A stretch of DNA of 64,000 nucleotides from Deltaproteobacteria bacterium (lineage in GTDB: Bacteria > Myxococcota > JADLHZ01): contig JADLHZ010000091.1 in assembly GCA_020848545.1 (NCBI GenBank), positions 1-64,000 of the forward strand, given 5' to 3'. Shown piece after piece: positions 1-64,000 of the stretch. The notes beneath the pieces were generated by a model. It did not search any database. It was not told where the DNA came from and saw only the letters and a program-made list of their open reading frames with translations. Made by a program: the position numbers and the translations under genes. Positions within the stretch are counted from its first letter, which is position 1. Every line of letters begins with the position of its first letter.

Positions 1-170
1 ATTCCTACGTAGATCACTGAAAGCCCCTTCCTTCGGCAGTGCCGAAATTCATCCAGCACCGACAGTTGGGCAATCAGGCTTGGCGGTCAAAAGTCCGCGG
101 GCGGGGGCCTATTCATAGAATCTCCTGTCGTTCGACAGAGATAGCTGACGGCGCACGGCGCACAACTAAT
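1..170. other. Unassigned left edge
   Basis: I see no convincing gene here. The one short forward frame (39-239) runs straight through the terminator at 171-210 and has no recognisable features. The stretch may be the 3' flank of a gene outside the window. Confidence 0.5.
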
Positions 171-210
171 AAAAAAGCCCGCGACGCATCTCTACGTCGC
201 GGGCTTTTTC
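171..210 (-). terminator. Rho-independent terminator of the terB-like gene
   Basis: A perfect 10-bp G+C-rich stem (171-186 region pairing with 195-204) has an 8-base loop. It is flanked by an A run on the left and a T run on the right, so it can act in both directions. It lies about 40 bases downstream of the reverse-strand TerB-like gene that ends at 251. Confidence 0.85.
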
Positions 211-250
211 GACTGCCGAGAATTCTCCCCAGCTTCTAAGGAACAGCTTC

Positions 251-694
251 TTACTTCGCGCGGGCGTACTTCAGCGTGAGCACTTCGAGGATCTTCGTGG
301 CGAGCGCGTCTTGCACTTCGCACACGCGTTGCACGGCCTCGAGCATCGCGTCTTCGGCTTCGTCGACGTCGCCGCTCGACATCGCGATGTCGGCCGCGAG
401 GAGGTAGCACTTGTCCTTCAAGATGCGGCTCGAGAGCTCGCCGAGCGACTTCACCGAGTCCTTGAGGCTCGGGTACTTGCGCAGGATCTTGACGGCTTCG
501 TTGTAGACTTCCTGGAAGTTCTTACCTTCGAACTCCGGCAGGGCCATGAAGTAGCCTTCGACTTGCGCCATCTCTTCGTTGCCGATCGAGCCGTCGGCGC
601 CCGCCATCAGCATCATGCCGTGCAGCAGGAGCGCGTCGTCTTGCGCCTTTTTTTGCGGGGTCACACTACCGGTCAATTTCGAAAGCAAGCCCAT
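251..694 (-). CDS. TerB-like tellurite-resistance family protein
   Basis: This is a 147-residue soluble all-helical protein. The segment around residues 29-41 (MLMAGADGSIGNEE) matches the acidic DG...E pattern that opens TerB-type helical domains, and a second acidic stretch (SGDVDEAED) follows at about residue 110. The start at 694 is chosen over an upstream in-frame ATG because AGGAG sits 6 bases before it. TerB folds are linked to stress responses and metal binding, but single-domain members are common and usually uncharacterised. The gene stands alone, divergent from the large operon that follows, and ends in a clear terminator. Family call likely; role unknown. Confidence 0.7.
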   Translation of the reverse strand: MGLLSKLTGSVTPQKKAQDDALLLHGMMLMAGADGSIGNEEMAQVEGYFMALPEFEGKNFQEVYNEAVKILRKYPSLKDSVKSLGELSSRILKDKCYLLAADIAMSSGDVDEAEDAMLEAVQRVCEVQDALATKILEVLTLKYARAK

Positions 695-892
695 GGTGAT
701 CTCCTGTTGTGGTCTCTGTGCCAGCGGTTGGCGTTGAATGAGCTTTGCAGTGGTAGCCGGCAAGGGAGGTGAGATCAAGCGAGGTTTGGAACAAAAGACG
801 GCGCGCGCCGTACGTGATCACGCGCACACTGTGCGTGCGCATCTTTCATGCTTGACGCTTCCTCGGCTTCCGGCGGAAACCCCGAGCCCCCG
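695..892. promoter_or_regulatory. Divergent intergenic region upstream of the motor-like operon
   Basis: About 200 bases separate the TerB-like gene from the first gene of the eleven-gene operon, so promoters for both should lie here. There is a short GTGCG/CGCAC inverted repeat near 820-840. I could not pick a convincing -35/-10 or sigma-54 box by eye. Confidence 0.35.
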
Positions 893-2026
893 ATGTGCCG
901 TGCGTCGCAGAGCCTTTTCATCGTCTTCTTCGTGGCGTTCGCGACCGCGGCGCCGGCGCGTGCGGACGACGACCAGAAGCGCCTCGAGCGTGCGCGCGCG
1001 GTCATCGTCGCGTCACAGCCGGCGCCGGACTACGACGATCTCGTGCGCGATCTGATGAGCGAGCTGTCGCTGCTCCTGCAGAAGAAGGTCGCCGCCGCTG
1101 ACACTCCGATTGCGGTGTTGGTGCCGACGGTGTCGTCTGGGCTCTCCGAGGAAGCCGCGCGCCGGCTCAGGATCTCCGTCGAGCGGGCGCTCGCGTCGGT
1201 GGCGATCGATGAAGCGTACTGCGATCCGTGCGGCGCACCTTCTGTGATCGCCGCCAGCGACGAGGGCGTGCGCGTGACGAGCGGCCGTGGTCTCGCAGAG
1301 CGCACCGGCGCGCGATCGTTTCTGCAGGTGCACCTCGCGTGGCTGCGCACGTCGCTGCGGCTCTCGATCGTGCTCTCGTCGCCGGCGGGCCGCGTGACCT
1401 TCGCCGAGGACATCGACAGCGACGCCGGCCGCGCGGCGCTCATCGGTCGCGGCGCGACGACGGCCGACATTTACACGAGCGACATCTCGCGGCAGCTGCC
1501 GAAGTCGATGAGCTTCGGCATCGCCGCGATGGCGGGCATCTTGCGCATGCCCTTCAAGTTCAGCTTCCTCGGTCTCGACCGGAAGGGCGAGATCAACGGG
1601 ATGATGTTCGCGCTGCGCATGTACGAGTCGTTCGGGCTCGACAAGCGCTTCATCGTCGGCGCGCAGGCGCGGGCGTTCATCGACACCGATTTTCAGCGCA
1701 ATTTTCCCGAGGGCGCGCTGGAGGAGGGAATCACCTTGCCGGCGTCCGGCGGGATCATCACCGCGGTCGTCGGCTTCAGCCCGCCGCTCTCGGCCGATCT
1801 GCGGGCGCCGCGCGTGCGCATCGGCACGGAGATCGGCGTGTTCTTGGGCGGCTCGCTCGGCAACAACATCGCCATCGGCGGGATCATCGAGGTGCTCATG
1901 CGCGAGCGCTTCGGGCTCCACGTGGCGCTGATGTTCGTCGGCGAGTCGAAGTCGCTCATTGGCCCGATCACTTTGACCGTCGGCGGCTTCACCTGGGCCG
2001 CCGGCGGATCTTTCAACTGGGATTGA
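893..2026 (+). CDS. Periplasmic FlgO/CsgG-like domain plus outer-membrane barrel protein, copy 1
   Basis: Operon gene 1. An in-frame ATG at 848 exists, but the ATG at 893 puts the signal peptide (SLFIVFFVAFATAAPARA) at the N-terminus, so I prefer it. After the signal peptide comes a mixed alpha/beta periplasmic region with a CDPC motif and a GLAERTGARSFLQVHLAW segment like the FlgO/LpoB/CsgG fold. The second half is Gly-rich and amphipathic (roughly residues 195-377) and ends in an aromatic-rich strand, as expected of an outer-membrane beta-barrel. The next gene encodes a paralogue with the same layout, 4 bases downstream. Known: FlgO-type proteins are outer-membrane parts of some flagellar basal bodies. 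Inferred: this protein is the outer-membrane end of the envelope machine. Confidence 0.6.
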   Translation: MCRASQSLFIVFFVAFATAAPARADDDQKRLERARAVIVASQPAPDYDDLVRDLMSELSLLLQKKVAAADTPIAVLVPTVSSGLSEEAARRLRISVERALASVAIDEAYCDPCGAPSVIAASDEGVRVTSGRGLAERTGARSFLQVHLAWLRTSLRLSIVLSSPAGRVTFAEDIDSDAGRAALIGRGATTADIYTSDISRQLPKSMSFGIAAMAGILRMPFKFSFLGLDRKGEINGMMFALRMYESFGLDKRFIVGAQARAFIDTDFQRNFPEGALEEGITLPASGGIITAVVGFSPPLSADLRAPRVRIGTEIGVFLGGSLGNNIAIGGIIEVLMRERFGLHVALMFVGESKSLIGPITLTVGGFTWAAGGSFNWD

Positions 2027-2030
2027 ACGT

Positions 2031-3155
2031 ATGACCTTGCTCTTCGCCATCACCATGCTGCTCGCGGCCGAGGCAACCGAGGCGCCGCCGAAGGGGCTCG
2101 AGCAGGCCGCGAGCCGAGAGGCCGAGGTGCAGCGTCCGCCCGCGGGCCGCGCCGCGTCGTTCGAGCAGGCGCTCGACGATGTCTTGAGGGACGCCGCCGA
2201 AGCGATCGCCGGGCTCGCGCGCGAAGACGTCTCGCCGCTCGCCGTCGGCGCCGTGCATCTGTCGGCGAACTTGGACGCGGCGGTCGCCGACTCGCTGATC
2301 GCGCGGATGACGAGCTTGCTCGCCAAAGAGAAGGGGCTCGCGCAGGTCGTCTGCGACGCGTGCTTCAGCGTCAAAAGCGAAGTGCAGGGCGGCGAGTGGG
2401 TGGTGCGGCGCGGGATCACCGATCGCGAGACGGTGAAGCGGCTCGGGGCCGAGCTCGGGGTGCGGGCGTTCGTCACGCTCGGCCTCACGTGGGTCGAGAC
2501 GAGCAAGGACACGCCGGACTACTTGGCGCTCGACGTGCGCGTGGTGCGGGCGGCGAACAGCACCGTGCTCTTCGCCGAGCGCTTCGTGAGTCACGAGAGC
2601 ACCGGCGCCATCGCGCGCGGCGAGTACAAGAAGCCGCCGACGGTGGAGGAGCGCAAGAACGAGCTCGTGCGCTTGATGAAGGGCGAGCCGCGCTACGCGC
2701 ACAATATCCTCGCTGGCATGTGGTACGTGCCGGTGATGCTCCTCGCCGACACGCGCGTGCGTGGCTATCCGGCGATCACGCTCGGCTACCGCATCTACGA
2801 AAACTTCGGGCCGTGGGGCGGCGCGCTGTTTTACGGCTTTCAAGTGAACGCGTTCATCGTGCCGCAAACGATCGGCAGCCGCGTGCTCGCGGGCGGCGCG
2901 ATCACCGGTCTCTTCGGTGGCACGGTCGCCTTCGCCAACACTTTGATCCCGCGCATCCGCTTCGGGGCTCAGGTCGGCGGCTACATCGGCGGCCCCTACG
3001 GCAGCACCGTGTTGCTCGGCGCCGTGCTCGAGCTGATCACGCGCATCGGCATTGGCGTGACGAGTAGCGTACACTATCTGCCGCCGGGGCTCGGGCTCGA
3101 CGGCGACGTGAGCGGCGCGGGTGTGACGGTGGGGGCGAGCTATGTCTTCGAGTAA
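2031..3155 (+). CDS. Periplasmic FlgO/CsgG-like domain plus outer-membrane barrel protein, copy 2
   Basis: Operon gene 2, 374 residues, a paralogue of gene 1. The signal sequence is short (MTLLFAITMLLAAEA). The N-terminal half contains VVCDACFSV, matching CDPC in gene 1, then RLGAELGVRAFVTLGLTW and a strand-rich segment with VRAANSTVLFAERF, the usual end of a FlgO/LpoB/CsgG-like domain. From about residue 225 alternating Gly/aromatic strands (GYRIYENFGPWGGALFYGF) suggest a barrel ending in SYVFE. It overlaps the next gene by 14 bases. The local duplication suggests a hetero-oligomeric outer-membrane ring or two specialised outer-membrane partners. The domain call is from pattern only. Confidence 0.6.
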   Translation: MTLLFAITMLLAAEATEAPPKGLEQAASREAEVQRPPAGRAASFEQALDDVLRDAAEAIAGLAREDVSPLAVGAVHLSANLDAAVADSLIARMTSLLAKEKGLAQVVCDACFSVKSEVQGGEWVVRRGITDRETVKRLGAELGVRAFVTLGLTWVETSKDTPDYLALDVRVVRAANSTVLFAERFVSHESTGAIARGEYKKPPTVEERKNELVRLMKGEPRYAHNILAGMWYVPVMLLADTRVRGYPAITLGYRIYENFGPWGGALFYGFQVNAFIVPQTIGSRVLAGGAITGLFGGTVAFANTLIPRIRFGAQVGGYIGGPYGSTVLLGAVLELITRIGIGVTSSVHYLPPGLGLDGDVSGAGVTVGASYVFE

Positions 3156-3657
3156 GCTGTGGCCTCTCGTGCTGCTCGTCGCCTGCGCCGGCCCGCGCAA
3201 GATCGACGTGCCCTTGCACCTGCGCGCCGAGACGCAGGCGCAGAAGCAAACGCCGCCGGCGCCCTTCGTCGTCACGCTGAACGACGGCGGCCGCGCGTGG
3301 AACGTGAGCCTGCCGGCGGTGAGCGGCGGCTACGAAGTGCGCATCCCGGTGGGCAACGCCGGCGAAGCGTTGCCGTCGGCGGCGCGCAAGTCGGTGCTGT
3401 TGAAGGAGTCGCTCGAGTTCAAGGCGGCGCTCGCGCGGGTGCAGGCGCTGTTTGCGAAGAAGAGCTACGACCTGGCGCTGCTCGAGCTCGCCAAGCTGCG
3501 GGCGGACTTTCCCGACGATCCGAAACTGCTCGCGATGGAGGGGACGATCCACTTCAAGCAGGGCCACCGCGAGAAGGCGCAAAAAGCGTGGGAGGAGGCG
3601 GCGGCGCTCGATCCCGAGAACGACACCGTGCTCGACATGCTCGAAGGGATGAAGTGA
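3142..3657 (+). CDS. TPR-containing lipoprotein
   Basis: Operon gene 3, 171 residues. The N-terminus is a lipoprotein signal (LVLLVAC, lipidated Cys at 15). A beta-rich segment with NDGGRAWNVSLP follows, then two tetratricopeptide-like helical pairs from about residue 95 (FAKKSYDLALLELAKLRADF; FKQGHREKAQKAWEEAAALD). It probably sits in the outer-membrane inner leaflet and acts as a scaffold between the barrels and the inner-membrane parts. Its stop codon overlaps the next start by one base (TGATG), so translation is coupled. Confidence 0.75.
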   Translation: MSSSKLWPLVLLVACAGPRKIDVPLHLRAETQAQKQTPPAPFVVTLNDGGRAWNVSLPAVSGGYEVRIPVGNAGEALPSAARKSVLLKESLEFKAALARVQALFAKKSYDLALLELAKLRADFPDDPKLLAMEGTIHFKQGHREKAQKAWEEAAALDPENDTVLDMLEGMK

Positions 3658-4406
3658 TGCGGCTGCTCCTCAGGATCCTGCTCGGCGGTGGCCTCTTGGC
3701 GCTGGCGTTCATCGCGTCGCGCGCGTTGGAGCACGGTGGCGAAGTCGGGTTGTTCAACGCGTCGGCGTTTGCCCTCGTCATCATCGGACCGCTCGGCGTG
3801 GCGCTCGTCGCCTATGAGCGATCCGAGATCGTGCGCCACGTGCGCGCGGTGATCACGGCGCTCGGCGACGCGAACGAAGCGGGGCGACGGGCGTCAGCCG
3901 CGGCGTTCGTGGCGATGGCGCAGGCGAAGAAGGGCGGGCGCTTACAAGAGATCGCCGCGGTGGCCGATGCGGGGTCGACCTCGCGCGAGGTGCGGGCGGC
4001 GGCGCTGCTCATCGTGAAGCGCTACGATCGCGCGGCGCTGCGAGAAGCGTTGCTCGCGCAGGCCTCGAGCGAGGTGAACGGCTTGAAGCGCGGCGAAGAC
4101 TTCTTTTTGACGCTCGCGCGGGCGGCGCCGGCGTTCGGGCTCATCGGCACGATCTTGGGCTTCATCGATCTCTTGCGCCAGCTGAGCGACGCCTCGAAGC
4201 TCGGGCCGGGGATGGCGCTCGCGTTGACCGCCACGCTCTACGGCATCGCCACGTCGTACTGCGTGTACCATCCGCTCGCCAAGGCGCTGTCGGCGCAGGC
4301 ACGCTTGCGCGCCGGTGCGTGGCGTGAGGCGGAGCAAGCGGCGCTGCTCGTGCACGATGAGCGCGGCGCGCAGGACGTACAAGCGATCTGGGAGCGCGCG
4401 GCATGA
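3657..4406 (+). CDS. MotA-like stator proton-channel subunit
   Basis: Operon gene 4, 249 residues. Four membrane helices are visible: about residues 3-23, 32-52, 157-176 and 185-205, with a long cytoplasmic loop between 2 and 3, exactly as in MotA. TM3 carries APAFGLIGTILGFIDLL, the MotA signature, and the two functionally important prolines are kept (P158 at the start of TM3, P206 in CVYHPLAKAL). Known: MotA forms a pentamer around two MotB chains and turns ion flow into torque on FliG. ExbB and TolQ share the fold, but the spacing, the partner gene and the prolines favour MotA. No flagellar genes are nearby. It overlaps the MotB-like gene by four bases (ATGA). Confidence 0.85.
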   Translation: MRLLLRILLGGGLLALAFIASRALEHGGEVGLFNASAFALVIIGPLGVALVAYERSEIVRHVRAVITALGDANEAGRRASAAAFVAMAQAKKGGRLQEIAAVADAGSTSREVRAAALLIVKRYDRAALREALLAQASSEVNGLKRGEDFFLTLARAAPAFGLIGTILGFIDLLRQLSDASKLGPGMALALTATLYGIATSYCVYHPLAKALSAQARLRAGAWREAEQAALLVHDERGAQDVQAIWERAA

Positions 4407-5044
4407 GCGAGCTCGACGATCCGCTGCTCGACGGCGGCAGCGATGAAGAAGACAACTGGCTCGTCTCGTACGCGGACTTGCTGACGAACCTGCTCGCGTT
4501 CTTCGTGATGCTCTTCGCCATCTCGAACATCACGCAAGCGCGTTGGGAGATGTTGTCCGACGCTTTGACGAAGAAGAAAAGCGAGCGCATCGGCGTCGTC
4601 GAGGTGAAGCAGCGCTTGGATGCGTTCGTGAAGGAGCAGGGCTTGTCGAACGAGATCGCGACGAAGCTCGATGGCCGCGGGCTCGAGGTGCGCTTTCGCA
4701 CGACGCTGCTCTTCGCGTCTGCCGAAGCGGAGCTCACCCCGGCCGCCGATCGCGTGCTCGGGCCGGTGGCGTCGGCGCTGGCGTCGCTCGCGCATGCGTA
4801 CGAGATCTCGGTCGAAGGCCACGCCGACGACGTGCCGATCCACACGCCGGAGTACGCGTCGAACTGGGAGCTCTCGGCCAAGCGCAGCGTCAACGTGGTG
4901 CGCCGCTTGATCGATCACGGCGTGCCGAAGGAGTGGCTGAGCGCCGAGGCCTTCGCCGACACGCGGCCGCTCGTGGCGGCGAGCGGTGAGACGCTCGAAG
5001 CGGCGCGCGCGAACAACCGCCGCGTCGTCGTGAGGGTGCGATGA
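4403..5044 (+). CDS. MotB-like stator subunit with OmpA peptidoglycan-binding domain
   Basis: Operon gene 5, 213 residues. A single N-terminal membrane helix begins NWLVSYADLLTNLLAFFVML; D25 in the YAD motif is the position of the proton-accepting aspartate of MotB. A plug/linker region follows, then a C-terminal OmpA-like domain (about residues 90-213) with EGHADDVPIHTPEYASNWEL and SAKRSVNVVRRL, the peptidoglycan-binding signature. It is therefore expected to anchor the stator to the cell wall. It is shorter than E. coli MotB (about 308 residues). Overlaps of four bases on each side tie its translation to the MotA-like and FliF-FliG-like proteins. Confidence 0.87.
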   Translation: MSELDDPLLDGGSDEEDNWLVSYADLLTNLLAFFVMLFAISNITQARWEMLSDALTKKKSERIGVVEVKQRLDAFVKEQGLSNEIATKLDGRGLEVRFRTTLLFASAEAELTPAADRVLGPVASALASLAHAYEISVEGHADDVPIHTPEYASNWELSAKRSVNVVRRLIDHGVPKEWLSAEAFADTRPLVAASGETLEAARANNRRVVVRVR

Positions 5045-6642
5045 TCCTTCTCTGCTTGCTGCTGGCCGCCGACGCCGATGCTGTGGTGAGCGCACGCCGC
5101 GCCGAGGTGCAAAAGGCTGCCGAAGCCGCCGCGCGTCCGGCGCTCGTGACGATCTGCAACGGCCGCTGCGAGCTCGTCGACGTGCGGGCCGACGTCGTCG
5201 CGAACAAGCGCGTGCTCGACGCGATGCCGGGCTTCGAGAGCTTGGCGAAGGAAGACACCGAGCTCGTCGTGCGGTCGCTCGAGGTGACCGTGGCCGTCGA
5301 CGCCCGCCTCGCCGCGGCGACGCAGAGCGGGATCAAGAGCGCGCTCGAGACGGCGCTGCAGGGCCTCGCGAAGACGACGACCGTGAGCTTGCGCGCGTTT
5401 CAATGGCCGAGCGCGCGCGAGCAGGCGCCGATCGTCGTGCAGATGCAGCCGGTGGCGCAGCCGCCGCAGCAAGTCGTCGTGGCGCCGCCGCCGCCCGCGC
5501 CGAAGGAGCCGGAGGATCCGCCGCTCGTGCGTTTGCAAAAGCGCGCGATCGACGCCGGGCCGTGGCTGCTCGGCGCGATCATCGTGGCGGCGCTCTTGCG
5601 ATCGGGCCTTCGGCGCAAGGACGAGACGAAGCCGAGCGTCGCGGGAGCGGCGGCGCCGAATGAGCCTGCCGCGCCTTTGCTCGGCGATCGCGCCCTGACC
5701 GCGAAAGCGCTCGCCGACCGCGCGCTCGCCGCGCACGTGCTGCGCCGCGTGCTCACGCGCCTGCGGCCGGAGGAAGCCGCGGGCCTCGTGCCGCTCGTGC
5801 CGATCGACGCGCTCGCCGACGCGATGGACAGCGCGCTCGCGCCGGCGCTGGCCGCGGCCACGCAGATCGCCCGGACGAGAAAGACGCTCGGCCCCGACGC
5901 GGCGACGCAGTTGGAAGCGCACGTGGTCGCTGCGCAGCGCGAGTGCTTGCATGACGCGCGGCTCTGGCGGCTTCAGCTCGCGAGCGAGGAAGTGCTCGCC
6001 GCGGTGTTGCTCGGCTTGTCGCCGGCCGATCGCGTGCGCGTGTGGACGTTCACGCCTCCGGAGCTGCGCGACGCGGCGGCGACCTTGCTCGGCGAGGCGG
6101 AGCGGCAAACGTTGATCAGCGCCGTCATGAGCGCGGTCGGGCGCGCCGAGATCGCGTGCGACGACGACGCGGCGGCGCGGATCGATCGCGTGTGCGAGGC
6201 GAAGGCGAAGGCCGCGCTCCTGCTCGAGGGCGTGGTGCTCGACGCGGCGCGCGCCGATGCCGCGCCGCCGTCGCCGGCGTGGGAGAAGCTGCTCGTGGCG
6301 GCGACCGTGGGCGAAGCCGACATCGCGGCCGCCGACGACGCGGCGATCGTCGAGCTGATCTTCGCCGTGGCGCCGGAGACGCTCGTCGACTTTCTGCACG
6401 GCACGAGCGACGCCGCACGTGAGCGCATCGTCGCGAAGCTGCCTGCGTACCTGCGCGCGGCGTGGCAGGGGAGCGAGCGCGCGCAGCCGGCCGCCAAGGA
6501 ACGCGCCGCGCGTGCGGTGGTCGATGCGTTTCGCCGTTTGCGCCGGCGTCACGACGTGGCGGCGCAGCGGGCGATCGTCGCCCTGCTCAGCGAGGGCGTG
6601 GACGGCGAGGGTCACGTCACCGTGGTGAAGGTGGTCAAGTGA
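5041..6642 (+). CDS. FliF-FliG-like fusion: periplasmic ring domain, TM helix, cytoplasmic rotor domain
   Basis: Operon gene 6, 533 residues. A very short signal/anchor is followed by a periplasmic domain (about 20-130) whose end, EVTVAVDARL...IKSALETALQGL...VSLRAFQWP, follows the pattern of the last ring-building domain of FliF. A Pro-rich linker and one TM helix (about 174-192, GPWLLGAIIVAALLRSGL) lead to a helical cytoplasmic part. Around 313-350 (SEEVLAAVLLGLSPADRVRV, PPELRD) resembles the FliG middle domain, and about 432-505 (DDAAIVELIFAVAPETLVDF, HGTSDAARERIVAKL) resembles the FliG C-terminal torque domain. The acidic pair on the E. coli torque helix is not clearly kept. Directly after MotA/MotB genes, this reads as a one-protein MS-ring plus switch. 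A CNGRC motif occurs near residue 37. Remote homology judged by eye. Confidence 0.65.
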   Translation: MILLCLLLAADADAVVSARRAEVQKAAEAAARPALVTICNGRCELVDVRADVVANKRVLDAMPGFESLAKEDTELVVRSLEVTVAVDARLAAATQSGIKSALETALQGLAKTTTVSLRAFQWPSAREQAPIVVQMQPVAQPPQQVVVAPPPPAPKEPEDPPLVRLQKRAIDAGPWLLGAIIVAALLRSGLRRKDETKPSVAGAAAPNEPAAPLLGDRALTAKALADRALAAHVLRRVLTRLRPEEAAGLVPLVPIDALADAMDSALAPALAAATQIARTRKTLGPDAATQLEAHVVAAQRECLHDARLWRLQLASEEVLAAVLLGLSPADRVRVWTFTPPELRDAAATLLGEAERQTLISAVMSAVGRAEIACDDDAAARIDRVCEAKAKAALLLEGVVLDAARADAAPPSPAWEKLLVAATVGEADIAAADDAAIVELIFAVAPETLVDFLHGTSDAARERIVAKLPAYLRAAWQGSERAQPAAKERAARAVVDAFRRLRRRHDVAAQRAIVALLSEGVDGEGHVTVVKVVK

Positions 6643-7613
6643 AGTGGCTCGCGCTTGCTTTGCTGGCGCTGCCGGCCTGCACCATGCTGATCATCCGCGC
6701 GCCGCGCACGGACAATCCGCTCATTCAGCCGCCGGACCCGCCGCCGATGACGACGACGGGCCCGACCGGGCCGACGCCACCCATGTGCCCGATCGAAGCC
6801 AGCCCGATCCGACCCGTGGCGCACCTCTACGTCTTTGGCCGCTTCGATCGCGCGGCGACGGCGATGGCGGCGAGCTACGAGGCGATGATCACCGAGCTGA
6901 CGACGCGTATCGCCGCGCGCGGCGTCACCGTCACGCACATCCTGTTGTCGAGCTACGATCCGAGCTCGGCGCCGGCGCCTGCGCGTGGCTTTCAGAGCTG
7001 CGCTGTCTTGCCGCAGCTCGGCATCGCGCGCGTGATGCAGGCCTTCGCCGCGCCCGGTCCATTGAGCGGCGGCTGCGAGCTGGCGTCGGTGGCGGGGCGG
7101 CTCTCGGACTTGAACGTGCTCAGCACGGTGCCGGCTGCGCTGCTCGACGGAAACGAGCCGCACACACCGGCGCCGTTCTTCGGCGCGCCGCCGACGTATG
7201 CGATCGTCGTGCTCTTCGATCATGCGCCGCGCGCCGGTGCTGTCGACGCGTGTCCTTTCGACGGCGCGCCGGTGCCGGAGGTGCTCGGCGGCCGCGCGCT
7301 CATTTATCCCGACGGTGAGCTCGCGCCCGATCGGGTGTTCTACCTGGCGGTCGCGACGGCGGAAGGAGACGAGAGCGCCGCCGCGATGGCCGCGCGCTGC
7401 GTGGGGCTCGAAGGGATGCCCGCGCCGCTCGTCGATGTTCTGGCGCCGTCGCCGACGCTCGCGTTTTTGCCCTTCACAGAGCAGATGCCGGCGGGTCACG
7501 CGCGCTTCGTCGACGCCTGCGACGCGCTCTCGACTGCGGGCCACGAGGCGTTGCTCGAGTTCGTCGTCGGCGTGCATACGCAGATGAAGCTGCCGACCGA
7601 GCCCTTCTTCTGA
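6639..7613 (+). CDS. Hypothetical lipoprotein of the motor-like operon
   Basis: Operon gene 7, 324 residues. The start is a GTG overlapping the previous stop (GTGA). Lipoprotein signal LALLALPAC gives a lipidated Cys at 14, followed by a Pro/Thr-rich linker (PPDPPPMTTTGPTGPTPP). The body has alternating hydrophobic strands and helices (HLYVFGRFDRAATAMAAS, YAIVVLFDHAPRAG) reminiscent of a Rossmann or vWA-like fold, but I cannot make out a complete metal-ion site. It contains several Cys that may form disulfides. The operon position implies a periplasmic or outer-membrane accessory part. Family not recognised. Confidence 0.65.
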   Translation: MKWLALALLALPACTMLIIRAPRTDNPLIQPPDPPPMTTTGPTGPTPPMCPIEASPIRPVAHLYVFGRFDRAATAMAASYEAMITELTTRIAARGVTVTHILLSSYDPSSAPAPARGFQSCAVLPQLGIARVMQAFAAPGPLSGGCELASVAGRLSDLNVLSTVPAALLDGNEPHTPAPFFGAPPTYAIVVLFDHAPRAGAVDACPFDGAPVPEVLGGRALIYPDGELAPDRVFYLAVATAEGDESAAAMAARCVGLEGMPAPLVDVLAPSPTLAFLPFTEQMPAGHARFVDACDALSTAGHEALLEFVVGVHTQMKLPTEPFF

Positions 7614-8062
7614 TGAAGGCGCCGGGGGTGATGATCGTGTGCGTCGCGAGCGCCGCGCTCGGGTTTTTCGCCGCGCGCCGTCTCGAGCCTCCGCCGCAAG
7701 AATGCGCCGCGCCGGCGTCGTGCCCTGCGGAGACCGTTTGTCCTGCGCCGGCGCCGGTGGCGAAAGCGGAAGCGCCGCGTCGTGCGATCGCGCCGGCGAC
7801 GTTGCCCGCTGCGCCGCCCGAGCGCGAAGACACCGCCGCGATCGCACGCGCGATTCGAGCGTGCGTGAGCGTGCAGCGGTCGTACGCGGGCTCGACGCTC
7901 GCGTTGAAGATGCGCACGGATCCGAAGGGCCGCGTGAAGCAGGTGGAGCTGCAAGGCGCCGAGTTCCTGGCCGAGGGCGAACGGCGCTGCGTGCGGCAGC
8001 AAGCGAAGACGTGGACGCTCGATCCACGCGACGAGGAGATCATCGTTCATGTCTCGATGTAG
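7613..8062 (+). CDS. Membrane-anchored protein with AgmX/TonB-like C-terminal domain
   Basis: Operon gene 8, 149 residues. One N-terminal membrane helix (VMIVCVASAALGFFAARRL) is followed by a Cys/Pro/Ala-rich linker (residues about 30-70) and a small C-terminal domain with IRACVSVQRSYAGSTLALKM, DPKGRVKQVEL and a second Cys before KTWTLDP. That layout matches the AgmX/PglI-type or TonB-type C-terminal domains common in myxobacteria, which in AgmX are tied to gliding motility. It may span the periplasm between the inner-membrane complex and the outer-membrane parts. It is coupled to its neighbours by 1-base (TGATG) and 14-base overlaps. Confidence 0.6.
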   Translation: MKAPGVMIVCVASAALGFFAARRLEPPPQECAAPASCPAETVCPAPAPVAKAEAPRRAIAPATLPAAPPEREDTAAIARAIRACVSVQRSYAGSTLALKMRTDPKGRVKQVELQGAEFLAEGERRCVRQQAKTWTLDPRDEEIIVHVSM

Positions 8063-9515
8063 CGCAGCGCTGCTGCTGGCGATCCTCCTCGGCGCGTGCG
8101 GGCCGCTCCCGCTCGTCGACACGCTCGGTCCGGAGAAGGTCGCGGCGATGCCGGTGCGTGCGGCGGCGGTGCGCTCGGACACCGAGGCGTTGACGGCGAT
8201 CGCGCTCTTCTCGAACGGGCCTTTGAGCGCGGAGCTCGGCACGCTCGAAGTCGCTACGCGTGAGGGCGAGTACGTGCCGGTCGCCGACTTTGGTCCGAAC
8301 GAGCATGCGATGGGCGCGCTCTGGCGCACGGCGTTCCTGGTGCCCGCGCGAGTCGATCGCCTGTTCTGGCGGCTGGTTCCCGCGCGCGGCGCCGGCGTCT
8401 TCGAGCGCGGCGGCAAGGCGGTGGTCGGCGGCACGCTCGCCTTCTCTGCCGCCTTCGCCGGCGACAACTCCGTCCTCAACGTGACCATCTCCGATCCGCT
8501 CGCGACGCTGGAAGGCGGCGGCATCGAACGCGACTACGCGCTGCGGGTGGTCGATCTTTCGGGCACGCAAGACTTCCTGGCGACGACGACGCGCGCGCTC
8601 ACGACGGCGCTGAGCGTGCCGTTGACGCCCGAGGGCTTGTACAGCGTGGAGCTCACGACAGAGCGCGCGACGCTGAAGACGGACGTCAGCGTGCATCCGC
8701 AGGTCGAGCGGGTGAACGTGAAGCTGCCGTACGCGGCGACGACGGCGCGCGTCGACCTCCTGCCGATCCTCGACGTCGATCTGCCGGTGCTCGAACGCTG
8801 CCAAGCCTTCGAGGCGCTGGTGCAACAAACACTCACGAGCGTGGCGACACGCATCGATCCGAACGCCATCGTTCATCCGCCGCTGCGCGAAGCCGACGAC
8901 TGCCGCCCGCTCGAAACGGCGATCACGGTGCAGAAGATCCACGCCGCGTTCGGGCCGGCGTTCGCCGATCCGGACGCCGTTCCGGTCATTGTCTACATCT
9001 CGAACGCCGACGCGCCGTTCTACCAGCCGCTGCAAGCGATCATGGACGCCGAGACGCTCGCGTACTTCGACGGCGGCCAACTGCGAGCGCTGGCGATGAG
9101 CGCCGTGTCGCTGCCGGTGAACCTCGGCACCTTCCTCGACACCGCGCAGTGGACGTACGCGCTCGACCCGAAGCTGCCGGCGACGCTCGACGCCCTCGTC
9201 GCCCGCACCTTGCCCTTTCGGCGCTTCGAGCAGAGCTTCGCCGAACCGCACACGGTGCGCGCTGCGTTCACGGACGTCGTGGCGATGCGCCTGTGCAAGG
9301 TGAGCGAAGGCGTGGTGTTGACGCCGAACATCGCGTTCACGCCCGGGCCTCCGCCGGCGGGGCCGCTCGTCGCGCAGTTCGCGCGCATCACCGGCTTCGA
9401 GCCGGCGTACGCCTTCGGCGATGCGTTCGTCGAGGTGAGCTTCGAGCTCTGCCGCGGCTACTGTGGTCCACGTTTGTTCGAGACGTGGTTCGACCGCGAC
9501 GGATGTGCGCCGTGA
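8049..9515 (+). CDS. Large hypothetical lipoprotein of the motor-like operon
   Basis: Operon gene 9, 488 residues. Signal AALLLAILLGAC gives a lipidated Cys at 17. The N-terminal two thirds look like two beta-sandwich (Ig-like) domains: GTLAFSAAFAGDNSVLNVTI, then EGLYSVELTTERATLKTDV. A central region has Cys at CQAF and DDCRPL that could pair, and the C-terminus (GYCGPRLFETWFDRDGCAP) also has two Cys. I do not recognise a family. As a lipidated, extracellular-looking beta protein encoded among motor parts, it may be a surface-exposed or periplasmic structural element. Confidence 0.6.
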   Translation: MSRCSAALLLAILLGACGPLPLVDTLGPEKVAAMPVRAAAVRSDTEALTAIALFSNGPLSAELGTLEVATREGEYVPVADFGPNEHAMGALWRTAFLVPARVDRLFWRLVPARGAGVFERGGKAVVGGTLAFSAAFAGDNSVLNVTISDPLATLEGGGIERDYALRVVDLSGTQDFLATTTRALTTALSVPLTPEGLYSVELTTERATLKTDVSVHPQVERVNVKLPYAATTARVDLLPILDVDLPVLERCQAFEALVQQTLTSVATRIDPNAIVHPPLREADDCRPLETAITVQKIHAAFGPAFADPDAVPVIVYISNADAPFYQPLQAIMDAETLAYFDGGQLRALAMSAVSLPVNLGTFLDTAQWTYALDPKLPATLDALVARTLPFRRFEQSFAEPHTVRAAFTDVVAMRLCKVSEGVVLTPNIAFTPGPPPAGPLVAQFARITGFEPAYAFGDAFVEVSFELCRGYCGPRLFETWFDRDGCAP

Positions 9516-10117
9516 TCGCCGCGCTCGTGCTCATCGCCGTCGCGAGCGCGTCGGAGCCGGTCGCGTCGGAGCCCGCCGGAGCCGATCGCACCGTCGAAGC
9601 GCGCATGCTCGAGAAGCGCCGCACGATCACCCCGACCGTCGGCGCGCTATGGCTCGATCGCTTCGATCTGCGCGGCTCGGTCGGCGCGTCGCTCATCCTC
9701 ACGCACTACTTCGACGAGATCTTCGCGCTCGACTACGTCTCCGCTGGCTATGTGCACACCTTCGATCTGCCCCAAGCGGTGGCGCTGCGCGAGAGCACCG
9801 GCTTTGCGATCGATCGCGCACGGCCGATCGCCTTCGTGACGACCGGCGTTCGCGTGGCGTTCGCGTATGGCAAGGCGCTGGTCGAACGCACACGCACGGT
9901 GCTGCACTTCTCGCCGGAAGCGACCTTCCACGTGGGCGTGATGATCAGCGACCGCGGCGCGCATCCGCTCTTCGACGTGGGCCTCGGGCTGCGCGTGAGG
10001 ATCGCCGACAAGCTCGTGCTCTACTTGGACTACAAGCTGCAGCTCTCGCTCGAAGGGCGCGCGTTTCTGCCGGTCGTCGGCGGCATGCCGATGCTCGGGA
10101 TCGGATGGGCGTTTTGA
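9503..10117 (+). CDS. Outer-membrane beta-barrel protein, third barrel of the operon
   Basis: Operon gene 10, 204 residues. The ATG at 9503 gives signal peptide MCAVIAALVLIAVASA; an alternative GTG at 9512 overlaps the previous stop as GTGA. The mature part has alternating strands with Gly and aromatics (TPTVGALWLDRFDLRGSVGA, VLYLDYKLQLSLEG) and ends in MLGIGWAF, a terminal aromatic typical of barrels assembled by BamA. The size suggests eight strands. It is similar in style to the barrel halves of genes 1 and 2 but lacks their N-terminal domain. Presumed outer-membrane partner of the complex. Confidence 0.65.
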   Translation: MCAVIAALVLIAVASASEPVASEPAGADRTVEARMLEKRRTITPTVGALWLDRFDLRGSVGASLILTHYFDEIFALDYVSAGYVHTFDLPQAVALRESTGFAIDRARPIAFVTTGVRVAFAYGKALVERTRTVLHFSPEATFHVGVMISDRGAHPLFDVGLGLRVRIADKLVLYLDYKLQLSLEGRAFLPVVGGMPMLGIGWAF

Positions 10118-11508
10118 TCGCGTTGCTTTTGGTCGGCGCGTTGTCGCTGCAAGATCGCCTCGACGCCGCGCGGGCGGCTGAAGCGGCGGGGCATGCGCTG
10201 GCCGCCAGCGAGCGCGCGTTCTTGGCCCTCGCGCGATGCACGGCGATCCCGGATGAGCCCGCGCTGTTGCCGTACCGGATCGAGCAGGCGCGCCGCCACC
10301 GGCTGAGCGCTGCCGAGCGCGAGGCGACCGTGTGGCGCGAGCTCGATCACCTGCGCTTCTCCACGAATGCGCCGCCGAGCGCGGTGCTGTGGCCGCGCGA
10401 GCGCGAGACGTGGCGCAGCGAAGAGCCGTATCGGGCGAGCGAAGAGCGAAAGTGCGACGAGCAGCCGCCGATGACCTTGTCCGAGGAGCTCTCGCTGGTT
10501 GAAGCGGCGATGGCGATTGGCAAGGCGTCGGTTTCGCTCAAAGTGCACGCCGCGGTGCTCGCGCATCGCCTCGGGCGGCCGTTGCCCGCGATCGCCCCGG
10601 GCAGCGATGCGCTCTCCCGCCTGCTCGCCGCCGAGCGCGTCGCCTCGTCGACCCACGCGACGAAGGACGAGCTCGCCGGCGCCATCGCGATCTACCGCGC
10701 GCTGCAAAAGGAAGGTGTCGAGCCGAACGCCGCGCGCGTGCGGGAGATCGTGCTCGCGCTGCGTGGCGGCGATCCCGAAGCCATCGGGCTCGCCCTGCGC
10801 GACGATCCGGACGGCGAGATCGGCGCGTATGCGTTCGCGTGGCGGCTCCTGCGTCTGCGTAAAGAGCCGGACCGCGTGCTCGCGGAAGCCGTGCGCTACT
10901 GGCCGAAGCTCAGGACGCCGCACTACCGCGCGCTCATCGACGACCTGGTGCGCGACGCGCTCTCGCTGCGGCCCTTCGATGCGACGACGCTCGCGACGCT
11001 GACGGCGCTCTACGGCCGCGTGGCGCTCGATCGTCAGGTCTACAGGCTGGCGACGCTGGCGTTGTCGCGCGGGCGGACGGAGCAAGCGCGGGCCGCGCTC
11101 CTGTGGGTCGTCTCGCGCACCGGCGCGGAGGGCGATCGCACGTCGTTGCTCGCGCAACGCAAGCTCGGCGTGGCGGCGCTGCTCCTCGGCGACACGGCGA
11201 TGCTGACGGCGGCGGCGCGGGCGCTCGAGCTCGACGAGGCGCAGTTCTATGCCGCCATCGACGAGTGGATGCTCGCGGCGCGGACGGCGGCGCTGGCGAA
11301 GCCGGAAACGCTGCAGCCGCTGCTTGCGATCCTACAAGCGCGGCCGAAGGGCGATGAGCGCGGGAAGACGACGCTCGGCGAGCTGAAGGATCTGCTCGCG
11401 CACAAGCCGGTGAAGGTGTGGAAGGTGGCCCTCGACGCGGACGACGGCGCCGTGCCGGAGCCGCCCGAAGTCGCGATCGCGCTGCCGGAAGTGTATTCGG
11501 TTTTTTGA
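10105..11508 (+). CDS. Helical-repeat (TPR-like) protein closing the motor-like operon
   Basis: Operon gene 11, 467 residues. The ATG at 10105 overlaps the barrel gene by 13 bases. The hydrophobic N-terminus VLIALLLVGALSL looks like a signal peptide or anchor. The rest is almost all alpha-helical with repeated helix pairs rich in Ala, Leu, Arg and Glu (IALALRDDPDGEIGAYAFAW; LATLALSRGRTEQARAALLW; KLGVAALLLGDTAMLTAAAR), consistent with TPR-like solenoid repeats, probably periplasmic. Suggested role: scaffold. No further gene follows on this strand before the palindrome at 11523-11542. Confidence 0.65.
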   Translation: MGVLIALLLVGALSLQDRLDAARAAEAAGHALAASERAFLALARCTAIPDEPALLPYRIEQARRHRLSAAEREATVWRELDHLRFSTNAPPSAVLWPRERETWRSEEPYRASEERKCDEQPPMTLSEELSLVEAAMAIGKASVSLKVHAAVLAHRLGRPLPAIAPGSDALSRLLAAERVASSTHATKDELAGAIAIYRALQKEGVEPNAARVREIVLALRGGDPEAIGLALRDDPDGEIGAYAFAWRLLRLRKEPDRVLAEAVRYWPKLRTPHYRALIDDLVRDALSLRPFDATTLATLTALYGRVALDRQVYRLATLALSRGRTEQARAALLWVVSRTGAEGDRTSLLAQRKLGVAALLLGDTAMLTAAARALELDEAQFYAAIDEWMLAARTAALAKPETLQPLLAILQARPKGDERGKTTLGELKDLLAHKPVKVWKVALDADDGAVPEPPEVAIALPEVYSVF

Positions 11509-11522
11509 CATTGCTCCGCCAA

Positions 11523-11542
11523 CGTTCCCGTGCACGGGAACG
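11523..11542. other. 20-bp perfect palindrome at the end of the operon
   Basis: CGTTCCCGTGCACGGGAACG is its own reverse complement, 14 bases after the last operon gene and 42 bases beyond the 3' end of rpmG. It lies between two convergent genes. It could form a hairpin and terminate both transcripts, but there is no T run on either side, so a dimeric protein-binding site is equally possible. Confidence 0.55.
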
Positions 11543-11583
11543 ATCCTCGCGAAAATGTCGATGGAGGAGGAGAGGGAAGCCGC

Positions 11584-11754
11584 TTACTTCTTCGCGTGCG
11601 ACGGCATCTTCGTCTCGACGAACAAGACGTGCTTGCGCGCGATGCGGTCGTACTTCTTCAGCTGGATCTTCTCGGTCGTCGTCCGCTTGTTCTTCTTCGT
11701 GTAGTACGCGATGCCGGTGCCCGCGCTCGAGACGAGGCGAATGATTTCACGCAT
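11584..11754 (-). CDS. rpmG: 50S ribosomal protein L33
   Basis: A 56-residue reverse-strand ORF begins [20 protein letters not shown] and continues with [13 protein letters not shown] and a Lys-rich C-terminus, the L33 pattern. GGAG lies 7 bases before the ATG. It lacks the CxxC pairs of zinc-binding L33, so it is the zinc-independent type. L33 is a small protein of the large ribosomal subunit. It stands alone here rather than beside rpmB or the secE/nusG cluster, convergent with the motor-like operon and divergent from the ABC gene. Confidence 0.93.
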
Positions 11755-11840
11755 GGTCAGCTCCTAGCGATTTTCCGAGGCTTTTCCTCGGGGAAGCGGG
11801 CGTCTAGCGTGGGACCCCCACTTTGTCTAGAGGTGCGCCA

Positions 11841-12710
11841 ATGCTGGCCATCAAGAAGCTGCACAAGCGGTATCCGAACGGCAAACAAGCGTTGGATAAC
11901 GTCTCCTTGGACATCCCGCCCGGCATGTTCGGCCTGCTCGGCCCGAACGGCGCCGGCAAGTCGACGTTGATGCGCACCTTGGCGACCCTGCAGGACGCCG
12001 ACGGCGGCACGGCCACGCTCGACGGCATCGATGTGCTCGGCGACAAGGACCGGGTCCGCTCGTTGCTCGGATACCTGCCGCAGGAGTTCGGGCTCTATCC
12101 ACGCGTCTCGGCCGCGGAGCTGCTCGATCACTTCGCGCGCCTGAAGGGCCTCTCGCAGAGCGCGGCGCGGCGCGAGGAGGTCGACGCCCTGTTGAAGAAG
12201 ACGAACCTCTGGGACGTGCGCAAGAAAGCGCTCGGCACCTTCTCGGGCGGCATGAAGCAGCGCTTCGGCATCGCCCAGGCTCTCCTCGGCAAGCCACGGC
12301 TCATCATCGTCGACGAGCCGACCGCCGGCCTCGATCCCGAAGAGCGCCTGCGCTTCCACAATTTGTTGGCCGACATCTCCGGTGACGTCGTCGTCATCCT
12401 CTCGACGCACATCGTGTCCGACGTCTCGGATCTCTGCGCGCAGATGGCTGTCCTGCAAGACGGTCGCGTGCTCACGTCAGGCGCGCCGGCCACGCTCGTG
12501 CAAGCGCTCGCCGGCAAGGTCTTTCAACGCGTGGTGGACAAGGGCGACGTGGCGGCCATCGCGAAGGAGCAGCGCGTGCTCTCGACGCGGCTCTCGAGCG
12601 GACGCACGCTCGTGCGGGTCTACGCTGACGCGGCGCCGGCTGGCTTCGACGCGGCGGCCCCGGATCTCGAAGACGCCTACTTTCACGCCATGCGGGGCGC
12701 GGTCAGATGA
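11841..12710 (+). CDS. ABC transporter ATP-binding protein
   Basis: 289 residues. Walker A is GPNGAGKST at about 34-42, the signature SGGMKQR starts at about 135, and Walker B LIIVDEP at about 154, with a D-loop AGLDPE and switch His in STHIV. The start at 11841 follows GAGGTG at good spacing; an in-frame ATG at 11823 is less likely. It is the drug/ABC-2 export type (CcmA/NatA-like), with about 60 extra C-terminal residues after the nucleotide-binding domain. It overlaps the permease-peptidase fusion by four bases and surely pairs with it. Confidence 0.92.
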   Translation: MLAIKKLHKRYPNGKQALDNVSLDIPPGMFGLLGPNGAGKSTLMRTLATLQDADGGTATLDGIDVLGDKDRVRSLLGYLPQEFGLYPRVSAAELLDHFARLKGLSQSAARREEVDALLKKTNLWDVRKKALGTFSGGMKQRFGIAQALLGKPRLIIVDEPTAGLDPEERLRFHNLLADISGDVVVILSTHIVSDVSDLCAQMAVLQDGRVLTSGAPATLVQALAGKVFQRVVDKGDVAAIAKEQRVLSTRLSSGRTLVRVYADAAPAGFDAAAPDLEDAYFHAMRGAVR

Positions 12711-15700
12711 AGTGGCTCGAGATCACCCGCTTCGAGCTCCGCCGCCGCCTGCGCGCGTACTCCACCTGGGTGTACGCAGCGCTGCTCTTCGGCATCGGCG
12801 TCTTGTTCATGCTCGCGGCCGGCGGCGCCTTCGAAAGCGCGAGCGCGGACTTCGGTAAAGTTCACGCCAACGCGCCGTTGCCGATCTTCTTCGCCTCGAG
12901 CGCGCTCGGCATCGTCGGTCTGTTCGTCATCGCCTCGATCGCCGGGCAAGCGTTCAGCCAGGATCACGCGGTCGCGATCGATCAGCTCTTCTTCGCCTCG
13001 CCGGTGAAGCGCGCGCACTATTGGATCGGCCGCTTCGTCGCCGCCGAGATCGTGCTCGCTGTGCTCTTCCTCGGCATCCCCGCCGGGCTCTTCTTCGGCG
13101 CCGTGATGCCCGGGCTCGATCCGCGCTACTTCGGCCCGCACATCGCCTCCTATTATATGTGGCCCTATCTCCACGTGCTCCTGCCGAACATCCTCGGCTT
13201 CGGCGGCGTGTTCTTCGCGCTGGCCACGCTGAAGCGCAGCATGCGGCCGGTGCACTTCGCCGCGATCATGCTGGTCATGGGCTACTTCTTGGCCCAAGCG
13301 ATCGGCCGCGATCCCGAGAACGACAAGCTGGTCGGCATGCTCGACCCCTTCGGCATGCGCGCCGCGCGGGTGCAGACGCGCTACTGGCCGATCGCCGAGC
13401 AGAACGAGCGCCTCGTCGAGCTCGCTGGCGTGATGTTGTGGAACCGTGTGCTGTGGGTGGGCATCGGGATCCTCGCGCTCGTGACCGTCGCCTTGCGCTT
13501 TCGGCCGGACGTCGTCGTGTCGCGGCGCGAGCGCGTGGCGAGAGCTCCGGCGGTGCCGCGCGTCGTGCGGACCAGCCGCGCGCCGTTGTGGATGGCGGCG
13601 GCGTGGCTCGAGACGAAGCAGATGGTGCTCAACCTCTATTTTCAGGCCGTGGCGCTCGCGGGCGTGGTCTTCACGGCGATCATCCTCTCCGACGCGGGCT
13701 CCGAGCCGGGTTGGCGGCGGCACCTCGTGACCTCGGAGGCGGCGTCGACCGCGCTCGACGTGTTCAGCCCCTTCGGCCTCGCGATCGTCACGATCTTCGC
13801 CGGCGATGCGGTGTGGCGAGAGCGCGATGCCAAGATGCACCAGCTCTATGACGCGCTGCCGATGCGCACGTGGCAGCCCTTCGTCGCGAAGCTGATCGGG
13901 CTGTTCTCGGCGCAGGCGCTGCTCCTCTGCCTCGTCGCGCTGGCGGCGATGGGCGTGCAGCTCGCGCACGGCTTCTATGCGATTGAGCCGATGATCTACG
14001 TCGAGCGGCTCTTGCTCCTCGATCTGCCGCAGGCGGCGATGCTCTGCGTGCTCGCGACAGCGGCGTCGATCTTCGCGCCGAACAAGTACTCGGGCTACAT
14101 GATCGTCGTCGTCTACTTCTTGGGGACGATGTTCCTCGACAGGCTGGGCTTTGAGCACTTGCTCTACCGCTTTGGCCAGACGCCGGCGCACGTGCTCTCG
14201 GACATGAACGGCTATGGCCACTTCGTGCCGCCGGTCGTGTGGTTCACGGTCTACTGGTTGCTCGGCGCCGCGCTGCTCGCGGTGCTGGCCTTGCTCGGGT
14301 TTCGCCGCGGCGAGGAGGGTGCTTGGCGCGTTCGGCTCGCGGACGCCCGCCGCCGCTTCGTCGGACGGCTGCGCGTCGTGGCCGCGCTCCTCGCCGCGCT
14401 CTTCGTCCTCGTCGGCGCCTGGATCTTCTACAACACGACCGTGCTCAATCGTTACGAGAAGGCGAGCGATCGCGAGAAGGCGCTCGCGGAGTACGAGAGG
14501 ACATACAAGATCCGCACGCTGATGCCGCAGCCGAAGATCACGGCGGTCGAGATCACGGCGCACCTCAGGCCAGAGCTGCGCGAGGCGGATCTCGCGGCCG
14601 AGATGACCCTCGAGAACAAGAACGAGAAGGCGGTCGACGAGATCGACGTGCTGATCAGCGACCAGGTGCGCCTCGAGAAGCTCGAGCCTGATCGCAAGGC
14701 GACGCGCACGATCGAAGACCCTGTGCACGGCTACTTCATTCTGAGGCTGGAGAAGTCGCTGCAGCCGGGCGAGAAGATGACCCTCCACTACGCCGCCGCG
14801 ATCAGGAACCCCGGTTTTCGCATGCGCGGCGAGATGAGCGCGCTCGTCGAGAACGGGACCTTCCTCGGCGAGGGCGGCTGGTTTCCGAAGATCGGCTACG
14901 TCGAGGGCGCCGAGCTCTCGGACGACAACGCGCGGCACCGCCAAGGGCTGCTCGACAAAGAGCGCGTGCCCGATCTCGACGACGCCAGCGCGCGCCGCTT
15001 CAACATGTTCACCCACGACGCCGACTGGATTCGCTTCGCCGCCACCCTCAGCACGGCGCCGGATCAGATCGCGATCGCGCCCGGGTACTTGCAGCGCGAA
15101 TGGACCGAAAACGGCCGCCGCTTCTTCCGCTACGAGATGGACGCGCCGATGCAGAACTTCTACAACGTGAGCTCCGGGCGCTACGCGGTGCACAAGAGCG
15201 ACGCGGGTGGCGTGGCCGTCGAGATCTTCCACCACCCGGCGCACACCTACAACATCGAGCGCATGGCCGAGGCGGTGAAGCACTCGCTCGCCACCTTCAC
15301 GCGCCTGTTCGGGCCGTACCAGTTCAGGCAGCTCCGCATCATCGAGTTCCCGCGCTACGCCTCGTTCGCGCAGTCGTTCCCGAACACCGTGCCCTACTCG
15401 GAGGCGATGGGCTTCATCGCGCGCGTCGATCCGGACGATCCGAAGGACATCGACTATCCGTACTTCGTCACCGCCCACGAAGTGGCGCACCAGTGGTGGG
15501 GGCACCAAGTGGTCGGCGGCGACGTGCAAGGCGCGGCCATGCTCTGCGAGTCGCTCGCTGAATATTCGGCGCTGCTCGTCATCGAAGAGAAGTACGGCGA
15601 GCGCATGATGCGGCGCTTCTTGAAGCGCGAGCTCGACGACTATCTGCGAGGCCGCGCCGGCGAGCGCAAGAAGGAGCTGCCGCTCTTGCGCGTCGAGAAC

Positions 15701-16243
15701 CAGGCGTACATCCACTATCACAAGGGAGCGCTCGCGTTTTATGCGCTCGCCGATCGCATCGGCAAGGATCGCGTGAACGCCGCGCTGCGCCGCTTCGTGG
15801 AGAAGACGAAGTTTCAGCAGCCGCCGTACACTTACACGCGCGAGCTGATGGCCGAGCTGCGCCAGGAGACGCCCACGGACCTACAGGGGCTCGTCGACGA
15901 TCTCTTCGAGAAGATCGTGCTTTTCGACAACCGCACGACGAGCGCAGTGGCAAAGCAGCGCGAGGACGGTGCCTACGAGGTGACGCTCGAGGTCACGGCG
16001 AGCAAGAACGAAGCGGACGAGAGCGGCCGCGAGACGAGCGTGCCTTTTGCGCAGCTGATCGAGATCGGTGGCGTCGACGAGCACGAGCGCGTCACGGCGG
16101 TAGAGGTCGTGCGCATGATGGCCGGGCCGCAGAAATTCAGCTTCGTGAGCAAGACGCTGCCGAAGAAAGCCGGCGTGGATCCGCTGAACAAGCTGGTCGA
16201 TCGGGTGGCGTCGGACAACTTGGTGAAAGTGAACGTCGACTAG
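12707..16243 (+). CDS. ABC-2 permease fused to M1-family metallo-aminopeptidase
   Basis: 1178 residues. The first half (about 1-575) has two sets of six hydrophobic helices, as in two ABC-2 permease units in one chain. The second half is an M1 (gluzincin) peptidase: HEVAHQWWGH at 924-933 supplies the zinc ligands and catalytic Glu, and CESLAEYSA about 20 residues on supplies the third ligand. GAMEN-like substrate-binding sequence is only weakly visible (YSEAMGFIAR). Known: ABC-2/M1 fusions occur in several phyla next to an ABC ATPase. Inferred: peptidase domain faces the periplasm and acts on exported or membrane-released peptides. Substrate unknown. Confidence 0.88.
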   Translation: MKWLEITRFELRRRLRAYSTWVYAALLFGIGVLFMLAAGGAFESASADFGKVHANAPLPIFFASSALGIVGLFVIASIAGQAFSQDHAVAIDQLFFASPVKRAHYWIGRFVAAEIVLAVLFLGIPAGLFFGAVMPGLDPRYFGPHIASYYMWPYLHVLLPNILGFGGVFFALATLKRSMRPVHFAAIMLVMGYFLAQAIGRDPENDKLVGMLDPFGMRAARVQTRYWPIAEQNERLVELAGVMLWNRVLWVGIGILALVTVALRFRPDVVVSRRERVARAPAVPRVVRTSRAPLWMAAAWLETKQMVLNLYFQAVALAGVVFTAIILSDAGSEPGWRRHLVTSEAASTALDVFSPFGLAIVTIFAGDAVWRERDAKMHQLYDALPMRTWQPFVAKLIGLFSAQALLLCLVALAAMGVQLAHGFYAIEPMIYVERLLLLDLPQAAMLCVLATAASIFAPNKYSGYMIVVVYFLGTMFLDRLGFEHLLYRFGQTPAHVLSDMNGYGHFVPPVVWFTVYWLLGAALLAVLALLGFRRGEEGAWRVRLADARRRFVGRLRVVAALLAALFVLVGAWIFYNTTVLNRYEKASDREKALAEYERTYKIRTLMPQPKITAVEITAHLRPELREADLAAEMTLENKNEKAVDEIDVLISDQVRLEKLEPDRKATRTIEDPVHGYFILRLEKSLQPGEKMTLHYAAAIRNPGFRMRGEMSALVENGTFLGEGGWFPKIGYVEGAELSDDNARHRQGLLDKERVPDLDDASARRFNMFTHDADWIRFAATLSTAPDQIAIAPGYLQREWTENGRRFFRYEMDAPMQNFYNVSSGRYAVHKSDAGGVAVEIFHHPAHTYNIERMAEAVKHSLATFTRLFGPYQFRQLRIIEFPRYASFAQSFPNTVPYSEAMGFIARVDPDDPKDIDYPYFVTAHEVAHQWWGHQVVGGDVQGAAMLCESLAEYSALLVIEEKYGERMMRRFLKRELDDYLRGRAGERKKELPLLRVENQAYIHYHKGALAFYALADRIGKDRVNAALRRFVEKTKFQQPPYTYTRELMAELRQETPTDLQGLVDDLFEKIVLFDNRTTSAVAKQREDGAYEVTLEVTASKNEADESGRETSVPFAQLIEIGGVDEHERVTAVEVVRMMAGPQKFSFVSKTLPKKAGVDPLNKLVDRVASDNLVKVNVD

Positions 16244-16486
16244 GCCCTTTCTGAACTCGTGGCCGTGAAAGTCGTTGCCGACGAGAGCGTGATCGTGCAG
16301 GTGGCCGGTCGCATCGCGCGGCCGTGGATGCCGGTGGTCATCGCGCTCGCGCACCACGATCTGCACCATCGCTCTTTGAAGGTCCCGACGATGCTCTTGC
16401 CTGCCCTCGCGCGCGGCGAGGGGTGACCGCTGTCACGCGCCTGTCTCTTAGCCAGGGCGATGCGGCGTCCCTGTCGATAACGCGGC
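16244..16486. other. Intergenic stretch after the M1 fusion gene
   Basis: The frame of the preceding gene stays open for about 60 codons past its TAG, with a possible GTG at 16259, ending near 16425. The product (VIVQVAGRIARPWMPVVIAL) is not recognised. Whether this is a tiny gene, a remnant or chance cannot be told from sequence alone. Confidence 0.3.
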
Positions 16487-17047
16487 ATGACGATTCAATC
16501 GGCGAAGGTGGCGGCGCGCCTCAGTCTGCTCCTCGATCGCAACGGCGACGGCAACATCGAGGTCGGGACCGAGATCTCCGAGGCGGCGCTCGACGGGATG
16601 CGCATGCTCGAGTGGGACGAGGATGTGTTTTCGCGCATGACGCCGCGGGCGCAAGCGCGCGCGACGGCGATCACGGAAACCCCGGTCGCGCAGCGGCTGG
16701 AGCAGCTCGGCGAACGGCTGGTCGAGCGCGAGGGGAAGATCGAGAATGTGATCGACCTCGCCAAGCTCTCCGCGACCATCGCGGCGCTGCTCGCGATCTT
16801 CGAAGGTCTCATGACGGCCCTGATCTTCACCGGCGTCGGCGTCGTCGTGCTCGGCGTGCCCTTCCTCGTGCTCCTCGCTTTGCGCGCGCGCACGCGGTCG
16901 CAGATCGCCGCGGCGCACGATGAGGCCGCGGCGCTGAGCCAGGAGGCGCGCAGGCTCGTCGAGCAGACCTTCGCGTTGCGGGCGATCGGCCAGGTGCCAT
17001 CGCCGCCGTCGCCGCGGGGGCGCCACGGGGTCATGACCTTCGCCTAA
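16487..17047 (+). CDS. Small membrane protein with an EF-hand-like loop
   Basis: 186 residues. Near the N-terminus DRNGDGNIEVG (about 17-27) fits the DxNxDGxI calcium-binding loop. A helical, coiled-coil-like stretch (about 65-88, LEQLGERLVEREGKIENVID) leads to two closely spaced hydrophobic segments (about 92-135; ATIAALLAIFEGLMTALIF and VGVVVLGVPFLVLLALRA). The C-terminal tail is soluble, with a second amphipathic helix. No enzyme motif is seen. Only one EF loop is present, so calcium binding is a guess. It stands alone on this strand. Confidence 0.6.
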   Translation: MTIQSAKVAARLSLLLDRNGDGNIEVGTEISEAALDGMRMLEWDEDVFSRMTPRAQARATAITETPVAQRLEQLGERLVEREGKIENVIDLAKLSATIAALLAIFEGLMTALIFTGVGVVVLGVPFLVLLALRARTRSQIAAAHDEAAALSQEARRLVEQTFALRAIGQVPSPPSPRGRHGVMTFA

Positions 17048-17162
17048 AACCCGTTGCCTTCTTGCTTGAACGGGCTCGGGTGGATGGCGGGCATTGTAGT
17101 CGATAGAGGGTGTCGGCGCGTGAACGGTTGTAGGAGACGCAGCATTTGTATTACACTCGCGC

Positions 17163-17414
17163 ATGTATACGAGAAAGCGCAAGAAGGACCGTATCGTGCA
17201 CGTACGCATGGACAGCGCGTCCTACCGTGCGCTGCAGAAGCTATGTCGTGCGACCGGCCTCAGCGACTCCGAGCTCATTCGCCGCAGCATCGCTTCGATG
17301 TCCGATCTCGACGGCGCGCCGACGCGGGCGTTCGTTGGCGCCGGCGAGTTTGCGTCAGGAGTGAACGATCTCGCGTCGAACGAACGGCATTTGCGAGGGC
17401 TCGGCGCGTCGTGA
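17163..17414 (+). CDS. Ribbon-helix-helix antitoxin-like protein (VapB type)
   Basis: 83 residues. The N-terminal part VHVRMDSASYRALQKLCRAT followed by GLSDSELIRRSI is a ribbon-helix-helix DNA-binding domain (strand, then two helices), as in CopG/Arc-type antitoxins. The C-terminal tail would contact a toxin. A TGTATTACAC stretch just upstream of the start could hold its promoter or operator. The toxin that should follow is only a C-terminal fragment in the same frame after the TGA, so the antitoxin now appears to be an orphan. Function as a repressor is possible. Confidence 0.65.
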   Translation: MYTRKRKKDRIVHVRMDSASYRALQKLCRATGLSDSELIRRSIASMSDLDGAPTRAFVGAGEFASGVNDLASNERHLRGLGAS

Positions 17415-17627
17415 AATCTTCGCATACCTTTTCGCGTCGAAGCATCGACCTCGGCTTTGCGCGTGAAGCTGAAGAAGTACGTTGATGTTCCCATGGACTT
17501 CGCCGATGCGTGCGTCGTGCAGCTGGCCGACGAGCTCTCCTGCGGCGACATTCTCACACTCGACCGCGATTTTCTCGTCTATCGCTGGGGGCGCAACCGG
17601 CGGTTTCGCAGCATGCTCTCGCTGTAG
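17415..17627 (+). pseudogene. Remnant of a PIN-domain (VapC-like) toxin gene
   Basis: In the same frame as the antitoxin, immediately after its TGA, the sequence reads without a stop to the TAG at 17627 and encodes YVDVPMDFADACVVQLADEL, ILTLDRDFLVYR and a basic C-terminus. This is the C-terminal third of a VapC PIN nuclease, including conserved acidic residues (the D in MDFADA and the D in LTLDRDF). The N-terminal two thirds, with the first catalytic Asp, are missing, and there is no proper start. The simplest reading is an internal deletion that removed the antitoxin-toxin junction. Confidence 0.65.
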
Positions 17628-17662
17628 CGGAGTCATCGCCGGCGTGGAACACTCACGTCTAC

Positions 17663-18424
17663 GTGACGCCACCAAGAGTCAGCCGCACAACTGGCACCGA
17701 TCACGCGCGCGTCGCCGCCGCCGTGCCGCAAGACGTCACTTTTGCCGCCACCGCTACCGTCTACACCTTCTCGGCGATGGGCGATCTCTTCCACGTCCGC
17801 GCCGAGGACATCGCGCTCGCCAATCCCACGGTCGATCCGCGACGTATCCGCGCGGGCGATCGCATCACGATTCCCGTCCGTCCGCCCCAGCCAGCGCGAT
17901 CGACGGTGCTGTCGCACGAGCGTGATCGACACTTCGCGATGGCCGAGCTCGTGCCTGCGATTCGGGCGGCGGCGCGGCGCTACCACATCGATCCCGTGCG
18001 TCTCGCGTGCATCATTCATCAAGAGTCGTTCGACCCGCATGACCGGCAACATCGCGTGCGCAATTGGTTCACGCACGAAGACGGCACCGGGACGGGGCTC
18101 ATCGGTCTCGATCCGCGCATCGTCGACGGGCGGCCGACGGGTGAGCTCGAGCGTTTCCAGCGGTGGGCTGCGCCGGGGACCGCGGACTTTCCCGGCCGCG
18201 CCATGCGCATGCGCCGAGCGCCGCCGCCGGAGCTGCAGATTTACTATTTGGCGCGCCGGCTCGGGGAGCTCAGCGAGCTGTACGACGGCCTCGACGCGGC
18301 GACGCGCGCGTGGAACACAGGCTCGCCGACGGGCGCGGGCGGTGCGGAGTATCTCGAGAGCGTGAATGCGCGCAGGGAGCGATTGGGATCGAGCGTGCTG
18401 ACCGCCCTCCGCGCCCCGCTGTGA
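17663..18424 (+). CDS. LysM-like / lytic-transglycosylase-like protein
   Basis: About 253 residues from a GTG at 17663; the frame is open further upstream to 17510, but that part overlaps the PIN remnant and has no good start, so the true start is uncertain. A LysM-like segment (DLFHVRAEDIALANPTVDPR, RIRAGDRITIPV) is followed by a goose-lysozyme/SLT-like domain: ACIIHQESFDPHD carries the putative catalytic Glu at about residue 121, then GTGTGLIGLDP and a C-terminal AATRAWNTGSPTGAGGAEYL as in soluble lytic transglycosylases. It would bind and cleave peptidoglycan. No clear signal peptide with this start, which may mean the 5' end was lost or replaced. Confidence 0.6.
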   Translation: MTPPRVSRTTGTDHARVAAAVPQDVTFAATATVYTFSAMGDLFHVRAEDIALANPTVDPRRIRAGDRITIPVRPPQPARSTVLSHERDRHFAMAELVPAIRAAARRYHIDPVRLACIIHQESFDPHDRQHRVRNWFTHEDGTGTGLIGLDPRIVDGRPTGELERFQRWAAPGTADFPGRAMRMRRAPPPELQIYYLARRLGELSELYDGLDAATRAWNTGSPTGAGGAEYLESVNARRERLGSSVLTALRAPL

Positions 18425-18432
18425 GACGTCGC

Positions 18433-18516
18433 GATGGCGATGGCGATGGCGATGGCGATGGCGATGGCGATGGCGATGGCGATGGCGATGGCGATGGCGA
18501 TGGCGATGGCGATGGC
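18433..18516. repeat. Hexanucleotide tandem repeat (GATGGC)14
   Basis: Fourteen perfect copies of GATGGC fill the gap between two convergent genes (stop at 18424 and stop at 18522-18524). Read on the reverse strand it would encode alternating Ala-Ile, but it lies outside both coding frames. Shorter runs of the same hexamer occur at 27712-27729 and 29183-29212. It is likely to vary in copy number by slippage. Confidence 0.95.
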
Positions 18517-18521
18517 GCCGG

Positions 18522-19259
18522 TCACGCCAACGAGTGCGCCAAGTACTGCACGAGCCGCTCCGTCTTCGGCGCCGTGAAGATCTCCGCCGGCGTTCCGACC
18601 TCGACCAACGCACCGTCGACCATGAACACGACGCGCGTGGCGATCTTCTTCGCGAACGGCAGTAAGTGCGTCGTCACGAGCACGGCCTTTCCCGCCGCGC
18701 GCAGCATCGCGATCTCCTCGACGACGTCCAAGATACATTCTGGATCCAAAGCGCTGACCGGCTCGTCGAACAACATCGCCCGAGGCTCCAAGACAAGCGC
18801 CCGTGCCAAAGACACGCGCTGCTTCTGCCCACCCGACAAAGCTCCGGGATAACGATCAGAAAATTCGAGCATGTCGACGCGGCTCAACACTTGCTCGGCG
18901 CGCTTCCTCGCCTCGGCCACGCCGAGCTTCTTCGTCAGCACCAACGGCAGCGTCACGTTCTGCAGCGTCGTGAGGTGCGGGAAGAGCTGAAAGTCCTGAA
19001 AGCAGAAGCCCACGTCTTGGCGCAGCGCGCGAAGCGTCTCCGGCGCGGGCACTCCGCGCGTCAGCCGATGCTCGAAGCAGCGGATCTCGCCGTTCGTGAT
19101 CGCTTCGAGGCCGACGAGCGTCCGGAGCAGCGTGCTCTTGCCGGCGCCGGACGGACCGATCAACGCGACGACTTCGCCGGGCGCGATGTCGAGCGAGATC
19201 GCCTTCAGCGCGTAGCGGCTGCCGTAGTGCTTGTCGACGTGATCGAGCGCGATGGTCAT
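18522..19259 (-). CDS. Amino-acid-type ABC transporter ATP-binding protein (GlnQ-like)
   Basis: 245 residues. Walker A GPSGAGKST at 35-43, Q-loop in CFQDFQLFPHLT, signature LSGGQKQRVSLARAL, Walker B AMLFDEP with SALDPE. The length and LFPHLTTLQNVTLPLVL motif are typical of polar amino-acid (PAAT) ABC transporters. The start at 19259 overlaps the stop of the upstream fusion gene as ATGA; longer in-frame starts lie inside that gene. It energises the permease domain encoded next to it. The 3' end runs up to the GATGGC repeat. Confidence 0.92.
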   Translation of the reverse strand: MTIALDHVDKHYGSRYALKAISLDIAPGEVVALIGPSGAGKSTLLRTLVGLEAITNGEIRCFEHRLTRGVPAPETLRALRQDVGFCFQDFQLFPHLTTLQNVTLPLVLTKKLGVAEARKRAEQVLSRVDMLEFSDRYPGALSGGQKQRVSLARALVLEPRAMLFDEPVSALDPECILDVVEEIAMLRAAGKAVLVTTHLLPFAKKIATRVVFMVDGALVEVGTPAEIFTAPKTERLVQYLAHSLA

Positions 19260-20650
19260 GACGTCTGCAACCGCTGCTCGAGGTAGCGGCCGAGGCGCGA
19301 CGCCGGCAGGCTCATCGCCATGTAGAGCAGCGCGCAGACGGCGCCGGGGATGATCCACGAGCGCACGTCGACGGCGGTGATCGACATCTGCTTCGTCAGC
19401 TCGACCACGGTGATGACGCTGACCAACGCAGAGTCTTTCAAGAGCGAGACGAAGTCATTTGCCATGCCCGGGAGCGCGATGCGGATCGCCTGCGGCATCA
19501 CCACGTGCGAAAACGTCTGCGTGCGCGTGAGGCCGAGGACCAAGCCGGCGTCCCACTGGCGCGGCGACACGGCGTTCAGCCCACCACGATAGATCTCCGC
19601 TTCGTACGCGCCGTAGTTCAAGCCGAGCGTGATGATCGCAGCGCTCAGCGGCGACAGCGTGAGCACCGGCGCGAGGCCGAAGTAAATGACGTAGAGCTGC
19701 AGGAGCACGGGCGTGCCGCGGAAGCTCTCGACGATCGCCGAGGCGGGATAGCGCAGCCACTTCGGCCCGAACGCGCGCGCGGAGGCGAGGACTAAGCCCC
19801 AGGTCATCGCCAGCGCCATCGCGAGCAGCGAGACGAAGAGCGTCATGCCGGAGGCTTCGACGAAGAGCCAAAAGTGCCGAACAGTGAAGCTATGGCGATT
19901 GCTCCCATGCTCGGCGACGCCCGGCGCGGACGTAGGCGCCGCCAGCACGCCGAGCGTCGACTGCTGGTCGTTCCAAATCTTCCAGCGCTCCAAGATGCGC
20001 CGGTGCGTCCCGTCGGCGATGAGCGCACCGAGCGCGGCGTCGACCTGCGTGCACAACGCGGCGTTCGTCTTCTTGCACGCGATGACGTAGGTGCCGGACG
20101 CGACGCTCCGCTCCTTCACGGCGATCGCCTCGGCGCGGCCGTAGACTTCTTCGATCACCGAGTCCATCAGCACGGCGTCGATGCGGCCGCGCTCGACGTC
20201 GGCGTACGGCTCCTCGACGCCTTGGTACAGCTTCACCTGGTACTGCGGACGCGCGAGCACCCAGTCTGCGGCCAAAGAATTCTCCAGGACCCCGATCGTC
20301 TTCGGTGTCTCGGTCAGCCGCTTCTTCAGCACGCTGAGCACGAGATCGAAGCGGTAGTAGGGCCGCGACAGGATCGCGAGATCGCGTCGCGACTCCGTCG
20401 CTTCCAGGCCGTTCATCGCGATCGCGTACGTGCCGCGATCGAGCCCCTGCATCAGCGTGCTCCAGTCGGTCTGCACGAAGCGCGCGGTCGTACCGAGCTT
20501 CGCCGCGAGAGCGTCGGCCAGCTCCACCTCGAAGCCGACGAGCTTCTTGGGATCGTGCGGATCTTGGAATACGTACGGCGCGCCGCCTTGGATGTCGCCG
20601 CCCCAGGTGAGGTCGGGGAGAGCAGCAGTGAGCACCAACGCGAACAGCAA
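19256..20650 (-). CDS. Fused periplasmic binding protein and permease of an amino-acid-type ABC transporter
   Basis: About 464 residues. A signal-peptide-like N-terminus (LLFALVLTAALPDLTWGG) leads into a family 3 solute-binding domain (about 20-250; KLVGFEVELADALAAKLGTT, GLDRGTYAIAMNGLEAT). From about residue 270 a PAAT permease follows with its membrane helices and the loop motif ESFRGTPVLLQLYVIYFGL and GGLNAVSPRQWDAGLVLGLT. Fused binding-protein/permease chains are known for glutamine/polar amino-acid systems, which tether the binding protein at the membrane. The start is uncertain: TTG at 20650, just after the upstream stop, is preferred over ATG at 20755, which would lie inside that gene. 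Substrate not determinable. Confidence 0.85.
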   Translation of the reverse strand: MLFALVLTAALPDLTWGGDIQGGAPYVFQDPHDPKKLVGFEVELADALAAKLGTTARFVQTDWSTLMQGLDRGTYAIAMNGLEATESRRDLAILSRPYYRFDLVLSVLKKRLTETPKTIGVLENSLAADWVLARPQYQVKLYQGVEEPYADVERGRIDAVLMDSVIEEVYGRAEAIAVKERSVASGTYVIACKKTNAALCTQVDAALGALIADGTHRRILERWKIWNDQQSTLGVLAAPTSAPGVAEHGSNRHSFTVRHFWLFVEASGMTLFVSLLAMALAMTWGLVLASARAFGPKWLRYPASAIVESFRGTPVLLQLYVIYFGLAPVLTLSPLSAAIITLGLNYGAYEAEIYRGGLNAVSPRQWDAGLVLGLTRTQTFSHVVMPQAIRIALPGMANDFVSLLKDSALVSVITVVELTKQMSITAVDVRSWIIPGAVCALLYMAMSLPASRLGRYLEQRLQTS

Positions 20651-20654
20651 ACCG

Positions 20655-23600
20655 TCACTCCCAGCCCGCAAAGCGCGAGCGCAGCTTCGCGTAACGCTCG
20701 AGCAGCTCGTCCTTGTGCGCCTTGTAATAGATGGCGCCGCCGACGAGCGCCGCACCGGTGAGCAACAAGAACGCGCCGATGAGCGTGTTGCGAGGCCCGC
20801 GGTTCATATCCGCGACGGCTTTGACGAGCAAGACGGTGGCGTCGAGCATCGCGCCGGCGAAGCCGACGACGAGGTAGAGCTTGACGCGGAAGAGCCCGCC
20901 GACCGCCATCATCGCCACGCTGAGTAGGATGAAGCTCACGTGGAAGACGAGCGGGAAGCGATCGTCCAGGAGCGCGTGATAGCCGGCGCTCGCGAGCATC
21001 GCCGCCAAGGTGATCAACCGGATGTTCGCGCGGGTCGAGCGTTCGAGCACGCGTTCATACAGGTGCACGAGCGCGAGGACGCCGATGCCCACCGGCACGA
21101 CGTAGGCGTGGACGGCGGTGAGCTCGAGCTTGCCCTTGAACACGCTCAACAGGAACGCGATGAAGCCGAAGATCGCGATGACGTTGTAGGGCGACTCCTT
21201 CTGATTGCGGCCCATGAACGCGAAGATCAGCGAGTTGATGCCGATGATGAACAACGCCACGTCGAGCGACATGCCCTGGTAGACGGTCCACGAGATCGCG
21301 GCGATCGGCAGGCCGATCAAGGTGCCGACGACGGGCAGCACGCCTTCGCGCTCGAGGTCGACGAGCTCTTTGACCGCCGCCAACGCGAGCGACGCGATGA
21401 GCATCGCCACGATGTCGTACTCCGGCCGCCAGACCTCGGCGTTCGTCAGCACGACTTGGTAGCGGAAGGTCTCGAAGATCTGCTCGAGGCAAAACTCGGC
21501 GAGCAGGAACAAGACCGCCACGCGATGCAAGCGGCCGCGCGACCATGCGCCGTAGCCGATGGCGGCGAACGCGACGGCGACGACGCCGATCTCGGGCAGC
21601 GGCAAGGGCGCGGTCCACGTGATGTAGCGGACGAAGAGCAGGAGCAAGAGCGCGACGGCGGCGCTGGCGATCTGCACGGGCTTGTGGCGCTCGTTCAGGA
21701 ACGCGACTGCGGCGGCGCCCAAGCGTTCGAGCACCGGCGGTTTGCCGGCGTCGTGCAGCCAGCGTGCGAGGCCGGCGAGCAAGAGCAGCGTCGCCGCGAC
21801 GGCATGCAGCGGCCACGGCGCCACCACCGCGTCCGGTGTTTTGTCGAGGTGCGCTTGGCTGAAGTAGACGAGCCACGGCACGCTGAGGACGAGCGCGATC
21901 TCGGCGACGGGCAGCTCGCTGCGAAAGCCGCGCTGAAAGGGCGTGAAGCCGGCGAGCACCGCGACGAGCAACACGACGAGCAGGCCGATCATCGAGCTCG
22001 GGTGGTGATAGAGCGCATGGCCCATGCCGATGAGCGCGAGCACGAACGCGGCGCGGCCGACAGCGGTGAAGTTGAAGAGCCATGCGAACAAACGGCGGCC
22101 GGCGAGCAGCACAGCGAAGCACGCGAGCACGGTCCAAACGACGAAGCCCTTCTCGATCGGGCTCGCGACCAAGAACGCCGCGTGCAGCGCCAGGAGCAGC
22201 TCGATGCCGCCGAGCACGAACACGCCGCTCGATCGCCAGCCGCTCGCCAGGTGCCAGACGACCGTGACGAGGCCGAAGAGCAGCGGCGCAAAGAGCGCCG
22301 AGGCGTCGGGCGAAAAGCCGATCGCCAACGCGAAGAGCACGTGCACCGCGGTGAGCAGGGTCACCGACCACACCCACGCGTGCGACGGCCACGCTTCGAG
22401 CGACACCGCGCCAAGCCGCATGAGACCGGAGCGCAGCGGTGAACGGTAGGCCGCGAACGCGATCCAGAAGTGCGCGAGGCCCATGCCCACGAGCGCGGCC
22501 ATGCCCATGTGTTGAAAGGGGCTGAAGCGCGCCGGCCACGTGGCGATGAAGAACGATCCGAGCATCAGCGCCAGGCCGCCGTAGGTCGCGAGCCATCCGT
22601 TTCTGCGCAGCGCGTGCAGGCGGAACATGATCAGGCCGAGCACGATGAGCGCCGGCGCGTTCGAGTGGTAGTAGCCGTTGTCTGGCGGCGTGTCGGCGAA
22701 GAGCAGGAGCTGCACGGCGAAGCGCAGCGTGTAGACCGCGACGACCACGAACGAGAGCGCCGTGGCGGAGTCCGCGTAGCGCGCACGTTCGTCGTCGGTG
22801 CGTGAGAGCTCGGCGCGGCCATAGAAGTAGAGGAGCGGCACGCCGAGCGCCACCAAGGCGGCACCGGGCGCGCGCAACGGCGGCAGCATGAGCGCAGCGC
22901 ACCAGAGCGCCATCGTCACGCCGAAGTGGTAGAGCGCCGTCAACCAGAGCGCTTTCGGATCGCGCCTCGCGGCTTGGCGTAGGTAGAGCGCGGCCAAGTA
23001 CGACGCGACGCCAGAGACGGCGTAGCGCTGCATCGACATCGACGCGAGATCCGGGTGCACGAGGTACTTCACCGTCAAGAGCACGATGATGGCGATGGCG
23101 AGCAGCGTGCTCGAGCGCTCCGCCGTGCGGGTCATCGCCACGTCGCGCGCGAGGTAGCTCAGCGCGCTGGAGACGAGCAGCGTGACGCCGAGCCCGACCG
23201 CGATGACGTGGGCGTCGCCGAGGCCCCACGCCGTGAACGGCGCGCGCAAGTAGGTCATGGCGACGAGGACGTTGGCGAAGGCGAGCGCCGACCAGCCGGC
23301 GTAGTGCAGGATCGGCTTTTGCCAACGCCGCGCGACCAGGCCGACGGCTGACGCGAAGACGAAGCCGGCGGCGAGCGTCAACAGCGGCAAGTGGCCCTGC
23401 TCGATGAAGTCCGCGAGCATGCCGAGCTCGCCGAGCGCGCAGATGACGAGCGCGAGCACGTGCGCAGGCGCGACCCGCGTGGAGCTGAGCCAGGTGATCG
23501 GATAGCCGCCGCCGAACACCGCGGGAAAACGCGCGGCGCCGAGCTCCACGAGCCACGTCAGCGCGACGAGGCCAAGGGCGATCGCGGCGATGAGCGGCAC

Positions 23601-26600
23601 CGGGCTACCGAGATCAGGCGCGGTCAACGGCAGCGCGGCGATGGCGAGGTAGACGAAGAGCGCGATCGGCACCGAGCGCTCGGCCCGGGCGACGATGAGC
23701 GACAACGCGAAGGTGCAGCCGATGAGGCCGACCGCCGACGGCGTCAGCGGCAGCGTGGCGCCGCCGATCGCCGCCAGAAGACAAAGGAGCAGCGCGAGCA
23801 GCGTGGCGCCCGTGTGCGACGGTGAGATCAGCGCGAGCCAGCGCGTATGCACGCGCGGCAGCGGCTCGCACGCGAGGAGCACGAGGTGCACGAACGCCGC
23901 GACGATCAATGCCGCCGGGAACGAGTGCGCGTAGTCGAGCCGCTCGAGCAGCGCGCGCACCCATGTCTGCGTGCTGGCGAGGTACTCGGGGTCGGCGACG
24001 GCCAACGCGACGGCGAGGCCGAGCGCGAAGAGCAGCGCCCCGTAGCGCCGCTCCATGCGCGCGTGGCCGTGCCAGACGATCTGATAGAACGAAAACGCGA
24101 TGAGCGGCGCCGCGTAGACAGGATGCAGGCCGATCGCGAGGAGCGTGGCCGCGAGCACGGTCGTGAGGAGGCTGCCTTGCTCCATCAAGCGGCGCATCGG
24201 CTTCGCGAGCAGCGGCTCCACGAAGTCGAAGCGCGGCGCGAGCGCGCGCGTGTAGGCGAGGTAGGCCAGGTGCACGATGACGCCGGTGGCGACGAGCACG
24301 TCGAGCGGGCGCCACGTGGCGAAGAGCCCGTTCGTGAACGAGAGCCCCATATAAAGGACAGGGACCGCCAGGTAGACGAAGACGCGGCCCTTCCGCTGCT
24401 CGCCGAGATAAACGCCGAGCAAGGTGTGCGAGATCACTGTGACCAGCAGCGCCGCGCAAAACGCCCAGCTCGGATCGTCGCCGTTCTTGAACACCGTCAC
24501 CGAGTCCGTGCGCAGCGTGAGGATCGCCATCGTCAGGATGAGCGGCGCGGTGAACAGCGTGTGATCGTGGCGCGCGAAGGGGAACTTCTCGCCGAACATC
24601 CAGGCGTCGCCGGCGGGCAGCTCGCGCAGGAAGGGCGCGCGGCGCAGGTAGAAGGACGCCGTCACCAAGGCGAGGGCGATGAGCGCGCTGCCGAAGCCGG
24701 TCGAGCGGCCGATGTGCAGCGCCGCCTTCAAGTCCGGCACGAGGACGACGACGATGAGGCCGGCCATGACCGCCGGGATCCACGAGCGGCTGAAGTAGGT
24801 GGCGGCGACCATGATCAGCGCCATCGCTATCGGCCCGGCGAGCTCGGCGGTGGCGTAGAGTGACGAGACGTTCGTGTCGCTGTCGCGCTCAGCGGTGAGG
24901 CGCACGAGCAAGGCGGCGACCGCGAGCGCGCCGTAGAACGCGAGCGTCGTCGAGCGCGCGCGCAGGAGCATCGGCGACTTCACGAAGCGGACGAGCGCGA
25001 GCCAGCCTGACGCTGCGATCGCGAGGCCGAAGGGCATCAAGTTCCCTTCGAGCTCGAAGGTGTCGAGGTCGACGCAGCCGAAGTAGGGGAGCGTGAAGGC
25101 GACGAGGAACATCGCGGTGAAGACGAACGCGAGGCGCGCGTTCCTTTCGCCGGCGACGAGCAAGAGCGCCGCGATCGCCAAGAGCTCGACGCCGGTGAGC
25201 TCGGCGCGCCCGTGCCACGCCCACTGCGCGCCCATCACGGTGATGGCTGCGAGGAAGAGCAGCGACGCGTGCATGCCCTCGGCAGCCTTGGCGAGCGTCT
25301 GCTCGTCGTGCTTCCTTGCCGCCATCGCGACGGCGAGCTGACCTAGTGCGAGGGCGATGACGAGCGGGCCGACGAACGGACGCGGAAAACCGTCGACGAG
25401 CACGAGGCAGCCGAAGCCGAGCGCCAACGCGGTGAGGCCGATCCAGTGGCCGATCGGCGTCGGCTTCTTCCACGCGTCGGCGAGCCACACGAGGCCCACG
25501 GCGCACAGCGTGGCGATGCGCATGTATGGATCGCCGAGCGAGAGCAGCACCGCGAAGCCGAGCAGGCCGTAGCCGACGAACGACGCTTCCTTCTTGTGAT
25601 CCCGCTTGGCGTCTTCGCCGGTGACGTCGGCCGCGTCGGCGGCGAAGGCCACGAGCTCCCGTTCGAGCGAGAGGACGAGATAACCGGCGAGCGCGAAGAG
25701 CAAGGCGTAGAGGTGCGCTTCAGGGAGCACATGCAAGTAGCCGAACACCCAAAGCTGCGTTTGCGCGTAGGTGAAGAGCAGCGAGAGCCCCATGAACAGG
25801 ACGAGCGTCTTGTCCGCGAGGATCGCGCCCTTCGGCAGCACGTTTTGGCGCAGGAAGAGCGCGCACATGACGAGCCCGATGTAGGCGCCGCCGGCGAGCA
25901 GCGGTGGTTGCATCGAAGCGAGCGTCTCGGACGCGCCGGCGAGCGAGAAGAGCGGCGCCAAAAACACGAGCGCGTTGAGGCTGACCACCGTCAACGCGAA
26001 CGGCTTGGCGATCGCCGGGTTCATCGCGCTCGTCCAGCGCACGAGGCACGCGGCCGCAAACACGATGTACACGAGCGCGAACAACGGCACCGTCGCCAGC
26101 TTCAACGGCACGTCGGGATCGTCGGCGAAGAGCGCGACGGTCATGAAGTTCAGCGGCAGCAGCGCGACCGCCGTGCCTCTGAGGAGCGCGGCGCTGCCCG
26201 TCAGCTTCGGGTCTTTGCCGACGAGCCAGCTGCCGAGGCGCGCGACGCCGACCGTGAAGCCCGCGAGCATCGCCGGCGCCAAGGTGTAGCGGATGAGCCA
26301 GTGCTTGTCCCACGTGTAATAGGCGAGCAGCGACGCGCCGATGAGCACGAGCCCGAGGCCGAGCACCAGGTACCAGTTGTCGATGATGAAGCCTTGCAAG
26401 TGCTCGCGCCACAGCGTGCCGAGCATGCCAGGCTCTTTTGGCGGCGGCGGCGGCTCGGGCTCGGCGATGACGATCGGCGCAGGCGTCGGTGCGGCTTCGC
26501 TCGGCGGCGTGGGAGCGCGGGGCGCCAACGCGGTAGCGCCGACGGTCGCGACGGAGACGCTGACGCCGCGTAACGCCGATTGTTCCTCGAGCGAGAGCGC

Positions 26601-27662
26601 CGTTTGCCAGCGGCCGACGAAGGATTGCGCGTCGCTCTTCGTCACGCGGGCGAGCAGGGCGTTCGTGACCTCGCCCGCAAACGCGCCGAGTTCGTCTCTG
26701 CGCGCCTCGATGAAGGTGAGCAGCGCGATCTCGGGCGCCGCTGCGACGACCGTGCGCAGGCGATCGCGCGCCGCGACGCGCTCGGTGTCGAGCTCCGCGA
26801 GCCATGCTTTGTGCTGCTGAAAGTCGAAGGCGAAGTCGTTGCCCGTGCGCAGCGTGAGCACGATGCACGCGCGCTCTTCGTCGGCAGCGCCGCGCACGTA
26901 GTCCGCGATCTGCGCGGCGGCGGCGTCCGTGGGCCATTGCAGGAGCGCATACAGCTTCTTCTGCGGATCTTTTTGTGCGGAGAACCAATCGGCGAAGGTG
27001 CCTTCGTCGGCGTTCTGCGCGCCGATCGGCGTGCCGGCTTCGAGGGCGGCCTTCGTGGCGCTCTTTCTGGCGGCGGCGAGCCCGTCGACGTGCTCGCGGA
27101 CGACGGCGAGCTTGCCCGCGAGATCGGCGTCGGCGTTCTTCATCAGCACGTCGAGCACCGCGTCGACGACCCAGGGCGCTTGCCGCAACGGCAGCGCGGC
27201 GCTGCTCGCCGCGCGGTCGAACGCGCGGCGCACGGCATCGCCGGCGGCTTCGGCCTCCTTGTGCTCGCGGATGAACGCGAGGTCCTTCGCGACGGTGTCG
27301 ACGCTGCGCAGTAAGTCCGGCAGCGCGCGCTCGCTGGCGAAGCCGTGCTCGACGTCGAGCGAGAGGTGCGCGAGGTGCTTCTGCGTCTGCGTGTCGATCA
27401 CCCAGCCGCGCGAGCGGGCTTCGTGCGCGCGGCGGGCGGCGTACATTTGCTCGGTCAAGATCTCACGGCGCAACGACGCGACGGCGGGATCGTTCTCGGC
27501 AGCGAGCGCTTCGATGAGCGCTTGCCGATCGCCGTTCGCGGCGTCGCCGAGGAGCGCCAACACCGCCGGCCTCACGCGCGGCCAGCTCAGGCGATTTTCG
27601 AGTGATTCATAGAGCAGACGGGTCGCGAGGCGAAGGCGATCTTCGGCGGAGGTCGGGGCCAT
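20655..27662 (-). CDS. Giant polytopic membrane protein, 2335 residues
   Basis: The start MAPTSAEDRLRLATRLLYES at 27662 is preferred over an in-frame ATG at 27770 that lies in the flanking repeat. The first ~385 residues are soluble and helical with many charged residues. A Pro-rich linker (TPPSEAAPTPAPIVIAEPEP) follows, then more than fifty hydrophobic helices run almost without a break to the C-terminus, which ends with a short basic tail (HKDELLERYAKLRSRFAGWE). The layout recalls DUF2339-type membrane proteins but at more than twice their size, suggesting internal duplication. I see no catalytic motif. The gene is followed directly by the ABC fusion gene and may be co-transcribed with it. 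Function unknown. Confidence 0.8.
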   Translation of the reverse strand: MAPTSAEDRLRLATRLLYESLENRLSWPRVRPAVLALLGDAANGDRQALIEALAAENDPAVASLRREILTEQMYAARRAHEARSRGWVIDTQTQKHLAHLSLDVEHGFASERALPDLLRSVDTVAKDLAFIREHKEAEAAGDAVRRAFDRAASSAALPLRQAPWVVDAVLDVLMKNADADLAGKLAVVREHVDGLAAARKSATKAALEAGTPIGAQNADEGTFADWFSAQKDPQKKLYALLQWPTDAAAAQIADYVRGAADEERACIVLTLRTGNDFAFDFQQHKAWLAELDTERVAARDRLRTVVAAAPEIALLTFIEARRDELGAFAGEVTNALLARVTKSDAQSFVGRWQTALSLEEQSALRGVSVSVATVGATALAPRAPTPPSEAAPTPAPIVIAEPEPPPPPKEPGMLGTLWREHLQGFIIDNWYLVLGLGLVLIGASLLAYYTWDKHWLIRYTLAPAMLAGFTVGVARLGSWLVGKDPKLTGSAALLRGTAVALLPLNFMTVALFADDPDVPLKLATVPLFALVYIVFAAACLVRWTSAMNPAIAKPFALTVVSLNALVFLAPLFSLAGASETLASMQPPLLAGGAYIGLVMCALFLRQNVLPKGAILADKTLVLFMGLSLLFTYAQTQLWVFGYLHVLPEAHLYALLFALAGYLVLSLERELVAFAADAADVTGEDAKRDHKKEASFVGYGLLGFAVLLSLGDPYMRIATLCAVGLVWLADAWKKPTPIGHWIGLTALALGFGCLVLVDGFPRPFVGPLVIALALGQLAVAMAARKHDEQTLAKAAEGMHASLLFLAAITVMGAQWAWHGRAELTGVELLAIAALLLVAGERNARLAFVFTAMFLVAFTLPYFGCVDLDTFELEGNLMPFGLAIAASGWLALVRFVKSPMLLRARSTTLAFYGALAVAALLVRLTAERDSDTNVSSLYATAELAGPIAMALIMVAATYFSRSWIPAVMAGLIVVVLVPDLKAALHIGRSTGFGSALIALALVTASFYLRRAPFLRELPAGDAWMFGEKFPFARHDHTLFTAPLILTMAILTLRTDSVTVFKNGDDPSWAFCAALLVTVISHTLLGVYLGEQRKGRVFVYLAVPVLYMGLSFTNGLFATWRPLDVLVATGVIVHLAYLAYTRALAPRFDFVEPLLAKPMRRLMEQGSLLTTVLAATLLAIGLHPVYAAPLIAFSFYQIVWHGHARMERRYGALLFALGLAVALAVADPEYLASTQTWVRALLERLDYAHSFPAALIVAAFVHLVLLACEPLPRVHTRWLALISPSHTGATLLALLLCLLAAIGGATLPLTPSAVGLIGCTFALSLIVARAERSVPIALFVYLAIAALPLTAPDLGSPVPLIAAIALGLVALTWLVELGAARFPAVFGGGYPITWLSSTRVAPAHVLALVICALGELGMLADFIEQGHLPLLTLAAGFVFASAVGLVARRWQKPILHYAGWSALAFANVLVAMTYLRAPFTAWGLGDAHVIAVGLGVTLLVSSALSYLARDVAMTRTAERSSTLLAIAIIVLLTVKYLVHPDLASMSMQRYAVSGVASYLAALYLRQAARRDPKALWLTALYHFGVTMALWCAALMLPPLRAPGAALVALGVPLLYFYGRAELSRTDDERARYADSATALSFVVVAVYTLRFAVQLLLFADTPPDNGYYHSNAPALIVLGLIMFRLHALRRNGWLATYGGLALMLGSFFIATWPARFSPFQHMGMAALVGMGLAHFWIAFAAYRSPLRSGLMRLGAVSLEAWPSHAWVWSVTLLTAVHVLFALAIGFSPDASALFAPLLFGLVTVVWHLASGWRSSGVFVLGGIELLLALHAAFLVASPIEKGFVVWTVLACFAVLLAGRRLFAWLFNFTAVGRAAFVLALIGMGHALYHHPSSMIGLLVVLLVAVLAGFTPFQRGFRSELPVAEIALVLSVPWLVYFSQAHLDKTPDAVVAPWPLHAVAATLLLLAGLARWLHDAGKPPVLERLGAAAVAFLNERHKPVQIASAAVALLLLLFVRYITWTAPLPLPEIGVVAVAFAAIGYGAWSRGRLHRVAVLFLLAEFCLEQIFETFRYQVVLTNAEVWRPEYDIVAMLIASLALAAVKELVDLEREGVLPVVGTLIGLPIAAISWTVYQGMSLDVALFIIGINSLIFAFMGRNQKESPYNVIAIFGFIAFLLSVFKGKLELTAVHAYVVPVGIGVLALVHLYERVLERSTRANIRLITLAAMLASAGYHALLDDRFPLVFHVSFILLSVAMMAVGGLFRVKLYLVVGFAGAMLDATVLLVKAVADMNRGPRNTLIGAFLLLTGAALVGGAIYYKAHKDELLERYAKLRSRFAGWE

Positions 27663-27711
27663 GTGAGCGGGTAAGTACCAGGGAATGAGCGGGGTGCACG
27701 TGGGATTTCGG

Positions 27712-27729
27712 AATGGCGATGGCGATGGC
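27712..27729. repeat. Short GATGGC run
   Basis: One degenerate (AATGGC) and two perfect copies of the hexamer that is repeated 14 times at 18433-18516. It lies just outside the left inverted repeat of the four-helix-bundle island. Confidence 0.7.
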
Positions 27730-27732
27730 GGC

Positions 27733-27897
27733 CGGTGCGATCGGAAGCGAGGCGAGGCCGCGCCAGCCAACTGCCGCTGGCACTAGCCTCGCACGCTGAC
27801 GATCTCGTCGCAGACGATCGGGCAGCGTCACGTACACGACGCGTGAGTCATCATCCACCTCCGAAGGCGGGGCACAGGAGGTGGATGATGACTCACG
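27733..27897 (+). repeat. Left arm of a 165-base imperfect inverted repeat
   Basis: Its reverse complement aligns without gaps to 29006-29170. The outer 62 bases (27733-27794 against 29109-29170) differ at two positions, the middle 47 bases are diverged, and the inner 56 bases form a hairpin. Both copies read inward, toward each other, and each ends in AGGAGGTGG followed by ATGATGACTCAC. It looks like a duplicated upstream region plus start of the same gene. Confidence 0.85.
27842..27897 (+). promoter_or_regulatory. 21-bp hairpin carrying a ribosome site and start codons, left copy
   Basis: A perfect 21-bp stem (27842-27862 with 27877-27897) encloses a 14-base loop. The 3' arm contains GGAGGTGG and ATGATGACTCAC, so folding of the RNA would sequester both the Shine-Dalgarno and the start codons. 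It now drives only a gene fragment. Confidence 0.75.
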
Positions 27898-27985
27898 AGA
27901 TCGAACACGAAGCGAAGTTGGAAGGTGTTACGAAGCGGCAGTTCGCACACGAAGGGGCCGCGGTGGGCCACTTGCTGACGCCCGG
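27885..27985 (+). pseudogene. 5' fragment of an S23-type four-helix-bundle gene
   Basis: From the hairpin start the frame encodes MMTHEIEHEAKLEGVTKRQF, clearly related to MMTHEADTETEAKYSRYEKL at the start of the intact gene on the other side of the island. After some 20-30 codons the resemblance to the family ends and the frame runs antisense through the small reverse-strand gene below. I read it as a truncated second copy. Confidence 0.55.
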
Positions 27986-27989
27986 GGGC

Positions 27990-28202
27990 TCAGGCCAGAG
28001 CGGCGAGCGTCTTGGTCAATTTCGGAGAGAGCTGGATCTCGGCGAACAGCCTCCGCGGATAGACATAGTCTTCTCCGGACTCATCGATCACACGAACGGC
28101 GCCCACGTCCTTTGCGTCCGGATCAGGGATCAGCGCATAGATCTTGCGCAGCTCGAGCGACGCCCGATAGCCCCCATTCGATACGCATACGGCGAGGCTC
28201 AC
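27990..28202 (-). CDS. Small conserved-looking hypothetical protein
   Basis: 70 residues from a GTG at 28202: SLAVCVSNGGYRASLELRKI, then YALIPDPDAKDVGAVRVIDE and SGEDYVYPRRLF. The compact alpha/beta pattern and the phrase VRVIDESGEDYVYP remind me of small hypothetical proteins found next to a second tiny protein in many bacteria, as here. That is memory, not a search. It lies 7 bases downstream of the companion ORF ending at 28210 and is probably co-transcribed with it. Function unknown. Confidence 0.6.
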   Translation of the reverse strand: MSLAVCVSNGGYRASLELRKIYALIPDPDAKDVGAVRVIDESGEDYVYPRRLFAEIQLSPKLTKTLAALA

Positions 28203-28209
28203 CTTGCGG

Positions 28210-28302
28210 CTAGGCGATGACCCGCTTGACCTTGAATTCTTTCCTGCCAATGCCGTGCGCCTCATACCAGTGGACCTCTGCCGTAAAACTGCGACCTTCC
28301 AT
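28210..28302 (-). CDS. Tiny hypothetical protein, companion of the 70-residue ORF
   Basis: At least 30 residues (MEGRSFTAEVHWYEAHGIGR then a Lys-rich tail). The coding pattern (KGIAKVR) continues up to about 28326, where only a CTG is available, so the true start may be upstream of the ATG at 28302. The sequence looks genuinely protein-coding and pairs with the following ORF. It is too short for standard ORF finders. Function unknown. Confidence 0.5.
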   Translation of the reverse strand: MEGRSFTAEVHWYEAHGIGRKEFKVKRVIA

Positions 28303-28597
28303 TCGTACTTTAGCAATACCCTTCAGTTTACGCCGCCGCCCCTCACTGCTCTCTCGCCCTCTACCTTGGTTTTCATCGCTGCTTCGCGTGTTCGGTCGAT
28401 CCACTCCACCTCTCGGCGCTCGCTGATCGATAGGCGGGGCAACAATAGGTATGAGTGATACCGGGGTGTTCAGGCTCGACCGACTGACCGAGCTTGCCGG
28501 CGATGCCGCCCAAGCGATCGCCGGATGATGTTCTGATCCCCTTCGGACGAAGGGTTGCGGAGTGCTTCGCGGGCTCAGCCGCTGAGCAGAAGCATCG
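28303..28597. other. Non-coding spacer inside the inverted-repeat island
   Basis: About 300 bases with no credible ORF on either strand. It probably contains the promoter of the two small reverse-strand ORFs. G+C appears somewhat lower near 28300-28460 than in surrounding genes. Confidence 0.45.
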
Positions 28598-28631
28598 CGC
28601 TGCCCGCCGGGGGGTCGCCCCGCGGGCAGCG
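28598..28631 (-). terminator. Hairpin downstream of the four-helix-bundle gene
   Basis: A perfect 10-bp stem (CGCTGCCCGC with GCGGGCAGCG) has a G/C-rich 14-base loop and lies 13 bases past the stop of the S23-type gene. No T run follows, so it may be an mRNA 3'-end stabiliser rather than an intrinsic terminator. Confidence 0.5.
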
Positions 28632-28643
28632 TTGCCTGCGGCA

Positions 28644-29018
28644 TCAACCCGCGAGGCCGCGCAACGTCGCCGCGAGCCGGAGCAGGAGTGCGCGCAGCGC
28701 TCGGTACTCGGCTTCGTCGAAGGCACCGAAGTCGAGCGCGATGTCGAGCGCCGCGCCGGCTTCGGTCGCTTCCGAGAGGGCGATGCGGAAGTGCCGCCGG
28801 CCTTCGGCTCCGAAGTGCGACGCTCCTGACGCGAGGTTCGTTTGCGCTCCGACGACGGCACGTTCGAGCTGCGGCCCCGCTTCGCCCGGCAGCCCGCGCA
28901 GCTTCGCCCGCCGCGCCGCGACGAACTGCGTCGCTCGCCGCGCCAACCCGTACGCGTCGAGCTTCTCGTACCGAGAATACTTCGCTTCAGTTTCAGTGTC
29001 GGCTTCGTGAGTCATCAT
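28644..29018 (-). CDS. S23/IVP-type four-helix-bundle protein
   Basis: 124 residues. EKLDAYGLARRATQFVAARR, NLASGASHFGAEGRRHFRIA and ALDIALDFGAFDEAEYRALR are arranged as four helices in the order of S23/IVP proteins, which were first found encoded in intervening sequences of 23S rRNA genes; related bundles (Avd) act with diversity-generating reverse transcriptases. No reverse transcriptase or rRNA is nearby. The start codons (29018 and 29015) lie in the 3' arm of a 21-bp hairpin together with AGGAGGTGG. The members' cellular role is generally unknown. Confidence 0.75.
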   Translation of the reverse strand: MMTHEADTETEAKYSRYEKLDAYGLARRATQFVAARRAKLRGLPGEAGPQLERAVVGAQTNLASGASHFGAEGRRHFRIALSEATEAGAALDIALDFGAFDEAEYRALRALLLRLAATLRGLAG

Positions 29019-29061
29019 CCACCTCCTGTGCCCCGTCCTCGGAGGTGGATGATGACTCACG
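29006..29061 (-). promoter_or_regulatory. 21-bp hairpin carrying the ribosome site and start of the S23-type gene
   Basis: A perfect 21-bp stem (29006-29026 with 29041-29061) with a 14-base loop. On the reverse strand the 3' arm holds GGAGGTGG and ATGATGACTCAC, the translation start of the four-helix-bundle gene. The stem is identical to that of the left copy while the loop has changed, which argues for selection on the pairing. Confidence 0.8.
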
Positions 29062-29170
29062 CGCCGCCCACCTGACGCCGCTCACTCGTCTACGACGCCG
29101 GCTGTGGCGTGCGAGGCCAGTGCCAGCGGCAGTTGGCTGGCACGGCCTCGCCTCGCTTCCGATCGCACCG
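29006..29170 (-). repeat. Right arm of the 165-base imperfect inverted repeat
   Basis: Partner of 27733-27897; see there for the alignment. On the reverse strand it forms the 150-base region upstream of the S23-type gene, so it probably contains that gene's promoter. Confidence 0.85.
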
Positions 29171-29182
29171 CGCCGCAGTGGC

Positions 29183-29212
29183 GATGGCGATGGCGATGGC
29201 GATGGCGATGGC
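29183..29212. repeat. (GATGGC)5 tandem repeat
   Basis: Five perfect copies of the hexamer also found at 18433-18516 and 27712-27729, in the same orientation, just outside the right inverted repeat and 27 bases from the stop of the cyclic-nucleotide-binding gene. Confidence 0.9.
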
Positions 29213-29238
29213 GAATCGAATCGGAGCGGAGTGAGGGG

Positions 29239-29745
29239 CTACTTCTCGCTGCGCTTCTGCGCGACCAACGCCGAGACGCGCTCTTGGCTGATCGCGGTCG
29301 TGCGCATCATCATCGCGAGGTCCGCGCTCGTCGCCTGCAAGCGCTCGGCGAGCACGCGGATGATCTCTCTGTAGATCTTGTTGCCGGCCTTCGGGTTCGA
29401 GGTGCAGAAACGATCGAGCACCGCCTTGTCGACGATCAGGCACTCGGTCTCGAGCGCGGCGACGCAGTTGGCGGTGCGGACGGCGCTGCCCATGAACAGC
29501 GCCATCTCGCCGAAGCAGCCGCCGCCGCCCAGGTAGGCGAGGAAGTGGCCTTCGAGCGACTTCGTCACGTTCACGCCGCCCTTGGCGACGAGGTAAAGCG
29601 CGGTGCCGACGTCGCCTTCTTTGACGATGAACTCACCCGGAAGGTAGCCGCGGCGTTCGACGACGTGCGCGAGATCCATGAGCTCAGCGGCGTCGAGCTG
29701 CGCGAAGAGAAAGTTCTTGCCCAGGATGTCGGCTTCTTCCTGCAC
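29239..29745 (-). CDS. Cyclic-nucleotide-binding domain protein
   Basis: 168 residues. The cNMP-binding jelly roll occupies about 10-125, with PGEFIVKEGDVGTALYLVAK and the phosphate-binding cassette CFGEMALFMGSAVRTANCVA (Arg present, acidic Glu present), so it could bind cAMP or cGMP. A C-terminal helix follows but no winged-helix DNA-binding domain, so it is not a full CRP-type regulator. In this group such stand-alone modules usually act as sensors through partner proteins. It is divergent from a PilZ gene 58 bases away, an arrangement that suggests nucleotide signalling. Confidence 0.85.
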   Translation of the reverse strand: MQEEADILGKNFLFAQLDAAELMDLAHVVERRGYLPGEFIVKEGDVGTALYLVAKGGVNVTKSLEGHFLAYLGGGGCFGEMALFMGSAVRTANCVAALETECLIVDKAVLDRFCTSNPKAGNKIYREIIRVLAERLQATSADLAMMMRTTAISQERVSALVAQKRSEK

Positions 29746-29803
29746 CCAGGTATTTTAACGTCAAAGCCAAGCGGAAAGCCTCTTTTTTGCTATCCTTGCA
29801 GGG

Positions 29804-30136
29804 ATGGTCGAGCCGCCCGAGCCGTCCGACGCATCGCGGCGAAAGTATCCGCGCGCGCGCCTCACCTTCCTCGTGCAGCTGCGTTTTCCGGACTTCGAGA
29901 CCTTCGCGCGCGAGTGGGCGCAAAACCTCTCGGTCGGCGGCCTGTATCTGCAGACTGAAAACCCGCACGACGAAGGCACCCTCGTCGTCGTCAGCTTCAC
30001 CTTGGCGAGCGGCGGCACCTTGATCGAAGCGCTCGCGCGGGTGGTGCACAAGGCCAAGGACGGCATGGGCCTCGAGTTCGTTCAGCTCGACGAAGCATCG
30101 CGGCAAGTCATCGACGAGGTCGTCACGAGAAGCTGA
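29804..30136 (+). CDS. PilZ-domain protein
   Basis: 110 residues forming one PilZ domain. The RKYPRARL motif near residue 13 matches the RxxxR c-di-GMP contact, and NLSVGGLYLQT matches the (D/N)xSxxG motif, so binding of c-di-GMP is plausible. The C-terminal DGMGLEFVQLDEASRQVID is typical of the myxobacterial PilZ group. It faces the cyclic-nucleotide-binding gene head to head, and its last 14 bases overlap the convergent MATE gene. Confidence 0.88.
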   Translation: MVEPPEPSDASRRKYPRARLTFLVQLRFPDFETFAREWAQNLSVGGLYLQTENPHDEGTLVVVSFTLASGGTLIEALARVVHKAKDGMGLEFVQLDEASRQVIDEVVTRS

Positions 30137-31472
30137 GGCGGCGGCTGCGCCTGACCCACACCGCGATCAACATGAGCGCGACGCTGATCAACCCGACGCT
30201 GAGCCCGAGCCACACACCTGGCGCGCGCCATCCGAGCGAGAAGCCGCAGTAGAGCGCGATCGGAAACGCCACGAGCCAGTGGCAGAAGACGTTCGCGAGG
30301 AAAGGGGAGCGCGTGTCGCCGACGCCGCGCAGCGCGCCCGTCGCCGTCACCTGCACTCCGTCGAAGATCTGAAACGCCGCTGCCGCCGGCACCAGCGCCA
30401 AGAATGCGAGCGTCGTCGATTCGCGCGCGCCGAACATGTGGGCGAGCTCGCGGCCGTAGAAGATCAACGCGAGCGAAGAGAGCGACATCACCGCGGCCGA
30501 GAACCCTATGGCGACCTTGCCGCGAAACGCCGCTTCGCGCAGGAGCCCGGCGCCGATCGCATGGCCCACGCGAACGCTCACCGCGTTCGAGACGCCGAGC
30601 GGCGCCATGAACGTGAACGAGATGAGCTGCAGCATCACGTAGTGCGCCGCGAGCGCGTCGGCCTCGAAGCGGGCGATGAGGAAGCCCGCCATGACGAAGA
30701 GGCCGATCTCGAGCGCGACCTGCGCTGCGGCAGGGACGCCGAGGATGAGCATCTGGTTCCAGAGCACGCGATCGTAGCCAAGGTCTTTTCGGCGCAGCGG
30801 GTAGTCACTGCGCCAGAGGACGAGCGCGAAGCCGAGCGCCATCACCCAGCGCGCGCACGTCGTCGCGATCGCCGCGCCTTCGACGCCGAGCGCAGGGAAG
30901 CCGAAGCGCCCGTAAATGAGCACGACGTCGAAGCCATAGTTGAAGACGTTGGCGAAGACCGCGATGAGCATGACCGGTAGGGATCGATCGTGCGCCTGCA
31001 AGTACTTGCTCGCGGCGAAGGTGAAGAAGAGCGCAGGCAAGCCGGGCACCGTCCAGAGGACGAAGCTCTTGGCCAGCGGCACGACGCTCGGCTCGAGCCC
31101 GGCGCGATCGAGCTTCCCCACGGTGAAGAGCATGGCGATCGCCGCAAACGCGCAGACGCACGCGCCGAGGCCCAGCGACTGCATGAACACGCGTGCCGCG
31201 TAGGGTCGGTCGCCGCGGCCGATCGCCTGGCTGACGAGCGTGTCCAAGCAGAGCAGGACGCTCGCGCACGAGAAGCCGATGCCGAAGAACACGTTGCCGC
31301 CGAGCCCGACCGCGCCGATCGCCTCGGGCCCGAGCGGCGCGACCAAGTAGATGTCGGTGAGCCCCATCGCCGAGTGGGCGAGGTTCGAGACGATGATCGG
31401 GAAGCCGAGCAGGAGGAGGGCGCGAAGCTCGGAGAATGCACGAGGGAACACGACGGAGGGGAACCTATGCAC
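30123..31472 (-). CDS. MATE-family multidrug/Na+ or H+ antiporter
   Basis: 449 residues with twelve hydrophobic helices in two similar halves. The N-terminal half begins LLLLGFPIIVSNLAHSAMGL and DIYLVAPLGPEAIGAVGLGG, the classic MATE start; the second half repeats it with MLILGVPAAAQVALEIGLF. MATE proteins export cationic drugs or metabolites using ion gradients. The gene stands alone on the reverse strand, converging with the PilZ gene. The substrate cannot be inferred. Confidence 0.9.
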   Translation of the reverse strand: MHRFPSVVFPRAFSELRALLLLGFPIIVSNLAHSAMGLTDIYLVAPLGPEAIGAVGLGGNVFFGIGFSCASVLLCLDTLVSQAIGRGDRPYAARVFMQSLGLGACVCAFAAIAMLFTVGKLDRAGLEPSVVPLAKSFVLWTVPGLPALFFTFAASKYLQAHDRSLPVMLIAVFANVFNYGFDVVLIYGRFGFPALGVEGAAIATTCARWVMALGFALVLWRSDYPLRRKDLGYDRVLWNQMLILGVPAAAQVALEIGLFVMAGFLIARFEADALAAHYVMLQLISFTFMAPLGVSNAVSVRVGHAIGAGLLREAAFRGKVAIGFSAAVMSLSSLALIFYGRELAHMFGARESTTLAFLALVPAAAAFQIFDGVQVTATGALRGVGDTRSPFLANVFCHWLVAFPIALYCGFSLGWRAPGVWLGLSVGLISVALMLIAVWVRRSRRLSFS

Positions 31473-31569
31473 ATGAAGACAGGAAGACAGGAAGGTGGAA
31501 AACGATCGTCTACGAAATCCAACCCTGCTTTGGGCTTCTCATCGTACGAAGAGCATCAACTCGGTGCGT
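31473..31569. other. Short intergenic gap
   Basis: About 100 bases between the helical-repeat gene and the MATE gene, both on the reverse strand. A promoter for the MATE gene is expected here; no clear motif or terminator was recognised. Confidence 0.3.
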
Positions 31570-34122
31570 CTACTCGCCGCCCGGCAGCTCCATCGGGCGA
31601 TCGTACGAGCACGCGTGCTCTTCGACAACGCGCATCGCGAAGGCGCGGAGCGCGCTGACGTCACGGTCGCGGGCTCCTTGGGTCACTTCCAAGAGGGTGC
31701 TCGCGACCTTCAAGCCCGGCTCGGCCGGCTGCGCCCAGTCGTCGTCGTAGCGGTAGTCGCAGGCGATGAGCAGCGCGCGCCACGCCGCGTACGCGCGGGG
31801 ATCGGCAGCGACGGCTTGCGCGGCGCTCACCTGCGCGGTCCGCGTGTCGCCGTTGTCGAGGGCCGCGAACGCTTCTTCGGCGGCGGGCTCGACGGGCGGG
31901 TCCACGCCAGACGACGGCGGCAGGTTCTCGAGCGCGAGCAACTGAGAGACGACGGCCGCGTCGCGATCGTCGGGGACGAGGCGCTGCCAGCGGCCGAGCG
32001 CGATGAGATCGCCGGTCTTCAGCGCCAAGCGGCGCATCGCGCGTGGCTCTTCTTCGTCGAGCAGATCGCGCGCGCGCGCTTCGTCACCGTAGTGCTGCGC
32101 TCTTACCTGCGGGAGCTCGGCGAAGTACGCGCCGGTGTGGCCGCCGATCTCGAGCTCGGCGTCGAACGCGCGATCGAAGGCGACGAGGAAGCGGCCGAGC
32201 GCGCCGCCGTCGACGTCAGCCGCCGGGCCAGCGGCGCGATCGATCGCCGAGAGCGCCGCGAGCAGCTCCGGGATCTCGACGTCGACGAAGCGCGCGCCGG
32301 CGAACGCTTCGTGGGCGATCGTGCGATACGCGAGGAGCAGCGGGTTCGGCCCTTTACGCGCCGCCGCGAGGTAGCGGCTGATCGCCTGCGTGGCCACGTA
32401 GAGCAGCGCCGGAGCCACGTCCGGGTTGTTCGGGTTCGGCACGCCCTGCTCGCTGGCGAAGCGCGTGACGAGCGCGTGCCACATCGACACCAAGCGATCA
32501 GCCTCGGTGAGGCTCGGCTGCGATTGCACGACGAAGAGGCGATCGAGCGTGACCGCGCGCTCGACCCCGATCGCTTCGCGCAAAGGATCGAGCCACGCCT
32601 CCGAGAACGGCAGCGCTTTCTGCACTGGCAGGCGCGCGCGCACGACTTTGCTCGCGGCCGCTGCCGGCAGCGCATCGGCGGCGTCGCGGGCGAAGCGGGC
32701 GGCGAGCCAGGTGGCGCCGCGGTGATCGGCGGCGAGGATCGCCTGCTCCCACGCGCCGAGCTCGAAGGTGGCGGCGATGCGCAGCGAGCGGCCCGCGTGG
32801 GTGTCGAGGCGGCCGAGCGGCGCCGCGGCGAGCGCAGCGTGCAACACCGTGAGGCCGGCGTCGAGATCGCCCGCCGCGAGCCGCGCCTCGGCGTAGTACA
32901 TGCGCGCGAGTGGATTTCTCTTCACGACGTCGGGCGCGCCTTCGAAGATCGCGGCGGCGGCGCGCAGGCGGCCGAGCGAGAGCAGCGCTTTTTGCCGCGC
33001 GATGAGATCGCTCGCGGTCGCGTCGAGCTGGCCTTGCGCCACGATCGCAAACTGCCCGCGCTGCGCTTCCAGGCGCACCGCGGCGCGCGCGCGTTCGGTG
33101 GCGTTCGCTTCGATGCCGAGCAAGCGCGCGTAGTCGTCGAGGCGGCCGCCCGCCTTGTGCGCGTCGGCGCGCAGCGTGTCGAACTGCGCGCGTAAGGTGC
33201 CGCGATCCTGCCCTGTGAGCTCGCCGGCAGCGGCGCTCTCGGCGATGACGGCGGCGCGCTCTTCAGCGTCGTGCCAGCGCTCGCCGTCGAAGCCCACGTC
33301 GGCGAGCAGGCCCATCGCGCCGACGTGCGCGCGCAGGTTGCTCGGCTGCAGGCGCACTGCGCGATCGTAGAGCTTCCACGCTTCGTCCATGCGCCCCGAC
33401 AGCTCGAGCTCCTGCGCGAGGCTGCAGAGCACGTAGGGATCGTCGGGCTCGCGCAGGAACTGGGTGGCCGCTTGTCGCCGGCCGGTTGCGGCGAGGGGCG
33501 CGTCGAAGACCGAGAGATCATCGCCGAAGAGCTCGCGCGCGTGCTCGGGCGTCGTGTTCCTGATGATCACCCGCGTCACGGCGCGCGCCGCGGGGCCGAG
33601 CTCACGGACGGCGCTCGCGCCCATGCCGGATTGGCAGACCAAGCGCGCGACGCGGGCGAGCGAGAGCAGCTGCGCCTCGTCCATCGTGTCGTCGAAGCGC
33701 GGCGCCTCGGGCAGCCCGTGGTTCATCAGCAAGCGCGCGACACACTCTTCGATGGCCCGCGGCAGCGGCAGATCGCGCGCGGTGTGCTCGGCGCGGCGCT
33801 CGTCGAGGGTGAGCTCGTGCAGCGTGACCGCGAGCGGCGCCTGCGTGAAGTCGATCTGAAACCACGCGATGGCGTCGCGCCGCGCGACGATGAAGCGTTC
33901 GGCGAGCCCCTCGTTGTCGACGACGTGCACGTAGGTGGCGAGCTCACCGTCCGGCGCCGCCGCCGGCAACGCCGCGGGATCCGTGACGCTGACGTCTTGG
34001 TGCTCGAGGAACGCCTCGTGGACGATCTCGAGCATGAGGTCGCAGATGTAGACCGCGTGCGGCCGGTCTGCTTCGGCCAACGTGAGGTCCGGGCACAGAA
34101 AGCTGAGACGGAGCGGGTTCAC
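31570..34122 (-). CDS. Large TPR/solenoid-repeat protein
   Basis: 850 residues from a GTG that overlaps the stop of the CoA-transferase beta gene (GTGA). No signal peptide or membrane helix, so cytoplasmic. The N-terminal ~230 residues form a distinct domain (LRLSFLCPDLTLAEADRPHA). From about 240 there are TPR-like helix pairs, the clearest being YVLCSLAQELELSGRMDEAW and KLYDRAVRLQPSNLRAHVG; further Ala-rich helical repeats run to the end. It probably scaffolds other proteins. The coupling to CoA-transferase genes is unusual and could be chance. Confidence 0.7.
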   Translation of the reverse strand: MNPLRLSFLCPDLTLAEADRPHAVYICDLMLEIVHEAFLEHQDVSVTDPAALPAAAPDGELATYVHVVDNEGLAERFIVARRDAIAWFQIDFTQAPLAVTLHELTLDERRAEHTARDLPLPRAIEECVARLLMNHGLPEAPRFDDTMDEAQLLSLARVARLVCQSGMGASAVRELGPAARAVTRVIIRNTTPEHARELFGDDLSVFDAPLAATGRRQAATQFLREPDDPYVLCSLAQELELSGRMDEAWKLYDRAVRLQPSNLRAHVGAMGLLADVGFDGERWHDAEERAAVIAESAAAGELTGQDRGTLRAQFDTLRADAHKAGGRLDDYARLLGIEANATERARAAVRLEAQRGQFAIVAQGQLDATASDLIARQKALLSLGRLRAAAAIFEGAPDVVKRNPLARMYYAEARLAAGDLDAGLTVLHAALAAAPLGRLDTHAGRSLRIAATFELGAWEQAILAADHRGATWLAARFARDAADALPAAAASKVVRARLPVQKALPFSEAWLDPLREAIGVERAVTLDRLFVVQSQPSLTEADRLVSMWHALVTRFASEQGVPNPNNPDVAPALLYVATQAISRYLAAARKGPNPLLLAYRTIAHEAFAGARFVDVEIPELLAALSAIDRAAGPAADVDGGALGRFLVAFDRAFDAELEIGGHTGAYFAELPQVRAQHYGDEARARDLLDEEEPRAMRRLALKTGDLIALGRWQRLVPDDRDAAVVSQLLALENLPPSSGVDPPVEPAAEEAFAALDNGDTRTAQVSAAQAVAADPRAYAAWRALLIACDYRYDDDWAQPAEPGLKVASTLLEVTQGARDRDVSALRAFAMRVVEEHACSYDRPMELPGGE

Positions 34123-34880
34123 TTCAAGTAGAGCCCTTCGGGATCGAGCTTCTCTCGCAGCAGGCGCAAGACGTCAGGGCCGGGCGTCTCGGTGGTCGTC
34201 GGCTTTTCGGCGAAGCGCAACGAGAACCCGCAGGCCGCTTGCACTTGCTCGCGCGTGACGCCGGGATAAAGCTCCGTGACGATCATCTCGCCGCCGTCGA
34301 AGTCCATCACGCAGAGATCGGTGATCACTTTGGTCGGCCCGCCGCCCGGATGCCCGAGCTCTTGGCGGGTCTTTCCGTGCAGCTTGTGGCCTGGGCTCGT
34401 GATGTAGTCGCAGGTCTCGACGAAGGTGCGCTTCGACATGCGCATCACGACGAGCAGGCGCTTCGAGTGCACGGCGATCTCGCAGGCGCCGCCGCTGCCG
34501 GGCAAGCGCACCTTCGGGTTCGAATAGGAGCCGATCACCGTGGTGTTGATGTTGCCGTAGCGATCGATCTGCGCGCCGCCCAAGAAGCCGACCTCGATGA
34601 GCCCGCGCTGCAGGTACATTTGAAAGATGTCGGCCTGGCTGACGACGGCGAGCGAGTCGGTGACGAGCGCCGGATCGCCGATCGACACGGGCAGGCGCTC
34701 CGGGATGCAGCCGACCGCGCCGGACTCGTAGATCATGAAGAGCGACGGAGCGTGCGTGGCGCGCGCGAGGTTGCACGCGAGGTTCGGCAGGCCGATGCCG
34801 ACGAAGACGACGTCGTCGTCGTGCAATTCTTTGGCGGCGCGGTGGGCCATGCGCTCGGAAGGCGTCGGTTCAGTAGCCAT
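34119..34880 (-). CDS. CoA-transferase beta subunit (family I, GctB/IpdB-like)
   Basis: 253 residues. DDVVFVGIGLPNLACNLARA and SLFMIYESGAVGCIPERLPV fit the beta subunit of family I CoA-transferases; the Glu in YESG is at the position of the catalytic glutamate that forms the CoA thioester. It starts with ATG at 34880, overlapping the alpha gene by 11 bases, so both subunits are made together. Candidate substrates include glutaconate- or 3-oxoacid-type CoA esters and steroid-ring fragments (IpdAB); the sequence does not decide between them. Confidence 0.85.
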   Translation of the reverse strand: MATEPTPSERMAHRAAKELHDDDVVFVGIGLPNLACNLARATHAPSLFMIYESGAVGCIPERLPVSIGDPALVTDSLAVVSQADIFQMYLQRGLIEVGFLGGAQIDRYGNINTTVIGSYSNPKVRLPGSGGACEIAVHSKRLLVVMRMSKRTFVETCDYITSPGHKLHGKTRQELGHPGGGPTKVITDLCVMDFDGGEMIVTELYPGVTREQVQAACGFSLRFAEKPTTTETPGPDVLRLLREKLDPEGLYLK

Positions 34881-35781
34881 AATCGACTCCTTCCGACATG
34901 CGCGGCTTCGCCTTCAGCTTCGCGAGCACGCCCGCGTCCATCTTCTGCTTGTACTCGGCGCGGCCCTTCACGCCGTAGACGAATTCCTCGAGGTACGCTT
35001 GGTACTTCGCCTCGTCGCGCGAGATGTCCTCCCAGGCGACGTAAAAGTCGTTGTCGCGGTCGTAGTAGCCTTGCACGTAGCTCGGGTGCGCGCCGAAGGG
35101 CTCGTGCACCACATGGCGCACGATGATCCCCGGCACGATCGTGCGGTTCGGATCGCGGCGAATGACCTGCGTGTCGACGATCTCTTCGGCGACGACGATC
35201 ACCTTCTTCGCCGCGAACGCGGATTCCTTTTGCGATCCATAGAGGCCCCAGACCTGCGCGTTGCCTTCGCGATCGGCGCGCTGGCAGTGGATGACGGCGA
35301 CGTCAGGCCGCAGCGCCGGCACCGTGGCGATCGTCTCGCCGGTGTATGGACACGCGATGAACTTGATGGCCTCGTTGGTCTTGGCGATGTCGCAGCCATT
35401 GTAGTTCTTGAGCGGCCAAAACGGCAGCCCGGCGGCGCCCGCCAAGAAGCGGCTGAGCAGGCCGAAGTGAGAATACTCTTCGATCGCCAAGCGATCCTTG
35501 GCGGAGGACTCGGTGCGCCGGCGCATTGCGTGCAAGCTGCCGACGCCGGGATTGCCTGCCCACGAGAAGACGAGCTTCTTCGCGCAGCCGGCGGCGATCA
35601 TTTGATCGTAGACGAGGTCCGGCGTCAGGCGCACGAGGGTCAGATCTTGACGGCGCTGGCGGATGATCTCGTGGCCAGCGGCGAAGCAGATGAGGTGCGT
35701 GAAGCCGTCGATGACGACGCTCTCGCCGTCTTTGACGGTGTCGGCGATCGCCTCCTTCATGGATCTCAGCTTGTCGGCCAC
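34870..35781 (-). CDS. CoA-transferase alpha subunit (family I, GctA/IpdA-like)
   Basis: 303 residues from a GTG at 35781 with AAGGAG six bases upstream; the frame is open much further but upstream lies another gene's antisense. KDGESVVIDGFTHLICFAAG at the N-terminus replaces the usual glycine-rich GGF motif of alpha subunits; KKLVFSWAGNPGVGSLHAMR and DPNRTIVPGIIVRHVVHEPF are typical of the GctA/IpdA branch. It acts as a heteromer with the beta subunit from the next gene, in acyl-CoA metabolism. Confidence 0.85.
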   Translation of the reverse strand: MADKLRSMKEAIADTVKDGESVVIDGFTHLICFAAGHEIIRQRRQDLTLVRLTPDLVYDQMIAAGCAKKLVFSWAGNPGVGSLHAMRRRTESSAKDRLAIEEYSHFGLLSRFLAGAAGLPFWPLKNYNGCDIAKTNEAIKFIACPYTGETIATVPALRPDVAVIHCQRADREGNAQVWGLYGSQKESAFAAKKVIVVAEEIVDTQVIRRDPNRTIVPGIIVRHVVHEPFGAHPSYVQGYYDRDNDFYVAWEDISRDEAKYQAYLEEFVYGVKGRAEYKQKMDAGVLAKLKAKPRMSEGVDYGY

Positions 35782-35846
35782 GGGTGCTCCTTCGAGAAAG
35801 CGGAGCATCCTAGAAGTCCCGACCGAGGGCAAGTCGACGGCGTCCC

Positions 35847-36584
35847 TCAGGCCGCCACGTTCTTCTCCGGCTCGCCCGGCAGGCAGATGATCCACATCGC
35901 TTGGCCGGCCTTCACGTCCTCGACCGTCGTGGACGTGCCGACGACTTCGCCGCGCAGGCCCGGGAACTTGTAGCGCACGCGCTTCACCGGCTGGCGGTTC
36001 ATGCGCATCGACGTGCCTTCGACGCTGATGACCTCGGCGCGCACCGCGCTGCCGTGCACGTAGATCGCGCGGACGCGCAGCGTGCGTAGGACGCCGAAGC
36101 CGGCGACCACCGCGCCGACGAGCGCGAAGCCGACCGGGATCAGGATGAACGGCCCGAAGAACGACGCCCGTTCGCCTTTGATGCGCGACAGCGCTGGGCT
36201 CTCCGGAACGTACTCGATCGTGATCGGCATTTCGGCGGTCGCGCGCTGGACGAGGAGCACGTCGGTCGTGCCGGTCCTGCCTTCGTGCTGTGCGCCGCGC
36301 TCGTCGCTGAAGGTGTAGCGGATCTCGCGCACGTACTCGCCGTTGATGCGGCTGCTGGTCATCGTCACGCCGGTCGGCGTCGCCTGCGCCGTGACGCCGC
36401 GATCGTCGAGGATCATGTCGTTCCAGAATGGGCCGCCGACGATCGTGAAGATCACGGAGATGAACAAGCCGACCGCGAGCCAGATGCCGCCGAAGAGCAA
36501 GGTGAAGACGGCGAAGAAGGGCAGCGATCGCCAACGAAACGGGCGCGGCGCCGGCGGTGGTTCGATCGACGTGTCCATGTGCAT
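35847..36584 (-). CDS. DUF3592-like membrane protein
   Basis: 245 residues from ATG at 36584; the longer ORF start is rejected because the upstream part is Arg-rich and lies over the divergent gap. Two membrane helices (about residues 22-48, PFFAVFTLLFGGIWLAVGLF, and about 143-165, FFGPFILIPVGFALVGAVVA) flank a periplasmic beta-rich domain with YTFSDERGAQHEGR and ITIEYVPESPALSRIKGE, the DUF3592 pattern. A second beta domain follows (RAEVISVEGTSMRMNRQPVK). Function unknown. Confidence 0.75.
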   Translation of the reverse strand: MHMDTSIEPPPAPRPFRWRSLPFFAVFTLLFGGIWLAVGLFISVIFTIVGGPFWNDMILDDRGVTAQATPTGVTMTSSRINGEYVREIRYTFSDERGAQHEGRTGTTDVLLVQRATAEMPITIEYVPESPALSRIKGERASFFGPFILIPVGFALVGAVVAGFGVLRTLRVRAIYVHGSAVRAEVISVEGTSMRMNRQPVKRVRYKFPGLRGEVVGTSTTVEDVKAGQAMWIICLPGEPEKNVAA

Positions 36585-36663
36585 GTGCTGACGATCGCGC
36601 CGATCGTGCCGTCGATCAAGATCGCTTGGCGGCGGCCTCCGTTTTGCTCTATGGCGCCGGTTC

Positions 36664-37323
36664 ATGCGTGCACCTCTTCTTCTCGTTGTCCTCGCCGCTT
36701 GCTCACCCACCGTTCAAGGCAAGGCGCTCACGCTCAGCGGCAGTCCGCGGCGCGTGGCGGTCGCCGGGGCCGTCAAGGACGCGTACACCCAAGGCGTCGA
36801 GCACGCGCTGATGTCGCTCGCGCAAGGCAAGCTCACCTTGCTCTCGCGCAACGAACAAACGGCGCTCGGCCAAGAGAAAGAGCTGCAATACTCGGGCGAC
36901 TTCTCCGACGAAGCGATGGTCGGCCTCGGCAAGCAGCTCGGCGCCGAGCTCTTGTTCGTGGTGAAGGACGAGACGCGCAAGACCGAGCGGCCGGCGCAAG
37001 CGAACGTCGAGGACTGCGACTTCAAGTACGGCGACGGCTCCTTCGATGACGACGCCAAGAAGCGCAGCAACGCCGAGTCGCGCAAGCAGTGCGAAGCCCG
37101 GAACAAGGACGAGCGTGACCGCGCGGCGAAGCTGCCGCCGCAGGTGTTCTACAACTATCGCTCGAACGTGCGCGTCGTCGACGTGGCCACCGGCGAAATC
37201 CTCGCGTTCGGCGACGCCGACGTCGGTGACGGGCAAGCGGGCATGACGTGCGTGTATCCATGCACGAAGGACAAAGCGGCCGAGCTCGCGGTCAAAGCGA
37301 TCTTGGGCATCACCGAGAAATAG
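36664..37323 (+). CDS. Hypothetical lipoprotein with CsgG/FlgO-like fold
   Basis: 219 residues. Lipoprotein signal LLLVVLAAC gives Cys 13. The body has GSPRRVAVAGAVKDAYTQGV, then LSRNEQTALGQEKELQYSG, VGLGKQLGAELLFVVKDETR and NVRVVDVATGEILAFGDADV, the order of elements found in LpoB/FlgO/CsgG-type periplasmic domains (assembly-factor family). Four Cys lie in the middle and C-terminal part. It is divergent from the DUF3592-like gene and 76 bases upstream of the tonB-like gene. Confidence 0.6.
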   Translation: MRAPLLLVVLAACSPTVQGKALTLSGSPRRVAVAGAVKDAYTQGVEHALMSLAQGKLTLLSRNEQTALGQEKELQYSGDFSDEAMVGLGKQLGAELLFVVKDETRKTERPAQANVEDCDFKYGDGSFDDDAKKRSNAESRKQCEARNKDERDRAAKLPPQVFYNYRSNVRVVDVATGEILAFGDADVGDGQAGMTCVYPCTKDKAAELAVKAILGITEK

Positions 37324-37399
37324 CCGCCGAAATCTAGACAGCGACTAGAAGCGTCACACCTTTACGACGCGCCGCATTCTTGCTAGCCGCCGCCCCGCT
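37324..37399 (+). promoter_or_regulatory. Gap upstream of the TonB system
   Basis: 76 A+T-richer bases between the lipoprotein gene and the TTG start of the tonB-like gene. It contains CTAGACAGCGACTAG, an imperfect inverted repeat at about 37334-37348, and is the likely promoter for the tonB-exbB-exbD-exbD-receptor run. No Fur-like box is evident. Confidence 0.3.
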
Positions 37400-38131
37400 T
37401 TGTTCGAATCGATACGCCAGACGGACACTCTGGGCAGGGCGAAGAAGCGCTCTTTGCACCTGATGGTGTCCCTCGCCGCTCATGGCGCGCTGATCGCGGG
37501 CGGGGTCGGATTCTCGGTCTGGGCGGCCAAGCACGCCGACGACAAAGCAGTGAAGCTGACGTTCTTTGCGCCGCCGCCGCCCCCGCCTCCGCCTGCGGGT
37601 GGTGGCGCTAAGACCAAGAAAACGCCGAAGAAAACCGAGATCAAGCCGAAGAAGACCGAGCTGATTCAGCCCAAAGAGATCCCGAAAGAGACGCCGAAGG
37701 AAGAGCCGAAGCACAAAGAAGAAGACGAGAACCCCAAAGGGCAAGAGGGTGGGGTGAAGGGTGGCGTCGAAGGCGGGGTCGTGGGCGGGACCATCGGCGG
37801 CACGGTCGGCGGGACGCTCGGCGGCGAGCTCGGCGGCAAGCTCAGCTACGAGCGCCTGTCTCGCGCGCCGAAGCGGACGCAGGGCGATCAACAACCGAAC
37901 ATCCCCCCGAGCCTTTCTCCGGCGCTGCGCGGAACCAAGGGCCTCATTTATATGAAGTTCCGCATCCGCGCCGACGGCAGCGTCGACAGCGTCGAGATCA
38001 TCAAGTCGACGATGCCGCTGCTCGACGACCTGATGAAGAAGCACGTCATGAATTGGAAGTTCGAGCCCACGATCAACAACGGGCGCGCCGTGCCCGTCGA
38101 GTTCTCGCAGCCGTTTAGTTTCGCATTCTGA
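37400..38131 (+). CDS. tonB: TonB-like energy-transducing protein
   Basis: 243 residues, probable TTG start at 37400. One N-terminal membrane helix (HLMVSLAAHGALIAGGVGF) carries the His typical of TonB anchors. Next come a run of eight prolines, a Lys/Glu/Pro-rich rod (about 70-115), a Gly-rich repeat of GG-x-x units (about 116-148) and a C-terminal TonB domain (YMKFRIRADGSVDSVEIIKS, NWKFEPTINNGRAVPVEF). It spans the periplasm to open TonB-dependent receptors. ExbB- and ExbD-like genes follow at once. The last codons and stop are part of a 14-base tandem repeat. Confidence 0.88.
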   Translation: MFESIRQTDTLGRAKKRSLHLMVSLAAHGALIAGGVGFSVWAAKHADDKAVKLTFFAPPPPPPPPAGGGAKTKKTPKKTEIKPKKTELIQPKEIPKETPKEEPKHKEEDENPKGQEGGVKGGVEGGVVGGTIGGTVGGTLGGELGGKLSYERLSRAPKRTQGDQQPNIPPSLSPALRGTKGLIYMKFRIRADGSVDSVEIIKSTMPLLDDLMKKHVMNWKFEPTINNGRAVPVEFSQPFSFAF

Positions 38132-38158
38132 GTTTCGCATTCTGAGTTTCGCAGTCTG
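38117..38158. repeat. 14-base tandem repeat over the tonB stop codon
   Basis: AGTTTCGCATTCTG occurs three times in tandem (38117-38130, 38131-38144, 38145-38158; the last differs at one base). The first copy encodes the final Ser-Phe-Ala-Phe and its TGA, so the C-terminal codons and the stop are present three times. Confidence 0.95.
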
Positions 38159-38171
38159 AAGGAGAGTCGTC

Positions 38172-38855
38172 ATGACGATAGCCGTACTTTGGGCCTCCAT
38201 GGGCTTCTTGGCCAAAGCGGTGGTGATCACGCTGGCCGTCCTCTCGATCTATTCGATCGGCGTGATGGTCGAGCGCTTCATCGCGATCCGAAAAGCGCGC
38301 CAGCAGTCGGTGGCGTACGCCGAGCGCCTCGCGCCCTTGCTCGAGAGCGAAGAAGACGACGACGCCATCGCCGCCGCCGAGTCGTTGAAGCAGGGCTACC
38401 TGCCGCGCGTGCTCGCCGCTGGCTTGAAGGAATATCAGATCCTCGCCGCGCAGCCGCACCGCTCGCAGGACGAGGTCTTGCAACTCACCGAGAAGGCCCT
38501 CGAGCGCAACGCGCAGCGCGTGCTCGCCGACTTGAAGCGTGGCCTCGGCGGCCTCGCGACGATCGGCTCGTCGGCGCCGTTCATCGGTCTCTTCGGCACC
38601 GTCGTCGGCATCATCAACGCCTTCGAACAAATGGCGGCGAAGGGCTCGGGCGGTCTCGCCACGGTGTCGGCCGGTATTTCAGAGGCGCTCGTGACGACCG
38701 CGTTCGGTCTCATCGTCGCGATTCCGGCGGTCGCCGCGTTCAACTACTTCACCGGCACGCTCGAAGCGATCACCGTCGACATCGCCGAAGCCGGCGGTGA
38801 GGTCATCGGCCACCTGGCGCGCCGCGAGAGCACGTCCGCGAGAGAAGCGGCCTAA
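38172..38855 (+). CDS. exbB: ExbB/TolQ-type proton-channel protein
   Basis: 227 residues, ATG preceded by AAGGAG. Three membrane helices: about 8-30, about 130-155 (GLATIGSSAPFIGLFGTVVG) and about 165-195. The TM2-TM3 region with GTVVGIINAFEQM and SAGISEALVTTAFGLIVAIP is the diagnostic MotA/TolQ/ExbB domain. It forms the inner-membrane channel with the ExbD proteins and powers the TonB-like protein. The long cytoplasmic loop (about 31-129) is typical of ExbB. Confidence 0.93.
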   Translation: MTIAVLWASMGFLAKAVVITLAVLSIYSIGVMVERFIAIRKARQQSVAYAERLAPLLESEEDDDAIAAAESLKQGYLPRVLAAGLKEYQILAAQPHRSQDEVLQLTEKALERNAQRVLADLKRGLGGLATIGSSAPFIGLFGTVVGIINAFEQMAAKGSGGLATVSAGISEALVTTAFGLIVAIPAVAAFNYFTGTLEAITVDIAEAGGEVIGHLARRESTSAREAA

Positions 38856-38857
38856 CC

Positions 38858-39271
38858 GTGGGCATGGGGACTTCCAGCGGCGGCGGGATGAAGAGTGACA
38901 TCAACGTCACTCCGCTCGTCGACGTCGTGCTCGTGTTGCTCATCATCTTCATGGTGGTGACGCCCGAGCTCCAACGCGGCAAGGAAGTCGCGCTGCCGAA
39001 GGCCGACGCCGCCAAGCGCCGGGAAGACGGCGGCGATCCGCTCGTCGTCAGCATCGAGAAGAGCGGCAAGGTCTACATCGAGCAGGATCCGGTGAGCAAA
39101 GATGCGCTCGCCGACGCGATCAAGAACGCACCCGGACGCGCGGTGTTGATCAAAGGCGACTCCGGTCTCCGCTACGGCGACGTGAAGGGTATCATCGCGA
39201 CGATCAGAAACGCGGGCGCCGCTGGCGTCTCGCTCGCCGCCGAAGCGCCAGAAGGCGGGGCGAAGCCATGA
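38858..39271 (+). CDS. exbD: ExbD/TolR-type protein, first copy
   Basis: 137 residues from a GTG at 38858, 2 bases after exbB. The single membrane helix SDINVTPLVDVVLVLLIIFM carries the essential Asp (in PLVDVVLVLL) of the ExbD proton pathway, followed by a periplasmic alpha/beta domain (VLIKGDSGLRYGDVKGIIAT). It overlaps the second exbD by four bases. Two different ExbD proteins per ExbB is a common arrangement in Myxococcota and Bacteroidota TonB systems. Confidence 0.93.
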   Translation: MGMGTSSGGGMKSDINVTPLVDVVLVLLIIFMVVTPELQRGKEVALPKADAAKRREDGGDPLVVSIEKSGKVYIEQDPVSKDALADAIKNAPGRAVLIKGDSGLRYGDVKGIIATIRNAGAAGVSLAAEAPEGGAKP

Positions 39272-39681
39272 ACGTCGACAAGCTCAAGTCGAGCGTGCGC
39301 AGCGAGATCAACGTGACGCCGCTCGTCGACGTCGTGCTCGTGCTCCTCATCATCTTCATGGTGGTGACGCCGCTGCTCGAGAAAGAGCTCAACGTGCGCG
39401 TGCCGGAGCTCGAGACCGAGCCGACGCCGCCCGAGGATCTGCCGCAGGACAACGTGGTCGTGCAGCTGCAAAACGGCCGCCTCTACGTCAACCAGCAAGA
39501 GCTGCCCAAAGAGGCGCTGCTCGACCGCGTGACGCAAATGAACGCCGCGCGCAAAGACAAGATCGTTTTTTTCGACGCCGAGGACGTCGCGCTGTATGGC
39601 GACGCCGTCTGGGTGCTCGACACGTTGAAGCGTGCCGGCACCGAGACCATCGGCATGATGCTGCCCGAGCCGCCGCGATGA
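39268..39681 (+). CDS. ExbD/TolR-type protein, second copy
   Basis: 137 residues. The membrane helix EINVTPLVDVVLVLLIIFMV again keeps the channel Asp. The periplasmic part differs from the first copy (ELNVRVPELETEPTPPEDLP, then VALYGDAVWVLDTLKRAGTE), so the two are likely non-redundant and may form a hetero-dimer inside the ExbB pentamer. It overlaps the first copy by four bases and ends 25 bases before the receptor gene. Confidence 0.92.
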   Translation: MNVDKLKSSVRSEINVTPLVDVVLVLLIIFMVVTPLLEKELNVRVPELETEPTPPEDLPQDNVVVQLQNGRLYVNQQELPKEALLDRVTQMNAARKDKIVFFDAEDVALYGDAVWVLDTLKRAGTETIGMMLPEPPR

Positions 39682-39706
39682 TCCGTGGACAAGAGAGGGA
39701 CCTGGA

Positions 39707-42700
39707 ATGAGCAAGGCAACTGTGTGGAAGAAGTGGATTGTCGTGGCCGCATTGGCGACGCTGGTGACCCGACCGGCTGACGCCGCGACGACCAGCGCCG
39801 TGATCTTTGGCGACGTCATCGACGTGGCGAACGGCAACAAGGCCGTGCCGGACGCCATCATCGTCGTCACCTCGCCGAGCTTGCAGGGCGAGCAGACGGC
39901 GATCTCCGACGAAAACGGCAGCTACCGCATCGATCAGCTCCCGCCCGGCGACTACGAGGTGAAGGCGAGCGCGCCCGGGTTCAAGGAGTTCGCCTTGCCC
40001 GGCGTCAAGCTGCTCGTCGGCCGCGAGATCAAGGTGCGCATCAGCATGATCCCCGAGCTCATCCAGGGCGAAGAGATCGTCGTCTCGCGCATCACCTCTT
40101 CGATCGACCAAGGCTCGACGACGACCGGCCTCACCGTGACGAAGGACTACATGGAGCGCGTCACCACGAAGCGCTCGATGGAAGCGATCACGGAGGCGAC
40201 GCCGGGCGCGCAGATCGACGAGTACGGCATCTCGTTCGCCGGCTCGACCTCGCCCGAGAACAACTTCGTCGTCGACGGGTTGAACGTGACGAACACGCAG
40301 TACGGCGTCAACGGCGTCAACCTGCCGATCGAGTTCTTCGACCAAATCGCCGTCAGCGTCGGCGGCTACATGCCCGAGTTCGGCAACGCCACCGGCGGCG
40401 TCGTCAACGCGATCACCAAGCTCGGCGGCAATGAATTCCACGGCTCGGTGTTCAACTACACGACGCCGCTGCGCCTCCAAGCCATCGAGATCACGCGGGC
40501 GGCCGAGACGATCAGCCGGACCGGCGGCCTCGACATCCGCCAGCAGATCGGCTTCGAGCTCGGCGGTCCGATCGTCAAGGACCGCCTTTGGTTCCACGTC
40601 GGCTTCGCTCCGACCTGGAGCAACTTCTCGACGACCAAGCGCTTCCGCCGCCAAGTCGATCGCACGGGCGGCGCCGACGGCGGTCCGGACGGCATTCCGG
40701 ACCGCAACGCGCAGGATCAGATCGAGACTGAGGAGATGACCCGCTACGCGCTGAAGTACGGCACGTTTTCGCAGGTCTATTCCTACACCGCGAAGCTCAC
40801 GCTCAACATCAACGACGGCAACCGCATCACCGTCGGCACCACTGGCAACCCGTCGTTCGACGCCGGCTACAACAACGGCTTCGGCCCGACCGGCGGTGGC
40901 GCCAGCATGACCGCCGACGAGAGCCACTTCCTCGCGCGCAACAGGAGCGGCGACTACAACGTTCGCGCCAACTACGAAGGCAAGTTCCTCGACAACAAGC
41001 TGCTCCTGAACGCCGTCGTCGGCTACACGGTGTCGGATTCTTACGACAGCACCTTCGACAGCCGCGGCGACGCGCAACAGATCGTGTGGACGCCCTTTCT
41101 CGACATCGCGCAGTTCGAGCCGAACCTCGCCGAAGACTGCAAGCCGTTCATCGACCCGGCGACCAACCAACCACGCGTCAACCCGGACAGCGGCCTCGTC
41201 GAGTCGCGCTGCCGCGTGGCCAATTACCAGATCGGCGGCGTCGGCTACCTCGAGTCGAACAAGAACGAGCGGGTCCTCGGCAACGCGAATGTCGCCTACA
41301 TCTTGAAGGCGCTCGGCACGCTGCAGCTGAAGGGCGGCATCGAAATTCAGCACGCGCGCGTGACCAATCGCTCGCGCTACACCGGCGGCACCTCGGTGCA
41401 GGTCATCGACAACGTCGGCGACGGTAACCCGGCCGATTTCGTGTACCAGGACGCGCGCCGCTACGGCCGCATCCGCCGCGGCCCGGACGGACAGCCGATC
41501 ACCGACGATCCGACGACGATCGGCGAAGAGGACGTCGAAGAGCACCCGTTCTGGCAGAACAGCGTGTACTTCAACAACTACGCCGCGTTCGCGCAGGCGC
41601 AGTGGGCGATCGAGAAGATCAACGTCAACCTCGCCGGCGGTCTGCGCTTCGACTTCCAGGACATGTACGGCGGCATCATCAACCCGCAGACGCGCCAGGC
41701 CGAGCGCGCGTTCGCTCTCGCCAACCTGTCCCCCCGCGTCGGCGCGATTTGGGATCCGCTCGGCAACGGCCGCACGAAGATCATGGCGTCGTACGGCCGC
41801 TTCTATCAGCTCGTGCCGTTGAACGCGCTCATCCGCAGCTTGCCGGCGGAAGAGACCGTCACCGTCGATCGCCAAGGCCCCGGCGCCGCAGGCTGCACCG
41901 AGACCGTTCCGACGAAGTGCCCCGCCGACGACTCGACGCGCTCGGCGGCCGGCGGCGTCGCCACCACGCAGATCGCGCAAGACATCAGCGGCCAGTACAC
42001 CGACCAAGTGCAGGTGGGCGCCGAGTACCAGATCCTCCAAGACCTGATGGTCGGCGTCACCTACCAGCACAACCAGTTCGGTAACGTCATCGAAGACGTC
42101 GCGCTCGACGACACGGGCTCCGCGTACTTCCTCGGCAACCCGGGCGTGGCGCCGTCGCCGTCGTGCAAGGTCGACGCGGACAAGAACCAGTTCTGTAACA
42201 TTCAGGATCAGGTGAACGCCGATCCGCTGCTGCGCCGCAACGTGACGATCCGCCTCCCGAAGCCGGAGCGCCGCTACGACGGCATCAGCATCTACGTGAC
42301 GAAGTCGCTGTCGCGAAACTTCATCATCCAAGCGTCCTACGTGCTCTCGTTCTTGCGCGGTAACTTCTCCGGCTTGTTTCGCCCCGAGACGCAGCAGATC
42401 AACCCGAACATCACCTCGGACTTCGATCTCGCGACGCTTTTGCCGAACCGCTACGGCTACTTGCCTTCGGATCGCCGCCACCAGTTCAAGCTCGACGGCG
42501 CCTACATCGCGCAGATCACCGAGCGCTTCAGCGTGGTGCCGAACCTCGTGTTCCGCGTGGAGTCAGGCCAGCCGTACAGCTACACCGGCGCCCACCGCAT
42601 CTACGGCACCGGCGAGGCGTACATCTTGACCCGCGGCGTCGCCGGCACGACCGACCCGTATCTGCAGATCGACGTCGGCGTGAAGGCCGAATACAAGTTC

Positions 42701-42952
42701 AGCAAGGACACGGCGTTGAACGTCGGTCTCACCTTCATCAACGTCGGCAGCATCCAGCTCGTGCGCGACGTCGACCAAGACTTCACGCAAGAGAGCTCGC
42801 GCATGCGCCCGGTGCTCGGCGGCGACAAAGAGGACTTGAAGTACCTGAAGGACACGAACAACACGCCGGTGCTCTTGAACCCGAACTTCGGCGTCGCCAC
42901 GCGGCGCTGGGTGCCGATGGAGATGCGCGTCGACGCGCGCCTCACGTTCTGA
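39707..42952 (+). CDS. TonB-dependent outer-membrane receptor with carboxypeptidase-regulatory-like domain (Oar type)
   Basis: 1081 residues. Signal peptide (WIVVAALATLVTRPADA), then an Ig-like regulatory domain (about 35-115; GSYRIDQLPPGDYEVKASAP). A plug domain follows with RSMEAITEATPGAQIDEYGI and NNFVVDGLNVTNTQYGVNGV, then a large barrel with many aromatic strands ending MEMRVDARLTF, an outer-membrane C-terminal signature. The regulatory domain plus plug plus barrel resembles Oar/SusC-type receptors. Known roles are uptake of large substrates or protein export (Oar in Myxococcus). Genes for its energiser lie directly upstream. Confidence 0.9.
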   Translation: MSKATVWKKWIVVAALATLVTRPADAATTSAVIFGDVIDVANGNKAVPDAIIVVTSPSLQGEQTAISDENGSYRIDQLPPGDYEVKASAPGFKEFALPGVKLLVGREIKVRISMIPELIQGEEIVVSRITSSIDQGSTTTGLTVTKDYMERVTTKRSMEAITEATPGAQIDEYGISFAGSTSPENNFVVDGLNVTNTQYGVNGVNLPIEFFDQIAVSVGGYMPEFGNATGGVVNAITKLGGNEFHGSVFNYTTPLRLQAIEITRAAETISRTGGLDIRQQIGFELGGPIVKDRLWFHVGFAPTWSNFSTTKRFRRQVDRTGGADGGPDGIPDRNAQDQIETEEMTRYALKYGTFSQVYSYTAKLTLNINDGNRITVGTTGNPSFDAGYNNGFGPTGGGASMTADESHFLARNRSGDYNVRANYEGKFLDNKLLLNAVVGYTVSDSYDSTFDSRGDAQQIVWTPFLDIAQFEPNLAEDCKPFIDPATNQPRVNPDSGLVESRCRVANYQIGGVGYLESNKNERVLGNANVAYILKALGTLQLKGGIEIQHARVTNRSRYTGGTSVQVIDNVGDGNPADFVYQDARRYGRIRRGPDGQPITDDPTTIGEEDVEEHPFWQNSVYFNNYAAFAQAQWAIEKINVNLAGGLRFDFQDMYGGIINPQTRQAERAFALANLSPRVGAIWDPLGNGRTKIMASYGRFYQLVPLNALIRSLPAEETVTVDRQGPGAAGCTETVPTKCPADDSTRSAAGGVATTQIAQDISGQYTDQVQVGAEYQILQDLMVGVTYQHNQFGNVIEDVALDDTGSAYFLGNPGVAPSPSCKVDADKNQFCNIQDQVNADPLLRRNVTIRLPKPERRYDGISIYVTKSLSRNFIIQASYVLSFLRGNFSGLFRPETQQINPNITSDFDLATLLPNRYGYLPSDRRHQFKLDGAYIAQITERFSVVPNLVFRVESGQPYSYTGAHRIYGTGEAYILTRGVAGTTDPYLQIDVGVKAEYKFSKDTALNVGLTFINVGSIQLVRDVDQDFTQESSRMRPVLGGDKEDLKYLKDTNNTPVLLNPNFGVATRRWVPMEMRVDARLTF

Positions 42953-42998
42953 TTCGTTCGAGCCCGAGAAGAGCCGAGAGATACAAAGGAAGATGGCT

Positions 42999-44075
42999 AT
43001 GAAGAAGACACTGCTCTGCACCTTGATCGTCGCCGCGGCCGCCTGCGCCGAGCCCTATGATGTCGATCCGAACGCGGACAAGAACCCGCAGGTCACGATC
43101 CGCGGCGCCGACGCTGGCGACCTCGCTGGCACGCGCGACGTGCTGATGCGCGATCCGTTCCTGCCGCCGCGCACGTTCTTGACCAACAGCGATCGCAACG
43201 TCTCGAACTTCGAGTGGGACGGTGTGTCGCCGGTCTACCCGTTCAACTTCCCGTTCATCCGCTTCAACAAGCTGTTGAACGGCGCGACGATCGAGGGCAC
43301 CGCCGTCGACGAGCTGACCAAGCGTGAGCTCGGCAACTGCAGCCCGATCCCGGGCGCGATCGAGGTGACCGAAGACGGCGCGCCGGTCGCGAACATCCGA
43401 ACCTGCTACAGCCCGTCGGACAAGCTCGTCGGCGTGCAAAAGGCGACGGCGACCGGCGCGGCCATGACCTACCTGCGCTACGAGACGGACTACGCCTTCA
43501 CCGTCACCGAGAACATCAAGGACAAGAAGGGCCGCGCGCTCGAGCGTTACACGGCCGCCTTCACGACGCGGCCGTTCATGCCGCTCGTGGCTTCGAGCCA
43601 GTCGAAGCTCGTCACGATCTGGGGCGCGCCAACGACCGGCTTCGCCAACCTGCCGACGGACGCTCTTCCGTTCCACACGCGGGCGTTGCGCATCAGCTTC
43701 TCGGGGCCAATGTCCGGCTCCGCCGCTACGCTCGGCCTGCGCACCGCGCGCTTGCTCGACGGCAACGGCACCGAAGTCAGCGTCGTCGATCCGAAGTCAG
43801 GTGACCAAGTCACCGCGATCTTCACGCACTACGGCAAGAACCAGGACGAGACCGCGCCCGTCACCGCCGATACCCGCACCGTGTTCATGTACTCGCCGCA
43901 CAGCTTGATCGGCGACGGCTCGGACGGCTTGCCGGACGGCGACTACGAGATCGTGCTGCCGACGACCGTCACCGACGACGGCACCGTGATGGGCACGAAG
44001 GCCGCGCCGGTACCGGTGCCGCTGAAGGCGGAAGTGCGCATTCCGTTCACGGTGGCGGAAGAAGAAGCCGAATAA
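42999..44075 (+). CDS. Lipoprotein partner of the TonB-dependent receptor
   Basis: 358 residues. ATG at 42999 is preferred over 42993 because AAAGGAAG is then correctly spaced. Lipoprotein signal LCTLIVAAAAC gives Cys 16. The rest is beta-rich: FPFIRFNKLLNGATIEGTAV and LRISFSGPMSGSAATLGLR are like bacterial Ig-like (SbsA/Big_5-type) domains, of which there seem to be two or three. Its place right after the receptor suggests a surface or periplasmic accessory, comparable to lipoproteins paired with SusC-like receptors, but it is not a SusD homologue by eye. Confidence 0.65.
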   Translation: MKKTLLCTLIVAAAACAEPYDVDPNADKNPQVTIRGADAGDLAGTRDVLMRDPFLPPRTFLTNSDRNVSNFEWDGVSPVYPFNFPFIRFNKLLNGATIEGTAVDELTKRELGNCSPIPGAIEVTEDGAPVANIRTCYSPSDKLVGVQKATATGAAMTYLRYETDYAFTVTENIKDKKGRALERYTAAFTTRPFMPLVASSQSKLVTIWGAPTTGFANLPTDALPFHTRALRISFSGPMSGSAATLGLRTARLLDGNGTEVSVVDPKSGDQVTAIFTHYGKNQDETAPVTADTRTVFMYSPHSLIGDGSDGLPDGDYEIVLPTTVTDDGTVMGTKAAPVPVPLKAEVRIPFTVAEEEAE

Positions 44076-44082
44076 GACATGA

Positions 44083-45447
44083 TCAAAGCTTTTCGTCGAG
44101 CGGCGCGCTCCCTTTGAGGCCGTGGCGTTCGTCGAGCTCGTCCAAGCACGCGTCGAGCACCTTCAGGCCGGCGTCGACGTGCTCTTCGGTGACGACGAGC
44201 GGCGGGGCGAAGCGGATCGTCGACTTGCCGCACGAGAGCAACAAGAGGCCCTTCGTGAACGCGAGCTGCTCGAGCTCGCCGACGTACTGACCTGCGGGCT
44301 CCCGCGTTTTGGGGTCGACGAACTCGGCGCCGATCATCAGCCCGGTGCCGCGGATGTCGCCGATCACCTTGTGTTGCTTCTGCAGCGCGCGCAGGCCGGC
44401 GAGCATGTGCTCACCGACGCGCTTCACCTGCGGCAAGAGCGGCTCGATCACCTCGAGCGTCGCCAGCGCCGCCGCGCAGCACACGGGGTTTCCTCCATAA
44501 GTGCTTCCATGGCTGCCGCGCGGCCACGTCATCACCTTCTCCTTGGCGATGATCGCGCCGATCGGCATGCCGCTCCCTAGACCCTTCGCGCTGACGATGA
44601 CGTCGGGCATCACGTCGAAGATGCTCGCCGCGAACATCTCGCCGGTGCGGCCGATCCCGGATTGCACCTCGTCGTAGACGAGCAAGATGCCGTGCTCGTC
44701 GCAGATGCGCCGCAGATCTTGGAGGAACTTCACCGGCGGCATCACGTAGCCGCCTTCGCCCAAGATCGGCTCCAAGAAGATCGCGGCGACCTCGCGCGGA
44801 TCGACGTGGTTCAAGAACCAGTCCTTCTCGAGCACCGTGCCGCACGAGCACGCGCTCATGCACTCCGCCTGCTTCTTCTGCATCGGGCAGCGGTACGGAT
44901 ACGCGTACGGGATGTGGATGACGCCCGGCACGAGCGGGCCGAAGAACGCGCGCTGGCCCACCTTCGACGAGTTCAGCGAGATCGCGCCGTACGAGCGCCC
45001 GTGAAAGCCGCCCTTCATCGCGATGATGTACTGGCGACGGGTATGGTGGCGCACGAGCTTCAACGCGCCTTCGATCGCCTCGGTGCCGGAGTTCGTGAGG
45101 AACACCTTCTTCGGGCCCATGCTCGGCAAGTAGCCGGCGAGCTTCTCGCAGAGCTTCGAGAACGTGTCGTAATAAAAGTCGGTCCCACAGATGTGCAGGA
45201 ACTTGTCGGCCGCGTCTTTGATCGCTTGGACGACCTTTGGATGGCTGTGGCCTGTCGAGGCGACGGCGATGCCGGCCATGAAGTCCAAGTAGCGGTTGCC
45301 ATCGACGTCGAAGATCCACGGGCCTTCGCCGCGATCGACGACGAGCGGATATTCTTTGATGTACGACGGCGAGCTGTAACGCTTGTCTTGCTCGATGATC
45401 GCTTTGGCCTTCGGACCCGGCGGGGCGACTTTGATCTCGGGGTTCAT
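44083..45447 (-). CDS. Class III aminotransferase (4-aminobutyrate aminotransferase-like)
   Basis: 454 residues. VFLTNSGTEAIEGALKLVRH, KGGFHGRSYGAISLNSSK, VYDEVQSGIGRTGEMFA and VIVSAKGLGSGMPIGAIIA (PLP Lys in SAKG) are the class III motifs. The segment YRCPMQKKQAECMSACSCG is longer in Cys than in most relatives. It transfers the terminal amino group of omega-amino acids such as GABA, or of basic amino acids, to 2-oxoglutarate. ATG at 45447 is chosen since the longer ORF runs under the divergent gene. It converges with the receptor operon with only 7 bases between stops. Confidence 0.88.
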   Translation of the reverse strand: MNPEIKVAPPGPKAKAIIEQDKRYSSPSYIKEYPLVVDRGEGPWIFDVDGNRYLDFMAGIAVASTGHSHPKVVQAIKDAADKFLHICGTDFYYDTFSKLCEKLAGYLPSMGPKKVFLTNSGTEAIEGALKLVRHHTRRQYIIAMKGGFHGRSYGAISLNSSKVGQRAFFGPLVPGVIHIPYAYPYRCPMQKKQAECMSACSCGTVLEKDWFLNHVDPREVAAIFLEPILGEGGYVMPPVKFLQDLRRICDEHGILLVYDEVQSGIGRTGEMFAASIFDVMPDVIVSAKGLGSGMPIGAIIAKEKVMTWPRGSHGSTYGGNPVCCAAALATLEVIEPLLPQVKRVGEHMLAGLRALQKQHKVIGDIRGTGLMIGAEFVDPKTREPAGQYVGELEQLAFTKGLLLLSCGKSTIRFAPPLVVTEEHVDAGLKVLDACLDELDERHGLKGSAPLDEKL

Positions 45448-45463
45448 GGGCGCGGAGGCTAAC

Positions 45464-45919
45464 ATGAGTGGCAGCAGCTGCGCGATGGTCAGCGGCGACG
45501 GCTTCGACATCGTGCTCGACGCGGGGATCCGCATCAGCTGGGACATCGACTCGATGGAAGTCGGCGCCGAGCACCATCGCGCTGAAGAGGAAGCGTTCAC
45601 GAAGCAGCTCGTCGCGATGCTGCCCGCGATCGGTCGCGCCATCGATGAAGTGAAGCAGCGCGGCAAGCTCGTGCTCAGGAAGAACGCGCGCAACGACGTG
45701 CGCTACTACGATGCCACCGCGCGCGAGGAGGAGAAGAAGTGGGGCAAGCCGCTCGTCAATCCGTGCGAGATCCACTACGCGCCGAAGCTCGGCACCATCG
45801 CGTTCTTCGAGCTGCGCCTTCACTGCGACGTGATCGACTGGGCAGCGCTCGACGCCTTGGCGCCGAAGATCGACGCGATCGTCCGCGCGCAACTCGCGGC
45901 CTCGCCCGAGGTCGAATGA
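45464..45919 (+). CDS. Hypothetical protein
   Basis: 151 residues, ATG preceded by GGAGG. A small soluble alpha/beta protein: DGFDIVLDAGIRISWDIDSM, helix TKQLVAMLPAIGRAIDEVKQ, then strands GTIAFFELRLHCDVIDWAAL and a final helix. No motif of a known enzyme is visible. It is divergent from the aminotransferase, with 16 bases between the two start codons, so the promoters must overlap the coding starts. Confidence 0.6.
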   Translation: MSGSSCAMVSGDGFDIVLDAGIRISWDIDSMEVGAEHHRAEEEAFTKQLVAMLPAIGRAIDEVKQRGKLVLRKNARNDVRYYDATAREEEKKWGKPLVNPCEIHYAPKLGTIAFFELRLHCDVIDWAALDALAPKIDAIVRAQLAASPEVE

Positions 45920-45930
45920 TGCGCCGCATC

Positions 45931-45965
45931 AAAGGCCTCACGAACGACCGAGGCGTTTTGTCTTC
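45931..45965 (+). terminator. Possible terminator after the hypothetical gene
   Basis: GCCTC at 45935 pairs with GAGGC ending at 45954 and is followed by GTTTTGTCTTCTT. The loop is long and the stem short, so this is a weak candidate. It lies between the hypothetical gene and pyruvate kinase. Confidence 0.35.
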
Positions 45966-46000
45966 TTGACTCGTACTGGCATCGGCGTTTCTCTCGAAGC

Positions 46001-47416
46001 GTGCATCGCCAAACGAAGATCGTCTGCACCATCGGCCCAAAATCCAACACACGCGAGATGATCGACAAGCTCATCGGCGCCGGCATGGACGTCGCGCGCC
46101 TGAACTTCTCGCACGGAACGCACGACACGCACCGGGCGATCTACAACATCCTGCGCGAGCGCGCCGAAGCGTGGGGCAGGCCGCTCGCGATCCTGCAAGA
46201 TCTGCAGGGCCCGAAGATCCGCCTCGGCGTGTTGTTGCCCGGCCGGCCCACGGTGATGCCGGACGGCGAGACGATCATCCTGTCGATGGATCCGAACGAT
46301 CAGCGCCCGAACGCGTTTCCCGCCGACTACGAGAACCTCACCGAGGACGTGAAGCCGGGCGATCCCATCTTGCTCGACGACGGCAACATCGTGCTCGACG
46401 TGCTGAACGTGACGCCGAAGGAGGTCACGTGCCGCGTGGTGCAAGGCGGCGTCCTGCGCAGCAAGGTCGGCATGCACCTGCCGCAGTCACGGGTGTCGAC
46501 GCCGATCCTCTCGGACAAGGACATCGCGGATTTGAAGTTCGGGCTCGAGCTCGGAGTCGATTACATCGCGCTCTCGTTCGTCAGAAACGCCGCCGACGTG
46601 CGCACGGCGCGCAAGTTGATCGGCGCCGAAGAGCCGCACATCATCGCCAAGATCGAGACGCCGGAAGGCCTGCATCGCCTCGACGAAATCCTCGAGGTCG
46701 CCGACGGCATCATGGTCGCGCGCGGCGATCTCGGCGTCGAGCTCGCGCCGGAGAAGGTGCCGGTCGCGCAGAAGCACATGATCGATCTCGCGAACGACGC
46801 GCGCAAGCCGGTGATCGTCGCCACGCAGATGCTCGAGACCATGGTCGAGAACATGCGGCCGACGCGTGCCGAGGCGAGCGACGTCGCCAACGCCGTGTTC
46901 GACGGCGCCGACGCCGTGATGCTCAGCGGCGAGACGGCGAACGGCCAGCACCCGATCCGCACGGTCGAGATGATGGCGTCGATCATCCGCGAGGTCGAAG
47001 GGTCGCCGCGCTACTGGCAGAGCCGCCGCGCGCTCTCGGCCGGCGATCAGAACTACGCGAACGCCATCGCGCGCGCAGCCGTGGCCGCGCAAGCGGAGCT
47101 CGGGCTCAGCTTGATCGCTGCGCACACCATGACCGGCTACAGCGCGCGCCTGATCTCGAGCTACCGGCCGAAGGCGCGCATCGTCGCCCTGACGCCCTCG
47201 AAGGGGACGGAGCGGCGCATGAACCTTTATTGGGGGGTGCTGCCGCTGCCGCTCGTCGATGTGGAGAACACCGACGAATTGATTAAGCAGCTAGAAACGG
47301 TGCTGGTCAAAAGAGGGCTCGTCGCGGCAGGTCAGGCGATCGTCATCTGTTCCAATATCCCGGCTGTGTCACAACACAATACTAATTTCTTGAAGTTGCA
47401 CCGCATCGCAAGCTAA
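46001..47416 (+). CDS. pyk: Pyruvate kinase
   Basis: 471 residues from a GTG at 46001. TKIVCTIGPKSNTREMIDKL and DVARLNFSHGTHDTH open the TIM barrel (substrate/ADP-binding Arg and Asn present), HIIAKIETPEGLHRLDEIL carries the catalytic Lys and the metal-binding Glu, and GIMVARGDLGVELAPEKVP the metal-binding Asp. AVMLSGETANGQHPIRTVEM and the C-terminal allosteric domain (LGLSLIAAHTMTGYSARLIS) complete a full-length type II enzyme. It makes ATP and pyruvate from phosphoenolpyruvate, the last step of glycolysis. Confidence 0.96.
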   Translation: MHRQTKIVCTIGPKSNTREMIDKLIGAGMDVARLNFSHGTHDTHRAIYNILRERAEAWGRPLAILQDLQGPKIRLGVLLPGRPTVMPDGETIILSMDPNDQRPNAFPADYENLTEDVKPGDPILLDDGNIVLDVLNVTPKEVTCRVVQGGVLRSKVGMHLPQSRVSTPILSDKDIADLKFGLELGVDYIALSFVRNAADVRTARKLIGAEEPHIIAKIETPEGLHRLDEILEVADGIMVARGDLGVELAPEKVPVAQKHMIDLANDARKPVIVATQMLETMVENMRPTRAEASDVANAVFDGADAVMLSGETANGQHPIRTVEMMASIIREVEGSPRYWQSRRALSAGDQNYANAIARAAVAAQAELGLSLIAAHTMTGYSARLISSYRPKARIVALTPSKGTERRMNLYWGVLPLPLVDVENTDELIKQLETVLVKRGLVAAGQAIVICSNIPAVSQHNTNFLKLHRIAS

Positions 47417-47457
47417 AGCTCTTGAGCGCACTGAGGAAATAAACGGAGACCACATCA

Positions 47458-47916
47458 ATGACAACACGCCGGACGAGCACTGCCAAAAAGGTCACCAACA
47501 CGAAACGTCGCGCCGCGCTCGTCCAGGCTGCCGCGAAGGAGAAACAACGGGCGCACACGCGTCTCGCCGTCAATCTCCTCATCGATTACCAAGTCCTCGA
47601 TCAGTTCTTATACGACTACGCCACCAATATTTCGCTCGGCGGCGTCTTCATCCGCTCGACGAACCCGCTCCCGGTTGGCACCAAGCTGCGCGTGCAGTTC
47701 TCGCTGCCAGGCTTGGAAGAGACGGTGGTGACGTGGGGAGAAGTCGCACACGTCATCGAGGAGCGCGCAAAGGAAGGCTTCCGCGGCATGGGCATCCGCT
47801 TCGATGATCTCGATCCGAAGTCGAAGCGCGTGATCGATCAGCTGATCACGACCGGCCACAAGGCGTTGCTCTCGAGCGCGCAACGGGCCGCGAACAGCAA
47901 CGGCAAAGCGAACTGA
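47458..47916 (+). CDS. PilZ-domain protein (TIGR02266-like)
   Basis: 152 residues. A basic N-terminal extension (TTRRTSTAKKVTNTKRRAAL) is followed by a PilZ domain: RAHTRLAVNLLIDYQ supplies an Arg-containing N-terminal motif, though the usual RxxxR is only partly kept, and NISLGGVFIRSTNPLPVGTK the (D/N)xSxxG motif. GFRGMGIRFDDLDPKSKRVI is typical of the myxobacterial PilZ subgroup. It may bind c-di-GMP weakly or act as a protein-interaction module. 41 bases after pyk, so possibly co-transcribed. Confidence 0.88.
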   Translation: MTTRRTSTAKKVTNTKRRAALVQAAAKEKQRAHTRLAVNLLIDYQVLDQFLYDYATNISLGGVFIRSTNPLPVGTKLRVQFSLPGLEETVVTWGEVAHVIEERAKEGFRGMGIRFDDLDPKSKRVIDQLITTGHKALLSSAQRAANSNGKAN

Positions 47917-47923
47917 GCTCACG

Positions 47924-47944
47924 GCTGCTCGCTCCTCGAGCAGC
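47924..47944 (+). terminator. Hairpin after the PilZ gene
   Basis: An 8-bp perfect stem (GCTGCTCG with CGAGCAGC) has a 5-base loop, 8 bases after the stop. Only a short TTT follows, so termination is plausible but not proven. Confidence 0.4.
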
Positions 47945-47995
47945 AGAAGTTTCGCCTCAGCAACGTAGCCCTTGCCCTCGATGTTCATGCCTACA

Positions 47996-48015
47996 CGCAT
48001 GCTTGGATGCATGCG
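47996..48015 (+). promoter_or_regulatory. Inverted repeat upstream of the Cys-rich lipoprotein gene
   Basis: CGCATGC and GCATGCG form a perfect 7-bp inverted repeat with a 6-base spacer, 20 bases upstream of the ATG at 48036 and overlapping GATAGGGTACACT, a possible -10 region. It may be an operator or a 5'-leader hairpin. Confidence 0.3.
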
Positions 48016-48035
48016 ATAGGGTACACTCAGTCACG

Positions 48036-50575
48036 ATGCAAAGGGCGCTCTGGTCGCTGCCGCTCGTTCTCTTGGCGGCCTGCTCGTTTCAACGGATCAC
48101 CGCGGTCGGGTGCTTGAGCGCGCGCGATTGCCAGAGCGGCGAAGCGTGCGAAGCGTTCGTGTGTGTCGCGCCGAACTCGGACGAAGTCGTGATCGGCGGC
48201 GGCAGCGCGTGCGCGGACGCCGATAGCGATGGCCTGCCCGCCGGCGCGGCGTGCACGGGCCAGCAGGATTGCGCGCCGAACGATCCGGCGCTCACGTACA
48301 CGGTCAGCGCCTACGTCGACAACGATGGGGACAGCTACAAGGCGACCTCGGCCACGTTGCTCTGCGTCGGAGCCGCCTTGCCAGCGAATGCGTCGATGAC
48401 CGCAGGCACCGACTGCGCGGACGACGACGGCGCGCGCTACCGCGCCGCGGCGATCGCGAGCGACACGGACGGCGACGGCCGCGCGAACGCCGTCGCGCTC
48501 GACGCGTGCATCGGCGCGGCGCGCCGAGCGGATCGCAGCTCGGCGGGGGCACCGACTTCTGCGATACGAAGCCGCTCGCGTGGTCGATGGCCGCGTGTCC
48601 GACGTGCGTCGATGCGGACGGCGATCAACGCTTCGTCGGCTGCGACACCTTCGGCGCCAACGGAAGCGACGCGTGCGACGACGATCCGCTCGCGTGGACG
48701 AGCGGCGCCTGTGCGACCTGCGCCGACGGCGACAGCGACGGCTACTACGTCGGCTGCGATTCGTTGCCGAACGGCAGCGCCGACGCGTGCGACGGCGATC
48801 CGTACAACCACTCGCCGGTCGCCTGCTCGGCGTGCGCCGATCTCGACGGCGACGGCTACTTCTCCGATTGCAACGTCTACGGCGGCGCGCGGCCCGGCCC
48901 GGACTGCGACGACAACGACGACTTCGTGCACCCGGGGATGCCGGGCGATCGCTATGGTCAGGACACGAACTGCGACGGCACACAGCTCTCGTTGAGCGAC
49001 ACCGCCGGCGTGTTCGTGGCGCCGCCCGGAAACGGCGGCAGCGACGGCCAGCCAGGCACGCAAGCGATGCCGAAGGCGACGATCGGCGCAGCGCTGACGG
49101 TCGCGGCCGCGCAAGGCAAGGTCGTGTTCGTGATGCAAGGAACCTACGCCGAAGCGCCGGCGATCACCCGCTCGATCTACGGCGGCTTCAAGACGGATTG
49201 GCTGCAGCACAACCCTGGCGCCTTCGCGACGATCGTGACGGGGGGCGCGGCAGCCACCGCGGGGACCGTGTCGGGTCAGTCGCTGGTCGTCGCCGGAATC
49301 ACCTTCAAGCCGGCGACGACGGCCGGTCCGACGACGTGCACCGGCCTCGCGATCGGCGGCGCCGCGGCGAACACCGTCTATCTCGACACCGTCACTGCGA
49401 CGGGATCCGAGTGCCCGACCGGACGCATCGGCCTCAGCGTGAGCGGCGTGAAGCTCTACGGCACCGCGATCGCTGCGCGCGGCCGGCTCAGCACGGAGAC
49501 GGCGTCGCAGTCGAAGAACGCGTACGGGATCAAGGCCAGCGGCACGACGCTGAAGATCAAGGGATCGATCGTGTCGGGGAGCGAGGCGATCGCGCAGGAC
49601 GACGCGACGAACGAGTGGAATATCGAGGCGTTCGGCCTCGACATGGCGACCGGCTCGACGCTCGCCCTGCGCTCGAGCACGGTGACTGGCGGCTTTGGCG
49701 AAAACAACACGGGCGTCCTCATCCGCTCGGGCGGCGCCAGCATCGAGGCGTCGACGATCGTCGGCACCACGACGAACCCGAGCGCGACGGTCGGCGCCGT
49801 CATCAGCAACAGCGTCGCGATCGAGCATCAGGGGAGCGGCGCGCTCTCCGTCTATCGCAGCAAGCTCGTGAGCACGCGCAAGTGCCGTGCGAGCGGGTAT
49901 CACCAATCGCTCGGCATTTATTCGCACAGCTACGGCACGCTGGACGTGGTCAACTCCATGGTCGACGCCGGCGACTGCGGATTGACTCGCGGGATCCATG
50001 CGACGCCGGCCGGCTCAGCCCGCACCCGCGTGATCAACTCGAACATCGTGGGCCCGGCGAGCGGCACGGATCACAAGCTGCTCATCTTGGAGACGGCGCC
50101 GCAGATAGTGGTGAACTCGATTCTCTTGTTCACCTCGGTGGTGAATACGGCCGACACCGCGAACCTCTACTTGGGCGCACCGGGCAGCGCCGGCAGCAGC
50201 ATCTTGGGCGCCGCCATTCGCAACAACCTCATCTGGTACATCGGGGCGCAGGCGCCGACCGAGCTCGTTCGCGCGAAGAGCGGAACCGTGACCACGAACT
50301 ACACCTCGATTGCGGTGTTCAACAGCGCGAGCGCAGACTACGGCAGCAACGTCGGCGTCGTTCCGGGGCTGAGCCCTTCGGCGCTGCGCGACCTCGCGGA
50401 TCCGCCGTCGATCACCGCCGCGAGCGCTTGTTACAACGCCGGCGTCGATCCCGCGACGGTGCCGGTCGCGCCGAGCCAGGCGAGCGATCGCTACGCGCTG
50501 CCGATCCGCGACCTCGAGGAGAACGCGCTGCGCCCGCAAGGGACCTGGGACATCGGCGTCGACGAAATCCCCTAA
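48036..50575 (+). pseudogene. Frameshifted Cys-rich lipoprotein with calcium-type Asp repeats and a beta-helix-like C-terminus
   Basis: The N-terminal part starts at 48036 with lipoprotein signal SLPLVLLAACSF and reads to about 48515 (DADSDGLPAGAACTGQQDCA, YVDNDGDSYKATSATLLCVG, ASDTDGDGRANAVAL). At about 48511-48530, in a GC-only tract, the frame must change to continue with GGGTDFCDTKPLAWSMAACP, CVDADGDQRFVGCDTF and similar Cys-flanked DxDGD units up to about 48980. A right-handed beta-helix-like region then runs to 50575 (ALRSSTVTGGFGENNTGVLI). The DxDxDG repeats suggest calcium binding, and the whole a surface lipoprotein of about 845 residues. Either a real frameshift or a base error; the continuing open frame favours a recent event. 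Confidence 0.65.
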
Positions 50576-50631
50576 GAAATATTTGAGCCTCCTCCCCGCC
50601 CAGGGTTCACTCGACGCCCGAGGGGATCCAC

Positions 50632-51258
50632 GTGCACTTGCTCTTTCTGCTCGCGCTCGCGGCTGCGCCGGATGGCTTCGCCGGCAACCACGCGCCGATC
50701 GACGAGATGACGAAGAAGATGATGACGGCGTCGTCGTGGAAGGAGGGCTGCCCGGTGCCCTTCGAAGATCTCGCGCTCGTCAACGTCAAGCATTGGGGCT
50801 TCGACAACAAGGTGCACGACGGCCAGCTCGTCGTCGCCGCCGCCGTCGCGCCCGAGATCGTCGAGATCTTCTCCGAGCTCTACGCGGCGAAGTTCCCGAT
50901 CGAGTCGATGCGCCTCATCGACGAGTTCGGCGCCGACGACGATCGCTCGATGGACGCGAACAACACGACGGCGTTCAACTGCCGGCCGATGACCGGCAAG
51001 AGCACCGGCTTCAGCAAGCACAGCTACGGCCGCGCGATCGACATCAACCCGAAGACGAACCCGTACGTCGCCAAGACGCTCGTGTCGCCGAAGAGCGGCG
51101 AAGCGTACGTCGATCGGACGAAGACCTACGTCGGCGGCATCGTAGAAAACGGCGTCTGCGAGCGCGCGTTCGTCAAGCGCGGCTGGGCATGGGGCGGGGC
51201 GTGGAAGTCGCCCAAGGACTATCAACACTTCGAGAAGGCCGCGAAGAAGGGGAAATGA
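50632..51258 (+). CDS. M15-family D-alanyl-D-alanine carboxypeptidase-like protein
   Basis: 208 residues from a GTG at 50632, with a short signal sequence (LLFLLALAAAP). The zinc motif STGFSKHSYGRAIDINP has H130 and D137 (HxxxxxxD), and SPKDYQHFEKA supplies the third ligand H199, as in VanY/DacB-type M15 peptidases. It should trim peptidoglycan stem peptides, or another peptide, in the periplasm. Two Cys (GCPVP and FNCRP) may form a disulfide. It overlaps the next gene by four bases (ATGA). Confidence 0.88.
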   Translation: MHLLFLLALAAAPDGFAGNHAPIDEMTKKMMTASSWKEGCPVPFEDLALVNVKHWGFDNKVHDGQLVVAAAVAPEIVEIFSELYAAKFPIESMRLIDEFGADDDRSMDANNTTAFNCRPMTGKSTGFSKHSYGRAIDINPKTNPYVAKTLVSPKSGEAYVDRTKTYVGGIVENGVCERAFVKRGWAWGGAWKSPKDYQHFEKAAKKGK

Positions 51259-52619
51259 CGATGCGACTGATCATGATGCTCTTGGTGCTGTTCTCTGCAC
51301 GTGCGGCGCTCGCTGCCGAGGCCAAAGTGAAGGTGCTCTCGGCGACGATCAAAGACAAAGCGATCGGCGGCGCGCAGCTGACGTTCCAGACGAGCGGCCA
51401 GAGCTCGGTGAAGGCGACGACGGCCGACGACGGCACCGCGACGCTGACCGCCGCGCCCTTCGGCGGCGCCGACGACGGCAACGTGAACCTGATCATCGAG
51501 AAGCAGGGCTTCTCCGCCCTCGTCGTCAAGTGTCCGTGCCTCGGCATGACCTACGCGCTCAGCGAGAACATGACGCGCGCCGAAGGCATCCGCGTGGTCT
51601 TGAACTGGGGCAACGCGCCGCGCGACCTCGACTCGCACTTGGCCTACGGCGAGAACCACATCTTCTTCCAGCAGAAGAAGGGCGAGCAGGCGAACCTCGA
51701 CGTCGACGACACCGACGGGTTCGGCCCCGAGACCGTCACCGTCGACGGCTGGGTGCCGGAGAAAGACTACGTCTACGCCGTGCACAACTATTCGCAGGCG
51801 AGCGACGTCGGCAAGAAGTCGTTCTCGGGCAGCAAGGCGAAGGTGTTCGTCTACAAGCGCAATATTCTGCAGCGCGTGTACGAAGTGAACCCCGAGGGCG
51901 TCGGCAACTTGTGGGTGATCTTCCGCGTCGACAAGCTCGGCACGATCAACGACATCAACCAATACGCCGACGTGAGCGACACGACGAAGGTCGGCAAGTT
52001 CGTGCTCGGCAAGCAGTGGAACACCGGCGCGAGCGGCGCCGACGGCGTCGTCAGCACCTTCAGCGATCTCGTGTTGAAGAAGGGCCCGGCGCTCGTCGAG
52101 CTCGGCTGGTCGCAGAAGGGCCGCTTCGGCTTCGTGACCTTCGACTACAAAGGTGGAACGCCGTGCGTGACCGTGGGCGTGCAGGACATGATCACCGACG
52201 CACGCATGCTCGAAGAGAAGCAGTGCGGACCGAACGCCGCTGGCAAGACGCCGGCGTCGGTCGATGACTGGCGGCTCGTCGACGGCATCGAGCAGAAGCT
52301 GCAAGGATTGAACCTGCAGCCGGTGAGCCGGCCGCTCTATCGTTTCCCGCACGCCAAAGACGGCGACACGCTCGACGTCAAAGTGAACGGCGACGAGCTC
52401 ATTGCGTCGTCGGCGAAGAAGGGCTCGAAGTCGCTCGGCAAGCTGTCGGCGATCGACGCCAAGGCTGCGCAGAAAGACGTCGGCATCGAGGGCTTCTTCC
52501 AGAGCCCCTTCGAGCCGCGCGTCGCCGTGCTCTACGCGGTGCCGGTGGCCAAAGAAGGCGGCTACGATTACATCGTCAAGGTCTCGGGCTTTCACCTCAA
52601 GGTCGGGTTCAAAAAGTAA
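51255..52619 (+). CDS. Secreted protein with DUF2135/YfaP-like domain
   Basis: 454 residues. ATG at 51255 overlaps the previous stop; a second ATG at 51261 is possible. Signal peptide (LIMMLLVLFSARAALA) is followed by a carboxypeptidase-regulatory-like Ig domain (about 25-110). Next is a segment IRVVLNWGNAPRDLDSHLAY with VDDTDGFGPETVTVDGWVP and YVYAVHNYSQASD, the YfaP/DUF2135 pattern of a beta-sandwich with acidic site. The rest is unrecognised. It is coupled to the M15 peptidase and may work with it in the cell envelope. Confidence 0.7.
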   Translation: MTMRLIMMLLVLFSARAALAAEAKVKVLSATIKDKAIGGAQLTFQTSGQSSVKATTADDGTATLTAAPFGGADDGNVNLIIEKQGFSALVVKCPCLGMTYALSENMTRAEGIRVVLNWGNAPRDLDSHLAYGENHIFFQQKKGEQANLDVDDTDGFGPETVTVDGWVPEKDYVYAVHNYSQASDVGKKSFSGSKAKVFVYKRNILQRVYEVNPEGVGNLWVIFRVDKLGTINDINQYADVSDTTKVGKFVLGKQWNTGASGADGVVSTFSDLVLKKGPALVELGWSQKGRFGFVTFDYKGGTPCVTVGVQDMITDARMLEEKQCGPNAAGKTPASVDDWRLVDGIEQKLQGLNLQPVSRPLYRFPHAKDGDTLDVKVNGDELIASSAKKGSKSLGKLSAIDAKAAQKDVGIEGFFQSPFEPRVAVLYAVPVAKEGGYDYIVKVSGFHLKVGFKK

Positions 52620-52621
52620 CC

Positions 52622-53281
52622 ATGGAAATGTTCTTCGTCATCGGCGGCATCGTCGTCTTCGTCGGCGGCATCATCATGATCGCCAATCACTTCGAGAAGA
52701 AGCGCCGCGAAGCCGTGACCAACTTCGCGATGAACGCCGGCTACATGGTCGATCCGGACATCACGTCGTTCACGAGTCAGGTGTCGGGCTTCAAGCTCTT
52801 CACCCAGGGCCACTCGCGCAAAGCGAAGAACCTCTTTCGCGGCAGGAACGGCGACGACGAGTTTGCGGTCTGCGACTATCAATACACGACGGGCAGCGGG
52901 AAGAACTCGCAGACGCACCTGCAGACCGTGTGCGTCATCCGCTCGTCGCGCTTGCAGTTGCCGCACTTCTTCGCGCGCCGGCAGATCGCGCTCTTCGACT
53001 TTCTCGGCAAGGTCTTCGGCGGCCAAGACATCAACTTCGATCACGATCCCGCCTTCTCGAAGGCGTTCGTGCTGCAGACGGCGGGCGTGGAAGAGGAGTG
53101 CCGCCAGCTCTTCGACGACAACGTGCGCCAACACTTCACGCAGCTCGGGCCGAAGGGGATTCAGGTCGAGAGCAAGGGTGAGATGGTGGTCTTCCACTGC
53201 GGCCGGCAGATGAAGATCGAGAAGATGCAAGAGCTCATCGACGACGCGCTCTCGGTGCGGCGTTTGTTCGGTAAGCGCTGA
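52622..53281 (+). CDS. Membrane-anchored hypothetical protein
   Basis: 219 residues. One N-terminal membrane helix (MFFVIGGIVVFVGGIIMIAN) is followed by a short basic stretch and a soluble, probably cytoplasmic domain with strands FAVCDYQYTTGSGKNSQTHL and TVCVIRSSRLQLPHF, then FDHDPAFSKAFVLQTAGVEE. This layout is common among hypothetical proteins of soil bacteria; no catalytic motif is seen. It starts 2 bases after the previous stop, so it belongs to the same transcript as the M15 peptidase. Confidence 0.65.
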   Translation: MEMFFVIGGIVVFVGGIIMIANHFEKKRREAVTNFAMNAGYMVDPDITSFTSQVSGFKLFTQGHSRKAKNLFRGRNGDDEFAVCDYQYTTGSGKNSQTHLQTVCVIRSSRLQLPHFFARRQIALFDFLGKVFGGQDINFDHDPAFSKAFVLQTAGVEEECRQLFDDNVRQHFTQLGPKGIQVESKGEMVVFHCGRQMKIEKMQELIDDALSVRRLFGKR

Positions 53282-53359
53282 GCTAAGCAGCTCGTCGCTT
53301 CACCGCATCATTCGCTCGGATCCACGCACCGACCGCTTGGTGAGCCCGATAACGCGGCC

Positions 53360-54736
53360 ATGCGCATCCTCGTCGCAGTCGCGGGCACGCGTGGGGACGT
53401 CCAACCCGCGTTCGTCATTTGCCACGAGCTCGCCCGCGCGGGCCACACCGTCAGGCTCTGCGCTCCGAAGACCTTCGCGACGTGGGCGCCTGCAGGGTTC
53501 GAATTTTTTCCGATCGACGTGGACGTCAAGGCCGTCATCTCGTCGAGCGCTGCGCAAAAAACCTTCGAGGCCGGTGTGCCGAGCCGCATTTTTCGCTTCG
53601 TCGAGCGCGTCGATCTCGAGACCGAGCAAGCGTTCGGCGACGCGTTGGTGGCGGCGAGCGAAGGCGTCGACGCCGTCCTCACGCATCCGTTGATCGCCGA
53701 CCGCGCGGCCGCCGTCGCCGAGTATCGCAAGGTGCCGATCGTCGTCTTCTCGACGCTGCCCTTGTGGCGCACGCGCGAGTTCTCACCGGTGATCATGGGC
53801 GCGCCGCGGCTCGGTCCGCTCAATACGTCCCTGCATCGGTTGGCGGTGAAGCTGCATTGGCGCTCGCACGGCGCGATCACCGAGCGGCTGCGCAAGCGGC
53901 TCGGTCTGCAAGCAGCGGGCGCCTCGTTTCTCGGCCGCGCGCAAGAGATGGCGATCCCGTCGCTCGAGGTCTACAGCCGCACGCTCTGCCCGGCGCCGTC
54001 CGACTGGGGCGCCGAGCGTGTCATGACCGGGCTCGTGCGCATGCCCGATCGCTTGCGCGGCGCGTTCGGTGAGCAGGCGCTGCCCGAGCACGTCGAGCAG
54101 TGGCTCGCAGGCAAGCCGGCGCCGTTGTTCGTTACCTTCGGCAGCATGCCCCTGCTCGACAAGCCCGGGCTCATCGACGCGATCGAGGAAGTGTGCGCCG
54201 CGCGCGACCTGCCGGTGATCTTCGGCGTCGGCTGGACCCAGGTGAAGCCGCGCTCGGAGTACGAGCCTTCGCTCTTCGTGTCGGAGCTCAACCACGCGGC
54301 GCTGCTCTCGCGTTGCGTCGCGACGATGCACCACGGCGGCGCCGGCAGCACGGCGGCGGTGGCCGAGGCCGGCATCCCCGCGATCGTCTGCCCGGCGTTC
54401 GTCGATCAACCCTTCTGGGCGCGGCGCGTGGAGCAGCTCGGCGCCGGTGTCACGGTCCCGTACGCGAAGTTCTCACTCGATCGCTTCAGGGCGGCGCTCG
54501 ATCGAGTGCTCGACGCCAAGATGCAGGCGCGTGCGTGCGAGCTCGGCGCCGAGATCCGTGCGGAGGACGGCGCGGCCCACATCGCCGATGCCTTCGCGTG
54601 GAGCCTGGCGATGGCGCCGGAGCTGGTGACGCGCGCGGTTTCGTGGCAAGCGCCGCGGCATGTCGAGAGCGCTCCTCTTGCTCTGCCTCGCGGCCTGCGC
54701 GGGGACACCCACGCCGCCGGCGGCCCAGCCGTCTGA
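53360..54736 (+). CDS. Glycosyltransferase, UGT/MGT type (GT1-like)
   Basis: 458 residues. The N-terminal Rossmann half begins MRILVAVAGTRGDVQPAFVI, as in sterol- and macrolide-type glucosyltransferases; the C-terminal half has LFVTFGSMPLLDKPGLIDA and the donor-binding MHHGGAGSTAAVAEAGIPAI (His-Gly-Gly at about 325-327) with CPAFVDQPFWARRVEQLGAG. It would transfer a sugar from a nucleotide donor to a lipid, sterol or polyketide acceptor. The C-terminus overlaps the next gene by 77 bases, which is unusually long. Confidence 0.9.
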   Translation: MRILVAVAGTRGDVQPAFVICHELARAGHTVRLCAPKTFATWAPAGFEFFPIDVDVKAVISSSAAQKTFEAGVPSRIFRFVERVDLETEQAFGDALVAASEGVDAVLTHPLIADRAAAVAEYRKVPIVVFSTLPLWRTREFSPVIMGAPRLGPLNTSLHRLAVKLHWRSHGAITERLRKRLGLQAAGASFLGRAQEMAIPSLEVYSRTLCPAPSDWGAERVMTGLVRMPDRLRGAFGEQALPEHVEQWLAGKPAPLFVTFGSMPLLDKPGLIDAIEEVCAARDLPVIFGVGWTQVKPRSEYEPSLFVSELNHAALLSRCVATMHHGGAGSTAAVAEAGIPAIVCPAFVDQPFWARRVEQLGAGVTVPYAKFSLDRFRAALDRVLDAKMQARACELGAEIRAEDGAAHIADAFAWSLAMAPELVTRAVSWQAPRHVESAPLALPRGLRGDTHAAGGPAV

Positions 54737-56468
54737 GCGCGCGCGGCGCGAGTCGATCGATCGCATCGCCAAGGACTATTGGGATCTCGTCATGCGCAGC
54801 GACCCTCGGTACGCGACGGCGATCGGCGATCGGCGCTTCGACCAAGAGCTCGAGGACTTGTCGCCGGCGGCGCGCGAGGCGACGCGGCGCGAGCTCCTGT
54901 CCATCGTCGATCGGCTGACGAGCTTCGATCCCGCGTCGCTGTCGGTGGCCGAGCGCTTGAACCGCGACGTCCTCGCGCTGACGATCACCACGGATCTGCA
55001 GAGCGAGGCCTGCGAGTACGAGCTCTGGCGCGTCGATCACCTGAACGGCTTGCAGTCGAGCTTGCCGGAGCTCGCCACCTTGCACTCGACCGACACGCTC
55101 GAGCGGGCGACGGCGCTTGTCGCCCGCTATCAGCAAGTGCCGCGGCTCATCGATCAGCACATCAAGAACCTGAGCGAAGGCCTGCGCCGCGGCCTGGTCG
55201 CGCCGGAGATCAACGTGCGCCGGGTGATCGAGCAGATCGACAAGCTCATCACCTACGATCCGTCGCCGTTTCTGCCGCGCTTCGACAAGACCTTCGCGCA
55301 GGACGTGCCCGACGCGAAGGAGCGCGAGAAGGTCTTCGAGGAGCTCGTCCGCGCCGTGCGGGCGCTCGTCGACACCTCGCTCGTGCGTTACCGCGAGTTC
55401 TTGAAGCGCGCGGTGCTGCCGGAGGCGCGCAAGAAGGTCGGCGTCGACGCGCTGGCGATAGGCGCCGCTTGTTATCTCGCCGAGATCGAGCGCCACACTG
55501 GGCGTCGCATGACGCCGGGGGAAGTCCACGCGCTCGGCCTCTCCGAAGTCGGGCGCATCAAAGCAGAGATGACGGCGCTCGCGCAGAAGATCTTCCCGGG
55601 GCCGAAGAAGCTCACGCTGAAAGAGGCGAACGAGCGGCTCGACAAGGATCCGGCGCAGCGCTTCAAGACGCGCGGTGAGCTGCGACGCTTCGCAGAAGCC
55701 ACGGTCGCGCGCGCGCTCGCGGCGTTGCCGAAGGCGTTCAGCGTGCTGCCGAAGGCCCCGATCGAGGTGAAGCCGCTCGAAGCGTTTCGCGAAGAGGAAT
55801 CGCCGGCCGCGTACTACTACCAAGCGCCGTCCGATGGCTCGCGCCCGGCCTACTACTACTTGAACACCTTCGCGCCCGAGGAGCGTGCGCTCTACGATCA
55901 GGAGGCGCTCGCGTTTCACGAGGCCGTCCCGGGCCATCACTTGCAGATCGCGCTCGCGCAGGAGCTGAGCGCGGTGCCGGAGTTCAGAAAGCAGCTCGGC
56001 CAGACCGCGTTCGTCGAAGGGTGGGCGCTCTACGCCGAGCGGCTGGCGAAGGAGCTCGGCTTGTACTCGTCCGATACGAGCGACTTCGGCCGCTTGGGCT
56101 ACGAGCTCTGGCGGGCGCAGCGGCTCGTCGTCGACACCGGGCTGCACGCGATGGGCTGGACGCGCGAGCAAGCGATCACGTTCATGAAGGACGGCTCGAC
56201 GACGGCCGAGATCGAGGTGGTCAACGAGGTCGATCGCTACATCACCTGGCCCGGTCAGGCGCTCGCCTACAAGATCGGCGAGCTCGAGATTCGGCGCATG
56301 CGCAAGAAGGCGGAGGTGGCGCTCGGCGGGCGCTTCGACCTCAAGGCGTTCCATGCGCAAGTGTTGTCCGGCGGCGCGCTGCCGCTCGCGATCGTCGAGA
56401 AGCGCCTCGACACGTGGATCGACGCGCAGCTCGCGACAAACACCCCCGATGGTGCGACGCGCCCTTGA
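54660..56468 (+). CDS. DUF885-family lipoprotein (putative metallopeptidase)
   Basis: 602 residues. Lipoprotein signal SRALLLLCLAAC gives Cys 13. The helical DUF885 domain fills the protein: DYWDLVMRSDPRYATAIGDR near the start and the zinc-like motif ALAFHEAVPGHHLQIALAQE (His-Glu at 420-421) with FVEGWALYAERLAKELGLYS downstream. The His/Glu arrangement is like that of M3/M32-like gluzincins, so it is probably a carboxypeptidase in the periplasm. The start fits the lipobox well even though it lies inside the glycosyltransferase gene. Confidence 0.88.
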   Translation: MSRALLLLCLAACAGTPTPPAAQPSERARRESIDRIAKDYWDLVMRSDPRYATAIGDRRFDQELEDLSPAAREATRRELLSIVDRLTSFDPASLSVAERLNRDVLALTITTDLQSEACEYELWRVDHLNGLQSSLPELATLHSTDTLERATALVARYQQVPRLIDQHIKNLSEGLRRGLVAPEINVRRVIEQIDKLITYDPSPFLPRFDKTFAQDVPDAKEREKVFEELVRAVRALVDTSLVRYREFLKRAVLPEARKKVGVDALAIGAACYLAEIERHTGRRMTPGEVHALGLSEVGRIKAEMTALAQKIFPGPKKLTLKEANERLDKDPAQRFKTRGELRRFAEATVARALAALPKAFSVLPKAPIEVKPLEAFREEESPAAYYYQAPSDGSRPAYYYLNTFAPEERALYDQEALAFHEAVPGHHLQIALAQELSAVPEFRKQLGQTAFVEGWALYAERLAKELGLYSSDTSDFGRLGYELWRAQRLVVDTGLHAMGWTREQAITFMKDGSTTAEIEVVNEVDRYITWPGQALAYKIGELEIRRMRKKAEVALGGRFDLKAFHAQVLSGGALPLAIVEKRLDTWIDAQLATNTPDGATRP

Positions 56469-56514
56469 CTCGGGAGTAGAAAACGCCAAAAAGCGCTGCC
56501 GGAGGAGACTCACC

Positions 56515-56838
56515 ATGGCCACACCGAAAGAGCTGTTCGAATCTCGCATCACGCCGAAGACCCAGAATCCCGAGGCGGTGAAGAAGGTGAACGCTGTCTA
56601 CCGCTTCGACATCTCCGGCCCCACCGGTGGCACGTGGATCGTCGACCTGAAGGAAGGCACCGCCGGCGTGCGCCAGGCCGACGAGCCGGGCCAATGCACG
56701 ATCGCGATCTCGGACACCGACTTCGTGTCGATGCTCGAGGGCAAGCTCAACCCGCAGATGGCCTTCATGAGCGGCAAGCTCAAGGTGAAGGGCGACATGG
56801 GCCTCGCCATGAAGCTCGGCCAAGTCCTTCAGGGATAA
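56515..56838 (+). CDS. SCP2 sterol-carrier-domain protein
   Basis: 107 residues, ATG preceded by GGAGGAG. A single SCP2 domain: NAVYRFDISGPTGGTWIVDL, CTIAISDTDFVSMLEGKLNP, QMAFMSGKLKVKGDMGLAMK and a final LGQVL. SCP2 folds bind sterols, fatty acids and acyl-CoA esters. It lies 14 bases upstream of a CaiB-type CoA-transferase/racemase, which also handles acyl-CoA esters, so the pair probably works in lipid metabolism. Confidence 0.92.
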   Translation: MATPKELFESRITPKTQNPEAVKKVNAVYRFDISGPTGGTWIVDLKEGTAGVRQADEPGQCTIAISDTDFVSMLEGKLNPQMAFMSGKLKVKGDMGLAMKLGQVLQG

Positions 56839-56852
56839 ACGCGCTCAACACA

Positions 56853-57995
56853 TTGAGACCGCTAGATGGACTGAAGGTCTTAGACCTTTCACGGCTCCTT
56901 CCCGGGCCGTACTGCACCCTCATCCTCGCTGACCTCGGCGCCGACGTCGTCAAAGTCGAAGAGCCGAAGGGCGACTACATGCGCTGGTGGCCGCCGTATT
57001 GGCCGCACGGCGACGAGCCCACCGCGGCGGCGTTCGCGGCGATCAATCGGAACAAACGTTCGCTCTCCGCCGACCTGAAGAAAGACGGCGATCGCGCGCT
57101 CGTGCTCGATTTGGCGGCGAAGGCGGACGTGCTCGTCGAGCAGTTTCGGCCGGGCGTCATGCAGAAGCTCGGGCTCGACTACGACACGCTCGCTCGGGTG
57201 AATCCGCGGCTCGTCTACTGTTCGATCAGCGGCTACGGCCAGACCGGGCCCTTTCGCGAGCGGGCGGGCCACGACCTCAACTACATGGCGCGAAGCGGCT
57301 TGCTCTGGCACAACGCGCGGACCGGCGAGCCGCCGCATCCCTTGAGCGTTCAGCTCGCCGATCTCGCCGGTGGCGCGCTTTTTCCCGCGACTGCGATCTT
57401 GGCGGCGCTGTATGCGCGGGAGAAGCAAGGGAAGGGGACGCACGTCGACGCCGCGATGAGCGACGCCTGCGTGGCGTTGATGCCGTTCTTCACGGCGGCG
57501 GCGAACCTTGCCGAAGCGCAGGAAGGGCCAGGCGAGCCGCTGCTGCACGGCGGCGTGCCGGCGTACAATGTGTATCCGACGAGCGATCACCGCTTCATGG
57601 CGGTCGGCGGGCTCGAGCCGAAGTTCTGGGGCGCGATGTGCGAAGCGCTCGGACGCTCCGATTTGGCGGCGGCAGGCTTGCTCAAGGGCGACGATGGCCG
57701 CCGGGTGTGGCGCGAGCTCGCGGCGATCTTCTCGTCGGAGACGCAGGCGTACTGGACCGCGTTCTTCGCCGAGCGCGACTGCTGCGTCGAGCCGGTGCTC
57801 GATGTGCGGGAAGCGCTGCGCGACGGCCATCACCGCGCGCGTGGGTTGTTCGTGACCGTGACGCAGGCCGGAGCAGAGATGACGCAGGTGCGGACGCCGA
57901 TCTTCCTGCGCGGCTTCGACGCCCCGGACACGCGCCCGGCGCCACGGCTCAACGCCGATCGCGCCGCCGTCATCGCCGATTGGCTCGGGCGGTAG
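56853..57995 (+). CDS. CaiB/BaiF-type CoA-transferase (alpha-methylacyl-CoA racemase-like)
   Basis: 380 residues from a TTG at 56853 (MRPLDGLKVLDLSRLLPGPY); no other start gives the complete N-terminus. Class III CoA-transferase motifs: LADLGADVVKVEEPKGDYMR, INRNKRSLSADLKKDGDRAL, PRLVYCSISGYGQTGPFRER and SVQLADLAGGALFPATAILA, where the Asp is in the region of the catalytic residue. The GYGQTGP and GGGAL-like pattern fits the racemase subgroup as well as formyl-CoA transferases. Its stop codon lies in a repeat cluster. Confidence 0.88.
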   Translation: MRPLDGLKVLDLSRLLPGPYCTLILADLGADVVKVEEPKGDYMRWWPPYWPHGDEPTAAAFAAINRNKRSLSADLKKDGDRALVLDLAAKADVLVEQFRPGVMQKLGLDYDTLARVNPRLVYCSISGYGQTGPFRERAGHDLNYMARSGLLWHNARTGEPPHPLSVQLADLAGGALFPATAILAALYAREKQGKGTHVDAAMSDACVALMPFFTAAANLAEAQEGPGEPLLHGGVPAYNVYPTSDHRFMAVGGLEPKFWGAMCEALGRSDLAAAGLLKGDDGRRVWRELAAIFSSETQAYWTAFFAERDCCVEPVLDVREALRDGHHRARGLFVTVTQAGAEMTQVRTPIFLRGFDAPDTRPAPRLNADRAAVIADWLGR

Positions 57996-58088
57996 AACGA
58001 GGCTCCCCGGAGAACGAGGCTCCCCGGTCCCTTTTCGGGTAGAACGTTCCCCGGTCCCTTTTCGGCCCGCTCCCCGGTCCCTTTTCGG
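57994..58088. repeat. Cluster of short direct repeats at the CaiB-type gene's stop
   Basis: AGAACGAGGCTCCCCGG occurs twice in direct tandem (57994-58010, 58011-58027). TCCCCGGTCCCTTTTCGG occurs three times (58021-58038, 58048-58065, 58071-58088). The last two bases of the gene's TAG lie in the first repeat unit. The cluster ends exactly at the stop of the convergent Lys/Ala-tailed gene. Confidence 0.95.
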
Positions 58089-58550
58089 CTAGGTGTCGAG
58101 GCGCTTCTTGCTGACGGGCGCCTTGTTCGGCTTCGGCGCGCTCTTCGCTGTATTCTTGGGGGCGCTCTTGGCGCTCTTCGCGGCCTTCTTCTTCGCCGGC
58201 GCTTTCTTCTTCGCTGCGGCGGTGGGGGCGCTCGCCTTCGCTGCGGGTGCGGGCGCCGGCGTGCCGCTCTTCTTCGATCCCTTCAGCGAATCGACGACGG
58301 CGTTCAGGCGCGTGACCGTCTGCTTCACGACCGCCGGCATCGGCACCGGGCTCTTGTTCACCCACGTCAGCGTCTGCTCGCCGAGCTTCGACAGCAAGCG
58401 ATCGCGCTCGTCGCGCAGGCGATCGAGCTCCTTGCCGAGCGTCGCGCCGCGCGCTCTGACGGTCTTCTCGACTTGGCTGCGCACGCCTTCGATCTGCGCA
58501 ACAGCGCCCTTCCAAAACTTGCCGACGCGATTCTTGAGTCCGTTTGCCAC
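58089..58550 (-). CDS. Coiled-coil protein with a Lys/Ala-rich tail
   Basis: 153 residues. The first ~90 residues are helical (EKTVRARGATLGKELDRLRD, ERDRLLSKLGEQTLTWVNKS), and resemble phasin- or polyhydroxyalkanoate-granule-like helical proteins. The last ~60 residues are a low-complexity tail of AKKK/PAKKK/APK units like histone H1 or AlgP C-termini, which bind DNA or acidic polymers. Its stop is immediately next to the repeat cluster. Role unknown; a nucleoid- or granule-associated protein is one option. Confidence 0.65.
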   Translation of the reverse strand: MANGLKNRVGKFWKGAVAQIEGVRSQVEKTVRARGATLGKELDRLRDERDRLLSKLGEQTLTWVNKSPVPMPAVVKQTVTRLNAVVDSLKGSKKSGTPAPAPAAKASAPTAAAKKKAPAKKKAAKSAKSAPKNTAKSAPKPNKAPVSKKRLDT

Positions 58551-58601
58551 GTGTTTTTCCCTTCGAAAGCGCGCACGGCGTACTGCGTCAAGATCACACC
58601 G

Positions 58602-59783
58602 TCAAGCAGATTGTGCCGTGGGGTGAGGCGAGTCCGTGGCGCGCCAGCCGAGCACGACCGCGACGATCGAGAACGGCACCATCGCGAGCCACGCGCCGCC
58701 CGTCCCGTAGGCCTCCAAGAGATGCCCGCCGGCGCTCGCACCCGCGGCCCCGCCGAGGCCGAACGCGATCGCAAAGACGACCGAGAGCGCCGAGTGCCGC
58801 CGCTCAGCGCCGACGGCGTCGGCGATCAAGCTGACGATGACCGGATAGAAGAAGCCGAAGCTCAGGCCATGGCAGGCGGAGAAAAACAGAAACGCCGCCG
58901 CGTTGGCCTCCGGTGAGCCGAAGTCGATCGCAAAGCCGATCCAACGCAACCCTCCGACCGCCCCGGTGAAGAGCAGCGCCGCCCGTCCGCCGATCCTTCG
59001 CTGCACGCGCCCCGACTGGCGCATCAGCACCGCTTCGACCAAGAGCCCGACGACGATCGACACGGCGACGACGAGCGCGCTCAGCCCGCGCGCCTCGCCG
59101 AGCGGCACCACGAACACCGTGTACGTCATGTGCGAGGCCCAATGGAAAAACGCGAACGCGAGCAAGAGCAAGTAGCGCCGGTTCTTCGCGAGGTCCAAGA
59201 AGCGCGTGGCTCCCGCCGCGGCCGTGTGCGCGCCCGGCGCCCGTGCGGTGGCGACGCACACTGCCGCCGCGAGCGCGAGCACCGCCGCTGGATAGAGGAC
59301 TTGCGGCGGCATCAAGCGCAGCTCACCGCCGCGATCACGAATGACCCCGACCGCCAGCGTCGACAGCGCGAAGCCGAGCGTGCCGAACACGCGCACCCGT
59401 CCGAAGCGCGCGCGATCTTCGTTGCGTCGCTCGAGCGTCGACAGCACGAGCCCGTCGGTCACCGGAACGCCCGAGCTGCCGCCGAAGCCGAGCACCGCGT
59501 AGGCGAGCGCGAGCCAGAGCGGCGTGCCGGCGTAGGCGATGAGCGCGTAGCACAACGCGCCGAACGCAAACGATCCTGCCGCGATGAGCTTCGGCTGCGC
59601 GCTGCGATCGGCCATCCGCCCCCACAACGTCGGCGCGATCACCCGCACGGTGTTCTGCGCCGCGACCGCGTTCGCGACCGCGCCGGCGGTGAAGCCTGCG
59701 TTCAACAGCGCCGCCGGCACCAACGGACCGAAGAGGCCCGAGGCGGCGAAGGCGAAGATGTAGGTGAGGTAGAAGGGCAGCAC
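58602..59783 (-). CDS. MFS transporter
   Basis: 393 residues from a GTG at 59783 that shares a base with the stop of the aldehyde dehydrogenase gene (TAGTG). Twelve hydrophobic helices are visible; the A-loop LWGRMADRSAQPKLIAAGSF matches the MFS signature between TM2 and TM3, and the second half has RRIGGRAALLFTGAVGGLRW. The pattern is of the MFS_1-like (HcaT/nucleoside-permease-like) group. Probably imports or exports a metabolite handled by the coupled aminotransferase and dehydrogenase. Confidence 0.85.
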   Translation of the reverse strand: MLPFYLTYIFAFAASGLFGPLVPAALLNAGFTAGAVANAVAAQNTVRVIAPTLWGRMADRSAQPKLIAAGSFAFGALCYALIAYAGTPLWLALAYAVLGFGGSSGVPVTDGLVLSTLERRNEDRARFGRVRVFGTLGFALSTLAVGVIRDRGGELRLMPPQVLYPAAVLALAAAVCVATARAPGAHTAAAGATRFLDLAKNRRYLLLLAFAFFHWASHMTYTVFVVPLGEARGLSALVVAVSIVVGLLVEAVLMRQSGRVQRRIGGRAALLFTGAVGGLRWIGFAIDFGSPEANAAAFLFFSACHGLSFGFFYPVIVSLIADAVGAERRHSALSVVFAIAFGLGGAAGASAGGHLLEAYGTGGAWLAMVPFSIVAVVLGWRATDSPHPTAQSA

Positions 59784-61342
59784 TACCCCATCCGCGTCTG
59801 CGATTGCTCCCGCATGAACTGCGACACGTAGTACGGCCCGCAACCGCCTTTGCCGCTCGCGCCGGAGCCCTTCCAGCCACAGAACGCCTGCACGCCAGGC
59901 CAGGCGCCGGTGGTCGCGCCGGTCTCGCGGTTGCTGTAGAGGACGCCGGCTTCGAGCTCGTCCATGAAGCGCTCGACCTCGGCCTTGTCGGCAGAGAAGA
60001 CGCCGCCCGTCAGGCCGTAGTCGCAGTCGTTCGCGCGCGCGATCGCTTCGTCCAGCGTCTTGAACGGCGCCACGATCATGAACGGCAAGAAGAGCTCCTC
60101 GCGCTCCAAGCGATGGCCGCGCGGCACCGAGACGATCGTCGGCGCCACGAAGTGGCCGTGCTCGAGCCCTGGGGATTTTTCGAGCGTCGCGCCGCCGAAG
60201 AGCACCTTGCCGTCGCGCTTCGCCTCGGCCGCCGCCTGTGCGTAGCGCTCGACCGACTTCGCGTTGATCACCGGCCCGATGAAGGTCTCCTGCAGCACCG
60301 GGTCGCCGATCTTGAGCGTCTGCGTCTTCAGGATGAGACGATTCAGGAATTCATCGTGCAGCGACTCGTGCACGTACGCGCGCGACAAGGCGCTGCACTT
60401 CTGGCCGCTGAGCCCGAACGCCGAGCGCATGCAGCCGGTGACGGCCTTGTCGAGATCGGCCGACGCGCAGATGATCGCCGGGTTCTTGCCGCCCATCTCG
60501 ACGAAGCACGGCTTCGGATAGACGCCGCTCGCCGCCTGCCTGAGCAACTGCATGCCCACGTGCTTGCTGCCGGTGAAGACGACGCCGTCGGCCTTGGCGT
60601 GCGTCGTCAGCGCAGCGCCGAGCTCGCGGCCGCCATGCACGAGCTGAAACACGCCGTCCGGCAGCCCCGCGTCGCGTAGCACTTCGTACAGTTTGTTCCC
60701 CGTCCACGGCGTCTCTTCGCTCGGCTTCAAGATCACCGTGTTGCCGCCGAGCAGCGCCGCCGAAGCCATGCCCGCCGCGAGCGCCATCGGAAAGTTGAAC
60801 GGCGCGACCACGACGAAGACGCCCCACGGCTTCAGCACGCTGCGGGTGTCTTCGTTCGGTGACAGCTTGGCGAGCGGCTTCACGAAGCCTTTCTCGTTCT
60901 CCATTTGCTGCGCGTAGTAGCGGAAGAGATCGGCCGCTTCTTCCACGTCGCCGAGCGCTTCGAGCCGGTTCTTGCCGGTCTCGAGCACCATGATCGCGGC
61001 GAGCTCTTGACGGCGCTCCGAGATGAGGTCGGCCGCTTTGTTGATGAGCCGCACGCGCTCTTGCCACGGCCGCCGCGCCCAGTCCTTCTGCGCGCGGTGG
61101 GCGTGATCGAACGCGGCGTCGACGTCCTTCGAGGACGCGAGCGCGAAGCGCCCGAGCAGCACGCGACGATCGGCCGGGTTGAAGTCGTCGAGCCAAGCGC
61201 TGCCGGTGACGGCCTTTGCGCCGATGTACGAAGGATGCTCTTTACCGAGCGCGCCTTTCACTTTGACGAACACGCCGTCGAGCTCTTTGTGCAGCGCGCT
61301 CATGTCGGCGTTCAGAACGGAGTAGGTGATGCGAAAGGACAT
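59783..61342 (-). CDS. Aldehyde dehydrogenase, 1-pyrroline-5-carboxylate dehydrogenase-like
   Basis: 519 residues, near the usual length of RocA-type enzymes. Catalytic Glu is E282 in CFVEMGGKNPAIICASADL and the nucleophile is C316 in FGLSGQKCSALSRAY; NAD-binding KPSEETPW and FTGSKHVGMQLL are present. The GGKN and GQKCSA variants fit the P5C dehydrogenase group, which oxidises glutamate semialdehyde to glutamate, but other semialdehydes are possible given the neighbouring aminotransferase. Start at 61342 follows AGAGG. Confidence 0.9.
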   Translation of the reverse strand: MSFRITYSVLNADMSALHKELDGVFVKVKGALGKEHPSYIGAKAVTGSAWLDDFNPADRRVLLGRFALASSKDVDAAFDHAHRAQKDWARRPWQERVRLINKAADLISERRQELAAIMVLETGKNRLEALGDVEEAADLFRYYAQQMENEKGFVKPLAKLSPNEDTRSVLKPWGVFVVVAPFNFPMALAAGMASAALLGGNTVILKPSEETPWTGNKLYEVLRDAGLPDGVFQLVHGGRELGAALTTHAKADGVVFTGSKHVGMQLLRQAASGVYPKPCFVEMGGKNPAIICASADLDKAVTGCMRSAFGLSGQKCSALSRAYVHESLHDEFLNRLILKTQTLKIGDPVLQETFIGPVINAKSVERYAQAAAEAKRDGKVLFGGATLEKSPGLEHGHFVAPTIVSVPRGHRLEREELFLPFMIVAPFKTLDEAIARANDCDYGLTGGVFSADKAEVERFMDELEAGVLYSNRETGATTGAWPGVQAFCGWKGSGASGKGGCGPYYVSQFMREQSQTRMG

Positions 61343-61364
61343 ATGAACCTCTGCTGCGAAAATT

Positions 61365-62690
61365 CTACGAGAAGAACTTCTTCGTCACGTCGGCGAGCAA
61401 GCTGACGAGCGCTTTCACTTCGGGCTCGCTCGCGATCAAGGGCGGCCCCACCATCACGAGGTCTCCGTTCGTGCCGTCGGCGTGCCCGGTGTTCGGCCAA
61501 ACGATGAGCCCGGCGTCGAAGGCGGCTTGCACGAAGCGCTCGACGACCTTCTCTTTGCGGGCGAACGGCGTCTTGGCGGCTTTGTCGGCGACGAACTCCA
61601 CGCCGGCGAGCATGCCGATGCCGGCGACGTTGCCCACCTTCGACAGCGGCAGCATGCGCTCACGCAGCTCGCTCTGCAGCACCTTGCCCACGCGCGCCGC
61701 GTTGCCGACGACGTCGTGCTTCTGCATGTAGTCGAGCGTGGCGAGCACCGACGCTGCCATCGACGGGGCGTGCAGATACGTCTGCGCGTGCATGAAGTAG
61801 CCCGAGCCCTTCTTCATCTCGGCCAAGTGATCTTCGCGGACGATGACGGCGCTCGTCGGCACGTAGCCGCCGGAGAGGCCCTTGCCGAGCACGATGATGT
61901 CCGGGGCGAGCGCTCCAAGATCCGGATGCGAAGACGCGAAGAACGATCCGGTGCGGCCGGCACCGCAGAGCACTTCGTCGGCGATGATCAAGACGCCGTG
62001 CTTCGTGCAGACTTCGCGCACCGCCTCGAAGTATCCCTTCGGCGGCGTGGCGGCGCCGGCCGAGGATCCGATCACCGGCTCGAAGATGAACGCGCACACC
62101 GTCTCCGGGCCCGCGGCCTTGATCCTCGCGTCGAGCTCGGCCGCGTAGTGATCGGCGCCGTAGTCGCCGCGGTAAGCGTAGGGCGCGCTGATCGTCAGCA
62201 CTTCGCTCAAGAACGGCCCGAACCACTTCTTGTAGTGCGGCCGCCCCGACGCCGACAGCGCGAACAGGGTGTTTCCATGATAGCCCGGCGTGCGCGCGAC
62301 GATCTTGCCGCGATCGCCCTCTGCGCGCTCGACGCAGAGCTGGCGCGCGAACTTCAGCGCGGCTTCGACCGCCTCCGAGCCGGAGCCCAAGAACGCCGCG
62401 CGCGCGAGCCCCTTCGGCGCCAAAGCGCAGAGCTTCTTCGCGGCGTCTTCGGCGGCTTGCGACGTGAACTGCATGCCGTTGACGTACGCGACGCGCGCCA
62501 GCTGCGCGCCGACGGCCTCGGCGACGACCTTGTTGCCGTGCCCGAGGCTCGCGACCAACGCACCCGAGCTGCCGTCGAAGTAACGCTTGCCGTCGGTGTC
62601 ATAGAGATAGACACCTTCGCCGTGCGAGACGACGGGAAAGGATCGATCCAAGTTGCGCAGGAGGACGTTGCCGTCTGGGTAGCGAATCAT
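61365..62690 (-). CDS. Class III aminotransferase
   Basis: 441 residues from ATG at 62690 (MIRYPDGNVLLRNLDRSFPV); a GTG at 62717 overlapping the previous stop is an alternative. Motifs: SSGALVASLGHGNKVVAEAV, FLGSGSEAVEAALKFARQLC, DEVLCGAGRTGSFFASSHPD and DIIVLGKGLSGGYVPTSAVI (PLP Lys in LGKG). It should convert an omega-amino acid or amine to a semialdehyde that the coupled dehydrogenase oxidises. It differs clearly from the aminotransferase at 44083-45447. Confidence 0.88.
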   Translation of the reverse strand: MIRYPDGNVLLRNLDRSFPVVSHGEGVYLYDTDGKRYFDGSSGALVASLGHGNKVVAEAVGAQLARVAYVNGMQFTSQAAEDAAKKLCALAPKGLARAAFLGSGSEAVEAALKFARQLCVERAEGDRGKIVARTPGYHGNTLFALSASGRPHYKKWFGPFLSEVLTISAPYAYRGDYGADHYAAELDARIKAAGPETVCAFIFEPVIGSSAGAATPPKGYFEAVREVCTKHGVLIIADEVLCGAGRTGSFFASSHPDLGALAPDIIVLGKGLSGGYVPTSAVIVREDHLAEMKKGSGYFMHAQTYLHAPSMAASVLATLDYMQKHDVVGNAARVGKVLQSELRERMLPLSKVGNVAGIGMLAGVEFVADKAAKTPFARKEKVVERFVQAAFDAGLIVWPNTGHADGTNGDLVMVGPPLIASEPEVKALVSLLADVTKKFFS

Positions 62691-62713
62691 GCGCGCGAGC
62701 GTACCTCGCAAAA

Positions 62714-63661
62714 TCACTTTGCGTCGAGGAAGCGCTCGAGCTCGCGGGCGACTTCGAGCGGTCGTTCGAGCTGCGGCGCGTGCCCGGTGTCCTTGAGCAC
62801 GACGAGCTTACTGCCGTTGATCCCGGCGGCGTAGGCTTCGCCCACCGACGGATCGATCACCCGATCGTGATCGCCCCACAAGATCAACGTACGCGCCGCG
62901 ATCTCCGGCAGCCGATCCGAGAGCTCGACCGGGTTCCTGCGCAGATCGGCAAAGACCTTCTGCGTGAACGCGTGGTGCTCAGCGGCGCGGGCGATGAAGT
63001 AGCGCTTGATCGAGCTTGGGATGCTCGGCGGGGTGACGAAGTTCACTGCGATCAGCCGATCGAACTCGGCCTCGGTGGCGATGACCAGTGGGTTGTCGCC
63101 CTCGGTAATGACGAGCGTCTCTTTCGCGCGGCGCGGCGCCTTCAGGCCGGCGGCGTCGATCAAGCAGAGCGAGGCGACCTCACCAGGGAAGGTGAGGGCG
63201 TAGAGCGCAGCGATGGCGCCGCCCATCGAGCTGCCGACGAAGTGCGCGCGGGAGATCGACAGCGACTGCAGGATCGCCCGCACGCGCTGCACCTGCGCGG
63301 CCACGTCATAGGGCTTGCTCATGTCGCGCGAGCTGTCGCCGAAGCCCGGCAGGTCGAGCGAGATGATGTGGTGCTCGCCTTCGAAGGCTTGAAAGAGCCG
63401 CAGCCATGAGTCCTTGTCGGCGCCGAAGCCATGCAGGAACACGAGGGTCTCTGGCGGGTGGCCCGGCGTTGCCGCTGGCCGTGCCTCCAAGTAGTGCACA
63501 TCATGATCAGCGGCATGCACGACCTTCGCCTTGAGCGCGGCGCGGTAGCGCTCCCAGCCGATCGCGACGCGGTACATCTGCTCGCCGCTGCACGCCGCGC
63601 TGGTGCCGAAGGCGAGCAAGAAGACGAAAGAAAGACGCAACGTTTTACACGCAAGCCGCAT
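62714..63661 (-). CDS. Secreted or lipid-anchored alpha/beta hydrolase
   Basis: 315 residues. The N-terminus FVFLLAFGTSAACSGEQ looks like a signal peptide, possibly with a lipobox (TSAAC). The hydrolase core has oxyanion FLHGFGADKDSW, nucleophile elbow FVGSSMGGAIAALYAL (Ser), acid WGDHDRVIDPSVG and the catalytic His in KDTGHAPQLERPLE. The substrate is not predictable; ester or amide hydrolysis upstream of amine catabolism would fit the coupled genes. First gene of the four-gene reverse operon. Confidence 0.88.
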   Translation of the reverse strand: MRLACKTLRLSFVFLLAFGTSAACSGEQMYRVAIGWERYRAALKAKVVHAADHDVHYLEARPAATPGHPPETLVFLHGFGADKDSWLRLFQAFEGEHHIISLDLPGFGDSSRDMSKPYDVAAQVQRVRAILQSLSISRAHFVGSSMGGAIAALYALTFPGEVASLCLIDAAGLKAPRRAKETLVITEGDNPLVIATEAEFDRLIAVNFVTPPSIPSSIKRYFIARAAEHHAFTQKVFADLRRNPVELSDRLPEIAARTLILWGDHDRVIDPSVGEAYAAGINGSKLVVLKDTGHAPQLERPLEVARELERFLDAK

Positions 63662-63769
63662 GCGCGAGCCCTACGCCGTTTGGCGCAGCGGTGTCGATTT
63701 CGGGGTCGATTTTTTCCTTTGACACTCGCCACGCGGATCGGCGACAAGCCCCGGCCGCGAGGTCGCTTC

Positions 63770-64000
63770 ATGAAGTTTACTCTGCGCCTGTCGATCGTCT
63801 GCTCCCTCCTCGTCGGCACCGCGTGCGTGAACCCTTCTTTCGACGACTCCGAGATCAATTTCAGCGGAGTCGAAGCGAGCACGCAGTCGATCTACGGCGG
63901 CACCGCGACGAGCGGCGATCCGCAAGTCTACGGTCTGCGCATGGTCTACTCGAACGCCGAGGGCGCCTGCACCGCGACGCTGATCGGCGCGCGCACGCTG
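63770..64000 (+). CDS. Trypsin-like serine protease lipoprotein, 5' part only
   Basis: At least 77 residues to the window edge. ATG at 63770 has GAGGT about 8 bases before it. Lipoprotein signal SLLVGTAC gives Cys 19. After a short linker the sequence IYGGTATSGDPQVYGLRMVY and GACTATLIGARTL matches the N-terminus of trypsin-fold (S1) proteases: the IYGG activation site and the strand preceding the catalytic His (C-T-A-T-L-I-G-A-R-T-L). The catalytic residues are beyond the window. Divergent from the hydrolase operon. Confidence 0.75.
   Translation, partial: MKFTLRLSIVCSLLVGTACVNPSFDDSEINFSGVEASTQSIYGGTATSGDPQVYGLRMVYSNAEGACTATLIGARTL

Follow-up and report, generated by a model that had tools for sequence, protein, structure and literature searches.

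S23-family structures and annotations go back many years, yet what these proteins do is not known, and where the intervening sequences of 23S rRNA come from is likewise an open question. In Coxiella, the intervening sequence is described as a selfish element of 428 nt that lies in helix 45 of the 23S rRNA, carries an S23 open reading frame whose expression as protein is doubtful, ends in a 28-bp terminal stem and is excised by RNase III (PMC4990558). The family PF05635 has been described as resembling Avd of the diversity-generating retroelements (DGRs) (PMC10053308). Two further systems of related architecture have been described: REPs carry GTAG or CGTC tags and are arranged as inverted doublets in REPINs and BIMEs (PMC3116915, PMC3733652), and in IS200 a stem-loop at the 5′ end of tnpA hides the ribosome-binding site (PMC12594629).

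The DNA analysed here, which we refer to as the window, is a stretch of 64,000 nt (contig JADLHZ010000091.1) from the genome of a deltaproteobacterium assigned to the Myxococcota. It holds an element of 1.4 kb with one intact S23 gene, inverted hairpins at its ends (U-hairpins) and a further hairpin over the ribosome-binding site and ATG of the gene (the start hairpin). The explanation that we favour, with a probability of about 60%, is that the start hairpin belongs to a small mobile ‘S23 element’ related to the intervening sequences of 23S rRNA, and that this hairpin locks translation of the element's gene. The element shares with the intervening sequences its shortness, S23 as sole gene and complementary ends around the S23 frame, but it is intergenic instead of lying inside a 23S rRNA gene, Rfam at its gathering threshold gives no match anywhere in the window, and inverted U-hairpins and a start hairpin are present. 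It resembles REPINs and BIMEs in its inverted doublet of small imperfect palindromes and in having dispersed copies with or without a gene; it differs in the absence of the foot tag and in coding for S23, not for a Y1 transposase. Like the reported stem-loop of the IS200 tnpA leader, the start hairpin covers a ribosome-binding site, both the Shine-Dalgarno (SD) sequence and the start codon being base-paired in the mRNA fold predicted here, whereas IS200 codes for a Y1 transposase and the stem of the S23 element turns over in sequence between copies. Finally, the predicted four-helix-bundle fold is that of Avd, but no reverse transcriptase match was found in the window genome. Literature searches covering open-licence papers gave no description of a hairpin-ended S23 element. 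Because it is free-standing, with hairpin ends, a candidate empty site and a hairpin over the start codon, such an element brings both the function of S23 and the origin of the intervening sequences within reach of experiment.

The start hairpin, its gene and its copies

The start hairpin occupies positions 29006–29061 on the minus strand. Its arms (29006–29026 and 29041–29061) are complementary at 21 of 21 positions around a 14-nt loop, which confirms the original prediction of a perfect 21-bp hairpin over the translation start. The 3′ arm, read on the minus strand from 29026 to 29006, is GGAGGTGG-ATG-ATG-ACT-CAC and thus includes the SD and two ATG codons. Perfect inverted repeats of at least 16 bp with a loop of 3–60 nt occur in the whole window only here and at the hairpin's own copy (27842–27897); two first-order Markov shuffles of the window gave none longer than 12 bp, and the chance expectation of the start hairpin from base composition is about 6e-6. 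Folded as RNA, the 181-nt leader has a predicted energy of −105.8 kcal/mol and a z-score of −8.9 relative to 200 shuffles; the SD and both ATGs are paired. The S23 gene runs from 29018 to 28644 on the minus strand if read from ATG1 (29018–29016), which stands just 3 nt from the GGAGG; ATG2 (29015–29013) is better spaced, at 6 nt. A terminator-like hairpin with 14-bp arms (93%) follows directly after the stop codon, at 28598–28631 on the same strand.

The encoded protein scores 26.1 bits against TIGR02436, above the cut-off of 24, and 30.3 bits against PF05635, below the cut-off of 33.8; a phmmer search against PDB sequences gave no match. An AlphaFold model built from four sequences (pLDDT 90.6) predicts a four-helix bundle like that of the solved S23 members, matching 2gsc with E 9e-5 and 2rld with Z 16.5 over 108 residues at an rmsd of 1.8. 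Avd (4dwl, 8ub7) comes next in the structure match, at Z 12.7–13.5, which is about the level that helical bundles reach through their common arrangement alone. A second S23 gene in the window genome, on contig C7, encodes a protein 93% identical to that of the window; 26 synonymous and 6 non-synonymous substitutions separate the two genes. Judged by the resulting dN/dS of 0.07 between these two genes, S23 is under purifying selection.

Genome-wide there are four copies of the leader: the one described above, the copy at 27842, an intact copy at C7:175669 with the second S23 gene, and a copy at C68:47243 that is broken off within the loop, its 3′ arm and gene lost. The copy at 27842–27897 lies in the same element on the plus strand, in the opposite orientation, with an intact stem beside a decayed S23 gene. 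It had been noted before as a second copy in which the stem was kept while the loop changed. The first part of that statement stands; the second does not, as the copy is inverted and the loops, read in one orientation (GAGGACGGGGCACA and GAAGGCGGGGCACA), are alike at 12 of 14 bases. Among the three copies that retain both arms, the arms show 0 differences in 42 positions whereas the remaining leader differs at 19–20 of 72–76, and none of them departs from the conserved pairing. Positions 27885–27917 on the plus strand, within the frame 27735–28220, are probably all that is left of another S23 gene, convergent with the first, as judged by eye from the likeness of MMTHEIEHEAK to MMTHEAETETK. A small minus-strand frame between the two start hairpins (27990–28316; ..YALIPDPDAKDVGAVRVIDESGEDYVYP..) has no Pfam match.

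Start hairpins across S23 genes

Across a phylum set of 195 genomes, PF05635 matches occur in 56, with at most 23 per genome. From the matches listed, 120 stretches were chosen and joined to the loci collected earlier; removal of duplicates (matches identical over their first 150 nt) and of domains starting less than 60 nt from the end of a stretch left 179 S23 genes, which are not independent, some genomes contributing many. An inverted repeat scoring at least 12 was found near the start of 81 of the 179, compared with 16 of 358 stretches taken from these loci as controls; some of the control hits may themselves be leaders of other S23 genes. An in-frame ATG falls within the 3′ arm in 50 of these hairpins and just downstream of it in 24; four hairpins lie far upstream and three are placed otherwise. 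Two of the four far-upstream hairpins (L221 and L227) also carry an ATG, bringing the total to 52. Three rows were then dropped, leaving 78 hairpins with 55 distinct arm pairs. In 49 of the 78 the SD falls between −1 and +1 relative to the 3′ arm, and the ATG has an offset of 8–14 in 52 of 52. The predicted probability that the stretch from SD to ATG is unpaired has a median of 0.087 for 50 S23 genes and 0.369 for 25 other genes. Burial of the start, as originally proposed, is well supported by this difference and by the recurrence of differing stems across genera.

These observations suggest that the start hairpin would act as a translational lock. A transcript entering from outside the element would carry the full stem and leave S23 untranslated, and the protein would be made only if the stem opens or if a transcript begins inside or after the 5′ arm; we propose that read-through transcripts stay untranslated by analogy with IS200, which is reported to achieve this with a stem-loop of its own (PMC12594629). 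Two observations stand against a simple lock. A start hairpin is absent from 98 of the 179 genes, so the idea that every S23 gene has one was rejected, and in genome G024 divergent S23 pairs (L127–L131) have one common central hairpin that precedes the SD of each gene. Among eight plasmid S23 genes of other phyla, none had a start hairpin over the start. At an S23 locus of another phylum, on a Gemmatirosa plasmid (L296, NZ_CP007129.1), an inverted pair of hexamer-like arrays precedes the start of the S23 match by about 100 nt; a Picosynechococcus plasmid (L293, NZ_CP016476.1, 686–1042) has an S23 gene within a type III-B CRISPR operon, flanked by cas10/cmr2 and cmr3.

The pairing is kept while the sequence of the stem turns over. 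When 26 distinct 13-bp segments were registered on the ATG, 324 of 338 cells were Watson-Crick pairs (178 when shuffled, sd 6.9), and there were 128 two-sided changes (37.8 when shuffled, sd 4.4) against 4 G-U and 3 A-C. Why so large a turnover has left almost no wobble intermediates is a puzzle in itself. In the 55 distinct stems, with 1,174 pairs, the 43 mismatches comprise 9 G-U, 13 A-C, 18 pyrimidine-pyrimidine and 3 purine-purine, though the search penalised mismatches, so that few are to be expected, and the copies are related. The probability of no more than 9 G-U among 22 is 6e-5 if the G-U share were 80% and 0.01 if it were two thirds. This shortage of wobble pairs, with G-U no commoner than A-C, argues that the pairing is not kept solely in the mRNA.

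Because G-U mismatches do not exceed A-C, a role in the DNA is a live rival to the lock, and one that we regard as a possible explanation, though clearly the less probable of the two. The start hairpin would then act as an extruded cruciform, or in single-stranded DNA at replication forks, and the machinery of mobilisation would read it jointly with the U-hairpins, as happens with the hairpins of IS608 or REPs; burial of the start would be a side effect, and template switching would keep the arms perfect. The two-sided changes with hardly any G-U or A-C between them, the common hairpin of the divergent genes in G024 and the intact stem beside the decayed gene at 27842 all fit such a role. Set against it is the register of the stem top, which in most families is fixed relative to the SD and ATG in the manner expected of a role in translation. 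The remark that closed the original prediction, that at the DNA level the stem could be a signal of another kind, nevertheless deserves more weight than it was given, since 9 G-U against 13 A-C mismatches is unlike what selection for mRNA pairing alone would be expected to leave.

It is unlikely, in our view, that the start hairpin serves autoregulation by putative binding of S23 to its own mRNA, the idea called attractive when the hairpin was first noticed. Avd, which has the same fold, has been solved inside the DGR ribonucleoprotein (8ub7 and others), the S23 gene is under apparent purifying selection, and 37 of the 55 distinct stems have loops whose last three bases are TGA or CGA, a possible recognition mark. 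The loop in the window genome ends in ACA, however, and the stem sequences differ so widely that recognition would need to be by shape. A stop codon of a leader peptide (TGA) in the loop was also considered and rejected, as the loops end in CGA, CAA or ACA in other families. To our knowledge, RNA thermometers are shorter than a perfect 21-bp stem containing GC pairs.

U-hairpins, layout and probable mobility of the element

The hairpin had been read as a plain leader; its surroundings instead place it in a larger, putatively mobile element with U-hairpins at its ends. U-hairpins, with the approximate sequence GCAGGCUCGCGCCAGC..GCUGUCACUGCGCCUGCA, occur upstream of many start hairpins. In the window one lies at the S23 end on the minus strand (29110–29151) and one, inverted, at the other end on the plus strand (27752–27793), scoring 49.9 bits (E 2e-7) and 49.5 bits (E 2.5e-7) with R1, the covariance model of the U-hairpin. 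The whole element, from U-hairpin to inverted U-hairpin, thus spans 27752–29151 (1,400 bp), its true outer ends being somewhat further out. An array of (GGCGAT)n at 29180–29214 stands beside the S23 end and a short one (GCCATC on the minus strand) at 27713–27729 beside the other. A further (GGCGAT)n array is found in the window at 18431–18520, and others are scattered genome-wide, most without S23. In an alignment of 27 U-hairpins, hand-picked with that structure in mind, 45 cells show two-sided changes and 1 a one-sided change, a ratio that again favours a role in the DNA, and the covariation score is 0.409 compared with 0.119 when shuffled and at most 0.086 when slid. Two non-pairs recur in most U-hairpins (C-A and C-U within GCGCCA/TGTCAC; for example L139, 1680–1723), whereas others, the 29110 copy of the window among them, have complete pairing at these positions.

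A scan of the 195 genomes with R1 gave 59 matches in 12 genomes, 52 of them beside an S23 gene or S23 fragments. The remaining seven are the pair of the remnant L262, three matches without an S23 match (L266, L267 and L263, the last truncated by the end of its contig), the remnant on C68 and a false match inside an unrelated gene in G053. S23 loci of other lineages had no U-hairpin: 100 further loci gave 7 R1 matches, all of them at S23 genes in genomes where R1 had already matched, some of these loci being included for a second time. A start hairpin is present in 42 of the 45 S23 genes with an upstream U-hairpin and in 37 of the 134 without. Inverted U-hairpin pairs enclose one S23 gene in units of 546, 552, 586, 570, 639 and 552 bp and a convergent S23 pair in a unit of 918 bp, and L262 is a unit of 494 bp with both ends and an internally deleted S23. 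The downstream inverted partner was found for 21 of the 45 U-hairpin-bearing genes, a count that counts against the element as defined here, although several loci end too early. Of 159 S23 genes, 55 have a hexamer array scoring at least 24 upstream, and 41 of 163 have one downstream; 179 shuffled stretches contain none. For U-hairpins the covariance-model scan is used, because a regular expression was too loose to serve as evidence (54 hits upstream, compared with 24 genes hit on the opposite strand and 13 downstream). The motif TGGCACN4-6YYGC, present upstream of 15 and downstream of 3 of the 179 genes, was considered as a sigma-54 promoter within the U-hairpin and rejected, since most copies lack the GG and read TGTCAC, and lengthening of the outer stem alters the spacing. 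Three sub-threshold Rfam microRNA matches in 15 loci were taken as chance matches to long stems, and PADLOC gave no match.

Movement of the S23 element would be indicated by the dispersal of its copies and by an empty site. The closed genome G073 has four convergent-pair copies, mostly 92–94% identical, within hexamer arrays. In G060 the element at L145 sits between two genes whose ends are about 720 bp apart, compared with 14–29 bp in G061 and G062; the element is absent from this site in the latter two, related genomes, which makes it a candidate empty site, though a loss could also explain it. At one site of G073 both flanks are present in G076 with no S23 match between them, a less clean case as another repeat is absent there too. 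Inspection of the element flanks by eye gave no convincing target duplication; exact ends and target duplications are hard to place because the hexamer arrays evolve fast.

Neither a transposase nor a reverse transcriptase is tied to the element, which counts against the favoured reading. That it is a REPIN-like unit moved by a Y1 (RAYT) transposase, with S23 as a passenger, is a slightly weaker candidate than autoregulation. Besides the inverted doublets, Y1_Tnp matches in 24 of 28 genomes agree with it, as do the counts within one genus, 13–21 per genome where S23 is carried (G059, G060, G063 and G064) and 1–4 where it is not (G058, G061 and G062). The transposase is widespread, however, and present in S23-free genomes, while G051 has the element and no Y1 match, and G073 a single match below the cut-off. 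Moreover, no significant R1 match was found at 12 Y1 loci, and a GTAG or CGTC tag lies within 6 nt of either foot in just 2 of 51 U-hairpins; the Y1 transposase was therefore set aside as the mover. It is improbable that S23 is instead a non-mobile gene, passed on vertically with its regulatory leader and duplicated on a few occasions: purifying selection and the mere four leader copies in the window genome would suit this, but the defined inverted ends, the internally deleted L262 with both ends, the many dispersed copies and the putative empty site speak against it. Movement by reverse transcription, with S23 as an Avd-like partner, can be dismissed as highly improbable despite the resemblance of the folds, RVT_1 having no match in the window genome (G000, completeness 100) or in G059, G060, G063, G071, G076 and G014.

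If the S23 element is mobile and its gene locked, as we prefer, the S23 protein, a predicted helical bundle with the fold of Avd and the intervening-sequence protein, might be a nucleic-acid chaperone acting on the element's own hairpins, and the chemistry of movement would be supplied by the host or by another element. A bolder proposal, which is speculative and rather unlikely to hold as a whole, is that S23 elements form a self-spreading class in which the only protein, a four-helix bundle with no enzyme activity known, would tell hairpins by their shape and draw on host replication or repair to copy the element. The rRNA intervening sequences, Avd of the DGRs and the S23 genes of host operons would then be rRNA-inserted and domesticated branches, and the start hairpin would be both lock and DNA signal, its perfect pairing due to template copying as opposed to gradual compensatory changes.

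A different frame also lies between hexamer arrays in G073: at L228 (5701–6876) an HNH-endonuclease-like open reading frame is found, with about 20 copies in that genome and many in G072 and G076. Its SD is placed in the loop of a short hairpin (GGTGCAC-AAGGAG-GTGCACC-ATG).
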